DNA of 64,000 bases from positions 1 to 64,000 of the forward strand of contig JAMCUH010000053.1 of NCBI GenBank assembly GCA_023379435.1, read 5' to 3'. Both the position numbers and the translations under genes were made by a program. The notes beneath the pieces were generated by a model. It was not told the origin of the DNA. It was given only the letters and a program-made list of their open reading frames with translations, and did not search any database. Of the stretch, positions 1 through 64,000 are shown piece by piece. Source of the DNA: Thermoplasmatota archaeon. GTDB taxonomy: Archaea > Thermoplasmatota > Thermoplasmata > Thermoplasmatales > Thermoplasmataceae. Numbering within the stretch: position 1 is the first letter of the stretch; each line of letters begins with the position of its first letter.

Positions 1-86
1 GGAACAGGCCTGATCTCACTGGTAGAGTGTACTCAGAAAAAGAAGTCAGGGAAATGCGAAATGAACGTATCTCGCGTCTATCTTGA
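1..86 (+). CDS. C-terminal end of a VapB-like antitoxin (partial, runs off window start)
   Basis: Open frame ...NRPDLTGRVYSEKEVREMRNERISRLS* ends at 86 and overlaps the start of the downstream PIN toxin, typical VapBC layout. Confidence 0.6.
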   Translation, partial: NRPDLTGRVYSEKEVREMRNERISRLS

Positions 87-501
87 TACCAGTATACTGA
101 TCAAAAGGTACGTTAAGGAGGAAAACACCACCCTAGCTGACAGCTACTTCCATAAAGCCCAGCGAGGGGAGACAGTTATTTGTCTGTCTGAGATCAACCT
201 TGGCGAGGCGGCTGTTGTTTTTGACAAATACTCCAGGAAAACGGGTATTGACGTGAGAAACCGTCTCCAAGCAATGCTAAGTGAGTTGGGCTCACTTGAA
301 AGATCCTCCTCGGTTGAAATATATCCTGTTAGTAGCCAGATAATCAGGAAAGCTGTCGAGGCAGTTCTTGAACTACACATATACATTGTAGATGCAATTC
401 AGCTGGAAACCTGTATTGAAGGAGGGGCGACTATGTTCTGCTCGGCTGACATGGAACTTAATGCAGCAGCCAAGAAGCTTGGTATAGAAACGGCCCTGTG
501 A
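61..501 (+). CDS. vapC: PIN-domain toxin, VapC family
   Basis: VYLDTSILIKRYVKEE N-terminus and ...HIYIVDAIQLETCIEGGATMFCSAD acidic PIN motifs. Confidence 0.85.
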   Translation: MNVSRVYLDTSILIKRYVKEENTTLADSYFHKAQRGETVICLSEINLGEAAVVFDKYSRKTGIDVRNRLQAMLSELGSLERSSSVEIYPVSSQIIRKAVEAVLELHIYIVDAIQLETCIEGGATMFCSADMELNAAAKKLGIETAL

Positions 502-627
502 GTGCCGTATTATGATTTTTCTTTTCTATTTGGGGAACTTCTAATCAGGCATAAGTATCAATCCCAGGTATAATGCGAGAACAGCAACTAGCTTCTTGTC
601 TCAAGAACCTTCAACAGTATTTCCTTA

Positions 628-655
628 AACATTAATCAAATCACTACCGGTCCAC
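628..655. repeat. Copy A of an intergenic repeat AAACATTAATCAAATCnnnACCGGTCCA
   Basis: Direct match by eye with copies near 1862 and 2689. Confidence 0.6.
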
Positions 656-733
656 TAGGTTTCTCTGGCAATAAAACCAAAGTCACCTCTACCTGTCAAA
701 ATTCGTCCAGTTACATAAGAACTGTATATAACG

Positions 734-1282
734 ATGGAATATTATCTTCGTATGGTTTCAAGAAGTGATTTGCTACTTTCTTTCATCTACGCGTGGGGAA
801 AGTCAAAGAAGAACAATGAGCCAGTCCCATCAGTTACACATTTACAGAAAGAGATTTTTCTCCTCTGTAGAAGGACTCCGTTCGCAGAAATGAAAGATGT
901 CTATCACTTCGAACCTCTCTGGTATGGCCCATTTTCCAAGGAGCTTTCCAGTGATCTTACCGATTTCCAATCGAGAGGTATAATTTCATTCGGTGAAGTG
1001 AGACTTACCAACGAAGGATTTAAAATTGCCGCTTCCATCTGGAATAATTTAACTGACTTTGAAAAACAGCAAATATTTGACGTAAAGATCAACTTCAATT
1101 ATATGAGTTTAAATGAATTGCTTGATACGGTGTATTCAATGTACCCAAAATTCACTAAGAGATCGGCCCTCGAGAAGGAGGTAGTTGATAAGTACTTCGC
1201 TGATTTTCTACAGCAAAATGGAATAACTGAAGAAGATGTAGTTTCCGCTGTCAACTTGGCTAAGAAGACATTGAGACAATAA
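734..1282 (+). CDS. Panacea/SocA-like antitoxin-type protein (tentative)
   Basis: LQKEIFLL...FEPLWYGPFSKELSSDLTDFQSRGII...LTNEGF layout; directly followed in frame by a PIN domain. Confidence 0.45.
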   Translation: MEYYLRMVSRSDLLLSFIYAWGKSKKNNEPVPSVTHLQKEIFLLCRRTPFAEMKDVYHFEPLWYGPFSKELSSDLTDFQSRGIISFGEVRLTNEGFKIAASIWNNLTDFEKQQIFDVKINFNYMSLNELLDTVYSMYPKFTKRSALEKEVVDKYFADFLQQNGITEEDVVSAVNLAKKTLRQ

Positions 1283-1771
1283 ATTCAACTCGTAATAGAC
1301 ACAAATGTCGTGTTGGCCTATCTGATCTCAGGTTCCAATCAATCCTCAAACGCTAGGGTATGCAGGAGGGTTGTAAGTGGATCTGATAAAGCATTTACAT
1401 GCGATATACTATACGGCGAATTGAAAAGACTTCTTGATTTAGATCCAGACCTGGTTGAGAAAATTTCACAAAGTGGAAAGAAGGAAAGAGACGTATTTCG
1501 CGCATTAGATAATGTTAGGACTGAGTATTTGAACTCTAGACTTGACCCTTACGTTATGCAATTGAATTTTGTTAAAACCGAGAATCTTACAATAGATCCT
1601 AAGGCAATAAAAGATGTGGGTAACGATTGGTACATGATTTCTATAGCCAAATCTGTCAATATAGATTACATTATCACATGGAATACCCAAGATATTCTCA
1701 AGTATGCTGCAGTAAATGGCATAGACTTAAAGAGGATATTGGAGCCTCCAAAATACTTAGGGTTATTGTAA
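1283..1771 (+). CDS. PIN-domain protein; conserved frame begins immediately after the TAA of the upstream gene and lacks a canonical start before the catalytic Asp
   Basis: IQLVIDTNVVLAYLISGSNQSSNARVCRRV...NDWYMISIAKSVNIDYIITWNTQDI; ORF track start (GTG 1310) would cut off the PIN DTN motif. Confidence 0.7.
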   Translation: MQLVIDTNVVLAYLISGSNQSSNARVCRRVVSGSDKAFTCDILYGELKRLLDLDPDLVEKISQSGKKERDVFRALDNVRTEYLNSRLDPYVMQLNFVKTENLTIDPKAIKDVGNDWYMISIAKSVNIDYIITWNTQDILKYAAVNGIDLKRILEPPKYLGLL

Positions 1772-1861
1772 TGAACGATAACGTCTTCGGTGAGTGCATC
1801 GAAATCTTGGTTTTTACCAAGTATGCCATCTCTGTTTTTGTGAGGATTTTGTATTCGCTTG

Positions 1862-1890
1862 AAACATTAATCAAATCCTAACCAGTACAA
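1862..1890. repeat. Copy B of intergenic repeat (AAACATTAATCAAATCCTAACCAGTACAAG)
   Basis: By-eye match to copies A and C. Confidence 0.55.
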
Positions 1891-1940
1891 GAATACGATA
1901 GTCAATAATTATCTCATAAGGATAATGTGCAAAAATAGGT

Positions 1941-2327
1941 TTAGCCCAGATCAGAGCTCTTTCGTGTCATTACTTTGGAACTTGCAATCTTGTACAGTTT
2001 CAAGTCATCAGTAACAAAATTGTAACCTGCTTCAATGGCTGATACAAGATAAGATGAATCGTAGAATGTTAGCCCATCCTCTAATGATAAGTTCAGCACA
2101 GAATCTGGTGACGGTGTGATTTGTTCCATTGAATCGATTAATTCGAATATTACAGCACCTAACTCTGTTGCTTCTTTCTTTGATATATTATTTCTAATTT
2201 TAGCACCTTTCCATAAAACGTTACCTATTTCATATTTGGCAATTGGAATCGTTGCCCCGACAATGAGTATATTATACTTACCTTTCTGAAAGAGGTTAAA
2301 AATTGCAGAAGCATCCAGTAGGTTCAT
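1941..2327 (-). CDS. vapC: PIN-domain toxin, VapC family
   Basis: MNLLDASAIFNLFQKGK..., FYDSSYLVSAIEAGYNFVTDD. Confidence 0.85.
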   Translation of the reverse strand: MNLLDASAIFNLFQKGKYNILIVGATIPIAKYEIGNVLWKGAKIRNNISKKEATELGAVIFELIDSMEQITPSPDSVLNLSLEDGLTFYDSSYLVSAIEAGYNFVTDDLKLYKIASSKVMTRKSSDLG

Positions 2328-2551
2328 CTTTCTCTGTCTTCCCTGATGTCTGAAACTATTTCATCCAGATTCAGTTTCGAAATAACAGGCGTCATTCTCT
2401 TCATTTTCTCTATTAAGGCCTTATTGCTAGCCTTTCTGATTTCTTCTTGTACTGCTTTTCTGATAATTTCTGTTGGATTTAATCCAAGTTCCCTTAATTT
2501 TTCTCTATCTTCTTGTGAAATTTTTGCAGATACGGTTGTATATATTCTCAT
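2324..2551 (-). CDS. vapB: VapB-like antitoxin (CopG/RHH-like)
   Basis: MRIYTTVSAKISQEDREKLRELGLNPTEIIRKAVQEEI; 4-nt overlap with the VapC start. Confidence 0.75.
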   Translation of the reverse strand: MRIYTTVSAKISQEDREKLRELGLNPTEIIRKAVQEEIRKASNKALIEKMKRMTPVISKLNLDEIVSDIREDRER

Positions 2552-2688
2552 ACTACATTATGTTATACACATATATTAAAAATGTGTATTACGCGATGTA
2601 GTCGATAGTAAACTACAGAATCCTACTTCATTTCCTGTAAGCCTTCGTGTTCGCATAAATTCCCCCGCATATCAGTATTATTTAGGCT

Positions 2689-2718
2689 TAACATTTTAAT
2701 CAAATACCGACCGGTCCA
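2689..2718. repeat. Copy C of intergenic repeat (TTAACATTTTAATCAAATACCGACCGGTCCAT)
   Basis: By-eye match to copies A and B. Confidence 0.55.
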
Positions 2719-3277
2719 TTCTGAATTTCGTGGAATCTTTGACTCAAGTTAATGATGTCACGTTATTTGGTATTTACTAGTTTTTAAGTGTCTTATTGAA
2801 TCTAAAAAATTTGGGACAATAAATTTTTGGGGCCACGGCCTTTCAGTGCTAATCAGGACAGTGGATGATTCAATTTTTACGATGATCCATGGGCTTTTTT
2901 ATTCTAAAATCGCCCAAATGTATGTACACATGAGTGGAACATACTACAAACCTAGCGTAAGTTTCATCGACCAGGAAGATGAAATACCAGTTTTCTGCTA
3001 TGATTAAATGGACGAAGGTTTTAAACACAATAGTCAGGCCAGTGGACACGAATCTTGCCATTATGTTCTTTCAAATGGTAAGATCTGTTAAGCCTTTGAA
3101 TAAACCAAAACAGACATCATATTCAAACTCCTGAAAGTCAAATAATTGAACTGCCTATCACTTTGGACACCTAAATGCCCGTTTCCGGTTAAAACTAAAT
3201 TCACAATTAGGGTCTTCAAAAGTGACTGAACTCATGATATTTATTTGCTTCTGTACACCCATTAGCGTTACAGTAAT

Positions 3278-3688
3278 CTATGAGATTTCATCAATGATCT
3301 TAATACCTCTGACCTTCTTGAATGCTTTATCGTGAGTTAGAAGAACTTTTGATCCAGCGGCCTTCATGGTGGCAAGAATAACGCAATCTCTTCCTCCGAG
3401 TCCACTTATGGAATATTTAGATAGGAAACTGATTGAGGATTGCAAAATGGTGTAGGTGAAATCAACCAAGGTAAGAGTGGAAAGACTGGTTATCATTTCT
3501 ATTTTTTCTTCCAGTACATTTACTGGAAGGATTCGGAAATAATGAGCCACTTCCATAAGGGTTACCGTACTCAAAACTACCCCTCCTCTTATGGCACTCT
3601 GCATTGATTCGTTCACGTAAATATGCTCAGGAAATCTTTCATCAAACCAGTAAATCCAATAATTCGCATCGACATACACCGGCTCCAA
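3278..3688 (-). CDS. vapC: PIN-domain toxin, VapC family
   Basis: MEPVYVDANYWIYWFDERFPEH...GGRDCVILATMKAAGSKVLLTHDKAF. Confidence 0.85.
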   Translation of the reverse strand: MEPVYVDANYWIYWFDERFPEHIYVNESMQSAIRGGVVLSTVTLMEVAHYFRILPVNVLEEKIEMITSLSTLTLVDFTYTILQSSISFLSKYSISGLGGRDCVILATMKAAGSKVLLTHDKAFKKVRGIKIIDEIS

Positions 3689-3695
3689 GGCAGAT

Positions 3696-3965
3696 TCACT
3701 TCCAGATTTTCTTGAGATCTAGAGGATCAGAAACAGGTACTTTGGAATCTTTCTTAATGAAACCTTTCATATTTAGAATGAATTCCTCCGGTGATACTGC
3801 TTTCTCAAGTATTATTCTGTTTGATTCTGCATGTAGTTTTACGACCATTCCCTTCTTAAGACCAAGTGCTTCCCGAATCTCCTTTGAAATTACGATCCTT
3901 CCCTTATCATCAATTACTGCTTCTTGAGTCATTCCCACTATAATTCCCACATTATTCAAACGCAT
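3696..3965 (-). CDS. AbrB/SpoVT-type antitoxin
   Basis: AVIDDKGRIVISKEIREALGLKKGMVVKL. Confidence 0.85.
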   Translation of the reverse strand: MRLNNVGIIVGMTQEAVIDDKGRIVISKEIREALGLKKGMVVKLHAESNRIILEKAVSPEEFILNMKGFIKKDSKVPVSDPLDLKKIWK

Positions 3966-4327
3966 AAAAATATTTCTCTCATTACAACTGTGATGAAATG
4001 CTTAAGAGCCCAGAATAGGGAAAATTAACATCCATACATTGTTATTGGGGGATCACTGTTTAAGGAAGTGATATAATGGCCGATATGAATGAGAAAGTAG
4101 TTATGAGGGCTGGTACCTAAGCTTTTCTCACATATTCCCACTCTGTATCTACTCCTGATTATTTCCTGTAACTGTCTGTCTTCATCATGTAATATAATGG
4201 AGTTAGCTTTCCTTGGTACAATATGACACGACTAATCTGTATATACACGTCGGCTACTAAGTCATGTTTCTCCAGGGCATCTTAATCAAACTTTCGACAG
4301 CATTAAATATCGTCTGATTCTCTATTA

Positions 4328-4765
4328 GTGATGGTGTCTTTTAAATTAGATCAACTGGATCTTGATATCATTGATCTTTTAGAGGAAAATTGTTCAATGA
4401 CATACAATGAGGTAGCTGATAAAACAGGTAAGAACATTTGGACTGTTCGTGACAGAATTATACTCCTTCGGCAGAGGGGTATTATAAAGTCATGTCGGGC
4501 AGAAATTGATTATGGAAAGCTTGGCCTCGGATGCAGGGCCATTATAAGCTTTAATGTACCAGCCGAGAAAATAGATGACTTTGTTGAATTTATTAAAAAA
4601 GAGAAACGCATAAAGAAATTTGTAATAACAACAGGTTCCAGGAGATTTCATATTCTAATGGTGGGAAGGGAATGCAGTGAGGTCAGGAACTATGCCAGAA
4701 AACAACTCCCAGATTTTGGAATTTATGATGTTGACTTCGAAGTAGTTCTTGATGAAATTCCATAG
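4328..4765 (+). CDS. Lrp/AsnC family transcriptional regulator
   Basis: LDQLDLDIIDLLEENCSMTYNEVADKTGKNIWTVRDRIILLRQRGIIKSC. Confidence 0.85.
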   Translation: MMVSFKLDQLDLDIIDLLEENCSMTYNEVADKTGKNIWTVRDRIILLRQRGIIKSCRAEIDYGKLGLGCRAIISFNVPAEKIDDFVEFIKKEKRIKKFVITTGSRRFHILMVGRECSEVRNYARKQLPDFGIYDVDFEVVLDEIP

Positions 4766-4903
4766 ATTGTATCCAGGTTGACTCAGTTTTTCAACACCAA
4801 ATGATTAGGCAGGTGACCCAGGTTCACAAAATTTGCGCGATTTCTCTTTAAAATACAATTTTTTGTCAGCATTCGTTAAGTAGAAATCTCCTATTAATCT
4901 GTT

Positions 4904-5626
4904 ATGAGCAATGAAATGGAAGAAATTGAGAGGTTTGCAATATCTACACTTGGAGCTATGCCTGAAGTAATCAAACTTTTAGGCAATCATAACGTGGAAA
5001 TGGCAAAAGAGCAGTTCAGAGAGAATAACACCCTTTATCTTGGGAGAACAAAGCTTCCTAAAAAAATTCTTGCGCTTACGGCACTTTCAGTGTCTCTGGC
5101 CAATGGACAGCCTGAGTCTGCGATGATTCACTTCAAGCTGGCTCAGAAGTTCGAGGCCAGCATGCTGGAAGTTCTTGATTCCATAAAGGCGGCAAAGATG
5201 GCACTTATGTCATCTACTATGGCTCTGATGGGAATCATACAACCCATCGTTGATAAATTCACTGGCCCTTCACATAAAAGTGCAGAGGTTGAAAAGATAC
5301 TGAATGATGTGAAGACAGAATCTCGAATGGATTTTCTTCCTGACAACCTCAGTTCCCTGGCACTAGTGTCATTTGACCTACTGGAGGAACACCTCAAGGA
5401 AAAGGCAGAATTGATGTCTCCCTACGAGGTTGAACAGAAATATCTGTTCCTCATGGCATTTGCAGTGAGTATCTCAATAAGGTACGAGGAATGCGCCCGT
5501 GTCTATCTTACACAGTTTTTCCTCAATGGCGGGAATAAAGGAGAAATGGAGGATGCTCTCTTTCTCACCAGATTCATAACAGGCAACCGCGCACTGACTT
5601 CTGCAATGGAGATACTCAAGTGGTGA
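4904..5626 (+). CDS. Carboxymuconolactone decarboxylase/AhpD-like family protein
   Basis: LPKKILALTALSVSLANGQPESAMIHFKLAQKFEASMLEVLDSIKAAKM. Confidence 0.65.
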   Translation: MSNEMEEIERFAISTLGAMPEVIKLLGNHNVEMAKEQFRENNTLYLGRTKLPKKILALTALSVSLANGQPESAMIHFKLAQKFEASMLEVLDSIKAAKMALMSSTMALMGIIQPIVDKFTGPSHKSAEVEKILNDVKTESRMDFLPDNLSSLALVSFDLLEEHLKEKAELMSPYEVEQKYLFLMAFAVSISIRYEECARVYLTQFFLNGGNKGEMEDALFLTRFITGNRALTSAMEILKW

Positions 5627-5670
5627 TTCCTGGTAGGGTATGGAGTTCATAATGGAGCAGTGACTTTATC

Positions 5671-6744
5671 ATGAGGAAAAGCACGCTAAATTTATTTGGA
5701 TCTGAATGGTTCGGCATCGCCATATCAACTCTTGCGCTGGCCCAGGTTTATATCCTCGCCTTCGGGGAAACAGGGAGCATAGCCTTCAGGTATGTTGCAG
5801 AAGCTTTCTCAATACTTGGAATCTCAATCTTTGTGGTCATATTCAGCATATGGGTATATCGTGGATTCGCCTTGAAGGATCACGTATTCTCACACTGGAA
5901 CAATCTTACCAGGATGAGTTTCACTGCACTTATTCCCATAATTGGATTCGTTGGCAATTACCAGCTCATATACTTTTTTGGCCTGTCAGGAACCACTGCA
6001 GCTCTGTCGGCAGTGGATTTCTACGCCAACTACATCCTTGCACTGGCATTGGGTGTGCTTCTGGGTTACAGGTTGTATACCAAGGAGATAAATCCACGTG
6101 AAATGAATTACGCGATTGTCATACCTCCACTGGCAATCGGCACAAGCGTATTCCTTGCCGGTTCACTTATGAAATTCTACGGAGGAGTGGAGGCTCAGGT
6201 AATCTATTTCTTGGTTCTCATGGGTCTTGGAATATTCTTCTTCCTTTTCATATTCATAGGCTCACTGGCCCTGGCAGGCCATGTTTCTACGAAGGTTCAT
6301 GAGACATTGCCCACAACCATGCTGCCTGTAGGAATATCGAGTCTCATAATCATAAACCTGCTCTCACTTGCAAGCTTCGGGAAGATAGACCAGCTGTTCA
6401 TTGGATTATCCTCAGTGGAATGGCTGTCTGTATTGCTATGGGGCTTTGAAGTCTGGAATTTCCTGGTCGTGATGATATTAATTTTAACGCATCCTGCCAG
6501 AGGAACGCTCGGAGTATGGGCATACGGATTCCCACTGGGGCTTTTTGCTACATCAACCATAAAGATCCTCGGGGTCACTCATTTATATGCGCTACTCTGG
6601 GCATACGTGACGATTGCCGTTATTCTCAACATACTGTGGGTTTATGCATGGTTGAACACAGGGATGTTCCTCAAAAACATGTTCAGCAGGGAAATCGCTG
6701 AGAAACGCGCAGTTCCAGTACGCAAATCCGGGAATAACAACTAA
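5671..6744 (+). CDS. TDT/SLAC1-family-like membrane transporter
   Basis: ~10 hydrophobic segments; FGSEWFGIAISTLALA N-terminus, HWNNLTRMSFTALIPI. Confidence 0.55.
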   Translation: MRKSTLNLFGSEWFGIAISTLALAQVYILAFGETGSIAFRYVAEAFSILGISIFVVIFSIWVYRGFALKDHVFSHWNNLTRMSFTALIPIIGFVGNYQLIYFFGLSGTTAALSAVDFYANYILALALGVLLGYRLYTKEINPREMNYAIVIPPLAIGTSVFLAGSLMKFYGGVEAQVIYFLVLMGLGIFFFLFIFIGSLALAGHVSTKVHETLPTTMLPVGISSLIIINLLSLASFGKIDQLFIGLSSVEWLSVLLWGFEVWNFLVVMILILTHPARGTLGVWAYGFPLGLFATSTIKILGVTHLYALLWAYVTIAVILNILWVYAWLNTGMFLKNMFSREIAEKRAVPVRKSGNNN

Positions 6745-8024
6745 ATGAAATATAGGGAAAGAAGCGTGATGGTCAGGACAGGCAGCGCAATTATGAATCC
6801 CACCTTCATGTAGTATCCGTATCCAATTTTTATTCCATTCTTACGATCCAGTGTGTGAAGCCATAGAAGCGTTGCAAGAGACCCTATGGGCGTAAATTTC
6901 GGTCCTATATCATTTCCTATGACGTTTGTGTAAATAAGATAATTTGCACTGTGAATTGAGGAGATGGATAGTGCCCCCAGCATAACAGAAGGCATGTTAT
7001 TCATACTTGAAGCCAGGAAGGCGAAGAAGTATCCGGAAAAAACATATGGAAGTGGCCCCGGCAGAGACACTATGTGCGACAGCAAAATAACCATAAGTTC
7101 CGTGAGCCCGTTTAAACCGAGACCGTAGACAACGAGATACATTCCAAATGAGAAGATGACTATCTGCCATGGTGCTTCCCTGATGATCTTGGCAGTATCT
7201 ATATCGCCCCATGACCTTGCAGAGATCATCACAAATGCTGCTACTGCCACAGATATGAATGCAATTGGGACATTGTAGATCCCCCCAACCGAATATAGAA
7301 TTATGAGGACTATTATCACTGGAACGCTCATCCTTGCAATGAGTGGAGATCTTATAGCTTCTCCTGGGTTTCCCAGGATTTTGGTTGCATAGTGCGATAT
7401 GACGGTTTTCCGATAGAACAGGTATAAAATAGCAAGGGATGCAGCAATGGATACAAGATCCGGGAGTATCATCACCCTGGCGTAGCCAAGGAATGAAATG
7501 TGGAAATAGGTGGTGCTCACTATGTTCACCAGGTTGCTCACAGGGAGAGGAAGTGACGCAGAATCCGCAATGAAGCCCGTTGCCATCATGAAAGGGAGAA
7601 CGTATTTCCTCTCCACATTCATGTTTACGAGCATTTCGTATACTATTGGGGTGAGAATAAGGGCAGTCCCATCGTTGGCAAATATTGCGGATATCCCGGA
7701 CCCGAGAATTATAATAAAGAGGAACAGCAGGTTCCCATGTCCTCCTGCCATGCGTGCAATCTTAAGGGCAGCATACTTGAAGACACCCGCCTCATCCAGT
7801 GTAAGTGATATGAGAATTATTGCTATGAAAGTGAAAGTAGCATTCCACACAATATCCCATACTGCTATGACACTGGAGAAATTTATCAGACCAAGAGCAT
7901 AACTGGTAGCTGCTCCAATCAGGGCGGAATATCCAATTCCAAAGTTTTTTGGCCTTTTTATGACCAGGAATAGTGTTGTTGCGAAGATTGCAGCTGAAAC
8001 ATAGAAACGAAATGAAAGCATCAT
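6741..8024 (-). CDS. ArsB/SLC13-type anion (arsenite) transporter
   Basis: IFANDGTALILTPIVYEM, NMPSVMLGALSI, NDIGPKFTPIGSLATLLWL; likely start at tandem ATG near 8024, downstream of the ORF-track start 8141. Confidence 0.75.
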   Translation of the reverse strand: MMLSFRFYVSAAIFATTLFLVIKRPKNFGIGYSALIGAATSYALGLINFSSVIAVWDIVWNATFTFIAIILISLTLDEAGVFKYAALKIARMAGGHGNLLFLFIIILGSGISAIFANDGTALILTPIVYEMLVNMNVERKYVLPFMMATGFIADSASLPLPVSNLVNIVSTTYFHISFLGYARVMILPDLVSIAASLAILYLFYRKTVISHYATKILGNPGEAIRSPLIARMSVPVIIVLIILYSVGGIYNVPIAFISVAVAAFVMISARSWGDIDTAKIIREAPWQIVIFSFGMYLVVYGLGLNGLTELMVILLSHIVSLPGPLPYVFSGYFFAFLASSMNNMPSVMLGALSISSIHSANYLIYTNVIGNDIGPKFTPIGSLATLLWLHTLDRKNGIKIGYGYYMKVGFIIALPVLTITLLSLYFI

Positions 8025-8168
8025 CAAAACAACCGGGTTCTGCTGATAAGCCCAACTTTGTATATTAACATATACTAATATACGTTCTAACATGTCGATG
8101 CAGATAGAGCATTTTAGGCATTGGTAATGCTTAATTAGCACATTCGCATATACTTATGAAGTGTTGAT

Positions 8169-8528
8169 ATGGGAGGAAAAATAGCAATAGTAATAACTTC
8201 GGGGCTGGATCAGCGTGCAAAGTTGATGTCCGGGCTCCACGTTGCAAAGAGGATTCATGATGCAAGAACGGAAAATGGCATAAACATGGTTGAGGTTTTT
8301 CTCTTCACCGGGGGTGTCAGGTCTCTTGAAAAGGGCCAGGACAATGGTGAGGTGCTGGATGCGATCAAGGAACTGAGAAAATCTGGCATAACGATTGAAG
8401 CCTGTTCAAACCAGGTGAAGAACTGGAACATGGAGGATATTTTCTCCAGCAACGGAATAGATCTGGAATTTGCCAGGGATGCATTCTCCCGGTATGCTGT
8501 TGAGGGATACACAGTTATATCATTCTGA
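8169..8528 (+). CDS. DsrE/DsrF-like (sulfur relay-type) family protein
   Basis: MGGKIAIVITSGLDQRAKLMSGLHVAKRI...VEVFLFTGGV. Confidence 0.6.
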   Translation: MGGKIAIVITSGLDQRAKLMSGLHVAKRIHDARTENGINMVEVFLFTGGVRSLEKGQDNGEVLDAIKELRKSGITIEACSNQVKNWNMEDIFSSNGIDLEFARDAFSRYAVEGYTVISF

Positions 8529-8545
8529 CGGCATCAGGAGCAAAG

Positions 8546-9178
8546 ATGACAGAAAAGAATCTACCTGTGTTCAGGGTTCTTGACACCGAATCGAGCCATG
8601 GAAGATATTCGCAGTCCACCAAAGAAATAACTTTTGATGATCTGGTTAAGTTCCATGGGCACGCCTGCGATGGCCTGTACCGGGGTACATATGCTCTCTC
8701 AGTTGCATTCAAAATCCTTTTTCCTAGTGGCGTCATTGATCGCACTGACCTAAGGGCGATATCACGGAACAGCCCATGCCTTGGAGACGCTGCCTCATAC
8801 CTCACTGGTGCAAGAGTAAGATTTGGAACGCAGGACGTCATGAGCGAGCCCGGTGTCTGGTATATATTGCAGAGAATTTCCACAGAAAAGGCCGTCGAGG
8901 TGACAGAAGATAGCGGGTTTTTCCCTGCAGAGATATCCTATGCAGAGGCATCGCTTATTTCTGCCATTAAAGAAGAACTTCCCGGAAAGCTGGATCGCCT
9001 GAAATCCCTTCAGGAGAATTGGGTGAAGAACACTCTTCTGAAAACGAGACCAGAGGATCATTACCACGCCAGGAAGATTGAACATAAATGGAGGGAAGTG
9101 CCCTATTCAAATAAGGGCATAAGAACTGATATTATATTTAAGGATGTGATTCGATGTCATGATGCACCCACAGTATAG
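8546..9178 (+). CDS. FmdE-like protein
   Basis: VKFHGHACDGLYRGTYALSVAFK...ISRNSPCLGDAASYLTGARVRFGTQDV. Confidence 0.65.
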   Translation: MTEKNLPVFRVLDTESSHGRYSQSTKEITFDDLVKFHGHACDGLYRGTYALSVAFKILFPSGVIDRTDLRAISRNSPCLGDAASYLTGARVRFGTQDVMSEPGVWYILQRISTEKAVEVTEDSGFFPAEISYAEASLISAIKEELPGKLDRLKSLQENWVKNTLLKTRPEDHYHARKIEHKWREVPYSNKGIRTDIIFKDVIRCHDAPTV

Positions 9179-9506
9179 ATCTGATATACCTAGCATGGCT
9201 GATATTTTCAAGGTACTTGGTGACCCAAACAGGCTGCGTATCCTGTCACTTATCAGCCATCAGGAACTGTGCGTCTGCGAAATAACCTCTATACTTGATA
9301 TATCACAATCTAATGCTTCCCAGCACTTGGCCAAGCTTAGATCTGTTGATCTCGTAAAGGAAAGGAGACATGCTCAGTGGATATATTATTCTATAAATCC
9401 GGAGGCATTTCCATTGATTACAGAAATTCTGGGATATCTTCCAGATGTATCCAATGAATTGAAAAAGATAGAAAATCTAACAAATCACCCAGACTGCAAA
9501 TTATGA
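9159..9506 (+). CDS. arsR: ArsR-family winged-helix regulator
   Basis: VLGDPNRLRILSLISHQELCVCEITSILDISQSNASQHLAKLRSVDLV, with CVC metal-site motif. Confidence 0.9.
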   Translation: MMHPQYRSDIPSMADIFKVLGDPNRLRILSLISHQELCVCEITSILDISQSNASQHLAKLRSVDLVKERRHAQWIYYSINPEAFPLITEILGYLPDVSNELKKIENLTNHPDCKL

Positions 9507-9529
9507 ATCAGAAAAGTAGGAGTGGAGAA

Positions 9530-9979
9530 TTATTTACTCCCCACTTTGCCTAGGCCTTTCAATATATTTATAGTGACAGCAAGGCCAGCTTCCACTTCCG
9601 GGTCCTTAAGCTCACTTAGCAGGCTGAATGTCCCATGAACCTTAGGTTCTTTTGAGAGGCGTCCAGAAGAAATGCCGTCAAGAAGTGCAATAACCCCATC
9701 AACAACCTGCGGATCAGATATCTTTGATAGTACCTCCAGAAGAGAGTTCAGAATAGATGACACTCCGTTCAGCATGTCATCAGTGAGGACAGTCCGCAGA
9801 TTGGCAACAAGATAGGTTAGTCCCTGAAGGAATTCACCCATCCCGGTTTCCTCAAGCGTCCTCACCCATTTAACAGATCTTGAAATTGTTCCAATGTTGT
9901 CCAACAGCGATTCAACGGCTTGCCTTGTTTCAGGATCCGCCAGTTTTCTGTCAAGAATCTCAGTCACATCATTGTTCAT
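9530..9979 (-). CDS. DUF1641-like protein associated with SQR
   Basis: Position and ATGA overlap with the SQR-like gene; helical sequence with ETGMGEFLQGLTYLVANL. Confidence 0.6.
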   Translation of the reverse strand: MNNDVTEILDRKLADPETRQAVESLLDNIGTISRSVKWVRTLEETGMGEFLQGLTYLVANLRTVLTDDMLNGVSSILNSLLEVLSKISDPQVVDGVIALLDGISSGRLSKEPKVHGTFSLLSELKDPEVEAGLAVTINILKGLGKVGSK

Positions 9980-11133
9980 CGTACCACCCCGTTTAAGACT
10001 GGTTTTGCAGTAATATTCCAATATAGATTGTTATAGATCAACTTCAGCCAGTAAAATGAATAACTCTCCGGCATGAACACGGGCTTCTGGGTGTAACTGG
10101 ATGTTATCATCGATGCTTTGCCCATGCCTGTTAGCATAAGTGCTCCTCCGCTACCATCATAGGTTGCCACCGGATCCTCGCCAACAACAGATTGTGTAAT
10201 CCTGTCAGAAACAACTATTGCCTCGGCATCAGCAACCGAACCCGCCTTTGATACCTGCAGATTCGTGGCATCACCTATGGCATATGCATTATCGTAGCCC
10301 TCAACATTGAGTGTGTACCTATCGACCTTAACCCACCCCATCTGATCTGTTGCCCCTGTGGATTCCAGGAACCTGTTCCCCCTGTGAGGCGGCACAATCA
10401 GGGCAAGATCATATGCGATCTTCTCGTCCTTCTGCGATACCAGTTCCTTCTTAGCCACATCCACGGCCTTGATTTGGAATCCCAGGTTGCTCTTTATTCC
10501 CCTCTCATGGAACATTTTCAGAGCTATATCTGAAATGCCCTGATCTGGAAAAGCCATTGGCATGGGATATACATACTGGATTTCCACCTTGTCCCTTATT
10601 CCCCTCCTTGTGAAATAATCATTGAGCATGAACACTGCCTCGAGTGGTGCAGGGGTGCACTTGTAGGGCATGGAGGATACTCCCACAACAATGCGGCCTG
10701 CCTTGAAATTGTTGAGTTTCTTCTTGAGTTCAACGGCTGAATCAAGGCTGTAGAAGTTGTTCGTTCCCTGCTTCAGTCCCGGTATGGAATCATAATCATA
10801 CCTTGCTCCAGTTGCAATGACCAGGAAGTCATAATTAATGCTCTGCTTGTCAGTTTTCACGACCCTGTTCTTCAGGTCAAGAGCCGTTGCAAACTCAGGC
10901 ACAAGCGTGATTCCATCAGCCAACATCCTTGATATCGGTTTATATGTTGAGTAAGGTGTCATCATGTCAAATGGAATTTCAAGAAAGCCGGGCTGATAGT
11001 AATGGCTCTGGCTTCCCTCAACAAGGACAATCTTCACGATGCCAACTTGAACCTGCTCTCTCAACTTATAGGCAAGGTGGTTAGCTGTGCTTACTCCACC
11101 ACTGCCTCCACCAACAATTGCTATGGTCTTCAT
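9976..11133 (-). CDS. Sulfide:quinone oxidoreductase-like FAD-dependent NAD(P)-disulfide oxidoreductase
   Basis: GGGSGGVSTANHLAYKL, YKCTPAPLEAVF, AYAIGDATNLQVSKAGSVADAEA. Confidence 0.8.
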   Translation of the reverse strand: MKTIAIVGGGSGGVSTANHLAYKLREQVQVGIVKIVLVEGSQSHYYQPGFLEIPFDMMTPYSTYKPISRMLADGITLVPEFATALDLKNRVVKTDKQSINYDFLVIATGARYDYDSIPGLKQGTNNFYSLDSAVELKKKLNNFKAGRIVVGVSSMPYKCTPAPLEAVFMLNDYFTRRGIRDKVEIQYVYPMPMAFPDQGISDIALKMFHERGIKSNLGFQIKAVDVAKKELVSQKDEKIAYDLALIVPPHRGNRFLESTGATDQMGWVKVDRYTLNVEGYDNAYAIGDATNLQVSKAGSVADAEAIVVSDRITQSVVGEDPVATYDGSGGALMLTGMGKASMITSSYTQKPVFMPESYSFYWLKLIYNNLYWNITAKPVLNGVVR

Positions 11134-11234
11134 TAAAACTCAGTGTGTGAAAAGATAATAACTTTTTTATGAAATATTTTGGGAAAAAATCAAAAAAATC
11201 ACAAAAGTTGTGCCAAAATCTGAAACTTAAATTG

Positions 11235-12119
11235 CTCCATAACATTTATACATAACGCAATAAGTCTTTGCCTATGTTAATATAGACAATCGTCCCTCTC
11301 ATTCAATGAGAAAGCTCTCTGTTGACGATAGAGAAGACATGGTAATTGCTCTGCAGAATGAGATATCAAGATCCCCTGAATCAAGATATGATCACCGTCT
11401 GCATGGTGTTCTGATGGTTGCAATTGGAATGAGCTGCTATGATGTCTCCAGGATCCTGGGTCATTCCCCCAGTAGAGTGGAATACTTTCCGAAGCAGTTT
11501 AATGATCGTGGCTTTGTATCCCCTGTGGATCGACAGAGAGCGGGCAGGCCTTCCAGGATATCCCAAGATATTATGGACAGAATTGATAAAGACCTCAGAA
11601 AAGATCCTCATTACTTCGGCTACAGGCAGAACACGTGGGATGGAATCCTCCTGATGCAGCATCTCTTTGATCATTATGGCATTGATATGGGTGTGGGGCA
11701 GTGCCAGAACATATTCCATACCATGGGATTCAGGCTGAGAAGACCCAGGCCCATGATTGCCAGAGGCGATCAGGATCTGAAAGACAACTTTAAAAAACTC
11801 CTTGATCCTATATCTCCTGTATCCGGTGATGTACACATGATCCCGGACAACGCAAAGTATCATCACGCCAATCTATTGAAAGAATTCCTTGACGCTAATC
11901 CCCACATAATACTGGAATTCCCACCTCCATATTCACCTGAGCTTAACACCATGGAGAGAGTGCGGAAAATCTTAAGATCAAGGCATCGATAACAGGTATT
12001 TTCCATCCATTGCGGACCTCAAAATGGCGGTTAAAGAACAGTTTGACCAGTACAGCAGAACAAATAATGTTCTAAAGAAACCATGTGTAATTGCTTGATT
12101 CGTTATGTATATTATGGAG
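11235..12119 (+). mobile_element. IS630-type insertion element, degenerate
   Basis: Left TIR CTCCATAACATTTATACATAACG (11235-11257) matches reverse complement of CGTTATGTATATTATGGAG (12101-12119); encloses IS630-like transposase. Confidence 0.75.
11306..12098 (+). pseudogene. IS630 family transposase, frameshifted near 3' end
   Basis: HTH region, DNAKYHHANLLKEFL and PPYSPELNTMERV motifs; C-terminus continues in another frame as DQGIDNRYFPSIADLKMAVKEQFDQYSRTNNVLKKPCVIA*. Confidence 0.8.
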
Positions 12120-12153
12120 TAGCCTTTTATCAACGTGAGAGCACTTGTCTGCA

Positions 12154-12177
12154 ATTCAAGCCTTTGTAGGTTTGAAT
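12154..12177. other. Strong hairpin ATTCAAGCCT-TTGT-AGGTTTGAAT, overlapping a tRNA-Cys-like anticodon arm
   Basis: 10-bp stem with one G-U pair, 4-nt loop. Confidence 0.5.
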
Positions 12178-12261
12178 CAGGCGCAATTCCTTTAAGTTTT
12201 CTGAGCTACTTTAATTTGTTAGTACAAATACTTATATACCAATATGAATAATGCATGAAAC

Positions 12262-12969
12262 ATGGGTTTATTTGATTTGATAAATTTCGCAGTTGACAAG
12301 GCATACGGTAAATTTAAAGACTCTAAATTAGAGAGTGTAATGGATGCTATTCTAAACTCCTTAGATTCTACAGCAATAAATGTAGAAATGTTACCATACA
12401 ATGAAGGAGAAGATAAGCGCAAGATTAGAGGAATGGTTTACAGATTAACTAAAGAAGAGGTACTTGGTTCTAGTGCAACTTATTTCTTAACCACTTCTGA
12501 TTGGCTTTCAAAGGTAGGTATATCCATAAGTAACGATAAGACCTATGAAGCTGCATTACATGAAAAGTCAGGTTACTTATATAATAATCTTTTTGAAGTA
12601 TATAAAAATGCCTATAATAATTATAAAGTAAAGTATAACTCTAAACCAGCTTTAATGGCCTTATTTTTATATGTACCGGAAGATAAGATTATGATGTCCA
12701 TCCCAAGATTCTTTAAGGACAAAAAAACCGAGAAGACTCTTCTGGCAAAAAGGGCTGATATTTATGAATTCAATAAACTTGATAGTATAAGGCCTGATAA
12801 TCCAGATAAATCCGAGGTTATCCTTTCGAATTTCTATTTTAGGGCTAAGCTGTTCGCATATAAAGTAGCTGAAGAATTAAAAGCCAACGATATGGATGAC
12901 TTAGAAAACGCTTTTAGGAAATTTCAGGAAAAGCATGCCCCTCATGGAGAAGTAGAATATACTTTTTAG
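12262..12969 (+). CDS. Hypothetical protein (no family recognised), AT-rich gene
   Basis: Uninterrupted 235-aa ORF with coherent charged/hydrophobic composition. Confidence 0.65.
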   Translation: MGLFDLINFAVDKAYGKFKDSKLESVMDAILNSLDSTAINVEMLPYNEGEDKRKIRGMVYRLTKEEVLGSSATYFLTTSDWLSKVGISISNDKTYEAALHEKSGYLYNNLFEVYKNAYNNYKVKYNSKPALMALFLYVPEDKIMMSIPRFFKDKKTEKTLLAKRADIYEFNKLDSIRPDNPDKSEVILSNFYFRAKLFAYKVAEELKANDMDDLENAFRKFQEKHAPHGEVEYTF

Positions 12970-13182
12970 TGATTTTAAAACCTAATTACCATTTTAGAAA
13001 TTTTGGTATTTGCAGTGGGTTTGAACCGATCTGGTATCATCCTGTGCCCTCTTGTTCCCTGCAGATGTGATTGGCTTTGGAGTTATAAAAACTATTCACC
13101 TCCACGTATGGTGAAATAGGGGAGGTATGCAACACAATGGGAAGAACCGTAAAACTTTTAAACGTTCAACCATAACTTTTTT

Positions 13183-14334
13183 GTGGACGATCTGCGTTGG
13201 CAATCTGTTAGAAATATGTTTTTCGAAGATCCACACGTGACTGAATCTGGAGAATCATACAAAAATAATATAGTGACGTTTTTTTCAAGCCTTTTGGGAC
13301 TGGATGGACTTGATTATAAGGTATTGAAGCAGATTATTTCAGACTCGCCTGTTACTAAAAAGGAATTAATAAGAAATGTATGCGTGGGGGAAGGCGAGAT
13401 CGAGCGATCGCTGAAAGACCTGACAGAGAAGAAGTTAATCGATTCCTTTGTCAAAAATGGCGTGGAACTTTTTTTTGTTAATTCTTCCCAGTCGCGTCCT
13501 GGTATAAAAAACAGAGTTTTCAATGGTCCGAATATACCGCTGATCCAGCATTTTGATTTATTATGTGACGAAAACAGAATGAAGTCGTTTTTTGAGGCGA
13601 TTGATGCGGTCGTTAAACCAGGAGATGTGGTTCTGGACCTTGGTTCCGGCTCCGGCATACTATCCATGCTCGCGGCTAGAAAGGCAAGGAAGGTGATTGC
13701 AGTGGAACTTGACCCGCAGATCGCGGAAACTTCCAGAATCTTCATAAAGAATTCCGATTATGGAGATAAAATAACATTGCTGAATGCCGACGCCAGAGAC
13801 ATCAAACTTAATGAGAAGGCAGATGTTGTGATTTGTGAGATGCTGGACACGGGTCTGATAGAGGAATCGCAAGTTGAGGTGATGAATTATGCAGTTGAAA
13901 ATCTTGCGAAGAATGATTTTATACCAATACCTTTGAAGGCAAAAAGTTATTTGCAGCTCATTCAGGCTAATTTTTCTTTTTATGGTGAGATGATTTCTCT
14001 TCCATATTTCGAGGATAAGAACACCAGAGAAAATTATGAGGCACTGTCAGATCCTGTTGAATACGATAATTTAGATTTTAGGTATACGAATGGCACATCC
14101 ATCAACAAGGAAGTTTTTATGCGTGCGAATAAGAACGGTAACTTCAACGCTGTTAGAATTACCACTGTTATAGAACTTATGGAAGGGATGGAAGTATTCG
14201 GATCGCCATGGCTCAATCCACCCCTAATAATACCGGTTCGTCCGGGTGTTGCCAAGGTAAATGACACAATGAAGGCAAGGATTGAAATCAACTATGGTCA
14301 GGGAGTTGAAAAATTGAAAATGGAGGTGGTTTAG
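13183..14334 (+). CDS. Winged-helix-like N-terminal domain + SAM-dependent methyltransferase (PRMT-like fold)
   Basis: KELIRNVCVGEGEIERSLKDLTEKKLI; VVLDLGSGSGILSMLAARKARKVIAVELDP; DVVICEMLDTGLIEE; C-terminal beta-rich segment. Confidence 0.75.
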   Translation: MDDLRWQSVRNMFFEDPHVTESGESYKNNIVTFFSSLLGLDGLDYKVLKQIISDSPVTKKELIRNVCVGEGEIERSLKDLTEKKLIDSFVKNGVELFFVNSSQSRPGIKNRVFNGPNIPLIQHFDLLCDENRMKSFFEAIDAVVKPGDVVLDLGSGSGILSMLAARKARKVIAVELDPQIAETSRIFIKNSDYGDKITLLNADARDIKLNEKADVVICEMLDTGLIEESQVEVMNYAVENLAKNDFIPIPLKAKSYLQLIQANFSFYGEMISLPYFEDKNTRENYEALSDPVEYDNLDFRYTNGTSINKEVFMRANKNGNFNAVRITTVIELMEGMEVFGSPWLNPPLIIPVRPGVAKVNDTMKARIEINYGQGVEKLKMEVV

Positions 14335-14336
14335 AT

Positions 14337-15797
14337 TTGGAGAAAATTGTAGACTACATTAGGGAAGCCATAGAAAGTTTCTTGGACAGAAACAGTGCAC
14401 CTGAGAGTATCGGTTGGCAAGACTCGGTTCAGAATGAGGTGGGTTTTTTAAAGGACATGGAGGCTCTAGAAACATTCCTGACACCAATCAACATGCTAGG
14501 TGCGGCTAAGCTTGTTAAACCCGACTTCATAAGCACTGACGGTCTGACGAAGGCTATTGCCACTACATTCAGCAGGACCATTGATTTTATTGAGACCAAA
14601 GGTTTTCCTCCAAGCCCATATCTTGACAAGGAACTACTTAAAGTGGGAATAGATTACAGCACTACTAAGATAAATTTTTCCGACTCTGTAAGCTTTTTCA
14701 TTACTTTATTTGCAGATATATGGGAATTTTCTGGAAATTCTAGAAGCCAGGCTATAAGGGAACTGAGAATAATTCTGGAGGAAAAAATCAAATATCTCAA
14801 AGAGGCAATAGACTGGATTATAGATAACGCTAGAGAATATCCCGTAACTAAGGGTAATAGTAAAAAGGTATACTGGGAATGGGGCGAAATCAAAGGTCCG
14901 GTACCGTTACCAAGTTTATATTCAACATACTCTGTTTCTGTTGCACTGGATAGCCTGCTGGAAACGTCAGAACTTAAGAGAGAGATTGCAGACAGGTACG
15001 GAGAAGAACTGGTGAACACTCTGGTGGAACTTTTGCGCGGTGCATATGAATGGACAAGATCCATTGTGGTTTCTCAGAAAACAGAAGAGGGGAAAGATTT
15101 ATATTACGTCGAATACCCAAATGTGGATAGAACGGAAAAAATTCCCAGTAGAGGACTGCTTGTATACATCTTATTGACCTTTATGTCAGCAGAACCTTTC
15201 CTGAAAAAGGGGGAACTTGATATTGATTTGATCACCAAAATAATTGACACACTGATGTACAGCTACACAAATGAAAAGGAAGAAACCTTTCTGCAGACCA
15301 GCAATGCTCATATTATAAACATAGCAAGCGTGGATCCAATAATGTATGAGGATCGAACACTGCTTTACTGTCTGCTTGAAGGTCTTTCATGGGCCAACAA
15401 GACACTTTCTGACAATAGAGGTAAGGTGGTAACAGATGAAGAATTCCTGAAGAAAATGTCCTATGTTATCGACTCAACTCTGCGTGATATCATGATCAGG
15501 CAGCATCCAGAAAATCATCTCTGGAATGAAGAAAGCTTTAAGATTTATTACACACAGAGATCACTTGAAGCTCTTACTTATTACGCAGTTTATGTTTCTG
15601 ATGAACTGAAATCGAAACTAAATTTGATTCCCTTAAGTATGGAGACCAACCTAAGGGCTGCGGTTCAGGAGGCAGTGAGAAAAGTGACTGAGCAGATCAG
15701 TAACATGCTCATAACAGAAATACTTTCCAATACTGGAAAATTAATGAATCCAGTTTCAGAAAAAGAGGATGTTGTGAAACTCAAAACGGAGCGGTGA
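14337..15797 (+). CDS. Unknown 486-aa protein of the four-gene cassette (TTG start)
   Basis: Long ORF starting 2 nt after the upstream stop, with GGAGGT upstream; no recognised family. Confidence 0.75.
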   Translation: MEKIVDYIREAIESFLDRNSAPESIGWQDSVQNEVGFLKDMEALETFLTPINMLGAAKLVKPDFISTDGLTKAIATTFSRTIDFIETKGFPPSPYLDKELLKVGIDYSTTKINFSDSVSFFITLFADIWEFSGNSRSQAIRELRIILEEKIKYLKEAIDWIIDNAREYPVTKGNSKKVYWEWGEIKGPVPLPSLYSTYSVSVALDSLLETSELKREIADRYGEELVNTLVELLRGAYEWTRSIVVSQKTEEGKDLYYVEYPNVDRTEKIPSRGLLVYILLTFMSAEPFLKKGELDIDLITKIIDTLMYSYTNEKEETFLQTSNAHIINIASVDPIMYEDRTLLYCLLEGLSWANKTLSDNRGKVVTDEEFLKKMSYVIDSTLRDIMIRQHPENHLWNEESFKIYYTQRSLEALTYYAVYVSDELKSKLNLIPLSMETNLRAAVQEAVRKVTEQISNMLITEILSNTGKLMNPVSEKEDVVKLKTER

Positions 15798-15803
15798 AAA
15801 AAT

Positions 15804-16580
15804 ATGGTGAGAAAGATAAGTTTTTACTCCTATAAGGGAGGTAGTGGCAGAAGTGTTTCCCTTGCTAACATTGCTTTTGCTTTGGCATCAAAGGGAAACA
15901 ACGTAGGCTGTGTAGAGTTGGACATAGGTGCCCCAGGGTTATACGAAATACTTAATCTGGACAGGATGCCGGAAAAGTCATGTGTGTCACTTCTTCGAAA
16001 TAGGGATCCTGTTGCAGTGCCACAATCGGTTATTGACGTCGGTAATGCTGCGCATGTAAGCCTGAAAGGAAAACTATACCTAATTCCTGCATTGAAACGA
16101 GATGTTATGGCTGTTGAAGATATAAAATGGGATAAGAAGACTTTGGAAGACTTTAGCTCCAGGGTAATAAATACGTTTGCGAAGATGTATGAACTGGATT
16201 TCATTCTCTTTGACCTTAGGAGTGGTATAGATCTCAGTTCACTGATTGGATTGATGCTCGGTGATGAATATGCAATTTTTACAAGGCTTGATAAACAAAG
16301 CGTTGAGGGCACTTCCTGGCTAATGAACACGATTAAGTCAAAAAGTACCGTAAATATTAACCCAAGACATTTTGTCGTCGTAACGGGCTACAGAGGGGAT
16401 CTTGCCCGTATCTCACTGACCAAACTTGAAGAAAGCATCGGTGAGACCATAGAATACAAAATACCTTATGATGATAAAATGAACTTACAGGAGGAGATCG
16501 TGGTTATCACCAGGCAGAAAGATGATCCAGTGAGAGCTGCATATGAACAACTTGTTGATAAGGAATTCGCAATCGAGTGA
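15804..16580 (+). CDS. ParA/MinD-like P-loop ATPase with KGGSGRS variant (KGGVGR-like family)
   Basis: FYSYKGGSGRSVSLANIAFALASKG, VELDIGAPGLYEIL, FILFDLRSGID. Confidence 0.85.
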   Translation: MVRKISFYSYKGGSGRSVSLANIAFALASKGNNVGCVELDIGAPGLYEILNLDRMPEKSCVSLLRNRDPVAVPQSVIDVGNAAHVSLKGKLYLIPALKRDVMAVEDIKWDKKTLEDFSSRVINTFAKMYELDFILFDLRSGIDLSSLIGLMLGDEYAIFTRLDKQSVEGTSWLMNTIKSKSTVNINPRHFVVVTGYRGDLARISLTKLEESIGETIEYKIPYDDKMNLQEEIVVITRQKDDPVRAAYEQLVDKEFAIE

Positions 16581-16586
16581 AATTAA

Positions 16587-18029
16587 ATGGCGGCGGAAAG
16601 GGACGCAATAAAATTTTATGATCCGTTATACGAACTCAACGTTTTTTCAAACAGCCATAGTGTATCTATTTTCAGGCTCTTTTTTGAGGGCAAGTATTTT
16701 GAGGAGAAAAATTTTTATGAGGAGATCCTCAACACGTATGAAATGGGGAGACTGTTTCATCTTAAACAATCCGGTCTTGCCTTTCTTATTTTTCCCTCTG
16801 CAACACACAACAGGTTTGCGCATTCCATCGGTACCTGGACACTTGGAACGCTGGCAATGTCTGAATCGAAGGTGCTTATCAGCTTGGGCAGGAGAGATAA
16901 CAGACCTGGTCACGGTATAGAATTTGAATCATTATCCAATTATCTATCCGGACCGGAGAACTCAGCAAGGGGGTTAAGTTTTCTTATAAGTCTTCTTGTT
17001 CACGATATTGCCCACAAACCATTCTCGCACGTACTTGAGAGTAACGAATCCATGATTAGTGCAGGCGTTAAAACACATGAAGAGTCCGGCATAGACATAA
17101 TTCGGGGGAACAGGGATGCCCCAATTTTTGCCTCGTACCAGAAGAGAGCAGAATCCATGGGTATTCCTATGATTTCAACCGTCCTTAGTGAATATGAAGA
17201 TAAGGGGTTACTCAGTGTCAATACGATTTCTGACCTTCTCAAGGGAGGGCAAAATGATGACAGCATGATAAAGTTGCTTCACGAACTTGTAAGCGGAGTG
17301 GTCGATCTGGACAGACTCGACCATTACAACCGGGATTCGTATTTCACAGGAGTAAAACTTGCGGGCGTGGGAATAAGGGGGATACTCGAAAACATTATCG
17401 TTGATCCAACAGAAGAAAAGGTCTATATACACGAAGATGGCGTAAATCACGTTTTGCACCTCCTCTTTGCAAAGGAACTTCTATGGGAAGAGGCACTGGA
17501 TTCTGATAGGATCAGGTCCTATGATACGATGCTTAACAGAGCAGTTACCATCTATCTTGAGGAGAATTCCAATGACCCTGATGCTGCTTATGATATCGCG
17601 TCTTCTACGGATGACGAACTTGTTTCAATCCTAAGAACCGGAAAAGACTCAAGAGACTTGATAGATAGAATCATGTCGAGGAGAGCATACGTGCAGATAT
17701 GGAGTGGTTCTACGAACTGGGATCGCGGTCGATTAATGGGGCGCATCTCTGAGTTCCTGAACGATAACAGACTTGACCCCAACAGATGGCTTATCCATGT
17801 TCCTCCAAATTATGGAATGACCCCTTCCTGGATGAACCTGAATGTTTACAAGCGTAATGGTCAGATAGGACAGATTGGGGAGAATAACCCGACGCTAATG
17901 AACTACTTTGAGGGACAGGAATCTCTGAGGTCCAAGAGGATAAGAGTTTTTGTGCACCCAGATGAGCAGAATGGCAGAGACATAAACCACATCAAGCAGG
18001 AGCTCAACGAGTACCTGATGTTGGCGTAG
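16587..18029 (+). CDS. HD-domain phosphohydrolase, SAMHD1/dGTPase-like
   Basis: ATHNRFAHSIGTW, LLVHDIAHKPFSHVLE, VVDLDRLDHYNRDSYFTGV. Confidence 0.8.
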   Translation: MAAERDAIKFYDPLYELNVFSNSHSVSIFRLFFEGKYFEEKNFYEEILNTYEMGRLFHLKQSGLAFLIFPSATHNRFAHSIGTWTLGTLAMSESKVLISLGRRDNRPGHGIEFESLSNYLSGPENSARGLSFLISLLVHDIAHKPFSHVLESNESMISAGVKTHEESGIDIIRGNRDAPIFASYQKRAESMGIPMISTVLSEYEDKGLLSVNTISDLLKGGQNDDSMIKLLHELVSGVVDLDRLDHYNRDSYFTGVKLAGVGIRGILENIIVDPTEEKVYIHEDGVNHVLHLLFAKELLWEEALDSDRIRSYDTMLNRAVTIYLEENSNDPDAAYDIASSTDDELVSILRTGKDSRDLIDRIMSRRAYVQIWSGSTNWDRGRLMGRISEFLNDNRLDPNRWLIHVPPNYGMTPSWMNLNVYKRNGQIGQIGENNPTLMNYFEGQESLRSKRIRVFVHPDEQNGRDINHIKQELNEYLMLA

Positions 18030-18107
18030 TATCTGTCGACGAGATTAATACCATTTTTGATAACCTACCAGCTACAAAATTGATAAATAGATTATAGTTA
18101 TTGGTAA

Positions 18108-18121
18108 ATAATAATTATTAT
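18108..18121. promoter_or_regulatory. Perfect 14-bp palindrome ATAATAATTATTAT upstream of katG
   Basis: Read directly; lies in the probable promoter/operator region. Confidence 0.4.
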
Positions 18122-18136
18122 AAATAAGGTGAAAAA

Positions 18137-20412
<2,276 letters not shown>

Positions 20413-20786
20413 GCCAGTTATTACTCATTTTGTTTCAAATACAATAGATGTCTCTCATTTTTTCTAATACTGATCTAGGAAATTACTATGCTTAATGTGA
20501 ACAAAGTCAACAAAATTAGGGCAAAAACAACAGCATATGATCTTTTGTCACTTATCTTATATATGTAGAGTGTTATGTCTTAACTTGGCGTTTTAATCGT
20601 TAACGGGGAAAGACAAAGCAAACATGATTTCTTTAGAAAGCGAATCTAAACTGTTAAGCGAGTGCGTTTTTTTAGCGCTTGCCTGTGAGTTTATTGAACT
20701 ATGGCTTATGAGAGTAATGATCCACATCTTTTACTGGAGTAAAGCTACGATGCAAATGTTTTAATTCTAATGGATTATGCAAAGTT

Positions 20787-21479
20787 ATGGTAAAGGTTGA
20801 GGATGCGGTTGTTGCCAGACTGGAACTTTCAGGTCACAGGTTTGAGATCCTTGTTGACCCGGATGCAACAGATAGGATCAGGACCGGGTCCATAGATATC
20901 AATGAGGATCTGGCCATAGACCAGGTCTTCAAGGATGCCAGGAAGGGGGATCGTGCTGGTGAAGAACTTGTAAAGGAAGTTTTTAAGACAAACGATATTT
21001 CCAAGGTCGCAATTGAAATTGTGAAAAGGGGTCAGATACAGCTAACCACAGAGCAGAGACATGCAATGCAGGAAAAAAAGAGAAAGCAGATAATTGATAC
21101 CATTGCCAGGGAATCCATTAATCCGCAGACAAATTCACCGCATCCGCCCGCAAGAATAGCTCAGGCCATGGAGGATGCCAAGGTCCACGTGGACCCTTTC
21201 AAGTCCGTCGATGAGCAGGTTCAGATCGTTCTTAAGGCCATAAGACCAATCCTTCCCATAAGGTTTGAAAAAAGCAGGATAGCTGTAAAGCTGGTTGGAG
21301 ATTCCTATGGTAAAATTTACGGAGACCTGGTGCGTTCCGGATATATAATAAAGGAGGAATGGGGCAAAGACGGGTCATGGATGGGTATTCTTGAAGTTCC
21401 ATCAGGAATGAGAGGCGACATCATCGACATGATAGGAAGAAAGGCCAAGGATCAGGCAGAAGTAAAGATTCTCAAGTAA
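20787..21479 (+). CDS. Ribosome maturation protein SDO1/SBDS homolog
   Basis: VEDAVVARLELSGHRFEILVDPD..., QRHAMQEKKRKQIIDTIARESINPQTNSPHPPARIAQAMEDAKVHVDP. Confidence 0.93.
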   Translation: MVKVEDAVVARLELSGHRFEILVDPDATDRIRTGSIDINEDLAIDQVFKDARKGDRAGEELVKEVFKTNDISKVAIEIVKRGQIQLTTEQRHAMQEKKRKQIIDTIARESINPQTNSPHPPARIAQAMEDAKVHVDPFKSVDEQVQIVLKAIRPILPIRFEKSRIAVKLVGDSYGKIYGDLVRSGYIIKEEWGKDGSWMGILEVPSGMRGDIIDMIGRKAKDQAEVKILK

Positions 21480-22017
21480 TTTCCTCCTCATCATCGATGA
21501 AATAGGACATAAAGACATCATCCACGTATTCTCCTTCAATTATGAACTGCCTCGACTTGCTCCCCTCAACGGTGAAGCCAATCTTCTTGTAGGCCTCTAT
21601 GGCATTCAGGTTTGAGGAAAAGACTTCGAGGCATACCTTCTCTATTCCCTGCTCTCTGGCCCATTTGATTGCAGACTTTATCATCCTCGTGCCCAGGCCC
21701 ATGTGCCTGTAGCCCTTTGTTATGGCTATGCCAAGAGTCCCCACATGTCTGTTTTTCTTGAAAATGCCCCTTTGCAAAGTGAGAACGCCAACAATCCTCT
21801 TTCCGTGCTCACACACAAGTGTGAGATCATCGGGGCTCCTTATATGATCCTGTTGTGCCTTTTCCGTCAGAAGATAATATTCGCTCACCAGGTATATCTT
21901 CTCGTCCATGACACCCTGCATGCAGTCAATTATACCCTTGGCATCAGACGGCTTTGCCTTCCTGATAAGGTAGTCGCCATCTGAGTATTCTACTTCCTCT
22001 TCTCTTCTCCACAGCAT
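21472..22017 (-). CDS. GNAT N-acetyltransferase
   Basis: GTLGIAITKGYRHMGLGTRMIKSAIKWAREQGIEKVCLEVFSSNLNAIEAYKKIGF. Confidence 0.9.
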   Translation of the reverse strand: MLWRREEEVEYSDGDYLIRKAKPSDAKGIIDCMQGVMDEKIYLVSEYYLLTEKAQQDHIRSPDDLTLVCEHGKRIVGVLTLQRGIFKKNRHVGTLGIAITKGYRHMGLGTRMIKSAIKWAREQGIEKVCLEVFSSNLNAIEAYKKIGFTVEGSKSRQFIIEGEYVDDVFMSYFIDDEEEIT

Positions 22018-22035
22018 TACTCTGTTCCTTCTTAA

Positions 22036-22392
22036 CTATTTCCTGATCAGAAGGTCCTTCAGATCCTGAACAAGTCTGTCCATCTCATCCCTGAGGGACT
22101 TCGCGCCATCCACAAGTTTCTCCCTTTCCTGCACGAAGTCGGGGTTAAGTATGGCCCCTTCTCTTGACGGTGCGATAATTCCTGATCGCTCCAGGATCCT
22201 TAGGGAATATCTTATTTTATGCTCCGGTATCCCGGTCTCCTGAGAAATTTTTATGATACCCAATGGCTGTTCCATAAGCAGTGTTTTTATTATTGATACA
22301 TGTCTTTTAAGCGTTTCCAGGGAGTTATTTACCTCTTCAAAAAGAGAACCGTTCGCGTCCATTTTGATCAATAGTGTATAAAGAATAAACAT
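22036..22392 (-). CDS. Winged-helix transcriptional regulator-like protein
   Basis: EQPLGIIKISQETGIPEHKIRYSLRILERSGIIAPS. Confidence 0.65.
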   Translation of the reverse strand: MFILYTLLIKMDANGSLFEEVNNSLETLKRHVSIIKTLLMEQPLGIIKISQETGIPEHKIRYSLRILERSGIIAPSREGAILNPDFVQEREKLVDGAKSLRDEMDRLVQDLKDLLIRK

Positions 22393-22438
22393 AAAAAGGC
22401 AATGATATCTCCTTCCAATTCATAAAAAATCAGGGGAA

Positions 22439-22654
22439 TTATGGGTAAATCTGTTTTCCTTCCAGTGTGATCACCGGATCTGTCGTCAGGGAGAGAAGTT
22501 TCCGTATTCTTTCCTCCCTTTCGTTTATGTAATAGCGATATCTTTCCAGATCATTGTTTAGGTTGCTTATGGCAATGGCGTTCTTACGGAGTGATATTTC
22601 AAGCCTGACCTTGAATCTGAGTTCAGGATCCAGACTCTCGATTTTCACTTCCAT
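22439..22654 (-). CDS. Hypothetical small protein
   Basis: 71-aa ORF in a gap between genes, charged helical composition. Confidence 0.45.
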   Translation of the reverse strand: MEVKIESLDPELRFKVRLEISLRKNAIAISNLNNDLERYRYYINEREERIRKLLSLTTDPVITLEGKQIYP

Positions 22655-22786
22655 GCCTGTTGATTTTAAAAGAGTATTAATGGATTTCAGAACCTGTGGT
22701 ACTTATTCTCCATCTGTCAGAAAGAACAGAACTCCTGACATATTGCCAAACTTTAAACATGAGGTGGCATATACAAATGGTAAATC

Positions 22787-24283
22787 ATGGTGGAACTTGA
22801 TGGCGAAACACTGGATATAGAAAAAATTTACAAGATTTCAAAGGGAAGCGAAGTGACTCTTTCTGCATCTGCCAGAAAGAAAGTAAGGGATTCAAGGGAC
22901 AATCTGGATCGCCTTCTTAGATCGGGTGAAAGGATTTACGGTGTAAATACCGGCTTTGGGAAACTTCTTGATGTGGACATATCCAGTGAAGAGCTTGAGG
23001 AGCTTCAGAAAAACCTCGTAAGGAGTCACTCCTCTGGCATAGGTGATCCATTATCAAAGGAGCATGTGAGAGCCATAATTGCTGTGAGAATAAACAGCCT
23101 CACAAAGGGGTATTCTGGAATCCGGGAGACAGTTCTTGATTCCTCCATGGAGGTACTGAATAAAGATCTCTATCCTTTTGTCCCATCTCTGGGTTCGGTG
23201 GGAGCTTCAGGAGATCTTGCACCACTTGCTCATATTGCACTTGCCCTGATGGGGGAGGGAGAAATGATCCATGGTGGAAAGAGAATAAAAGCATCTGACC
23301 AACTTCAAAAAAATGGCATTAAAAAAGTTACACTGAGAGAGAAGGAAGGAGTTGCCTTCATTAATGGTACATCTGCCATAACCGGAATACTTTCCTATGA
23401 ACTGTTCAGGGCATTTGATCTCATCAGGGGGGCAATCTGTTCATCAGCTCTTTCCTTCGTTGCCATGAAGGGGAATCCAGACGCGTTTCAGCCATGGATC
23501 TCAGAGGTAAGAAGGCATAAGGGACAGGGAAAAGTCTCATCAGCTCTCGTTTCGCTTATTGAAGGTTCAAGCAACATAAGAGCCAGGCTTCAGGATGCAT
23601 ACAGTCTCAGGTGCACGCCACAGGTCTTTGGTGCCGTTTATGATACATTATCCTATGCAAGATCAGTGGCAGAGACTGAAATGAACTCTGTCACAGACAA
23701 TCCTCTAATCCATGGTGACGAGGTAATTTCTGCCGGTAATTTTCATGGTGAGCCCGTTGCCCTTGTTTCAGATTTCGTCTCCATAGCCCTCACTGACCTT
23801 GGTAACATGATCGAAAGAAGGATCGCCAGAATTGTGGATCCGGCACTGAGTGGTCTTCCCCCATTCCTGACGAAGCATGAGGGTCTTAATTCCGGCTACA
23901 TGATACCTCAGTATACCGCTGCTGCACTGTGTAATATGAACAAATCCCTATGCTACCCATCTTCCGCAGATTCCATACCAACCTGCGCAAATCAGGAGGA
24001 TCACGTGAGCATGGGCATGAACTCTGCACTGAAGCTTTCAAAGATCGTCGACAACCTGTCTTCAATAGTTTCAATAGAATTCCTCCTTGGATCTCAGGCT
24101 GTGGAGCTCTCAGACGCAATACCATCTGAAAAAATATTGAAACTGAAAGAAGAGGTCAGGAAGATTGTCAGGCCGCTCGATACAGATCGTCCGCCATACG
24201 TTGATATTGAATCTATCCAGAGGAGCCTGCTGGAAGGAGACCTTGGAAGGTTGTGCCATAATTTAATTTCAAAAATCATTTGA
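22787..24283 (+). CDS. hutH: Histidine ammonia-lyase
   Basis: YGVNTGFGKL, VGASGDLAPLAHIALALMGEGE (ASG MIO motif), NFHGEPVAL. Confidence 0.95.
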   Translation: MVELDGETLDIEKIYKISKGSEVTLSASARKKVRDSRDNLDRLLRSGERIYGVNTGFGKLLDVDISSEELEELQKNLVRSHSSGIGDPLSKEHVRAIIAVRINSLTKGYSGIRETVLDSSMEVLNKDLYPFVPSLGSVGASGDLAPLAHIALALMGEGEMIHGGKRIKASDQLQKNGIKKVTLREKEGVAFINGTSAITGILSYELFRAFDLIRGAICSSALSFVAMKGNPDAFQPWISEVRRHKGQGKVSSALVSLIEGSSNIRARLQDAYSLRCTPQVFGAVYDTLSYARSVAETEMNSVTDNPLIHGDEVISAGNFHGEPVALVSDFVSIALTDLGNMIERRIARIVDPALSGLPPFLTKHEGLNSGYMIPQYTAAALCNMNKSLCYPSSADSIPTCANQEDHVSMGMNSALKLSKIVDNLSSIVSIEFLLGSQAVELSDAIPSEKILKLKEEVRKIVRPLDTDRPPYVDIESIQRSLLEGDLGRLCHNLISKII

Positions 24284-24373
24284 TATCATCTCATTGGTCT
24301 TTTAGATCATTCTCATCATAATGTTCCGGTTTTTCCATAAAGATTTATAATTCTCAGGTATGGGGCATGCCAA

Positions 24374-26380
24374 ATGAGTGATAGAAAAGGGCTAAGAATA
24401 AAAAAGGGCGAAAAATTTTCCAGTAAAATATCCGGAAGGAATATAATTGCTGCGTCTTTTGAAGGAAAACTTTACGATCTTGATACAACAGCGCCTTCGG
24501 ATGGAATTTTCTTCCCGGTGAATGTCGATTCACAGGAAGGATTAACAATTCTAAGGCATTCTGCAGCCCATCTGCTGGCTCATGCAGTAACTACGTTATA
24601 TCCTTCTGCTCTGCCCAATGCAGGCCCTCCGACGGATGATGGCTTTTATTATGATATACACATGGATTCCATCTCATCCGATGATCTTCATAAGATTGAA
24701 GAAAAGATGCATGAACTTGCAGAAAAATCCATCAGTATAAGGAGAGAGGAATTTTCCAGAGATGATCTGCTCAAGATGTTTCAAGGAAACAGATACAAGA
24801 CCGATAAAATTCTGGAAAATGTTCCTCCTGGTGGTTCATCATCGGTCTACAAACAGGGAGACTTTGTAGATTTCTGCACCGGTCCGCATGTACCCGACAC
24901 ATCCTATCTTAAAAATGTTAAACTTCTATCCATATCATCCACCACTTATCATGGTTTGAAGGATGAGGACAAGATGGTTAGGATTTACGGTACAGCTTTT
25001 CCCGATGAGAAATCTCTCAGGAACTACCTGAAAATGCGAGAGGAAGCGATGAAGAGAGATCACAGGATAATCGGCCAGGAGATGGATCTCTTTGTATTCA
25101 ATTCCGAAAGAGCACCTGGATTTCCACTCTACACACCGGATGGAACTGTGATTAGAAATGAACTCATATCATTCATGAGAGCTAAAAATTCGGAATATGG
25201 CTGGGAGGAAGTATCAACACCTCACCTTTTCAGGGACAGCATGTGGAAACAGTCTGGCCATTACGCGAAGTACAGGGATAGCATGTACCTTTTCCAGATG
25301 GAGGATGGAACAGGCTATGCAATCAAACCAATGAACTGCCCCGGTCACATTACAATATTTCAGAGGGAAATGCACAGTTTCAGGGATCTCCCGGTGAAAT
25401 ACTGCGAACCAGGTACCGTTTATCGTTACGAGAAATCAGGAGAGGTTGGAGGTCTTACAAGACCAAGAATGTTCACCATAGATGACGGTCACGCATTCCT
25501 ATCCCAGGATCAGCTCGTTGGAGAGATAAGAAAGATGCTAAGGATGATCAGGGAGACATTTGACACCATCTTTGGAAATGCAGATCTGTCATTCGATCTC
25601 AGTGTTATGGATACAACAGCACTGGATAATTACCTCATAACTTATTCGTGCAACAGCTGCGGACATAAGATTGAATTCAGAAAATCCTCAGCAGATAATT
25701 CATTTCAATGTCCCAATTGTGGTTCCAGTGACCTTAAACCGGATCTTTCAACATGGGATAGCGCAACGAATGCACTCAGGGAAGCGCTTGAAGAGGAGGG
25801 AATAAATTTCAGAACTCTTGAGGGGGAGGCGGCTTTTTACGGGCCTAAAATTGATGTGCATCTTAAGGATGCACTTGGCAGATCATGGCAGATGTCAACG
25901 ATTCAGGTTGACTTTAACTTTCCACTGAACTTTGAACTTCTTTACATAACCAGCGGCGGAGAGAAGAAGCATGTTGTCATGCTGCACAGGGCAATATACG
26001 GCAGCTACGAGAGAATAATGGCAATACTTCTCGAGAACTACGCCGGCAACCTTCCCACATGGCTCACACCTCTTCAAGTATACATAACATCGGTCAGCGA
26101 CAGATACAACGACTATGCCATGAAGGTGAGAGATATGATCCAAAAGGCTGGTGTAAGAGTTACCCTCGACCTGAGCAAGGAGACAATCTCCAAGAAAATA
26201 AAGCTGATCAGACCAAGGAGGCCCTCGTATATAGTCATAATAGGTGAAAAGGAGGAAACGGAAGGAACAGTTTCCGTGCGAAACAGAAAAGGTGCCCAGA
26301 AAACACTTGGCACGAAAGCATTCACTGAAATGATAATGGAAGAAATAAGGGAGAGAAAAAACACTCAGGCAGACTTTTGA
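24374..26380 (+). CDS. thrS: Threonyl-tRNA synthetase with internal Zn-ribbon insertion
   Basis: RHSAAHLLAHA, MNCPGHITIF, TRPRMFTIDDGHAF, MLHRAIYGSYERIMAILLENYAG; extra CNSCG...CPNCG. Confidence 0.95.
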   Translation: MSDRKGLRIKKGEKFSSKISGRNIIAASFEGKLYDLDTTAPSDGIFFPVNVDSQEGLTILRHSAAHLLAHAVTTLYPSALPNAGPPTDDGFYYDIHMDSISSDDLHKIEEKMHELAEKSISIRREEFSRDDLLKMFQGNRYKTDKILENVPPGGSSSVYKQGDFVDFCTGPHVPDTSYLKNVKLLSISSTTYHGLKDEDKMVRIYGTAFPDEKSLRNYLKMREEAMKRDHRIIGQEMDLFVFNSERAPGFPLYTPDGTVIRNELISFMRAKNSEYGWEEVSTPHLFRDSMWKQSGHYAKYRDSMYLFQMEDGTGYAIKPMNCPGHITIFQREMHSFRDLPVKYCEPGTVYRYEKSGEVGGLTRPRMFTIDDGHAFLSQDQLVGEIRKMLRMIRETFDTIFGNADLSFDLSVMDTTALDNYLITYSCNSCGHKIEFRKSSADNSFQCPNCGSSDLKPDLSTWDSATNALREALEEEGINFRTLEGEAAFYGPKIDVHLKDALGRSWQMSTIQVDFNFPLNFELLYITSGGEKKHVVMLHRAIYGSYERIMAILLENYAGNLPTWLTPLQVYITSVSDRYNDYAMKVRDMIQKAGVRVTLDLSKETISKKIKLIRPRRPSYIVIIGEKEETEGTVSVRNRKGAQKTLGTKAFTEMIMEEIRERKNTQADF

Positions 26381-27423
26381 GCAGTTTTTCCAGCCTCAGG
26401 AACAATTGTTTTCACAGATTCTATGATCCTTGGTATGGCCTTGTAAAGATCAGAATTTATGAAGTAGTCTGAATACTTGACAATTTCAGCGCTAGGATCA
26501 GTGTTTATTGATACGATGATTTCGCTGTTTTTCATTCCAACAATATGCTGAATCTTTCCAGAAATGCCTGCTGCAATGTATAGCTTGGGTCGAACAGTCT
26601 GTCCGGTCTGGCCTACCTGATGTTCATACGGAATCCATCCAAGGTCAACCACCGGTCTTGAAGCACCAACTTCTCCACCAAGTACGGATGCAAGTTCACC
26701 TATGAGTTTGAAGCCATCCTTGCCACCTAGACCGAGACCTCCTGATACGATAATCTTCTTTGAAGTGAGATCCAGTTTTGTCTTCTCCTTCTTCATGAGA
26801 ACCCTGTGAGCAGTCTCTTCCTTTGGAAGCGTGACCTTTGTTATTTTCACATCACATTTGTGCTCAGTATCCTTCTCTGGAAGAGGATATGATCCGGGCC
26901 TGGACGTGATGGTCTGTGGTCTGTGTCTCTTGCAGAGAATCTGGTCAATGGTCTTATCTCCAAAGGAAGGTCTCCATGCAACAAGCAGGCGGTCATTCTC
27001 CTGTATGTCGAGCTCAACACAGTCTGCGGCAACTCCCGTCTTCGTCAAAATAGCAATCCTTGAGACCAGGTCCCTTCCTTCTCTCGTGCCTGATACAAGC
27101 AGTATGTTTGGTTTTTCCTTGAGAATATATTCGCTGATTATCCTGGAGTATGACACGCTCCTGAAATCGCTCAGGTCTTTTGATTCGGCACCAAGAAAAA
27201 TGTCGCATCCATACTGTGTCGCATCCTGAGCAACGGGCTCGAGATCGCTGCCCAGCGCAACACCAACAACCTTCTCTTTCACCTTTGACGCCAGTTTTGA
27301 TGCCATGCCAAGCATCTCAACGGAACCACGCACGAGATGTCCCTCACGGTGCTCAAGATAAACCATCACGTTTTTGTACTGCGAGAGGTCATCAGGTGCA
27401 ACGCAATTGATAAGTTCTGTCAT
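26365..27423 (-). CDS. etfA: Electron transfer flavoprotein alpha subunit (FixB-like)
   Basis: IIVSGGLGLGGKDGFKLIGELASVLGGEVGASRPVVDLGWIPYEHQVGQTGQTVRPKLYIAAGISGKIQH. Confidence 0.95.
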   Translation of the reverse strand: MTELINCVAPDDLSQYKNVMVYLEHREGHLVRGSVEMLGMASKLASKVKEKVVGVALGSDLEPVAQDATQYGCDIFLGAESKDLSDFRSVSYSRIISEYILKEKPNILLVSGTREGRDLVSRIAILTKTGVAADCVELDIQENDRLLVAWRPSFGDKTIDQILCKRHRPQTITSRPGSYPLPEKDTEHKCDVKITKVTLPKEETAHRVLMKKEKTKLDLTSKKIIVSGGLGLGGKDGFKLIGELASVLGGEVGASRPVVDLGWIPYEHQVGQTGQTVRPKLYIAAGISGKIQHIVGMKNSEIIVSINTDPSAEIVKYSDYFINSDLYKAIPRIIESVKTIVPEAGKTAQKSA

Positions 27424-28217
27424 AGTTCCTCCTCCTTTCCTATAACACCTTTTTCATAAAGTTCCTTAACCATTTCTGGTATATCGTCAAGTGTGATCAG
27501 TTTGCCTTCCCTTTTTCTTTCCTGTGGTATCCTCAATGCGCCTACGATGGTGGGCGATCCCTTGAGACCTACCCAGTCAGGAGGAAGATTCAGTGTATCG
27601 TGATCCCATTTCTCTATCCCCTTTCTGATTGCATCGATCTTCTTTCTCAATGTTGAGTGCCTTGGTATGTTGCTATTCATGAGCACTGTGAGTAGCACCG
27701 GCATGGGTGTTTCCACAACCTCCACAGCATCCTCCAGATCCCTTTCGCAGTGCACATTTTCCTTATCCACATATGCACTTGTAACGTAGGTAACCTGATC
27801 GATATCAAGGAATTGCGCAACACCCGGTCCAACGTGACCTGTTCCAGAATCGGTTGTGCTTTCTCCCGCAACGACGAGATTAAAATCTCCAATCTTCTTG
27901 ACGGCTGCAGCCAGTGTGAGGGAAGTGGCATAGGTATCTGCAGCAGCAAATACCCTGTCTGTGATCAGAATCCCTCTGTCGGCGCCTCTTCCCATGCATT
28001 CAATAAGGGCCGTTTCAGCCTGTGGAGGTCCCATCGTTATGACGACCAATTCCATTCCCGTCTTGTCTTTAATCTGCAATGCGAGCTCCAGTGCATTCTC
28101 GTCGGCCGGATTGATAATACCCCTGGCAGATGCCCTGTTAAGTGTGAATTTCACAGGATCAATGAATATCTCCTCTGCGTCAGGGACCTGCTTAATCATG
28201 AGAACAATACGCTTCAA
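27420..28217 (-). CDS. etfB: Electron transfer flavoprotein beta subunit (FixA-like)
   Basis: MKRIVLMIKQVPDAEE...INPADENALELALQIKD...GRGADRGILITDRVFAAADTYAT. Confidence 0.95.
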   Translation of the reverse strand: MKRIVLMIKQVPDAEEIFIDPVKFTLNRASARGIINPADENALELALQIKDKTGMELVVITMGPPQAETALIECMGRGADRGILITDRVFAAADTYATSLTLAAAVKKIGDFNLVVAGESTTDSGTGHVGPGVAQFLDIDQVTYVTSAYVDKENVHCERDLEDAVEVVETPMPVLLTVLMNSNIPRHSTLRKKIDAIRKGIEKWDHDTLNLPPDWVGLKGSPTIVGALRIPQERKREGKLITLDDIPEMVKELYEKGVIGKEEEL

Positions 28218-28221
28218 TGTA

Positions 28222-28494
28222 TCACCCGAATTTGTACTTCACGCCATGGCCGCCCTTTGGGTTTGTCCACTTCACGCTCCCATGGCTGCAGGCGAAAAAG
28301 CAGGTTCCGCATTCTACGCAATCTTCGTATTTGAAGTTGAGCCTGTTGTCGATGACAGTATAGCACTTTGCGGGACATCCAAATGTGCAGAACCTATCAG
28401 GACAGGTCTCACAGATATCAAGGTTAACTGTTATGTGTGCGTACGATTTGTCCGTTTTGTAGTTCAGAACAGAAAGTTTTTCCTCTATTTCCAT
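28222..28494 (-). CDS. fixX: Ferredoxin-like protein FixX
   Basis: CETCPDRFCTFGCPAKCYT...YEDCVECGTCFFAC. Confidence 0.9.
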   Translation of the reverse strand: MEIEEKLSVLNYKTDKSYAHITVNLDICETCPDRFCTFGCPAKCYTVIDNRLNFKYEDCVECGTCFFACSHGSVKWTNPKGGHGVKYKFG

Positions 28495-28495
28495 A

Positions 28496-29788
28496 TCACA
28501 TCCTCCTCATCATTCTATAACTCTCAAGAATCAACTGGGATTTACTCATGCCGGAATCCCGTGATGATTCAAGGATCATTTGCATCAGATGCTTCTTCGG
28601 TCTTCCAGTTTCATGGTACATGGAATAAAGCAGATTCTCTGCAATCTTTGGAATTGCCCTGTGCGTTACCCTGCTCCAGGTAACCTTATCTATGTTTCTG
28701 AAATTCTTCAGGTCTTTGAGGACATAGGAATCTTCCAGTTTCCTCTCATAGGAAGCAAGGGAATCCGAAGAAAAGTTTCCCCTTTCCTTTGCCTCAATAA
28801 CAGTATCAGCAGCTGCTATTCCTGATGTTATGGCATAGTTCATTCCCTGTATCATGAGTCCATTGCTGAATGAAAACCCAGCAGCATCCCCGGCTATGAG
28901 GTAACCGTCACCATATATCCTTGGCACGGAGTCAATACCACCCTCACAGACAAGATGCGCACTGTATTCTTCCAACTTCCCGCCTTCCAGCAATGGTGCT
29001 ATGTGAGGATGCTGTACAAAGCTTTCCATTATATCATAGGAATGGGTCTGGCCGTCCTCTCTCAGTTTTGATGAGGATATGACAGCGCCTATGGATATTG
29101 TATCCTTATTTGTGTATAGGAAACCACCTGCCTCGGCCTCTCCTTCAAGATATGACAGAACGTATTCACCTGCAAACCCCTCGCTTCCTTTCAGATTGAA
29201 TCTCTCGTTTATGGTATTTTCAGGAAGTCTGATAATTTGTTTCACACCTATGGCAACATCCTGATCACCGATTGGCTTTCTCAGACCGGAATCTATGGCT
29301 ACCCTTGGGTTGGCACCTTCAGCAAGAATAACAGCATCCGATGTGATGATCTCACCGTCCTGTTCGACACCCACAACCTTTCCTTCCTCTTTTGCCACTC
29401 TATCCACAGTAACGCCGGTGACCACCATTGCACCTGCCTTTCTTGCGCTATTCGCAAGTGCATTGTCCATTCTCGCTCTTAGCACCGAATAACCTGAATG
29501 ATTTTCAAGAAACTTTGTTGATCTAAAATCTATGGAAATGGATGAATCTTTAGTGAGAAACGTTGTGCCTTTATGTGTTATTAATCTTTCCAAAGGGATA
29601 TCCTTCTCCCATTCTGGTATTATCTCTGCCAGGGCATTACCCCAGAGTATTCCCCCGGAAACATTCTTGGAGCCTGGTGGGTCAGCCCTCTCAACAAGAA
29701 GAACGTTGAGCTTCTTGTTTGCCATTCTAATGGCTGCTGAAGAACCGGCGGGTCCAGCCCCTACAACGATCGCGTCAAATTCAGACAT
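28496..29788 (-). CDS. fixC: FixC-like flavoprotein dehydrogenase (ETF-quinone oxidoreductase-like)
   Basis: FDAIVVGAGPAGSSAAIRMANKKLNVLLVERADPPGSKNVSGG; gene order etfA-etfB-fixX-fixC. Confidence 0.92.
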   Translation of the reverse strand: MSEFDAIVVGAGPAGSSAAIRMANKKLNVLLVERADPPGSKNVSGGILWGNALAEIIPEWEKDIPLERLITHKGTTFLTKDSSISIDFRSTKFLENHSGYSVLRARMDNALANSARKAGAMVVTGVTVDRVAKEEGKVVGVEQDGEIITSDAVILAEGANPRVAIDSGLRKPIGDQDVAIGVKQIIRLPENTINERFNLKGSEGFAGEYVLSYLEGEAEAGGFLYTNKDTISIGAVISSSKLREDGQTHSYDIMESFVQHPHIAPLLEGGKLEEYSAHLVCEGGIDSVPRIYGDGYLIAGDAAGFSFSNGLMIQGMNYAITSGIAAADTVIEAKERGNFSSDSLASYERKLEDSYVLKDLKNFRNIDKVTWSRVTHRAIPKIAENLLYSMYHETGRPKKHLMQMILESSRDSGMSKSQLILESYRMMRRM

Positions 29789-29884
29789 CAGCCATGTATG
29801 CTATCAGTCAATAAAACAGTTTTTCTAAAATTCGGACAGAAAAAAATGCACTTTATTATCACTAATGCAATGCATTCTGGTAAA

Positions 29885-30553
29885 ATGAGAGCGAAAACAA
29901 AGACAACTGAACATATTTATGAGCGTCTTTTCAGGAAGTACGGTAACCTGGGATGGTGGCCTGCAGAAACACCAGAAGAGGTAGTCATTGGAGCAATATT
30001 GACACAGAACACTTCCTGGACCAACGTCGAAAAGAGCATTAAAATCCTTAAGGATCATGATCTTATTACACTTAGTAATCTTGCCTCAGCCAAACTCGAA
30101 ACCATCAAGGATTGTATAAAAAGCTCCGGTTTTTTCAACCAGAAAGCTGTAAGACTGAAGAACGTATCGGAGAGCATTATTTCGCAATACAGATCACTGG
30201 ATGGAATGAAGAAAGCCAGTGATATGGAGATATCCAGCTATCTGCTTTCCATTAAGGGCATAGGAGAAGAGACGATGGAATCCATAATGCTCTATGCTCT
30301 TTCCAGAAATATGTTTGTTATGGACAAATACACATACCGCATATTTCAGCGCATTGGTTTTCCTGCATCCGTGTCCAGAAAGTATCTAAGGGAGAAAATT
30401 TCTGATGATCTTGGTGGGGATATTGAAAAAATGAAGAATTATCATGCAATGCTTGTTTACCTTGGAAAGGATCACTGCAAAACAAAACCATTATGCAACG
30501 GATGTCCTCTCACGGAAATATGTGACTTTTATGCGGAGTCAATTGTTCCGTAG
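29885..30553 (+). CDS. HhH-GPD DNA glycosylase/endonuclease III-like with Fe-S motif
   Basis: GAILTQNTSWTNVEKSI, LLSIKGIGEETMESIMLYAL, C-X6-C-X2-C-X5-C; start inferred at MRAKTK. Confidence 0.88.
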   Translation: MRAKTKTTEHIYERLFRKYGNLGWWPAETPEEVVIGAILTQNTSWTNVEKSIKILKDHDLITLSNLASAKLETIKDCIKSSGFFNQKAVRLKNVSESIISQYRSLDGMKKASDMEISSYLLSIKGIGEETMESIMLYALSRNMFVMDKYTYRIFQRIGFPASVSRKYLREKISDDLGGDIEKMKNYHAMLVYLGKDHCKTKPLCNGCPLTEICDFYAESIVP

Positions 30554-31749
30554 CCTATAAGTCTCCAGCGGTCTGCAATTCTTCTCCCTATGGCAACCCT
30601 GTCACCTGGTGTTGCACACACAGGGTATTTGAGAGTTATCTCAATACTGTCGCTCCTTGCTGTTGTTACGAGACCCACTGTATTTGCTGTCCCAACAGTG
30701 AGCATAAGGCTTTCCTTGCTTCTTAAAGGACTGACTGCAGTTTCTTCTGCAGATCCAACAACCCTCCTGAGCAGATGTATCTCTATGGTCGCATTGAATA
30801 TCATTGGTGGTACCTTTCCCACCTTTCCAATCACCCTTCCAGTCATTGAATCATTTTTTGTGAGAAACGGATCAAGTGTGGTTCCTACCGCAGCAAGCCC
30901 ACCGGGTCTGATCCTGTCATAGCTGTTCTTTCCGGCCATGAGTGATGTAACTTCGGTGATAACATTTTCCCAGACGTTTTTATTCTCCTTTGTGATCTGA
31001 ATGCCTGGTGAAATCTCTATCTCGTCGCCAATCTTCAGTTCACCCCTGACAAGCGATCCGCCGAGAACACCCCCCTTAAGATTCTTTGGCTTTGTGCCAG
31101 GCCGGTTAACGTCGAATGACCTGGCAATGTACATCATGGGATCAACGGAAGGATCAAACACCGGTGTTTTTATGTTCTCCTCTATGGCTTTGAAGATTGC
31201 GTCTATATTTATGTTATGATAAGCACTTGCCGGAATGACAGGTGCATTTTCGGCAACACTACCCTTAAGAAAAGCCCTTATTTCATTGTAATTTTCAATG
31301 GCCCTCTCTTTTGTAACAAGATCGATCTTGTTCTGCACCACAATTATCTCGGTCTTCCCCATGATCTCCAGCGCTATGAGATGTTCCCTTGTCTGTGGCT
31401 GCGGGCACTTTTCGTTGGCAGCAATCACGAGAATGGCGCCATTCATTATGGAAGAGCCCGATAGCATCGTTGCCATGAGGGTTTCGTGACCTGGGGCATC
31501 AACAAATGATACTGTTCTAGATTCGGAACACTGGTCAGATTCCATTATCCTCCCATAGGATATTCCACCATTGCCGTCAGGGCATTTGTATATGGTGGTA
31601 TCGGCATAACCCAGCTTTATGGAGATGCCCCTCTTTATTTCTTCAGAATGTGTGTCAGTCTTGATACCTGTGAGGGCATGTGTAAGCGTGCTTTTTCCAT
31701 GGTCAACATGCCCGACCATCCCTATGTTTACGCTGGGCTGTGAACTCAT
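30529..31749 (-). CDS. Translation initiation factor aIF2 gamma subunit
   Basis: NIGMVGHVDHGKSTLTHALTGIKTDTHSEEIKRGISIKLGYAD. Confidence 0.97.
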   Translation of the reverse strand: MSSQPSVNIGMVGHVDHGKSTLTHALTGIKTDTHSEEIKRGISIKLGYADTTIYKCPDGNGGISYGRIMESDQCSESRTVSFVDAPGHETLMATMLSGSSIMNGAILVIAANEKCPQPQTREHLIALEIMGKTEIIVVQNKIDLVTKERAIENYNEIRAFLKGSVAENAPVIPASAYHNINIDAIFKAIEENIKTPVFDPSVDPMMYIARSFDVNRPGTKPKNLKGGVLGGSLVRGELKIGDEIEISPGIQITKENKNVWENVITEVTSLMAGKNSYDRIRPGGLAAVGTTLDPFLTKNDSMTGRVIGKVGKVPPMIFNATIEIHLLRRVVGSAEETAVSPLRSKESLMLTVGTANTVGLVTTARSDSIEITLKYPVCATPGDRVAIGRRIADRWRLIGYGTIDSA

Positions 31750-32138
31750 TTGGCGGCTTCCTTATTCTCCTGGGCCTCTACAATTGGACCAGGACCGTAC
31801 TGGGTAACCTTGAGGTTCAGCTGAGCTATGTCAGTACCAATGATGGAACCTCTGAGTGTTAATCTCCTCCTGATTCCGCTCTTCCCTCTCCTTCCAGCCT
31901 TGTAGGTCACCAGGACCTTTTTCTTTCCAGATATGGCAAGATCAGGCCTCATGGGAAAGCCATCATTGGAGGTTCCCCCCGTGACCTTGAGCTTGTATCC
32001 CGGCAAGTTGAAGAAAATGCCGTCTATCTCATCACCTATTTTTCTTCCGGAAAGGGAAGCAAGATTCTCTGCCTCAATCTCTTTCTTGTACGTCTTTCCC
32101 TCCTTTGGATCTGCAATTATTGCAACGGATTTTGCCAT
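31746..32138 (-). CDS. rps6e: 30S ribosomal protein S6e
   Basis: MAKSVAIIADPKEGKTYKKEI...GKKKVLVTYKAGRRGKSGIRRRLTLRGSIIG; start inferred downstream of ORF-track start. Confidence 0.92.
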   Translation of the reverse strand: MAKSVAIIADPKEGKTYKKEIEAENLASLSGRKIGDEIDGIFFNLPGYKLKVTGGTSNDGFPMRPDLAISGKKKVLVTYKAGRRGKSGIRRRLTLRGSIIGTDIAQLNLKVTQYGPGPIVEAQENKEAAK

Positions 32139-32283
32139 TATTTCGACCTCTGATGTTCCTATTTCTAAAGGTACACGGTATTTTTCAAAAGTTAATAAAC
32201 CATTCCTATGCTGTCGTCCGGTATCAAGTGTGAACCTCATTGCATCCTCTTAACTTTATCTCTTCGATGCACCACAGTTAATT

Positions 32284-32901
32284 GTGAAGGCAGCCTATCT
32301 GAAATTAAAATACAGGGTTTTAATACTACTCCAGTTGCCATTGAAAAGGAATCCAATCGTTGATGCATGCGAAGGTGTTTACTCCCCCTCCGAGGATACA
32401 TTTCTTCTTGGGAGATACATTGAATGCAGAGGCAATGTTCTCGAAATCGGTACCGGATCCGGATACCTTGGGATCGGATGCGCTTTGTCGGGATCAAACG
32501 TAACTGCAACAGATATTTCATCTGAAGCTTTGGAATGTGCATCAAGGAATGCAAGAAACAATGGCGTAAATATTACCTTTTTACAATCAGATCTTTACCA
32601 AAATGTTTCCGGGCGGTTTGATGAGATCATTTTCAATCCCCCTTATCTCCCTGCAGAAGATGGTGAATCGGAGATGTGGTCAGGAGGAAAGGATGGCCTG
32701 GAAACTGTCAGGAGATTTCTCCTCGGTTCTCGGAAACATCTCTGCTCAGGAGGAATAATTGAGATTATACTTTCAGACCTTTCGGATATTGTTTCTCTTA
32801 CTGAACAATTCAGCGACTATGAATTCCATATGCTTGGTAAGGAAACATTCCAGTTTGAAACGATCTTCGCTTACACATTGAACCTTAGGGAGATGTGTTG
32901 A
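32284..32901 (+). CDS. HemK/Mtq2-type methyltransferase
   Basis: GVYSPSEDTFLLGRYI, VLEIGTGSGYLGIGCALSG, IIFNPPYLP (NPPY). Confidence 0.9.
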   Translation: MKAAYLKLKYRVLILLQLPLKRNPIVDACEGVYSPSEDTFLLGRYIECRGNVLEIGTGSGYLGIGCALSGSNVTATDISSEALECASRNARNNGVNITFLQSDLYQNVSGRFDEIIFNPPYLPAEDGESEMWSGGKDGLETVRRFLLGSRKHLCSGGIIEIILSDLSDIVSLTEQFSDYEFHMLGKETFQFETIFAYTLNLREMC

Positions 32902-33019
32902 AACGGCAACAATAGAGGAGAGGATCAAGGAGATACAGGAAGAGATCAATAAGACCAGATACAATAAGGCAACCGAGCATCACATCGGGATCCTCAAGGC
33001 AAAGATAGCGCATCTGCAG

Positions 33020-33988
33020 ATGGAGGCAGAAAGTCACAAGAAGGGTGGAGGAAGTGGTTTCTCCGTTCCAAAATCAGGCGACGCAACTGTGGCACTGGTG
33101 GGCTATCCAAATGTGGGAAAGAGCAGTCTTCTCAATGCTCTGACGGGTGTTCATAGCGAGACCGGTAACTTTGCATTCACAACGGTCAGCGTAATACCAG
33201 GAACAATGCTGTATAATGGTGCGAGGATACAGATTCTGGATCTGCCCGGTATCATTGAGAGTGCCTCCAGCGGTTCAGGAAGAGGAAAGGAGATACTCAG
33301 TGTGGTGAGGGGGGCAGATCTTATTCTTCTGGTCACAGACAATGAAATGAAGGGTCTGGACAGAATAAGGGAGGAGCTCTACAGGGCAGGAATAGTCATA
33401 AACAGGAAGAGAAGGAATGTATCTGTCGTGAGAACAGGATCAAACGGAATAGTGATCCATGCACCAAAAAAAGTAATGGTCAACAGTGACGATATCAGGG
33501 AGATACTTCACGAATTCAGAATAATGAACGCTGATGTGTACATCAGAGAAAGCGTTACACTTGAGGACATTATAGAGAGCGTCAGGGGAAGCTACGTTTA
33601 CGTAAAGGCCATAGTTACGGTGAACAAAAGCGATCTGGGGATAGTTAACTACAGCGTAGCTGAGAGTTTCAATGGTGCCTCGGTTGTTAAGGTTTCAGCC
33701 AGGACGGGATATGGCATAGACAACCTGAAGGAAGAGATCTTCAGGTCTCTGGAAATGGTCAGGATATACCTCATGGAAAAGTCAGGGAAAATCGACAGGG
33801 AAAGACCCCTAATTCTCAGGAAAAGTTCAACGGTGAGGGATGTCTGCAGAAAGATCAGCAGGCAAATGCTGAGTTCATTCAAGTATGCATACGTCATAAG
33901 CCAGGGCCAGATGGTTCAGAACAAGAGGGTGGGTCTTGATCATGTTCTCCGCGATGGAGATATAGTGCACATTGTTTCTGTGAACTGA
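33020..33988 (+). CDS. DRG-family (Obg-like) GTPase with TGS domain; conserved N-terminus extends upstream to ~32900 with no canonical start
   Basis: VGYPNVGKSSLLNALTG, LDLPGIIE, upstream in-frame TIEERIKEIQEEINKTRYNKATEHHIGILKAKIAHLQ. Confidence 0.92.
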   Translation: MEAESHKKGGGSGFSVPKSGDATVALVGYPNVGKSSLLNALTGVHSETGNFAFTTVSVIPGTMLYNGARIQILDLPGIIESASSGSGRGKEILSVVRGADLILLVTDNEMKGLDRIREELYRAGIVINRKRRNVSVVRTGSNGIVIHAPKKVMVNSDDIREILHEFRIMNADVYIRESVTLEDIIESVRGSYVYVKAIVTVNKSDLGIVNYSVAESFNGASVVKVSARTGYGIDNLKEEIFRSLEMVRIYLMEKSGKIDRERPLILRKSSTVRDVCRKISRQMLSSFKYAYVISQGQMVQNKRVGLDHVLRDGDIVHIVSVN

Positions 33989-34441
33989 TCAGATAAGTCT
34001 CCACATGAGATAGGCATCCGATGAATCGCTGTAATAATTGGAAAGCGTGTTTGTTACGACAAACTTGTATCCCTTGTAGAACCTTATGGCGTTATCGTTA
34101 TCCGTCTTGACCTCCAGCCTTACGCTCATCATTTCATTCTCCCTGCATATCCTGAGAAATTCCTTCATGAGCGCGGATCCATAACCGCAATTCCTGAAAC
34201 CGTCTTCAACAGCAAGAAGAAGAATTCTTGCCTCTGTCCTGGTGTATTTTGAACCTGTTATGAAGCCTATTACATTTCCATTAACAACACACACAAGAAA
34301 AGCTTCAGGCCACTCCCTGGATATCTCCATTATCAGATTCCTCGTGTAATACTCAGTCATTGATGAGTTTGCTATCCTTACGACTGTGTCAAGATCCTCA
34401 TCCCTGAACTGCCTCACCATACCAGGGGTAGCTTTCTGCAT
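33989..34441 (-). CDS. GNAT acetyltransferase (RimI-like)
   Basis: EDGFRNCGYGSALMKEFLRICRENEMMSVRLEVKTDNDNAIRFYKGYKFV. Confidence 0.88.
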   Translation of the reverse strand: MQKATPGMVRQFRDEDLDTVVRIANSSMTEYYTRNLIMEISREWPEAFLVCVVNGNVIGFITGSKYTRTEARILLLAVEDGFRNCGYGSALMKEFLRICRENEMMSVRLEVKTDNDNAIRFYKGYKFVVTNTLSNYYSDSSDAYLMWRLI

Positions 34442-34486
34442 TTCTACTGATCAATGTAACGGAAGATCGTTCATATTATTTGCTAT

Positions 34487-36265
34487 TCAGGTCTTTTGGA
34501 ACTTAAGCATTCTTATTGCCCTGTTGTATGCATCGGCTATCTCCGCAAATCCCAAAGTTCCCAAGACATTTTTCGAGTCATCCACGGCAGCAAGTATTCC
34601 TATGCTACTCTTGGACAGTATTTCCATGGCAACAACGATGGAATCGTTCACATTGACGTAAAGGGGGTTGCTGTCCATGATCTCCCTGACGGTTGCATCA
34701 GGTCTGGACTCGGCATCCCTAACATTCTCATAAGATAGTATTCCCACGAGCTTTCCATTATCCTGTACTATAACAGCCTTGGTCCTCGACTCTCTCATCT
34801 TCGTAACTGCTATTCTAACGTTGTCATCCGGTGAAACGTATCTGTAGTTCCTGTTCATTCCGTCGAATACTGTCACTGTGCCAAGAACTGGCTTAGTGTA
34901 TTCTGAGAAATGGGCAGGCGAATCTTTCCTGGTGGGAACCTGTTTGCTGTATATGCAGTATTTGTCTCCCGTGATAAAATATGCTATGAGAGTTGCAAGC
35001 ATAATGGGCAGAAAGAGCGAAAAACCACCCGTCATCTCTGTTCCTATGATGATGACAGATACTGGAGCCTTTGAGACACCTCCGAAAAATGAAATCATGG
35101 ATACTATGACAACTGCAGCTATGGTAACCGTTGGGAAGAGTGGATTGAACGTATCATATATGGTGGCTCCCAGAAGCGACCCTATTACCATTCCAGGAGC
35201 GAAGACACCTCCTGACCCACCTGAGCCTATGGTCAGGGATGTGGATATTATCTTGAGGAATATCAGTATGATAAGCACAGAGAGCGGTAGAAGGGTGAGA
35301 TATCCAAGGAGGAGCTGCTGCGTTACTCCGTAACCAAGACCCAGGACCTCTGGAAAATATATGGCTATTATGCCAACACCGAGGCCGCCAATTGCAGGCC
35401 TGAAGTACTTTGATACAGGTTTCAATCTTCGGAACGCAGACGTTGTTGTGTAAAATGTCTTCACATAAAGTATACCTAGGCCTCCCGCAAGCACTCCGAC
35501 TATTGTGTAAAGTATGAGGTTTATTGGGTGCGAGAATGTGGGAAGAATGGGTATATCGAATAGTGACCTGTAGTGAAAATAGTATCCGAATATGGAATAT
35601 CCTGTTATGGATGCTATTATGGAGGGTATCAGTGCTTCAACCTCAAAATCTCTCTTGTAAAGTATTTCGGTGCTGAGAATGGCTCCACCAAGAGGTGCAA
35701 GGAATATGCTTCCTATGCCTGCCCCAATTCCTGCTGCTGCAGCTATCCTTCTATCATGATCATTGAAATGGAAGGCATCTGCAATAAAGGAACCAAATCC
35801 GGAAGCAATCTGTGCCGTCGGGCCTTCTCTTCCCGCACTTCCTCCGGAGCCTATGGTTATGGCTGAGGCCAGAGTCTTTATTACAGGAACTCTTCTCCTT
35901 ATCCTCCCGTCCTTATTGTGAAATGCATCTATGGCAGCATCCGTCCCATGGCCCTCCGCCTCAGGTGCAAACCTGTATACAAGAAAACCGCTGATCAAGC
36001 CGCCAAGCGTTGTGGATACCGGAATGAGGTACTTATCGTAGACAGGATAATAGAAGGGTATACCGACAGCACTTACTCCTACCGGAGGAAGTCTAATTCC
36101 AGTTATCCCGGTGAGAAAAACACGGGTGAAGAAGATTATGCCAAAGTAAAGGATATATGATCCTATCCCGGCCATTATGCCTATGAGTATACCAACAATG
36201 ACCCATTTCCTTATTGATTCCGCCGTCAGAGATGACAGAAACCTGCTGACAAACTCTGAAGTCAA
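34487..36265 (-). CDS. ClC-family chloride channel/transporter with C-terminal CBS domains
   Basis: GSGGSAGREGPTAQIAS, GSGGSGGVFAPGMVIG, tandem CBS-like region. Confidence 0.95.
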   Translation of the reverse strand: MTSEFVSRFLSSLTAESIRKWVIVGILIGIMAGIGSYILYFGIIFFTRVFLTGITGIRLPPVGVSAVGIPFYYPVYDKYLIPVSTTLGGLISGFLVYRFAPEAEGHGTDAAIDAFHNKDGRIRRRVPVIKTLASAITIGSGGSAGREGPTAQIASGFGSFIADAFHFNDHDRRIAAAAGIGAGIGSIFLAPLGGAILSTEILYKRDFEVEALIPSIIASITGYSIFGYYFHYRSLFDIPILPTFSHPINLILYTIVGVLAGGLGILYVKTFYTTTSAFRRLKPVSKYFRPAIGGLGVGIIAIYFPEVLGLGYGVTQQLLLGYLTLLPLSVLIILIFLKIISTSLTIGSGGSGGVFAPGMVIGSLLGATIYDTFNPLFPTVTIAAVVIVSMISFFGGVSKAPVSVIIIGTEMTGGFSLFLPIMLATLIAYFITGDKYCIYSKQVPTRKDSPAHFSEYTKPVLGTVTVFDGMNRNYRYVSPDDNVRIAVTKMRESRTKAVIVQDNGKLVGILSYENVRDAESRPDATVREIMDSNPLYVNVNDSIVVAMEILSKSSIGILAAVDDSKNVLGTLGFAEIADAYNRAIRMLKFQKT

Positions 36266-36294
36266 GAATCAGACACCCTCTTGGGATTGCGGAT

Positions 36295-38172
36295 TCAGAC
36301 AAAAACTTTCCGATTGGAGAAGAATGTAGCAGCATCGGCAGCGGGGTTTTTTGAAAGGTACATTCCATCAATGTATTTCCTGAAATAAGATGCCCTCCTG
36401 TCCAGGATGATGGCCATGCCAATGTCATCGCTGCTTCTGATAAGCCGCCCAATGGCCTGTCTTATCCTCACGGATACTGGAAACGTTACAGCATATTCCC
36501 ATCCCCTGTGGTAGCGGAATTCGTAGTATTCCTGAATTGCTTTCTGCCTTGCGTCCGGTCTCGGGTATGGAATTCCTGCTATGATGACAAGTTCCAGTTC
36601 TATGCCTGGAAAATTCATGCCTTCGGAAACCCTTCCACCGGAGACTGCAAAAAGAGGTTTTCCACCCTTCCTGAAATCACGTATAAGTTTCTGGAATCCT
36701 ATCTGATCAAGATCCCTTCTTTCCTTCACGTATTCAATCTGAAATCCCTGATCGCACACTGCATCCATTGCGGAGTATGAGGGGAAATATACAATTGTAT
36801 TCCTCCTCACAGACAGGAAGGTGTTTTCAATGATATCCCTCATCCTTGATGCCTGCTGTGAGTCAAATTCCCCGAACTTTGTAGTAACATCGTCGTTGTA
36901 TATTACCATCCTGTTTTCCTTTGGAAAAATGCTATCAACAACCATGTGTGGTGCATCCTTCATGCCGATAATATCCTTGTAAACCTCCACAGGCTTCAGC
37001 GTTCCTGAAAGGTGGATAGTCTTTGAATCCCAAAGCGGTTTCAATATATTGGCCGGGTCTAATGAGGATGAATATAGCATGCCGTCCCTGTTTCGTGAAA
37101 TGATGCACACATAATCAGACGGATCCGAAAGCTGCCACTTCATCATGTTCCAGGCAAATGAAAGCACGTGCGATCTTGGTACCTTCCCGTCCTTCTCCCT
37201 CTGTTCTGCTATGAACTCCCCAAACATCTGCATGTATGAGATGAGTGAATCCAATTTTTCAGATGAAATATGATTCTGAATCATGATATAATCCCTGAAT
37301 TCCTCAGGTCTGATCCTCAGCTCATCATTTTCTCCCAAAAGATCCGATACCATCTTTAGAATGGCACTTCTGGTCATTTCCGTAAAATCGGATGCCTTTA
37401 TCCTGTCCTTTAAAACAAAATCTCCAAAATCTGTTGCCTCTTTTTCTGCCAGATCGATCTGATGTACCGATATTTCCGTCACAGAAGAATCCCTTGCCAT
37501 ATCTGGCAAGTTGTGTGCCTCATCCAGAATTATGATGATTTCCTTTCTCGAAACACCCCAGTTATGGAGGAGGCGTTCTGCCATAATGGGTGATATAAAA
37601 TATGAGTATGGAGCAATAACAAGATCTGCCCTCTGCATGGCAGATTTCAGACTTTCATAGGGACATATATTTCTTGAGAGTGCGTAATCATATAGTTCGT
37701 CGGCCATGGGAATTGTTGAATATATGTAGTTCTCCGTGTCAGGTTCCCTTATGCCGGGGTTGAAGTAAGGGCATGCGTCCTGGTCACCCTTCGCCACAGC
37801 CCTCTTTCTGAATGAGCAGAACCGGGAAAGGGATTCAGCACTGAACTGTTCCCTTTCATCTCCCTCCCTGTAAAGTATGCAGAGATTTGCCCTTCCCTGC
37901 AAAGGCACCGTGCTTATCTTGAAAATTGGATTAAGTTTTCTCAATTCCCTGATTATCTGCTCTTGCTGTGAATTTGTCCTTGTGAGGTAGAGGATTTTCC
38001 TGTGCGTCTCATCTCTCGAATAAAGGGCACCATATATTCCCATAAGGGTTTTTCCGGAACCTGTCGGTGACTCAATAATGCATGCTCCAGAATCTCTCAA
38101 GGATTTTACTATGAAGGATACCACTTTTTCCTGATAATCTCTTAATTCCAACTGCGCAGACAATGGGTTCAT
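36295..38172 (-). CDS. XPD/Rad3-like Fe-S DNA helicase
   Basis: ESPTGSGKTLMGIY, DEAHNLPDMARD, VSGGRVSEGMNFPG, QAIGRLIRSSDD. Confidence 0.93.
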   Translation of the reverse strand: MNPLSAQLELRDYQEKVVSFIVKSLRDSGACIIESPTGSGKTLMGIYGALYSRDETHRKILYLTRTNSQQEQIIRELRKLNPIFKISTVPLQGRANLCILYREGDEREQFSAESLSRFCSFRKRAVAKGDQDACPYFNPGIREPDTENYIYSTIPMADELYDYALSRNICPYESLKSAMQRADLVIAPYSYFISPIMAERLLHNWGVSRKEIIIILDEAHNLPDMARDSSVTEISVHQIDLAEKEATDFGDFVLKDRIKASDFTEMTRSAILKMVSDLLGENDELRIRPEEFRDYIMIQNHISSEKLDSLISYMQMFGEFIAEQREKDGKVPRSHVLSFAWNMMKWQLSDPSDYVCIISRNRDGMLYSSSLDPANILKPLWDSKTIHLSGTLKPVEVYKDIIGMKDAPHMVVDSIFPKENRMVIYNDDVTTKFGEFDSQQASRMRDIIENTFLSVRRNTIVYFPSYSAMDAVCDQGFQIEYVKERRDLDQIGFQKLIRDFRKGGKPLFAVSGGRVSEGMNFPGIELELVIIAGIPYPRPDARQKAIQEYYEFRYHRGWEYAVTFPVSVRIRQAIGRLIRSSDDIGMAIILDRRASYFRKYIDGMYLSKNPAADAATFFSNRKVFV

Positions 38173-38501
38173 CCTCCTATCTTTGGAAGGCTAATATCTG
38201 TTTTGGTGCTGTGTGTCATTAAATTCCAATTGTGAAAGAAAGTCAGGTGTTGGAAAAGGAGGATCATCTCATCTCCGTAAGATTTCACTATTCATGGGGA
38301 ATATCAATACCCTGGGTAAATAAAATTTCCCTTAAAGTGCATGTAATTTTAATTCCTGTAATATCTGTCCACAATTCTACGATCGTATTGTTACATCAAA
38401 GGTACATTATGTCTAAGATTAGTCCAACAAAAGTATGAATGCCCCATAAAGAAATGTTACCAACCCATAAACGCTTAAATTCAAAAAAGCCATACAACAT
38501 T

Positions 38502-40214
38502 ATGGATCAATCTGAAAATTACTGGTCTCAACGTTTGGAATCCATGAGATTAAGGAGGGATAAAATCAACAGCAGATACAACTCATGGAAAAAGGATACT
38601 TTGAATCCATGGAACAAATCATCGAGAAATATTACTGAAGAAAGGAGAAACTCTTCAGACATCATTCTGAGAGAGGTATATACGGAAGAGGATCTGAGTA
38701 ACAACATTGATCAGGAACTTGGAATGCCAGGAACGTATCCATTTACCAGGGGAATTTACCCAAACATGTACAGGGGAAAGCTGTGGACCATGAGGATGTT
38801 TTCAGGTTTCGGTACACCTGAGGATACCAACAGGAGATTGAAGTACCTCATTTCTCACGGTGAGACGGGTCTAAGCATAGCTTTCGATATGCCAACACTT
38901 TACGGCCTTGATTGTGACAGTAAAAGGTCAGATGGCGAGGTGGGAAAATGTGGAGTAAGCGTATCATCACTGAAAGACATGGAGGTGATCTTCAGAGGCA
39001 TCGATCTTGGGAAGGTCTCAACATCCATGACCATAAATGCACCTGCCATTGTTCTCACAGCAATGTACTTCGCTCTGGCGCAGAAGAAGCATGTTCCCCT
39101 TGAAAATGTCGCTGGAACAGTTCAGGCTGACATTCTCAAGGAATACATAGCACAGAAGGAATGGATATACCCGCCTGAGGCACACCTGAGAATGATCAGG
39201 GATATGATGACATTCTGCACAAAAAATGCACCAAAATACAATTACATCAGCATATCGGGTTACCATATAAGGGAGGCAGGATCAAGTGCGGTACAGGAAC
39301 TTGCCTTTACCCTTGCTGATGGTTTCTATTACATTGACATGGGAATAGAGGCGGGTCTCGATGTTGACCGGTTTGCTCCAAGATTATCATTCTTTTTCAA
39401 CTCATCCATAAACTTCTTTGAAGAGATAGCTAAGATGAGGGCAGCAAGGAGAATCTGGGCAACCGTTCTGAAGGAGAAGTATGGTGCAAAGAAGGAGAGA
39501 TCGCTTCTCATGAGATTTCACACCCAGACTTCCGGTTACACACTGACATGGCAGCAGCCGATGAACAATATTGTCAGAACAACAATTGAGGCCATGGCAG
39601 CTGTTCTTGGCGGAACGCAGAGCCTTCACACAAATTCATATGATGAGGCATGGGCCCTCCCATCGGACAATGCAGTGAAGGTTGCACTCAGAACGCAGCA
39701 GATCATAGCGGAGGAATCTGGCCTTGCTGATGTTATAGATCCACTTGGCGGGTCCTACTATGTGGAATGGCTTACGGACCAGATGGAGGAGAAAGCCTTT
39801 GAGTACTTCGACAGGATAGAGAGAATGGGAGGCATATTGAACGCAATCAAGTCAGGATACCTTCAGAAGGAAATTGCCGCAACATCTTACAAGAGGCAGA
39901 TCAGACTTGAAAAGGGAGAAGAGGTTATGGTCGGAGCAAACAAGTATGTTGAGGACGAGCATCCAATAAGCATACTCAGAATAAGCCGAAAAGCTCAGGA
40001 TATGCAATTAAAGAGGCTGAGAGATATCAAAAGAACCAGGGATACGGCAAAGGTTACGAGATCGCTGGATAGGCTCAGGAAGGCCATGGAGGATCCAGAT
40101 GAGAATCTCCTTCCCTTCATGATTGATGCGGTAAAGGCTTACGCAACTCTGGAAGAGATAACGAACATAGGGAGGGAGATATATGGTGGCTGGAAAGAGC
40201 CAGTCATTGTTTAA
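38502..40214 (+). CDS. Methylmalonyl-CoA mutase large (catalytic) subunit
   Basis: TRGIYPNMYRGKLWTMRMFSGFGTPEDTNRRLKYLISHGETGLSIAFDMPTLYG. Confidence 0.96.
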   Translation: MDQSENYWSQRLESMRLRRDKINSRYNSWKKDTLNPWNKSSRNITEERRNSSDIILREVYTEEDLSNNIDQELGMPGTYPFTRGIYPNMYRGKLWTMRMFSGFGTPEDTNRRLKYLISHGETGLSIAFDMPTLYGLDCDSKRSDGEVGKCGVSVSSLKDMEVIFRGIDLGKVSTSMTINAPAIVLTAMYFALAQKKHVPLENVAGTVQADILKEYIAQKEWIYPPEAHLRMIRDMMTFCTKNAPKYNYISISGYHIREAGSSAVQELAFTLADGFYYIDMGIEAGLDVDRFAPRLSFFFNSSINFFEEIAKMRAARRIWATVLKEKYGAKKERSLLMRFHTQTSGYTLTWQQPMNNIVRTTIEAMAAVLGGTQSLHTNSYDEAWALPSDNAVKVALRTQQIIAEESGLADVIDPLGGSYYVEWLTDQMEEKAFEYFDRIERMGGILNAIKSGYLQKEIAATSYKRQIRLEKGEEVMVGANKYVEDEHPISILRISRKAQDMQLKRLRDIKRTRDTAKVTRSLDRLRKAMEDPDENLLPFMIDAVKAYATLEEITNIGREIYGGWKEPVIV

Positions 40215-40635
40215 GGACCGGCCCATTAAGGTGTTGCTTGCCAAGCCGGGCATAGATGGTCACGACAGGGGCATGTTTGTACTTGCAAAATCATTCAGGG
40301 ATGCCGGCATGGATGTTCTTTATGCAGGTCTTCTTCCCACGCCCGAGGAAGTCGTTGACACAGCCGTAAACGAGGATGTCGATGTTATAGCGCTGAGTCT
40401 TATGAACGGAGCTCATCTGACGGTTTTCAAAAAGGTAGCTGACCTCATGAAAAAGAGAGGCATAACGGATATAGCCATTGTGGGTGGAGGAACCATACCT
40501 GACCAGGATAGACCAAAGCTGGCCAGGATGGGGATAACTGGAAACTACGGTCCCGGCACTCCCATATCCACAATAGTTGAGCATGTAAAAAGGAGAGCTG
40601 AGGAAGCAAGAAAAAGAAAGCTGGGACTGAACTGA
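40183..40635 (+). CDS. Methylmalonyl-CoA mutase B12-binding subunit
   Basis: KVLLAKPGIDGHDRGMFVLAKSFRDAGMDVLYAGLLPTPEEVV. Confidence 0.96.
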   Translation: MVAGKSQSLFKDRPIKVLLAKPGIDGHDRGMFVLAKSFRDAGMDVLYAGLLPTPEEVVDTAVNEDVDVIALSLMNGAHLTVFKKVADLMKKRGITDIAIVGGGTIPDQDRPKLARMGITGNYGPGTPISTIVEHVKRRAEEARKRKLGLN

Positions 40636-41588
40636 TGCTAGACACTGGTGAAATAGTCTCCGGTATACTGAGAGGAGATCCAAGATCCATCTCAAGGGCA
40701 GTTTCTATTATGGAAACTATGCCGGGAAGTGCTGAAAGGAGAAAGATACTTGAGGCCATATATCCCAACACAGGAAATGGGCAGATCATAGGCATCACTG
40801 GACCACCTGGTATAGGTAAAAGCACAATGATTGGAAAGTTATCATTGTCCATAGCCCAGAAAGGTCACAAGATAGGGGTGGTTGCAGTTGACGCCTCAAG
40901 CCCTTTTTCCAACGGATCAATCCTTGGTAACAGACTTCGGATGCAGGATAGCCTCACAAGCAGGAATATCTTCATGAGGAGTCTTTCAACAAGGGGACAG
41001 AGAGGCGGTCTATCATCCACTGTATGGGATACCGTCACCATAATGGAAGCATCGGGAATGGATAAGATCATCGTGGAGACCGTTGGTTCCGGGCAGGCTG
41101 ATCTTGATATCCTTGGGCTCGCAGATACAATAGTGCTTGTTCTTGCGCCTGGGCTTGGTGACGAGATCCAGGCTATCAAGGCCGGCATCATGGAGATTGC
41201 GAGCATAATTGTCGTGAACAAGATTGACAGGGAGGGTGCTTACATGGCAATGAAGGATATCCAGGACATGCTGGCCATAAATTCTGCAGATGGATGGGTG
41301 ATCCCAGTGATAGGAACTAATGCCCTCACGGGAGATGGCCTGGAAGATCTTATGGGGTGTATGGAAAAGCACTGGATTTACCTTCATGAACACGTGAATA
41401 TCAGGGAATCCAGGTTCAAAAATACAGTGGCAATGGATGCTAAAATACAGCTTGATCAGATCGTTCAAAGAAGTTTTCAACGTGCACTCCAGGGTATGGA
41501 AACAATACCTGGAAAGAATGGTAGTCCCTACGATGAGTCTAATTCAATCGTAAAGAAGACGATTGAATCAATTCTTAAGGGCGGCTAA
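40635..41588 (+). CDS. meaB: MeaB/ArgK-type GTPase
   Basis: GITGPPGIGKSTMIGKL, GVVAVDASSPFSNGSILGNRLRM, DKIIVETVGSGQADLDI. Confidence 0.95.
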   Translation: MLDTGEIVSGILRGDPRSISRAVSIMETMPGSAERRKILEAIYPNTGNGQIIGITGPPGIGKSTMIGKLSLSIAQKGHKIGVVAVDASSPFSNGSILGNRLRMQDSLTSRNIFMRSLSTRGQRGGLSSTVWDTVTIMEASGMDKIIVETVGSGQADLDILGLADTIVLVLAPGLGDEIQAIKAGIMEIASIIVVNKIDREGAYMAMKDIQDMLAINSADGWVIPVIGTNALTGDGLEDLMGCMEKHWIYLHEHVNIRESRFKNTVAMDAKIQLDQIVQRSFQRALQGMETIPGKNGSPYDESNSIVKKTIESILKGG

Positions 41589-41622
41589 TCAATGTTTAAA
41601 TATATTGTGGGAATCTTTGTTT

Positions 41623-42003
41623 ATGTATAATCCGCTTAAGTATTACACCCAGGAAGCCCTCAAGAATATGAATGACAAGGCCAAGGAGATACTTTCATTC
41701 ATGTATCCGCCCATCACAATGTACGAGGAAGGCGGAGAAGTGAAGATAGAGGCTGATCTCCCCGGATTCAACAAGAAGGACATAAAGATAAGAACGGACA
41801 AAAATTCAGTGACCATAGAGGCAACCAGAAAGATTCAGACAGAAGGAACCGTAATCGTGAATCAGAGGCCGGAGCATGTTTTCAAGCGAGTATCTGTTCC
41901 ATATGAAATAGAACAGAATGCCGATCTTGTTGCCAAGTACGCGGATGGCGTCCTTAAGATATCTCTGCAGATTAAGGGAATGAAAACCGTAAAGGTAGAA
42001 TAA
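41623..42003 (+). CDS. Hsp20/alpha-crystallin small heat shock protein
   Basis: VKIEADLPGFNKKDIKIRTDKNSVTIEATRK...VSVPYEIEQNADLVAKYADGVLKI. Confidence 0.93.
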   Translation: MYNPLKYYTQEALKNMNDKAKEILSFMYPPITMYEEGGEVKIEADLPGFNKKDIKIRTDKNSVTIEATRKIQTEGTVIVNQRPEHVFKRVSVPYEIEQNADLVAKYADGVLKISLQIKGMKTVKVE

Positions 42004-43569
42004 TCATTTTCTTATTAAAGAGTAAACGAAAATAGCTAGGTCAACTGGTATCAATATTTCGGAGATTAGTGGATCATAGTGGAAAAAGTATACCAGAGCA
42101 AGAAGGCCAAATCCCAGAAATATTGAAATTTCAATGGATTTGGATCTTTTCATTTCAACGACGCCTTCAGTCTCATCCAGTCTACGTTTCAGTGCAGGAA
42201 GAACATCAAGACCTTTTTCTATGGAAATAATGGCCTTTTTGCCAAATTCGCGCAACTGCCTGGAATAGAATTCATTTAGCAGACCCTCGTTGTAAAGAAG
42301 TTCCCTCAGAACAGAAATAAATCTGAATTCAGGATCGAGCTGCAGGCAAACGCCCTCAAGTATTGAAGACATTCTCATGTATAGAACAAGTGCCTGAGGC
42401 AGCTTGAATGGAAATTCAAAGATAACATCGTTTGCTATCTCAAATATCTCCCTAACCTCACGATCCTCGACCCTTTTTCCTGACATGCCTGCAATGACAA
42501 GCTCCATGCTTCTTCTTATTATTCCCCTGTTGGCAGCTGGGGAGAGCGCATGCATCGCGAGAAGTGAGTCAATAATCATATCAGGGTCTGTCTGTACAAG
42601 ACCAGCATACAGTTCCAGGAGAGAGTATCTTGTATCAGAATCCAGTGAGCCCACCATTCCAAAGTCGTAGAGTATTATATTGCCATCATCTGACAGGGAA
42701 ATATTCCCTGGGTGGGGATCGGCGTGAAATATATCATCCCGGAGGAGCATCTTGAGAAAAAGAAGATCAACCCTGAAGGCCAAATTCTTCAGATCGTAAT
42801 TTTTCTGTTTCAGTGAATCGATATCCGTTATTTTGGTTCCTGACACATACTGCATCACAAGCACTTCACTTGTTGAAATCTCGTCAAAAACATTCGGGAC
42901 GAGAACTCTTTCATTCCTGGCACTTAGATTTCCCCATATTCTTTTAAGGTTCTCCCTCTCCTTCACGTAATCCATTTCCTCGTAGACCCTCAGTGAAAAA
43001 TCATCAATAACATTCTTTATGCTTGTGTAAAGGAACGATTCCATTCTATTCTTTGCCAGCCGCAGGAGCCTGTTTATGACAATAAGATCCCTTCTGACAA
43101 TCTCTTTCACATTGGGCCTGTTAACCTTGACTGCAACGTCACTTCCCCTGTACCTCGCACGGTATACCTGACCAAGTGAAGCCCCGGATATGGCTTCCCT
43201 GTCAAACTCTTCAAATATCTCATCCACGGGTTTCCCCAGGCTTCTCTCAATGATTTTCTGTGCATCTGAAAAAGGTGCCGCCGGTACCTTATCCTGAAGA
43301 GATTCGAACGCCTTCATATATTCCTTTGGCAGAAGATCGGATCTGGCAGAAAGTATCTGTCCCAGTTTAATGAAGGTTGGTCCAAGATCTATGAAGGCTT
43401 TAACCGCAAGTATACCATTTCTCTCACGGATTGGATCATATCCAGTTTCCTTATCCCTCTTCGCCTTATCCCTGTCCTTAAGATATCTTCTGAAGACCGG
43501 ATAGAGTTTGAGCAGCACGTGAAGCTCTGATCTTCTGATCCCCCTGTCCTTTGGCGGTAGCTCAACCAC
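42004..43569 (-). CDS. ABC1/UbiB-type atypical kinase
   Basis: GPTFIKLGQILSARSDLLP, ISGASLGQVYRARYRGSDVAVKV, FHADPHPGNI. Confidence 0.95.
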   Translation of the reverse strand: MVELPPKDRGIRRSELHVLLKLYPVFRRYLKDRDKAKRDKETGYDPIRERNGILAVKAFIDLGPTFIKLGQILSARSDLLPKEYMKAFESLQDKVPAAPFSDAQKIIERSLGKPVDEIFEEFDREAISGASLGQVYRARYRGSDVAVKVNRPNVKEIVRRDLIVINRLLRLAKNRMESFLYTSIKNVIDDFSLRVYEEMDYVKERENLKRIWGNLSARNERVLVPNVFDEISTSEVLVMQYVSGTKITDIDSLKQKNYDLKNLAFRVDLLFLKMLLRDDIFHADPHPGNISLSDDGNIILYDFGMVGSLDSDTRYSLLELYAGLVQTDPDMIIDSLLAMHALSPAANRGIIRRSMELVIAGMSGKRVEDREVREIFEIANDVIFEFPFKLPQALVLYMRMSSILEGVCLQLDPEFRFISVLRELLYNEGLLNEFYSRQLREFGKKAIISIEKGLDVLPALKRRLDETEGVVEMKRSKSIEISIFLGFGLLALVYFFHYDPLISEILIPVDLAIFVYSLIRK

Positions 43570-43613
43570 ATGGGCAGATTTTCACCTATTATATGAACTG
43601 TTCCAGGAATGAT

Positions 43614-44132
43614 CTACCAGAAATCCTTGGACACATGTTCTTCGTAGAGAAGCTCAAGTTCAGCTTTGCTCCTCTTTTCCCTTTCCAGAAGGAGCTCAAG
43701 TGACTTCCTTATCTCCTCAGATTTGTATTCCTGAACCATGAGAGAAAGGAGGCTTATGGTATCATTGGTTATTTTTAGTGCAGCCCTCAGAACACTGGCC
43801 ACATCGTTATGATCAACCCTGCTTTCCTCCATAATCAGATGATCCAGCATGGAGGTCTCAGTGAGATCGTTCTCAGATTCATCCGATGTTATTGATTCCA
43901 CGGTGCCGCTGTCAATAACGCTCTGTATGTCCCTGATGTCATTCTCTTCGGTCTCCTTGAGATTCTTCAGTATGTTTATCACATGGTCCATGCTGCTTTT
44001 CTCCAAGAGGGAGGCATATCTGTCCCTGAGTTTTGATTTGAGCCTTATTATGTTATAAAGTATATTTTTTCTGGCATCTATAACGGCTTTCCCAGAAATT
44101 GTCTCCTTTCCAGCACTGCCTCCCTTTTTCAT
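43614..44132 (-). CDS. Hypothetical helical protein, possibly ferritin-like
   Basis: 172-aa ORF with four predicted long helices; ferritin-like assignment is tentative. Confidence 0.5.
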   Translation of the reverse strand: MKKGGSAGKETISGKAVIDARKNILYNIIRLKSKLRDRYASLLEKSSMDHVINILKNLKETEENDIRDIQSVIDSGTVESITSDESENDLTETSMLDHLIMEESRVDHNDVASVLRAALKITNDTISLLSLMVQEYKSEEIRKSLELLLEREKRSKAELELLYEEHVSKDFW

Positions 44133-44279
44133 GGATCACATATATACGGTGAGTAGTTAATAAGCGTTTTCATTGTGCTCAGGACCGGCCATTCTCCAAT
44201 GAAATTCAGTTATTAAATGAATTTTTCCTTATTTAACATATTCAAATCAAATTTATACAACCTTGCAATGAAAGTCAGT

Positions 44280-44942
44280 ATGGAAGTATCCCCCTCCATA
44301 ATATCATCTGACCTTTCAAACCTGAGAGATCAGATCAGGCAGTGCGACAGAGTCGGTGTCAGCTCCTATCACATTGATGTAATGGACGGTCATTTTGTGA
44401 ACAACATAACCATCGGTCCGGATTTTGTCAGTGCAGTAAGAAGATCAACGGATGTCAGACTGGAGGGACACCTGATGATAGAGAGACCGGACAGGTATTA
44501 CAGGGAATTTATCAAGAGTGGCATCGACAATATCATCTGCCATGTTGAAACACCCATATCTGTTGGTAGTTTTCTGCATCAACTTCGCAATGAGGGGATA
44601 GAGCATGGAATTGCCATAAACCCTGAGACACCAATCGAAAAGATTGAACCATTTCTTGAAGGGATTTCAACCATACTTGTTATGAGTGTCCATCCTGGAT
44701 TTTCCGGACAGGCCTTCATTCCTGCTGTTTTAGAAAAGATCACCAGGGCAAAATCCATGATAAGGGAAAACGGCTATGGCATAAAGATAGAGGTTGATGG
44801 AGGAATAGACGACAAAACAGGTGTGCTTGCTGCAAAAGCCGGTGCTGACATACTGGTTTCAGCGTCCTATATCTTTGGTGGGAACATTATGGAGAGAATT
44901 GGTAAACTTAAGGAGATTCAATATTCTCCTTCCAGCCATTAA
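44280..44942 (+). CDS. rpe: Ribulose-phosphate 3-epimerase
   Basis: MEVSPSIISSDLSNL, YHIDVMDGHFVNNITIGPDFV, VMSVHPGFSGQAFIP, IEVDGGID. Confidence 0.95.
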   Translation: MEVSPSIISSDLSNLRDQIRQCDRVGVSSYHIDVMDGHFVNNITIGPDFVSAVRRSTDVRLEGHLMIERPDRYYREFIKSGIDNIICHVETPISVGSFLHQLRNEGIEHGIAINPETPIEKIEPFLEGISTILVMSVHPGFSGQAFIPAVLEKITRAKSMIRENGYGIKIEVDGGIDDKTGVLAAKAGADILVSASYIFGGNIMERIGKLKEIQYSPSSH

Positions 44943-45181
44943 TCTTCTTCATTTTTACACTTTATCTGGAAATCCATGGAGGCCAAATGAGCCCGCTTAG
45001 ATCAATGATCCAATCCACTGGCATGAAAGGTCTTTCCCGGAAAGAGATCCCTGTTATACATAGGCAATTATTCTCTAAAATCTTTGTAAATTTTTAATCC
45101 TGATTTTAGAGATCAATAATGGAAGCATCTGGATTTACATGTTATGGCAAAATATTAGATGTGGTATGCTCTTCTGATTCC

Positions 45182-45637
45182 ATGACCAAGGTATTACTGA
45201 AGACGACAATTGGTGACATTCATCTTGAAATATATGACAGGGAAATGCCCGTTACTGGTGGGAACTTCGTAAGTCTTGTGAAGAAGGGATTTTATGATAA
45301 TACCGTTTTCCACAGGGTGATTGATAAATTCATGATTCAGGGAGGCGATCCTACCGGTACAGGAATGGGAGGTCCAGGATACACAATCAGAGACGAATTC
45401 GGCGGAAACAACCGAAACGACAGGGGAACGATCTCAATGGCAAATGCCGGCCCTAACACCGGGGGAAGCCAGTTCTTCATCAATGTTGTTAACAATAACT
45501 ACCTTGATAAAAAGCATCCTGTCTTTGGTAAGGTTACTGGCGGTATGGATGTTGTGGACAGGATAAGTCAGTCAAAAACAGATTCCAATGATAGACCATT
45601 GAAGGAGATAAGAATACTGAAGGCATCCATTGAATAA
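45182..45637 (+). CDS. Cyclophilin-type peptidyl-prolyl isomerase
   Basis: FHRVIDKFMIQGGDPTGTGMGGPGYTIRDEF, SMANAGPNTGGSQFFI; start inferred. Confidence 0.96.
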   Translation: MTKVLLKTTIGDIHLEIYDREMPVTGGNFVSLVKKGFYDNTVFHRVIDKFMIQGGDPTGTGMGGPGYTIRDEFGGNNRNDRGTISMANAGPNTGGSQFFINVVNNNYLDKKHPVFGKVTGGMDVVDRISQSKTDSNDRPLKEIRILKASIE

Positions 45638-45703
45638 TCTTTACATATTAAGAAATGCCTTAAATTTCGTGGCCTTTCTTATATTTTGTAACCATTATGG
45701 AGT

Positions 45704-46321
45704 ATGAGCAACAGAGAAGTATATAAGGATTTGAAAAGTGTCGTTAATCCTGAGCACAGCTGTTTGGTTGTCTGGGATGTACAGAATGCCCTTGTCAACT
45801 CCATTTTCAACAAAACTGAATTTCTTACAAATCTGAAAAATCTTATTTCAGCTGCTAGAAAAAGTGGTGTAAGAATTTTCTACACAATGATAACCCCCCT
45901 GCCACAAGGCTTTGAGTCAGGTTACAGGCTTTACAGCATGATGAAGAGATACGGCACGGCAGAACCGGGAAAAATGAGATTTATGGAACCTGGCACACCG
46001 GAGGCAGAAATTGCGCAGGAGATAAAGCCTGAGAAAGATGATATAATCATCAGAAAGAATACTGCCGACATATTCATCGGAACCAATTTTGAACTCATGA
46101 CAAGGAATAGCGGTATTGAAACAATCGTCCTCACCGGTATTTCCACTGAAATAGGCGTTGAATCCAGTGCCAGGTCAGCAGGCAACAGGGGTTATTATCC
46201 CGTTGTTGTGAAAGATTGTGTCTCCTCATCAAACAGGGAAATGCATGAAATGGCGCTCAAGGTGTTAGAAGCAGTTTCTATAACTGCATCTTCTTCAGAA
46301 ATAACAGGGAGCTGGAGATAA
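45704..46321 (+). CDS. Isochorismatase-family hydrolase
   Basis: CLVVWDVQNALVN, IIIRKNTADIFIGTNFE, IVLTGISTEIGVESSARSA. Confidence 0.9.
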   Translation: MSNREVYKDLKSVVNPEHSCLVVWDVQNALVNSIFNKTEFLTNLKNLISAARKSGVRIFYTMITPLPQGFESGYRLYSMMKRYGTAEPGKMRFMEPGTPEAEIAQEIKPEKDDIIIRKNTADIFIGTNFELMTRNSGIETIVLTGISTEIGVESSARSAGNRGYYPVVVKDCVSSSNREMHEMALKVLEAVSITASSSEITGSWR

Positions 46322-46325
46322 GGCA

Positions 46326-48707
46326 TCAGCTCCTTATTTCTCTCCTGATCGATTTCCTGTAAACATCATATATTTCCAGTGCCTTTTTTATCCCTATCTC
46401 AGTGGAGCTCTTTTTCTTCGAATCAAGTATTTTCCTCATCTCCGCTTCGTTCTCAAGGAGAAGGGCAGGTGCGGTTGCATATATAATCCTGCCAGTAAGG
46501 CCGGACTTCCTGTTGACGGTTTCAAGAATATCTATCATCTGATCGTATCCTTCTATTGCGACTTTTCTGTTGTTTCTGTAGCTACAGATTGCATTTATGT
46601 AGGTCGAATAGTCCTGCTTCTTTATCTTTCCATTTCTCATGAGCGAAAGCACCTCTTCCATGTTCGCCTTTCCCGGAAGATAGCCCATACCCCTGAGTAT
46701 AGCAAGCCTGTCATCATCTGTGCTGGCTGTCTGCATCTTTCCAATCATTTCATGTACATCGCCCTTTTTCCTGGCGTATGCAATGGAAATGGCACTCCTG
46801 ATCTCAGGCTCCTCATTGAATAAATTGTCAAATTTTTCTGAAAGCTGAAGTGAGAGCTCATCATCCAAAACTGCAAGGAGGGAATATACACTCTCTTTTA
46901 TTATAATGGCATCAGAATTTTTAAGTTTTCCAGAATTTATCCAGTCATACAGCTGTCTGGCATACGAAAGTGCTGATGCAGAAACCACGTTGTTATCGCC
47001 GTGCACTGCCAGCAACCCTCTGTATACGGAAAGCAATTCCTCGATTACTGTTCTCTCCGATCTGCCATGGAATTTTTGCAGGTTTTGAATCAGATCCTTC
47101 AGGGTTATGGAACCCGAGAGCATGAAAGCATATAGATTGCTTATTATTCCAATGGCATCATACTTTCCCATCGTAGTGGAAGATTTCATAATCTCATCCA
47201 TCAGTTCTCCATGATAATGAACCCTGTAGAAACCTGTCTCTTCCGGATTGAGCTTTACAAATCCTTCAGAGGGAATATCCATTTCCTGCCTGTCCATAAC
47301 AATGCTTTCAGTTCCATTTTTCCTCTTCACAGTCAGGGGAATAGGCCAGGTTTCTCCCTCTCTGTTACCGGAAAGAAGAAATCTCTCCTGCCTGAGATGT
47401 ATTATATTTCCATGTCTTTCTGCATGAACAACAGGATAACCTGTTTTTCTCATCCAGACTGACATTATATTTGAAACGGGTTTACCGCTGACTTTTTCCA
47501 GTGAAGACCAGAGGTCCTGGCCAGTGGCATTTGAATATGCATGATTCTTCAGGTGTTCCGATAACCCTTTACGGAAACTCTCGGGGCCAAGGTAAGCCTC
47601 TATCATTCTCAGTACAGCACCACCCTTCCCATAACTTATCTCGTCGAATATCTGTGCAACAGACTCAGGATCCTTAACGTCGGCGTCAATGGGGTGTGAG
47701 TTTATCAGGGAATCACCAACGAAGGCAGAGGACGATCTTGATATGATCATGTCACCAATCTGGTCCCACTCAGGGAAGAGCTTATCTATGGGTTTATATG
47801 ACATGAATGTGGCAAAACTCTCATTCAGCCAGAGATCGTTCCACCATTTCATGGTGACCAGGTCACCGAACCACTGGTGCGTTATTTCATGGGCAATTAC
47901 GGAAGCTATGTCTCTTTTGCTTGATTCTGTACTGCTTTTGTTATGGAGTATTCTCACCTCTCTGAACGTTATGGCTCCCCAGTTTTCCATAGCTCCGGCT
48001 CCAAATTCCGGTACCGCGATTAAATGCATCTTGGGGAGAGGATATTTGATTTCAAAGTAGGAATTATAATAGTCTATGCAGGCAGATGCCATTTCTATGG
48101 GGAAATTATCGGAGTTGAGGTGACCTTTATTTGCTGCAAGTATAATTTCCACATCTCCATGCTTCTCCTTGATCTCATCGAATCTTCCAATACCGAAATA
48201 AAGGAGATATGTTGACATCCTTGGTGTTTTCCTGAATATGATCTTTTTCCTATTTCCGGTTTTATCAGATCTTTCAACTGGCATGTTAGATATGGCGTCA
48301 AGATCATTGTCTACCGTTAACGTCAATGAGAATTCCGCCTTGTAAGCAGGGTTATCAAAGCATGGAAATGCCATCCTTGCCCCGGTGGATTCAAACTGTG
48401 TAGTAAGCATTTTTGAACCGTCTGGATCCCTGGCAACATAGAACCCCATAAGCGTCTTCGAAACATCGGCATCGAATGACACATCAATTTTCACATTTCC
48501 GTGATGCTGACCTTCCAGGACAACCTCATCCTCACCCCTGGAGGAAAAATTTACGTTTTTACCATCCACAGAAATGCTTCTAATGTTTATGCCAGTTGAA
48601 TTCAGAACAATTTCTCCATCACTGGTCATTTGGATTGCTTCCTGGCCTTTATAAGTTTCATGCTCAAAATCAACATCGAGAGACAGTTCATAGTGCTTTA
48701 CTTCCAT
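46326..48707 (-). CDS. M1 aminopeptidase, tricorn-interacting-factor F2/F3-like
   Basis: GAMENWGAITF, HEITHQWFGDLVTMKWWNDLWLNESFATF. Confidence 0.95.
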   Translation of the reverse strand: MEVKHYELSLDVDFEHETYKGQEAIQMTSDGEIVLNSTGINIRSISVDGKNVNFSSRGEDEVVLEGQHHGNVKIDVSFDADVSKTLMGFYVARDPDGSKMLTTQFESTGARMAFPCFDNPAYKAEFSLTLTVDNDLDAISNMPVERSDKTGNRKKIIFRKTPRMSTYLLYFGIGRFDEIKEKHGDVEIILAANKGHLNSDNFPIEMASACIDYYNSYFEIKYPLPKMHLIAVPEFGAGAMENWGAITFREVRILHNKSSTESSKRDIASVIAHEITHQWFGDLVTMKWWNDLWLNESFATFMSYKPIDKLFPEWDQIGDMIISRSSSAFVGDSLINSHPIDADVKDPESVAQIFDEISYGKGGAVLRMIEAYLGPESFRKGLSEHLKNHAYSNATGQDLWSSLEKVSGKPVSNIMSVWMRKTGYPVVHAERHGNIIHLRQERFLLSGNREGETWPIPLTVKRKNGTESIVMDRQEMDIPSEGFVKLNPEETGFYRVHYHGELMDEIMKSSTTMGKYDAIGIISNLYAFMLSGSITLKDLIQNLQKFHGRSERTVIEELLSVYRGLLAVHGDNNVVSASALSYARQLYDWINSGKLKNSDAIIIKESVYSLLAVLDDELSLQLSEKFDNLFNEEPEIRSAISIAYARKKGDVHEMIGKMQTASTDDDRLAILRGMGYLPGKANMEEVLSLMRNGKIKKQDYSTYINAICSYRNNRKVAIEGYDQMIDILETVNRKSGLTGRIIYATAPALLLENEAEMRKILDSKKKSSTEIGIKKALEIYDVYRKSIRREIRS

Positions 48708-48817
48708 GAGAATCGTCCTGTTATGTCAGATGATTTTATAACAGTTTGCTGAGTTTCTAAAAATAATTATACGGAAATGCAAATAATTTTAATGATCCAT
48801 GCAATCATCAGTTACAT

Positions 48818-49714
48818 ATGAATATGGTCAGGACATACCCAGTGGTGAGACCTGATTATGTCAAGGTAAGGATCCCATCTGGAGAATCTTTTGTCAAGAT
48901 TAGGAATACACTAAACGAGCGATCACTTCACACCGTATGTCAGGAGGCAAGATGCCCCAATATTGCAGAATGCTGGGATTCCGGTACGGCAACATTCATG
49001 ATCCTCGGGAAGAACTGCTCAAGAGGATGCCGTTTCTGCTCCGTTACACACGGAAGAATGACACCCCCAGATCCACTGGAACCTGAGAAGATCGCGGAGT
49101 CGGTAAGGATTATGCATCTTGACTATGTTGTCATAACATCCGTTGATAGGGATGACCTTCCCGATCAGGGTTCTTCTCATTTTGCATCTGTGATCCAGAG
49201 AGTGAAGAAGGAGGGCTGCAGGGTTGAAGCCCTCATTCCAGACTTCCAGGGCAACCTGGATCTTGTGAAAAAAATCTGTGACCAAAATCCGGAGGTCATA
49301 TCGCACAATATAGAGACGGTGAGAAGATTAACGCCCACCGTGCGGGATCCCAGAGCCGGGTACGATCAGTCTCTTTCCGTGCTTTCGTTCATTTCTCGTA
49401 ACAATACAGTTGCAAAATCATCCATCATGCTGGGGTTAGGCGAAACAGATCAGGAAGTGTTATCAACCATGGAGGATTTGCTTTCTGTGGGGGTAAGCAT
49501 ACTAACTATTGGTCAGTATCTGAGACCTTCGAAAATGCAACTCCCTGTCACCGAATACTGCAGTATGGAGAGGTTTAACATGTTCAGAGAGAAAGGTATG
49601 GAGATGGGTTTTGACTTTGTTGCTTCCGGACCTCTGGTGAGGTCATCATACAGAGCTGCAGAAGCTTTTTTGAGGAGGGGAAAAAATGGAAATGGAAAAA
49701 TTAACTTCAGCTGA
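48818..49714 (+). CDS. lipA: Lipoyl synthase
   Basis: CQEARCPNIAECWDSGTATFMILGKNCSRGCRFCSV. Confidence 0.97.
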   Translation: MNMVRTYPVVRPDYVKVRIPSGESFVKIRNTLNERSLHTVCQEARCPNIAECWDSGTATFMILGKNCSRGCRFCSVTHGRMTPPDPLEPEKIAESVRIMHLDYVVITSVDRDDLPDQGSSHFASVIQRVKKEGCRVEALIPDFQGNLDLVKKICDQNPEVISHNIETVRRLTPTVRDPRAGYDQSLSVLSFISRNNTVAKSSIMLGLGETDQEVLSTMEDLLSVGVSILTIGQYLRPSKMQLPVTEYCSMERFNMFREKGMEMGFDFVASGPLVRSSYRAAEAFLRRGKNGNGKINFS

Positions 49715-50702
49715 AAAGTCGGCATATATTAAGGCATTTACCGCCATGGTTCTTGGTAGAACTCTGGACAAGAAGATAGTAAATGCCCAAAGGCAGGGAA
49801 GAGTTGGGTTCTACACACCTACCATGGGCCAGGAGGCCACTCAGGTTGGTCTCTCCATGTCACTGGGCAGGGAGGACTTCATATACGGTTATTACAGGGA
49901 TGTCTCTCTTCTTCTTCACCGCGGAGCCCCCATGGAAGCCATCATTAATCAGATCATGGGGAATTCAAAGGATGTTGAGAAAGGGAGGCAGATGCCCTCC
50001 CATTTCTCCTATAAAGGGGTGAACTTCATGTCTGTGCCAAGTCCGGTTGGCACGAATCTACCTCTTGCCGTGGGAAGCGCATATGCCTTTAAACTAAGAA
50101 AGGAAAAGGGAGTTGTTGTGGCAACGTTCGGTGACGGTGCGACATCAACACCTGATTTCCATGTGGCCATGAACATGGCTGCTGTTTTTCATGTGCCCGT
50201 GGTATTTGTGTGTGAAAATAACGGATGGGCCATATCCTTACCCGTGGAGAAACAGACAGAAACAGAGATCTACAAAAAGGCCGATGCGTATGGCATGAAG
50301 GGGATTCTCGTGGACGGTAACAACTTCCTGGAGATGTACAAGACATGCACAGAGGCTGTTAACAACGTAAGATCAGGAGGAGGGCCTGTCCTAATCGAGG
50401 CAAGGAGCTACAGGATGGGTGCGCATTCCACTTCAGACGATCCCACAAAGTACAGAAAGGATGAAGTGAAGGAGGGCGACGCCAAAGATCCTCTCATTAT
50501 AGCGGAAAAGATCCTCAAGGATCTGAACATAGGTGACGATAAACTTGTGGAGAAGATAAAGGCAGAGGCTCAGCGCATAGTGGATGCCAAATTCCAGGAG
50601 TGCGAGAAGATACCGCCACCTGAACCCATAACTGCATTCCAGGAGGTCTATTCAAAGAATACATGGATGCTTGATGAGGAGGTAGGTGACATCCTTGACT
50701 GA
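49686..50702 (+). CDS. 2-oxoacid dehydrogenase E1 alpha subunit
   Basis: ATFGDGATSTPDFHVAMNMAAVFHVPVVFVCENNGWAIS. Confidence 0.96.
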   Translation: MEMEKLTSAEKSAYIKAFTAMVLGRTLDKKIVNAQRQGRVGFYTPTMGQEATQVGLSMSLGREDFIYGYYRDVSLLLHRGAPMEAIINQIMGNSKDVEKGRQMPSHFSYKGVNFMSVPSPVGTNLPLAVGSAYAFKLRKEKGVVVATFGDGATSTPDFHVAMNMAAVFHVPVVFVCENNGWAISLPVEKQTETEIYKKADAYGMKGILVDGNNFLEMYKTCTEAVNNVRSGGGPVLIEARSYRMGAHSTSDDPTKYRKDEVKEGDAKDPLIIAEKILKDLNIGDDKLVEKIKAEAQRIVDAKFQECEKIPPPEPITAFQEVYSKNTWMLDEEVGDILD

Positions 50703-51663
50703 GATGAATATGGTCCAGGCTCTTAATAGGGCACTTAACGACATAATGGCAAAAAACCCGTCTGTCGTGATTCTCGGTGAGGACGTTGGAGTGGACGGTG
50801 GTGTCTTCAGGGTCACCGACGGCCTGATATCAAAATTTGGTCCGGAGAGGGTCATTGACACACCACTGGCAGAGATTGGTATCGTCGGCATGTCCATAGG
50901 CATGGCAATATCCGGTCTGAGGCCAATACCGGAGATACAGTTTCAGGACTTCATTTACACAGCAATGGATCAGATAATCAATCAAATGGCAAAGATAAGA
51001 TACAGGTCCGGTGGTGAATACACGTGCCCTGTTGTTCTGAGGGCACCCTACGGTGGTGGAGTGAAGGGAGGTCTCTATCATTCTCAGAGTGGTGAAACAT
51101 ACTTTGCCCATACGGCAGGTCTCATCGTTGTCACACCTTCCACGCCAACCGATGCAATCGGCCTTCTGTATTCTGCCATTGATGGAAATGATCCTGTGAT
51201 TTTCCTTGAACCCAAAAGGCTTTACAGATCGGTAAAGGAAGATGTTCCTGATAATGTACCGAAGGTACCCATAGGAAAGGCAAAAATCATCCGGGAAGGA
51301 GACGAGCTTAGTATAATAACATATGGACCAATGGTTCCAACGGTTGTATCAACAGTGCAGAAAAACAACATCAATGCAGATGTCATCGATCTGAGAACTC
51401 TGGTTCCCATGGACAGGGATGCAATAATTGGCTCCGTCAAAAAAACAGGGAGAGTTGTGATCGTTCATGAAGCCCCCAGGACGCTTGGTCTAGGATCAGA
51501 GATTGCTGCTCTCGTTGCAGAGAGGGCCATAGACAGCCTTCTTGCACCTGTTATCAGGGTAACAGGACCAGACTCGCCGTTCCCTTACAGGTATGAGGAT
51601 TATTATGTGCCGAACGAGAAAAGAATAATGAAGGCCATAAAACGCGTGACGGAGGAGGCCTGA
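50686..51663 (+). CDS. 2-oxoacid dehydrogenase E1 beta subunit
   Basis: VVILGEDVGVDGGVFRVTDGL, GGVKGGLYHSQSGETYFAHTAGL. Confidence 0.96.
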   Translation: MTSLTEMNMVQALNRALNDIMAKNPSVVILGEDVGVDGGVFRVTDGLISKFGPERVIDTPLAEIGIVGMSIGMAISGLRPIPEIQFQDFIYTAMDQIINQMAKIRYRSGGEYTCPVVLRAPYGGGVKGGLYHSQSGETYFAHTAGLIVVTPSTPTDAIGLLYSAIDGNDPVIFLEPKRLYRSVKEDVPDNVPKVPIGKAKIIREGDELSIITYGPMVPTVVSTVQKNNINADVIDLRTLVPMDRDAIIGSVKKTGRVVIVHEAPRTLGLGSEIAALVAERAIDSLLAPVIRVTGPDSPFPYRYEDYYVPNEKRIMKAIKRVTEEA

Positions 51664-52905
51664 ATGTTCAGTTTCCGTCTTCCGGACATTGGTGAGGGGG
51701 TGGCAGAGGGAGAGATTGTAAAATGGAATGTTGCCCCGGGAAGCAAAGTGGAGCAGGATCAGGATATGGTTGAGGTGATGACAGACAAGGTCACCGTTAA
51801 AATTCCTTCTCCCGTTGCCGGTACTGTAAAGGATATCCTTGTCCCAGAAGGAAAGGTTGCAAAGGTTGGTGACATCCTCGTAACAATAGATGATGGGAAG
51901 AGTCAGGATAGCACAAATCTTGAAGTGCATGAAGAAACACAGGTTTCAGGGAAGTCTCCTGAAGATGCTCCAAAGGAACCGAGAACCATTGTTTCGCAGA
52001 CAAAGGTTCTTGCAACACCTGCCGTCAGGAAACTTGCCAAGGATCTGGGTGTTGATATAGAAAAGGTCAAACCCACCGGTCCTGGAGGAAGGGTGCTGGC
52101 AGATGATGTAAGAAATGCAGCAAAGTCAGGAAACGTGGTGCAGGAGGCCCCTCCACAGATAAGGAAGGATGAAGCAAAGGTTCCCGAGGAAAAGCCTCAC
52201 CCCGAAGCTGAAAAGACTCTCGTACCGCATGAGCATGACGAGATTCTTGAGATGAAGGGTCTGAGGAGAATAATCTTTGAAAAGATGACAAAGTCAAAGG
52301 CCATAATTCCTCACTTCACTGTCATGGAGATCGTTGATCTCGGCAAGGTTATTGAGCTCAGGGATGATCTCAGGTCGCAGGGATTCACCGTTGGTTACAC
52401 ACCATTTTTCGTAAAGGCAGCTTCAAAGGTTCTTAGAGAGTTTCCAAAATTCAATGCACATTACGATGAAGCAAGGAAGGCATATATATTGAGGAAGCAG
52501 TGCAATATCGGTGTTGCAGTTGACACACCTGCAGGTCTCACAGTTGCTGTTGTGAAGGATGCCGATCTAAAGTCACTGAACTCCATTGCTGAGGAAATTA
52601 ACCGTCTTGCCGAAAAAGCAAGGAAGAATGAACTGAAGCTTTCTGAGGTTCAGGACTCAACATTCACCGTATCGAACGTAGGATCCATAGGTGGAGTTCT
52701 TTCAAACCCCATAATAAACTATCCGGAAGTTGCAATACTTGGTGTCCACAGACTGCTTGATGACGGCATATTCTCAGAAAAGAAGAGCATGTTTGTTTCT
52801 CTCTCATGCGACCACAGGCTCATAGACGGTGCCGATGCTGCAAGGTTCATCAGAAAGATCAAGGAAATGCTGGAGAAGCCGTCAATTCTTCTCATAGAAA
52901 GGTAG
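51664..52905 (+). CDS. Dihydrolipoyl acyltransferase (E2)
   Basis: Lipoyl domain DMVEVMTDKVTVKIPSP; E3-binding domain; SLSCDHRLIDGADAARF. Confidence 0.96.
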   Translation: MFSFRLPDIGEGVAEGEIVKWNVAPGSKVEQDQDMVEVMTDKVTVKIPSPVAGTVKDILVPEGKVAKVGDILVTIDDGKSQDSTNLEVHEETQVSGKSPEDAPKEPRTIVSQTKVLATPAVRKLAKDLGVDIEKVKPTGPGGRVLADDVRNAAKSGNVVQEAPPQIRKDEAKVPEEKPHPEAEKTLVPHEHDEILEMKGLRRIIFEKMTKSKAIIPHFTVMEIVDLGKVIELRDDLRSQGFTVGYTPFFVKAASKVLREFPKFNAHYDEARKAYILRKQCNIGVAVDTPAGLTVAVVKDADLKSLNSIAEEINRLAEKARKNELKLSEVQDSTFTVSNVGSIGGVLSNPIINYPEVAILGVHRLLDDGIFSEKKSMFVSLSCDHRLIDGADAARFIRKIKEMLEKPSILLIER

Positions 52906-52913
52906 GTTTTACA

Positions 52914-54233
52914 ATGGAGTATGATGCATTCGTCATTGGAGGGGGCCCTGCCGGTTATGCGTGTGCCATAAGGCTGGCCCAGAAAGGAAAAAAAGTGGCA
53001 CTTGCGGAGATGGAGAAGATTGGTGGTGAATGCCTGAATTATGGCTGTATACCATCCAAGGCCCTTATTGAGCTAGCCCATTCTGTGGACTACCTTCGAA
53101 ACATGAAGGGAGTCACACTTAACGAAAAGATCGATCTCGGGGAATGGAACAAGTGGAAATGGTCCATGATTGAGAAGCTTACGGGAGGTGTATCAACACT
53201 TCTCAAAGCCTGGAAGATTGATGTTATTCATGGAAAGGCAACACTGTCAGGAAAAAATTCTGTCCGTGTGGAAGGAGGAAAAGAATACACGTCAAACAAT
53301 ATAATAATTGCAACAGGCTCAGCTCCCATCAGCATACCCGGCATAGAACATGTTCTGTACAACAGGGAAATACTTGATCTCAAGGAAATACCGTCCAGCA
53401 TGGCCATAATAGGTGGGGGATACATAGGCGTTGAACTCGGAACTGCGTTTGCCAAGCTCGGTACCAACGTTACGATAATTGAAATGATGGATAAGATTCT
53501 GCCAGGCATAGACGAATCCGTTTCAAGATATGCAGAAAAGACACTGAAAAGGCTCAATGTCGCAATCCTGACAGGAAAGAAGGTGAAGGCAGTTTCCAAA
53601 GGGAAGAAATTCAGGGTTGATCTGGAAGATGGATCGGTGGATGCTGATATCGTTTTCATGAGCGTTGGAAGGAGACCCAATACTGCTGGTCTGGGTCTGG
53701 AGAAAGCCGGTGTTGAGATGGACGGAAATTTTATCAAGACAGATTCAAGGAAAATGACTTCGGTGGAGGGAATATATGCCATAGGTGATGTCACGAAGGG
53801 ACCAATGCTGGCTCACAGGGCATATTACGATGCTGACATTGTGGCATCCAACATAAGTGGTGAATCCATGGAGGCAGATTATTCCTCAATACCCGCTGTT
53901 ATATACAGTGACCCTGAAATATCAACAGTTGGTGGAAAGTCTGCCGTCGAGATGAGTTTTCCTCTTTTGGCAAATGGTCGTGCTCTGAGCATGAATGCGG
54001 GCGATGGTGCTTTCCGGATCTTTGCTGACGAGGATGGTTTCATAACAGGCGCCGCACTTGCCGGTGTTCATTCTTCTGAGATAATATCGGAAATAACACT
54101 GGCCAAGAATTCAGGCCTCACATTGACGGACATTGCACTTACAGTTCATCCCCACCCCACTGTTTCTGAAGCGCTGATGGAGGCAGCTCAAATTGGATCA
54201 GGTTTCCCTCTCCATTACAAACCTTCGCGCTGA
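52914..54233 (+). CDS. lpdA: Dihydrolipoamide dehydrogenase (E3)
   Basis: IGGGPAGYACAIRLAQ, GGECLNYGCIPSKALI, HPHPTVSEALMEAA. Confidence 0.96.
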   Translation: MEYDAFVIGGGPAGYACAIRLAQKGKKVALAEMEKIGGECLNYGCIPSKALIELAHSVDYLRNMKGVTLNEKIDLGEWNKWKWSMIEKLTGGVSTLLKAWKIDVIHGKATLSGKNSVRVEGGKEYTSNNIIIATGSAPISIPGIEHVLYNREILDLKEIPSSMAIIGGGYIGVELGTAFAKLGTNVTIIEMMDKILPGIDESVSRYAEKTLKRLNVAILTGKKVKAVSKGKKFRVDLEDGSVDADIVFMSVGRRPNTAGLGLEKAGVEMDGNFIKTDSRKMTSVEGIYAIGDVTKGPMLAHRAYYDADIVASNISGESMEADYSSIPAVIYSDPEISTVGGKSAVEMSFPLLANGRALSMNAGDGAFRIFADEDGFITGAALAGVHSSEIISEITLAKNSGLTLTDIALTVHPHPTVSEALMEAAQIGSGFPLHYKPSR

Positions 54234-54897
54234 TCTCGGCACAGTTGATTATGCGCTCTCTCTTGATCTGCAGAGAAAACTTGTAAGATTGAGGAAGGAG
54301 GAGAGGATAGGTAATACCATACTATTTTTGGAGCATAACCCTGTATACACCATCGGGAGGAAACATGATCCGGGGAATTATCCTCATATAAATCCTGTTG
54401 TCACGGAGAGAGGAGGCGACATAACCTACCATGGGCCCGGGCAGATTGTAACATACATGATCTTCGATACGAGAGTGAATGGAAAGAGAGACGTTGGCAA
54501 GCTCCTTCATGACGTTGAAACTGCCGTTATTGGTGCAGCAGCGATCTGTGGCTTCAGGCTTCACGTGGGATCTGAACCCGGCTTCTGGTTTGGTGATAAA
54601 AAGGTTGGATCACTGGGCATGGCCATGGATGACTACGTTTCCTTTCATGGCATATCACTGAACTATGATCCACGTGTGCTGGATGGATTCATGCGGATCA
54701 GACCATGTGGCCTGCCCCCTGAAGTCATGGATTACATTCCGGTTGAACCTGAGCTTTTCAGAGAGAACATGACTGAGATGTTATCACGAATCTATGGCAA
54801 ATTCAGGCAAGTGGATTATGATTATATTCTGTCACTGGTATCAGGATATAATACCAATATCCCAGAGCCTCTCGGTGATACCAAGTCTCTTGTTTGA
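54193..54897 (+). CDS. lipB: Lipoyl(octanoyl) transferase
   Basis: LEHNPVYTIGRKHDPGN, VTERGGDITYHGPGQIVTYMIF, FHGISLNYD. Confidence 0.95.
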   Translation: MDQVSLSITNLRADLGTVDYALSLDLQRKLVRLRKEERIGNTILFLEHNPVYTIGRKHDPGNYPHINPVVTERGGDITYHGPGQIVTYMIFDTRVNGKRDVGKLLHDVETAVIGAAAICGFRLHVGSEPGFWFGDKKVGSLGMAMDDYVSFHGISLNYDPRVLDGFMRIRPCGLPPEVMDYIPVEPELFRENMTEMLSRIYGKFRQVDYDYILSLVSGYNTNIPEPLGDTKSLV

Positions 54898-55374
54898 CAC
54901 AACTGCCATCATAAATAGCAGGGAAGAAAGCCTGTTGGCATATTTAAGCACCGATTTCGATATTTCCATATGTTCCTTAAGGTGAACAATCCTTCTCTCT
55001 GCTGATCTCGAAACAACCCTTGCGATGTGGAGGGTTGCAGCTTCCTCTGATCCCCCAGGTATGACGAACAGCCTGATCTTGCCAATTTCCTCCTTGTAGG
55101 CCCTTGTTCTCTCCTCTATCCACTGAACCCTGTCTTCACCCAGCTTCTTCTTTTTTCCCTGGAAACCTATATCCTCGCCCATCAAATAGAGGTCCTCCTG
55201 GCATTGTTGCAAATCTGCTATGATATCAGACCACTTTGACTTCACAAGGGCCATGCCAATGAATGATATGGACTCATCAATTGCACCTTCAACATCAATT
55301 CTGGCAGAACTTTTGGATTCCCTGGAGCGGTCTACTGTATCCGTACTCCCGGAATCCCCTCTACCCGTGAACAT
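54841..55374 (-). CDS. PduO-type cob(I)alamin adenosyltransferase
   Basis: RLFVIPGGSEEAATLHIARVVSRSAERRIV; basic N-terminal segment shortened relative to classical members. Confidence 0.85.
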   Translation of the reverse strand: MFTGRGDSGSTDTVDRSRESKSSARIDVEGAIDESISFIGMALVKSKWSDIIADLQQCQEDLYLMGEDIGFQGKKKKLGEDRVQWIEERTRAYKEEIGKIRLFVIPGGSEEAATLHIARVVSRSAERRIVHLKEHMEISKSVLKYANRLSSLLFMMAVVSNKRLGITERLWDIGIIS

Positions 55375-55534
55375 GCTATGAGATTCCTATTTATGATATA
55401 GTCCTTTTCACACTTTCATATTGAAGGATATTTCTCTGTTGCAGCCATTTTCACGACTGTATTTAAGTCATCTCGTTACCATGCAGGAAAATTTGTGCGC
55501 AAAAATTTAATTGTTAAAGGCATATGGTAAAGAT

Positions 55535-55843
55535 ATGGGTCTTTCCGGAGCTGCACTTGACATCGTTCTCATCCTTGTTGCACTTGCATTCTTTCTCCTT
55601 GGTGCATGGATGGGCAGGATGCTCACAAGGTATCCTTTCGGCAGAAAACCCTACACTGGAATGGAATCGCTCATCGGATCAACAGGGGTCATCAAATCCA
55701 TAAAAGGAGAGAGCATGGAGGTAACCGTGGATGGCCAGGTATGGATAGCATTCTATGATGAGAGGAAGAACTTCAAAGCAGGGGATGAGGTTGTGGTGAA
55801 AGGCGTGGAAGGCCTCAAACTTAAGGTGGATCAGAAAAAATAA
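55535..55843 (+). CDS. Short NfeD-like membrane protein (TM helix + OB-like domain)
   Basis: One hydrophobic helix then GSTGVIKSIKGESMEVTVDGQVWIAFYDERKNFKAGDEVVVKGVEGLKLKV; start inferred. Confidence 0.7.
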   Translation: MGLSGAALDIVLILVALAFFLLGAWMGRMLTRYPFGRKPYTGMESLIGSTGVIKSIKGESMEVTVDGQVWIAFYDERKNFKAGDEVVVKGVEGLKLKVDQKK

Positions 55844-55845
55844 TT

Positions 55846-56859
55846 TTATTTGAAAAATGGGTCTATCCTGTCCAGGGCTTCCTGCAACTTCTCCGTTTCA
55901 AGTATGAAGCTGATGCGGAACCCTGAATCATCATGCATGAATTCACCTGGAACAAGCAAAACTCCTGTCTTTTTGAGAATTCTGGTGCATAAATCAACCG
56001 AGCCTTTCTCTCCAAAATTTATGAAGCCCACTGGGGCGGAATCAGGTTTTATCCATGACAGTTTTCTATGATCACTTACAAAATCATGAACCATACTGAG
56101 ATTCCTTTCCATTATGAGTTTTGCCCTCTCCTCAAAATATTTCAGGTGCTTCATCACCATGCTTGCGGCCCACATTGAATGGGCAGGAACACCGGGGGAG
56201 ACGGTATCTATGATATTGATCAGATCATCAGAGTACTCATCATCACAGATTATCCACCCTGCTTTCATGGGACTCAGGCCGAAGTATTTCGTTGTGGTTC
56301 CACTGACAATTATTCCAGAATGCGGTTTGAAAGCGGTCCTCTTTTTCCTGTTAAACAAAATGAATGTCTCATCTGCGAAGAGGATATTTTCTCCTTCTCT
56401 TACATCATTCAAAAAACTGTCAGGTCTTATTCCAAGAGGGTTGTTCGGAAGGCTCATCATTATTTTTTTTCCATGGAGTTCATCACCCATGGAAAATTCT
56501 TCTATTTCAAGTCCAGCCAGAGAAGCTGCAGAATACATTGGCTCATACTCAGGCTTTGATATCATAACTTTCTCAGTCATCGTTTTCATCAGAAGAGCGG
56601 AAATGTATATGGCAGTAGACCCCGATGACACCGGATGAATATATATCTCATCAACTCCAAGGAGACTACCGATGGCTCTGATGTATTCCCTCCTTATATC
56701 TTTGGAATTCACGAAGGTTTCCTCGTCGTGGTGATCTATTCCAGCTTTTTCTGGATCAGGAAAATGCAGATCGTTCTTTGCCAGATTGTATGTGCAGGCA
56801 TCAGACATTCCATCTATCCATCGAAACATCCTTACCTGGTTGGTCTTTATTAAGGACAT
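55846..56859 (-). CDS. PLP-dependent class I/II aminotransferase
   Basis: LPNNPLGI, ILFADETFILF, VSGTTTKYFGLSPMKAGWIICDD. Confidence 0.88.
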   Translation of the reverse strand: MSLIKTNQVRMFRWIDGMSDACTYNLAKNDLHFPDPEKAGIDHHDEETFVNSKDIRREYIRAIGSLLGVDEIYIHPVSSGSTAIYISALLMKTMTEKVMISKPEYEPMYSAASLAGLEIEEFSMGDELHGKKIMMSLPNNPLGIRPDSFLNDVREGENILFADETFILFNRKKRTAFKPHSGIIVSGTTTKYFGLSPMKAGWIICDDEYSDDLINIIDTVSPGVPAHSMWAASMVMKHLKYFEERAKLIMERNLSMVHDFVSDHRKLSWIKPDSAPVGFINFGEKGSVDLCTRILKKTGVLLVPGEFMHDDSGFRISFILETEKLQEALDRIDPFFK

Positions 56860-56998
56860 TCTTGGACATCACTAAAGAATAGATTAATCTCACTGGAATT
56901 TTTCAATATTCAATTTTAATGTATTTCATTTTTTAAGAAACTACATTGCTGGATAATAGGATGCTTAAGATTTTCACAGGGAAGCGCTATGCATAAAA

Positions 56999-57649
56999 TC
57001 ATGGAAAACCCTCATCCTCTGGTATCCTTACAAAGGAAGATAGTGTGAATGGGTCATCCATGATAAGAGGGAAAAGTCTGGCATCTTTTTTTCTCCTTCT
57101 GAGTCTGAACCTGAACCGCAGGCGCAGTCTCCTGATCTCCTGATCCATGATGTCCATGAGGGCCTTTTCTATCTCCTGTCCGGAAGTTGTTCCCAAGACA
57201 AAACCAAAGGAATACTTTTTCCTTCCCGTCAGTGATTTCCCTGACCTGATTATGACGGAATACACTGCCTGAATTTCAGGAACCATGTTCGGTACATTCA
57301 CGATATTTCTCATGAACTGTGGATAGTAGAAGTCCCTGAACTTCCTGTTTCTTCTGCTATTCACGTAGAGAACAGAATGCAGCGTCCGGGGTGGCGGCCC
57401 CGATAATTCAACACTGCAGTTGTAGATTCTTTCAAAAAAAGACTTCATGATGGTAAACTGTCCATCTGAACTGCTTCCAATAAAGAATGATGTGGATCCG
57501 TTCTGTGAAATTACAACGAACCTGTTTTCCTCGTGGTAATCTGGTATAAGCAGCGGGCATCTTTCCCTATACATGATCAAATCTGTCTTGATGTCCTCAG
57601 CATTGAATGTTATTTTACCCCATTTTATGACAGGGGGAGTATATCCCAT
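56999..57649 (-). CDS. Hypothetical protein with Arg-rich patch RRLRLRFRFRLRRRKK
   Basis: 216-aa ORF; no recognised family. Confidence 0.6.
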   Translation of the reverse strand: MGYTPPVIKWGKITFNAEDIKTDLIMYRERCPLLIPDYHEENRFVVISQNGSTSFFIGSSSDGQFTIMKSFFERIYNCSVELSGPPPRTLHSVLYVNSRRNRKFRDFYYPQFMRNIVNVPNMVPEIQAVYSVIIRSGKSLTGRKKYSFGFVLGTTSGQEIEKALMDIMDQEIRRLRLRFRFRLRRRKKDARLFPLIMDDPFTLSSFVRIPEDEGFP

Positions 57650-57696
57650 TTATGGTATAATGACATTTTATTAAAAATAATTATGGAGGCATCTGC

Positions 57697-58671
57697 TCAT
57701 TTCAACGCAATTGATTTTCCTGAAAGTACTGAGTCAACTGCAGAATTGACAACGTTAACAACAATGGCTCCATCCTCTCCCTTCGCAAGCAGTGTTTCCT
57801 TTCCATCAATTTCATTCCTGAATGCCTCAAGTTCCTTGTGATACATGTTTATTCCCTTAAAATCACCTATCTTATTGCCATTCAGATAAAGGGATGAATC
57901 AGTATCTGTAGAGAAATGATTTCTTGAGAGTATAAGGCCTTCAGTTCCCATTATGCTGAGGGAGTTGTCCGGGATCTCGACTTCTCTGGAGGATAGCATG
58001 GAGGCTGTATGTCTGCTGTAAAGAAGATCGATGAGAAATGTATTCTCTATTGTGGATTCCTTTGGATGGCGCCATCCGTATACACGTTCGGGTTTTCCTC
58101 CGGATATTTTTATGATCGTGTCAAGAACATGCACACCCGTTCCCATGACAGAACCACCTCCTGCCATTTCTGGTTTATTCCACCATGCCCTCTTTTCATC
58201 TGTATTACTGGAGGAGCCAGCGCCACACCACATTCCCGAGATCCTGAGCAGGTCTCCAATCTCCTCTCTCCTCATGAGTTCCAGTATCCTGGAAAGTGCC
58301 GGGTGGAATCTTAGATGAAATCCTACTCCCAGAATCACACCTCTTCTTCTTGCCGTGTCTATGAGATCATCTGCTTCCTGCTTTGAAAGCGTCATCTGTT
58401 TCTCTAACAGAACATGAATATTTTTTTCAAGGAATTTTTTGGCCTGTGAATAATGTAGACTGTTTGGTGAGGATATGTAGACAGCATCTATGCCAGAATT
58501 ACAGAGTTCGTCCAGTGAGGAGCAGGCAAGGGCATTGTGTTGCTTTGCTATCTCACCGGCCTTATCCTCATCTCTGCTGTACACAGCAGACAATTCAAAC
58601 CCTGAATCTTTTATCTGTGGTATTATTCTCCTCAACGCATGATTGCCCAGGGGCGTTATTCCTATTTTCAT
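57697..58671 (-). CDS. Gfo/Idh/MocA-family oxidoreductase
   Basis: DAVYISSPNSLHYSQAKKFLEKNIHVLLEKQMTLSKQEADDLI. Confidence 0.93.
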   Translation of the reverse strand: MKIGITPLGNHALRRIIPQIKDSGFELSAVYSRDEDKAGEIAKQHNALACSSLDELCNSGIDAVYISSPNSLHYSQAKKFLEKNIHVLLEKQMTLSKQEADDLIDTARRRGVILGVGFHLRFHPALSRILELMRREEIGDLLRISGMWCGAGSSSNTDEKRAWWNKPEMAGGGSVMGTGVHVLDTIIKISGGKPERVYGWRHPKESTIENTFLIDLLYSRHTASMLSSREVEIPDNSLSIMGTEGLILSRNHFSTDTDSSLYLNGNKIGDFKGINMYHKELEAFRNEIDGKETLLAKGEDGAIVVNVVNSAVDSVLSGKSIALK

Positions 58672-58906
58672 AACTGAGTAGAATTTGAATCTATATGAGT
58701 ATTTCCTGTTTTTTGATCTGCAGAATTATCTGGGTATGGATATTGTTTTCAAAGCAGGATAAAGACTGCGTTGAAACATATTCCAAAAGGATGTATAAGT
58801 GAAAGAAACGATATGTAGTATGCGTGATTAAATGAAATGTTAGTTCAATCGGAAGAAATTTATCATTACGGTTCAAACTTTATCTTTTCACTCCTCATAT
58901 TCCCCC

Positions 58907-60157
58907 ATGGGAAATGAAATGAAGATCCCGGCATTAGATGACATACGATCAGCTGCCGACTTCCTGAAGGGGAAAATAAATCTAACCAGACTTGACCATT
59001 CCAGGATATTCAGTGAAAGATTCAGATCGGAGATATGGTTTAAACCGGAGAATCTTCAGAAGACAGGTTCTTTCAAAATAAGAGGCGCAATCATAAAATT
59101 GAACTCACTGTCTGCAGAAGAAAGGAAGAGAGGTATCATTGCCGTAAGTGCAGGAAACCATGCACAGGGTGTTGCGCTTGCTGCGAAGATACTTGGTATA
59201 GATGTCAAGATTGTAATGCCAAAAAATACAACGCCAACGAAAATCAATGCTGTTGAGGAATATGGTGCAAGGATTGTCCTATCAGGAAATGATTATGCCG
59301 AGGCCAGAGAGGAGGCAGTAAAAATAATGAATTCTGAAGGCAGATCCTTCATTGAAGGCTTCAATGATCCATTCATTGTTGCAGGGCAGGGGACCATTGG
59401 CCTGGAAATTATGGAAGAGATGCCTGATACAGAGCAGATCGTTGTTCCGGTCGGCGGAGGAGGTCTCATATCAGGCATTGCCATAGCTGCCAAATCCATG
59501 AATAGAAAAGTGAAGATAATAGGTGTTCAATCAGAGCACTACAGCTCATTCATGAAGTCATTCTATTCCGGGAAGGTCACAGATAGCACATATGGCACAA
59601 CCATTGCTGATGGCATCGCCATAAGGATCCCAGGAGATCTGAATCTGGAAATTGCAAAGAGGTATGTTGATCAGGTTGTAACAGTGGATGAGGAAAGTAT
59701 AGCACTTGCCATATATTCCCTTCTGGACAGAAACAAGTATCTGGTGGAGCCAGCCGGAGCAGCTGGCTTCGGCGCTCTTCTTTCCGGTAGCATTGATGTG
59801 GAAGGCAAGAAAACAGTCTTTGTCCTTTCCGGTGGTAATATCAACCTTCTCCTTCTTTCAAAGATCATTTACAAGTCCATGGAAAAGGAGAGTTCACTCG
59901 TAAGGATATCATTCAAGATACCTGACAGGCCAGGAACACTGTACAGGATTGCCCAGGTCATATCAAACGTTGGAGGAAACATATACCATGCGGAGGTAGA
60001 CAATCTTGAGGAGAATACACCGGTTGGATACCAGAGTGTTTCTTTTACAGTGAATCTCAGGAACGCATCCCATGCTGAAATACTTTCGTCGGAGCTAAAA
60101 AAACTGGGTTGGGTATTCACAATGGTGCATGGATCTCAGACTATGGAGAAATCCTGA
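58907..60157 (+). CDS. Threonine ammonia-lyase with C-terminal ACT domain
   Basis: KPENLQKTGSFKIRGAIIKLNSL, VVPVGGGGLISGIAIAAK, ISFKIPDRPGTLYRIAQVISNVGGNI. Confidence 0.95.
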   Translation: MGNEMKIPALDDIRSAADFLKGKINLTRLDHSRIFSERFRSEIWFKPENLQKTGSFKIRGAIIKLNSLSAEERKRGIIAVSAGNHAQGVALAAKILGIDVKIVMPKNTTPTKINAVEEYGARIVLSGNDYAEAREEAVKIMNSEGRSFIEGFNDPFIVAGQGTIGLEIMEEMPDTEQIVVPVGGGGLISGIAIAAKSMNRKVKIIGVQSEHYSSFMKSFYSGKVTDSTYGTTIADGIAIRIPGDLNLEIAKRYVDQVVTVDEESIALAIYSLLDRNKYLVEPAGAAGFGALLSGSIDVEGKKTVFVLSGGNINLLLLSKIIYKSMEKESSLVRISFKIPDRPGTLYRIAQVISNVGGNIYHAEVDNLEENTPVGYQSVSFTVNLRNASHAEILSSELKKLGWVFTMVHGSQTMEKS

Positions 60158-60414
60158 AAGGCAGTATGCTGAATTAATCTCTCCTCATGGCGTTCCACAT
60201 TTGCCCTTACTATACCGGTAATGCAGAATGTGATGAGCTCATCTATCTTTTCCCTTTCTCCGGTAACAACCATCTTTACCGTGCCATCGGGCTGATTTGT
60301 AACCCATCCGAACAATCCAAGGTTTCTTGCCATATTACATGTCTGATTTCTGAAGTTCACACCCTGAACCCTCCCGTAAAATACAACCTCCTTTGTGATC
60401 TCATTTCTACCCAT
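60136..60414 (-). CDS. acyP: Acylphosphatase
   Basis: FYGRVQGVNFRNQTCNMARNLGLFGWVTNQPDGTVKMVVTGE. Confidence 0.93.
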   Translation of the reverse strand: MGRNEITKEVVFYGRVQGVNFRNQTCNMARNLGLFGWVTNQPDGTVKMVVTGEREKIDELITFCITGIVRANVERHEERLIQHTAFQDFSIV

Positions 60415-60559
60415 GGTGGAGGATCACCTTTAAAAATATTAACGTAACAAGGAAATGAATACCGAGAGAAGATCTGCATGGCATTGAACAGCAACGTGCT
60501 TTAATAATACAGACTCCCAGACCAGCAACTGTTATATTTCACTGAAACATGATGACTGA

Positions 60560-61321
60560 ATGGATGGCATATGCTTTGCGGCCCTTTCCAGCGGCAGCAG
60601 GGGAAACTGTATAATGATATGGGACAGTGAAGACACCATAATCATTGATATGGGAATATCCAACAGGAGATTTATGTCACTTTCATCGCAGTTCATCAGT
60701 GATCATGGAAGCATATCTCTCCTCGTGACACATGAGCATAGCGATCACTGTTCCGGCGTTTCGACATTTATCTCCAAACGTATGGGGGATGTTTATGCAA
60801 CTCCAGGGACACTTGAGGCCATGGGTCTTCCGGGTTATTCCATAGGATCATCAATGATCATAGGTAACTTTGTAATTGAACGCATTGATATATCACACGA
60901 TGCTGCTGAGCCCGCTGCATTTGTCATAAGGAACTCAGGAATAAAGATTACTGTTGCATCTGACATGGGCAAGGTGCCAGAAAGGCTTATCACGGCTGGA
61001 AAAGACTCCGATCTGATTGCACTTGAGGCAAACCATGATGTCCAGATGTTAAAAAGCGGAAACTACCCTGAACCTCTCAAGAGGAGGATACTGGGAGAAC
61101 ATGGTCATCTCTCAAATGATCAGAGTGCCGAGGCCCTGTCCCGGATGGTTTCGAAGAAGTCAAAAATAGTGTTGACTCATCTCAGTCAGGAAAATAATCT
61201 TGAGGATCTTGCTGTCGGAAGTGTGAAATCGTATCTTGAAAACAGAGGAGTAGAATATTCCTCCATTGAATGTGCCAGTCAGTGGCAGCCTAGGGCATAC
61301 CATTCATGGTCTCAGCATTAG
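60560..61321 (+). CDS. Metallo-beta-lactamase-fold hydrolase (YycJ/WalJ-like)
   Basis: SSGSRGNCIMIW, LLVTHEHSDHCSG, EHGHLSNDQSAEAL. Confidence 0.9.
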   Translation: MDGICFAALSSGSRGNCIMIWDSEDTIIIDMGISNRRFMSLSSQFISDHGSISLLVTHEHSDHCSGVSTFISKRMGDVYATPGTLEAMGLPGYSIGSSMIIGNFVIERIDISHDAAEPAAFVIRNSGIKITVASDMGKVPERLITAGKDSDLIALEANHDVQMLKSGNYPEPLKRRILGEHGHLSNDQSAEALSRMVSKKSKIVLTHLSQENNLEDLAVGSVKSYLENRGVEYSSIECASQWQPRAYHSWSQH

Positions 61322-61351
61322 ATTAAATATTTACCAGTAATGAAGAAAGGA

Positions 61352-61424
61352 AGCCCCGTGGTGTAGTGGCCAAGCATTTCGGACTTTGGATCCGACGACG
61401 GCAGTTCAAATCTGCCCGGGGCTA
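61352..61424 (+). tRNA. tRNA-Gln (anticodon TTG), no encoded CCA
   Basis: Acceptor AGCCCCG/CGGGGCT, anticodon arm TCGGA-CTTTGGA-TCCGA, T arm GGCAG-TTCAAAT-CTGCC. Confidence 0.95.
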
Positions 61425-61434
61425 TGGTGATCCA

Positions 61435-61629
61435 ATGATAGAAATAATAGGAAGGGAAAGAAAGACACTGAAATTAGCCAAAGAGTGCACTGTTAATGAA
61501 CTCATGGAAAATCTTGGTCTTAGTCCAGAGAGTTATGTGCCGGTGTTGAACAACATTCCAGTCACAGGAGAGAAGGTCGTGAAATCTGGAGACCATATGG
61601 TGTTTCAGGAGGTTTTTTCTGGCGGATAA
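61435..61629 (+). CDS. ThiS/MoaD/SAMP-like ubiquitin-fold protein ending in Gly-Gly
   Basis: MIEIIGRERKTLKLAKECTVNELMENLGLSPESYVPVLNNIPVTGEKVVKSGDHMVFQEVFSGG; ORF-track start lies inside the tRNA and is not credible. Confidence 0.85.
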   Translation: MIEIIGRERKTLKLAKECTVNELMENLGLSPESYVPVLNNIPVTGEKVVKSGDHMVFQEVFSGG

Positions 61630-62942
61630 AAATCCCAATCGTCTTCCGGAAGTATATTCCTGGAATAGAATTTTCGCATGATCGACCTTCTTTCCCCTGA
61701 GGCAGTTATTTCTTCAATCAGTGTTTTGTCCTTTATTTTTTCCAGCGTCTTTCCTATATTGTAATCCTTTAAATGCATCATAACATAATCTTCAATCCCA
61801 AGGGATTTTTCAGGTATGTCAAAATACAATCTGTCACCCTTAATGTATGGGCCAATGTGACCCTTCACCTTCCTGTACTTTTCAATAAAATCATGCGTCC
61901 TTTCCGAATCAGCAGGAGGCCCATCCTTCACAGAAAATTTCCTGGAAGCTGAGAAAAGATGCTCGATAAGGATCTCAATATTTTTTCCCAGATCTATTTC
62001 AAAGTTTATTGGCTGAAACCCCCCCATTTCAATTATTCTGAGAAGGGCGGAAGCAAACTTCTCTGCCTGAGGATATATAATATCATCGGTGATGTCCGGT
62101 TTTGGCAGGCTGAATAGAGTGAAGTTTGTTCCCCTCTGCATTTTCTGTATTTTTCTTCTCCTGCCCCATACAAAATAGGAAATATCTGGTCTGATCAGAA
62201 ATTCTCTAGACAAAACACGTAATTTTGACAGATTTTCAATGCTCACAGCTGCACCTGCATTTCTCCTTTGATCCACAGGATCCACTATAACTAATGGATC
62301 TTTGAAATCCTTCTTTCCATGGCCTTCAATATCTATGGATATTTTTCCCTTTGAAGTGGAAAAGAAATCAATCACACCATGGAATGATCCGAAGTGAACA
62401 ACGAGCAGCTCACAGACGTACCCAGAGAATCCTTTCACACTTACCTGTGAACCATACAATCCCGAGCTTTTCAAAAATGCCTTTAGCAATCTTACCTGAT
62501 TCCTGCCATCTATGCTCAGATGCTCATTGACATATTGTGTGTGGAGGGGACTTCTGTCCACTGCAGTTATAATTTTCTCGCCTTTTGACATTCTGTAACA
62601 GGGAACAACGTCCACCTTGAAACCTAGATGATGCCCGGAAACGTAGGGGTGCTCGGCATACCTTTCATTACCATCCCTGAGCACATTGTGACCCACAAGA
62701 AGACCGAAATTTATGATTTCCTTGAGTGAATAGCTCCTGTCAAATGCAATGAAAATATCTATGTCTGGGTCAATGAAGGTCCCTTTGGAAACAGAACCAA
62801 CAAGAATTGGTTCGGCACGAATCTTAAGCCTTTCACACTCTCCTTCTATTTTACTGATAAGTTCCCTTGAAGCTTTAAGAACATTCTTCTCTTCTTCCCT
62901 AGAAGGTAATATATGATGTAAGGCCCTTTCAGTGACATTCAT
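61605..62942 (-). CDS. cca: Archaeal (class I) CCA tRNA nucleotidyltransferase
   Basis: LVGSVSKGTFIDPDIDIFIAFD, HHLGFKVDVVPCY, KAFLKSSGLYGSQVSVKGFSGYVCELL. Confidence 0.95.
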   Translation of the reverse strand: MNVTERALHHILPSREEEKNVLKASRELISKIEGECERLKIRAEPILVGSVSKGTFIDPDIDIFIAFDRSYSLKEIINFGLLVGHNVLRDGNERYAEHPYVSGHHLGFKVDVVPCYRMSKGEKIITAVDRSPLHTQYVNEHLSIDGRNQVRLLKAFLKSSGLYGSQVSVKGFSGYVCELLVVHFGSFHGVIDFFSTSKGKISIDIEGHGKKDFKDPLVIVDPVDQRRNAGAAVSIENLSKLRVLSREFLIRPDISYFVWGRRRKIQKMQRGTNFTLFSLPKPDITDDIIYPQAEKFASALLRIIEMGGFQPINFEIDLGKNIEILIEHLFSASRKFSVKDGPPADSERTHDFIEKYRKVKGHIGPYIKGDRLYFDIPEKSLGIEDYVMMHLKDYNIGKTLEKIKDKTLIEEITASGERRSIMRKFYSRNILPEDDWDFYPPEKTS

Positions 62943-63301
62943 TTTTGTGTCAGATCGATAATTGCCTGAGCAACTTCACCATCAGCCTTGGTCAGAGCAG
63001 CTATTGCTTTTTCCCTGCTCACACCTGTCTGCTCCATTATAAGTTTTAGGTCATCTTCTGGAAAGGACTTTTCAGCTTTTTGCTGCTGAATGGATTTTGG
63101 CATCTCTTTCATCTGTCCGGTTATCTGAAAGTACTTTTCACCCTGTGCCTCAACTATGGTAACGGAAGCTCCGGATATGACATAATCCTTGTTAAGTCCA
63201 TGAAGCGTGACCTTGTTTACATCCGTCATGTCGGTAGTTTTAATTCCCATTTGGGCCATCATTCTTCTAACTTCTCTGGAATTCATTCTCCCCGGGATCA
63301 T
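62939..63301 (-). CDS. nac: Nascent polypeptide-associated complex protein
   Basis: MIPGRMNSREVRRMMAQMGIKTTDMTDVNKVTLHG; C-terminal UBA EDDLKLIMEQTGVSREKAIAALTKADGEVAQAIIDLT. Confidence 0.96.
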   Translation of the reverse strand: MIPGRMNSREVRRMMAQMGIKTTDMTDVNKVTLHGLNKDYVISGASVTIVEAQGEKYFQITGQMKEMPKSIQQQKAEKSFPEDDLKLIMEQTGVSREKAIAALTKADGEVAQAIIDLTQK

Positions 63302-63502
63302 TATTCGAGCATACTTTGCTTGGATAATATTTTTGTGAAAGGCATTAATCGTTGCCTGCCTTTACCAGAAAATCAGCAGGCAATAAAGGCAAATCATCTG
63401 CGAGCTGGCATTAATTTCTCTTATAGTCCATATTCATCCCTGGGAAGTTTCAAATGTAACAGGAAAATAACTTAAATAAGAATCCCATACAGACGAGTCC
63501 AA

Positions 63503-63575
63503 GCCGTGGTAGCTCAGTTGGGAGAGCGCCAGACTGAAGATCTGGAGGTCGCTGGTTCAATCCCGGCCCACGGCA
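63503..63575 (+). tRNA. tRNA-Phe (anticodon GAA), no encoded CCA
   Basis: Acceptor GCCGTGG/CCACGGC, anticodon arm CCAGA-CTGAAGA-TCTGG, T loop TTCAATC. Confidence 0.96.
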
Positions 63576-63940
63576 TTCCTTTAGAAATTCCAATATTTTG
63601 TTATTTCTGTAATTACTGTTGTACCAGATTTATGCAAGCGTTTGGAAGGAAGCAACGGTAATTTATCATGCCTCCAATCAATTTGCAAGTCAATAACTTT
63701 ATAGAAGATTCACTCTCAATCATCAAAAGAAATTTCGAACCCTGATGAATGAATAAGGCTTGGGCCCATCAATTAAGGGTAAAAAAATGAATATCCTGTA
63801 CCAGGTATCTCATGCTGGTAGAGGGTGGAAATTGTCAGGGAGATTTAAATTGTCAAATATTAATATTTACTTTGTAATGAAATATAAAATTAAAAGAACT
63901 ATCAATAATGGGATAGAATCTATTATAAGTAGAGTAGGGA

Positions 63941-64000
63941 CTATGCCTTCAATAGTTCCTTTCTTGCCAGAACCATTTGGGCATACATCTTTGCACCTAC
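63941..64000 (-). CDS. Possible C-terminus of a CDS running off the window end (...VGAKMYAQMVLARKELLKA*)
   Basis: Reverse-strand frame open to the window edge with protein-like composition. Confidence 0.3.
   Translation of the reverse strand, partial: VGAKMYAQMVLARKELLKA

Follow-up and report, generated by a model that had tools for sequence, protein, structure and literature searches.

A mobile four-gene operon of a Thermoplasmatota archaeon with a conserved ATPase core pair and an exchangeable effector slot: a candidate biological-conflict system

The four genes described here lie close together on the + strand of the window, i.e., the whole 64,000-nucleotide stretch of archaeal DNA that was analysed, and move between genomes as one unit. 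The conserved core is composed of a 486-aa protein and a KGGxGR ATPase, and the gene after the ATPase is exchangeable, its products being enzymes of the cell-suicide type. The operon is best explained as a horizontally moving, modular biological-conflict system, probably antiviral, in which the ATPase-toroid core gates a replaceable effector. We assign a probability of roughly 0.6 to this reading.

In the ORF listing, gene 1 (13183-14334; 383 aa), gene 2 (14337-15797; 486 aa), gene 3 (15804-16580; 258 aa) and gene 4 (16587-18029; 480 aa) start with GTG, TTG, ATG and ATG, respectively, and are separated by gaps of 2, 6 and 6 nt. This confirms the preliminary description, made from the sequence alone, of four linked co-directional genes with a spacing of 2-6 nt. 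Its assignments of a methyltransferase, a KGGSGRS ATPase and a SAMHD1-like HD protein also hold in profile and PDB sequence matches, with the refinements given below. The 5' flank of the operon contains an IS630-type ORF and an AT-rich orphan ORF (12262-12969), and the 3' flank is katG (18235-20412). PIN-like toxin ORFs are found within the first 4 kb of the window.

The same four genes are found in the same order in the Thermoplasmata archaeon WH2.bin120 (G014; L067/L023), which belongs to another genus of the same family. The repeated order means that the arrangement is more than chance. In a blastn comparison, the two copies share a block of 82% DNA identity (13149-18052, + strand), which starts 34 nt before gene 1 and stops 23 nt after gene 4, so that only the four genes are covered. 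The flanks and the sites differ between the two copies. In G014, SBDS and the cassette lie on separate contigs (C13 and C20, respectively); psmA directly adjoins SBDS in most of the relatives read. The cassette proteins are 79-86% identical between the two genomes, compared with 73% for a core ribosomal protein. Because the similarity ends at the cassette edges, the flanks and sites differ, and the proteins are closer than the ribosomal protein, the cassette is considered to be a mobile unit. The earlier view of the four genes as a single unit agrees with their presence, as a block, in both genomes.

The cassette is present in 2 of the 117 genomes of the order and is therefore not core. The HD variant occurs only in the window and G014, and the gene-2 family is rare (4/394 genomes of the phylum, with further counts of 1/102 and 2/249).

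Gene 2 is the founder of an unnamed family whose genes always lie immediately before a KGGxGR ATPase gene. No Pfam, NCBIfam or PADLOC model matches it above cut-off, and the NCBIfam match below cut-off scores 14.3 bits against 391. Used as a single query, the 486-aa protein gave no matches in plasmids or viral contigs, and its matches in the order and the phylum came from two genomes only; these near-empty results mean that a single-sequence search is too weak. When an HMM from three gene-2 sequences was run against 708 ORFs, the best new matches (L075, L112, L107, L109, L065/L114, L116, L118, L115 and L113) were all directly 5' of a KGGxGR ATPase, and the best ORF in any other position had an E-value of 0.32. 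With an 11-row profile over 892 ORFs, all matches with E<0.5 occupied this position, at 14 distinct loci from archaea and bacteria. In whole-genome searches with the family profile, the operon copy was the sole match. Alignment A3 of the family contains an invariant W182-G183 pair (14880-14885, + strand) and a YYTQRSLEAL motif (15546-15575, + strand), of which T406, R408 and E411 are invariant. The idea of a defined four-gene system is therefore not retained: over the 14 loci, only gene 2 and the ATPase form the conserved core.

Two candidates for the family were rejected. A 917-aa TIR protein of L116 was a false member drawn in by the iterative HMM search and was excluded from A3, and L055, with a KGGVGR-TPR fusion and a 341-aa neighbour, was tested and discarded. 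In L080/L081 and L074/L076, the gene preceding the ATPase might be a remote relative, but these genes were not significant by hhalign and were left uncounted.

The structure model of gene 2 has a pLDDT of 59.5 and no structural match at E<=0.001. The best matches include DUF2891 (E=0.015), GH76, exo-mannosidase, alpha2-macroglobulin and cellobiose epimerase; the family profile matched a terpene-cyclase repeat with E=0.24. The model suggests, at low confidence, that the core protein is helical and probably has an alpha/alpha-toroid fold.

The slot after the ATPase is occupied by a SAMHD1-like HD protein in the window and G014, by a Peptidase_C25/CHAT caspase-like protein in another Thermoplasmata archaeon (L056), and by TIR_2 in L065/L114, L107, L109, L112, L113 and L116. 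The TIR-type loci are from Clostridia and one methanogen. In L111 and L117, a related scaffold protein lacks the TIR, and a separate TIR protein is encoded in the operon. Since related operons encode TIR or caspase-like proteins instead of the HD protein at this position, the effector role first proposed for the HD protein is strongly supported.

Several Clostridial copies lie beside polyamine genes, which complicates the conflict reading. L112 adjoins an Orn/Lys/Arg decarboxylase, and the same sequence start is seen in L109, L113 and L116; L115 and L118 adjoin an agmatine-deiminase-type enzyme and AdoMet decarboxylase. These neighbours, the PRMT-like accessory enzyme, and the occurrence of core-type HD relatives in almost every genome of the order would fit a regulatory or metabolic module, in which the core pair controls nucleotide, arginine or polyamine enzymes and the HD protein tunes nucleotide pools with no role in defence. 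However, patchy presence and movement as a block are unusual for housekeeping metabolism, as is a shared slot that holds TIR or caspase-like proteins, and the archaeal copies read have no recognisable polyamine neighbour. Such a module seems rather unlikely.

A selfish element of the toxin-antitoxin type, serving stabilisation or growth control, is less probable again. In this case, the HD, TIR or caspase-like protein would be a toxin kept quiet by the core pair and the methyltransferase, and the operon would preserve itself without being antiviral. The operon is mobile, autonomous and tight, contains one candidate toxic enzyme, and lies near an IS630-type element in a window whose first 4 kb contains PIN-like toxin ORFs, all of which agree with such an element. 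On the other hand, the core is large and multi-protein, a small antitoxin is absent, and the exchange of effectors between phyla is closer to conflict systems than to addiction modules, although the functions of the two can overlap.

Gene 3, the candidate nucleotide switch, encodes a MinD/ParA-type ATPase. Its score against NCBIfam NF047398 (KGGVGR-motif variant AAA ATPases) is 105.7 bits, above the curated cut-off of 90, which places it in the KGGxGR type as previously suggested; the G014 copy scored 98.9 bits in the genome search. In the alignment, the KGGSGR P-loop (15834-15851, + strand) retains the signature Lys and has Arg in place of the Walker-A Lys. K11, G12, G13, G15 and R16 are invariant across four divergent copies. 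The sequence also matches MinD structures, as would be expected if the ATPase positioned a cargo in DNA segregation or localisation and its neighbours were unrelated passengers. This seems very improbable: every aligned copy has Arg where the Walker-A Lys would be, no ParB-like partner is found among the neighbours, and the neighbour order is conserved. In the ATPase tree, the window protein forms its own long branch, apart from the TIR-linked copies. Because of this separation, the operons may share the layout but not every mechanism.

Searches of phages and viral contigs turned up no convincing copy. The ATPase search gave nothing in phages and four weak matches in viral contigs, the gene-1 scan of viral contigs gave short SAM-motif matches only, and structural comparison with viral proteins gave no match.

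Gene 4, the candidate effector, encodes an HD phosphohydrolase with an intact SAMHD1-type active-site set (R76..H79, H139-D140 and D240-x-D242-R). On the + strand, the RFAHS motif is at 16812-16826, the HD dyad at 17001-17006, and the D-x-D-R-x-D metal/active-site motif, which is also supported by the PDB match, at 17304-17321. The best solved relatives include 2q14 (E=1.3e-18), SAMHD1 (E=1.8e-8) and 2hek; Pfam HD itself scores under its cut-off. By its active-site motifs and kinship, the protein is SAMHD1-like at the sequence level, and it is probably a dNTP hydrolase. Almost every genome of the order has core-type HD relatives.

Gene 1, a candidate modifier or regulator, encodes a class I Rossmann methyltransferase. 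The preliminary call of a wHTH-methyltransferase stands for the methyltransferase, and the N-terminal wHTH is weak (Pfam TrmB, E=0.028; HTH_24, E=0.06). The call is refined to PRMT-like, without a link to DNA methylation in particular: the closest PDB relatives in the sequence search are protein-arginine methyltransferases (E=2e-15). The SAM motif and two glutamates spaced by nine residues, E219 and E228, are present and invariant; for the glutamates, this holds in the copies of the window, G014, L075 and L085. The positions of E219 and E228 correspond to the double-E loop of PRMTs. No counterpart of the THW-type loop of PRMTs was recognisable by eye. Gene 1 differs from PRMTs in its N-terminal wHTH, its archaeal origin and its location in an operon. 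Its reading as a DNA methyltransferase of a restriction system was rejected, since its matches to type II methylases cover a short SAM motif only and PRMTs fit better.

When gene 1 was searched alone, the best matches in the genomes of L085 (7.1 Mb; E=4e-28) and L075 (4.1 Mb; E=7e-16) both fell in KGGxGR operons and were at least 10 orders of magnitude better than the next-best match in the same genome. The L085 operon also carries CHAT. The PRMT-like methyltransferase is thus a recurrent partner, seen in two bacterial KGGxGR operons.

In the conflict reading, the toroid-like protein and the KGGxGR NTPase would jointly form a nucleotide-gated switch that senses a trigger, and the gene after the core pair would supply the replaceable effector. 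The SAMHD1-like HD protein, when released or activated, might destroy (d)NTPs, so that virus replication or the infected cell is stopped; in the related operons, a TIR or caspase-like effector would act from the same slot. The wHTH/PRMT-like methyltransferase might be an optional accessory, which regulates the operon or methylates partner proteins to set the activation threshold. Of this scheme, we infer complex formation, the trigger, the dNTP substrate, the direction of control and the antiviral outcome.

A broader proposal, which we regard as possible but doubtful, is that these operons represent a new class of immune system in archaea and bacteria, in which a toroid protein, together with a KGGxGR NTPase of impaired hydrolysis, controls interchangeable TIR, caspase-like or SAMHD1-like effectors, some versions being tuned by arginine methylation of a component. 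PRMT-type modification would then be used in prokaryotic immunity. If the conflict reading is correct, evolution would have joined one regulatory core to SAMHD1-like HD proteins, TIR proteins and caspase-like proteases, three effector types with central roles in the immunity and cell death of animals, and a family with no name in Pfam, NCBIfam or PADLOC would be at the centre of the system. The PRMT-like partner raises the question of whether arginine methylation takes part in prokaryotic defence. The logic of effector exchange would be testable in a compact operon, and archaea would have another candidate antiviral system.

As a whole, the four-gene set matches no named system, in agreement with the preliminary description. 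The gene-2-based family is apparently rare and unnamed; a literature search of partial coverage, which is weak evidence of novelty, gave no paper with KGGVGR/KGGxGR or a name for the arrangement. Among PADLOC models, mad2 of MADS (methylation-associated defence) is matched by gene 1, but only in the SAM-binding stretch (residues 143-244), and the other three genes match no Mad model. The ATPase aligns to part of the candidate model PDC-M28B (64 bits, 216/438 positions), whereas the other operon genes match no PDC-M28 model and the ATPases of other copies also match partially. NF047398 is a domain model only, not a system, and larger fusions with no gene-2 family member upstream are frequent among the other KGGxGR proteins retrieved.

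Gene 4 shares HD-fold relatives and active-site motifs with the dGTPase/SAMHD1 enzymes of antiviral nucleotide depletion, but has no PADLOC model match, including the anti-phage dGTPase, up to E=1. The dGTPase defence known from bacteria consists of one gene, whereas gene 4 is in an operon with the core pair.

NTP-dependent conflict systems, including the VMAP-ternary and FxSxx peptide-processing systems, were described by Kaur et al. 2020 (PMC7159879), in which MinD/ParA-like domains, predicted to be inactive, accompany effectors that include TIR, peptidase and radical-SAM proteins. Neither SAMHD1 nor CHAT is mentioned in the main text of that paper. By Pfam, no MoxR AAA+, vWA, VMAP, precursor peptide or metallopeptidase is encoded among the four genes, which sets the operon apart from the VMAP-ternary and FxSxx systems. 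The systems of Kaur et al. 2020 are built on MoxR/vWA/VMAP or GTPase cores, of which no gene was found in this operon; they are nevertheless similar to it in combining a fixed regulatory core with variable effectors.

The four genes lie on the + strand at 13183-14334 (gene 1, a 383-aa methyltransferase), 14337-15797 (gene 2, a 486-aa protein), 15804-16580 (gene 3, a KGGSGR ATPase) and 16587-18029 (gene 4, a SAMHD1-like HD protein), with stop-to-start gaps of 2, 6 and 6 nt. ORF calls bear out the positions, strand and tight spacing in the preliminary description, and its assignments of the HD protein, ATPase and methyltransferase proved correct in Pfam, PADLOC and NCBIfam searches. The 486-aa protein matched nothing in Pfam or PADLOC, and in NCBIfam it matched only below cut-off. 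G+C content is 0.40-0.41 over genes 1-3, whereas it is 0.46-0.47 in the downstream katG (18235-20412) and SBDS genes. An AT-rich orphan ORF upstream (12262-12969; 235 aa, G+C 0.33) matched no family above cut-off, nor did any of the loci fetched from other genomes (L-numbers below) contain a relative. Positions 1-4000 are also AT-rich; visual inspection picked out three PIN-like toxin ORFs and one AbrB-like ORF there.

A search of 117 genomes of the order placed the 486-aa gene in two: the window's genome, which is incomplete (68.7%), and G014 (Thermoplasmata archaeon WH2.bin120), from another genus of the same family. G014 carries the same four genes in matching order, and the HD version of the operon is known from these two genomes. 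In blastn, similarity between the two regions forms one block (window 13149-18052; 82% identity) that begins 34 nt upstream of gene 1 and stops 23 nt past the end of gene 4; outside it, the sole similarity is an IS630-type element. The cassette proteins are 79-86% identical, compared with 73% for the conserved SBDS protein. Cassette and SBDS lie on different contigs of G014 (C20 and C13, respectively). The proteasome alpha gene precedes SBDS in all six relatives read, including G014 (adjacent in five, with two intervening genes in one); the window has katG and the cassette there instead. From the block limits, the protein identities above that of SBDS and the different sites, the four genes are read as having moved horizontally as one unit.

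Inspection of the phylum's other KGGxGR ATPases revealed a 600-660-aa gene immediately before the ATPase at L056 (another Thermoplasmata archaeon) and L065. Of these, the L056 protein (612 aa) could be aligned to the 486-aa protein by blastp (E=4e-4) and by hhalign (P=2e-5). An ATPase-alignment scan of whole genomes gave 52 loci. An HMM built from the window, G014 and L056 sequences only was run on 708 ORFs of the fetched loci. Its best new matches were repeatedly the ORF immediately upstream of the ATPase (L075, 6e-9; L112, 7e-8; L107, 5e-6; L109, 6e-6; L065/L114, 2.5e-5; then L116, L118, L115 and L113), and the top ORF at any other position had E=0.32. With a second profile (alignment A3, 11 sequences), all matches of E<0.5 among 892 ORFs sit directly 5' of the ATPase, at 14 distinct loci from Thermoplasmatota, Clostridia and other Bacillota, and Desulfuromonadales; whole-genome searches with this profile matched at that position only. 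W182-G183, T197, W396, T406, R408 and E411 are invariant in A3. The structure model of gene 2 is all-helical, and its matches by structure or profile are often alpha/alpha-barrel or toroid proteins; since these matches are weak, a toroid fold is only tentatively assigned. In the ATPase tree, the window copy stands alone on a long branch. The ATPases linked to this core pair cluster (4 changes, versus 12.3 in shuffles) but may not form a single clade. It should be mentioned that the L056 ATPase frame (3692-4621) has no ATG, GTG or TTG start upstream of the P-loop: either the first usable codon would be ATT or ATA, or the contig contains an error.

What follows the ATPase differs between loci. 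It is the HD gene in the window and G014, and a gene for a Peptidase_C25/CHAT protein in L056. In L065/L114, L107, L109, L112, L113 and L116 the encoded protein is large and has a TIR_2 domain; in L110, L111, L115, L117 and L118 it is a related scaffold without TIR but with the same C-terminal module. The operons of L111 and L117 also encode TIR as a protein of its own. A CxxCxxCC protein of ~160 aa is present at seven loci. In L085, CHAT is present, the ATPase is near the contig end and the core protein is not visible. Judged from sequence, the putative effector after the core pair is exchangeable.

The nearest solved relatives of the gene 1 METHYLTRANSFERASE are protein-arginine methyltransferases. 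Its matches among the 708 ORFs are confined to the copies in G014, L085 and L075. E219 and E228, nine residues apart, are invariant in all four copies, a spacing that resembles the PRMT double-E loop. Searched alone against whole genomes, gene 1 has its top match in the KGGxGR operon in both L085 (4e-28; next 1.6e-5) and L075 (7e-16; next 2.6e-4). On this evidence the methyltransferase is a recurring accessory. Genes for radical-SAM proteins, in some cases with a B12-binding domain, lie in or next to KGGxGR operons at L075:543-2620, L080:9180-10733, L111:4347-5447 and L117:1067-2167.

Polyamine-type genes adjoin six Clostridial copies of the core pair: an Orn/Lys/Arg decarboxylase on the 3' side in L109, L112, L113 and L116, and an agmatine-deiminase-type enzyme upstream with an AdoMet decarboxylase downstream in L115 and L118 (called by Pfam for L112, L115 and L118, by sequence likeness for the others). 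This may reflect either a hotspot or a functional link. Ser/Thr kinase-SAMHD1-like HD fusions occur at L023:2414-6995 and L063:4714-8139 (940 and 1141 aa), the latter close to an IS630-type element. Downstream of the L023 fusion, which is the one in G014 and is oriented toward the cassette, come a 275-aa gene and an inosine-uridine nucleoside hydrolase. These fusion loci are possibly a second nucleotide-degrading conflict module. Near traI on Enterobacter conjugative IncF plasmids (L140, L144) are an integrase, a ~180-aa gene, a 438-aa KGGxGR NTPase and a ~492-aa gene, which makes a KGGxGR module available in a readily testable host group.

The gene 3 P-loop retains the MinD/ParA signature Lys and has Arg in place of the Walker-A Lys. 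This replacement suggests that the ATPase binds nucleotide with altered or absent hydrolysis; related MinD/ParA-like domains were predicted to be inactive by Kaur et al. (PMC7159879). As a role, a nucleotide-dependent switch is a better fit than a motor. The core pair might hold or recruit the effector and release it upon a trigger. The HD protein has the complete motif set, and the outcome in the window version would be dNTP loss.

The operon fails at least one defining feature of each of MADS, PDC-M28, the VMAP/FxSxx systems and the dGTPase defence system; none of them fits, in agreement with the preliminary description, which had recognised no named system in this combination. The gene 2-ATPase core itself appears to be unnamed. 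By analogy, the operon would work like a conflict system of an already-known kind, in which a fixed core is combined with variable effectors.
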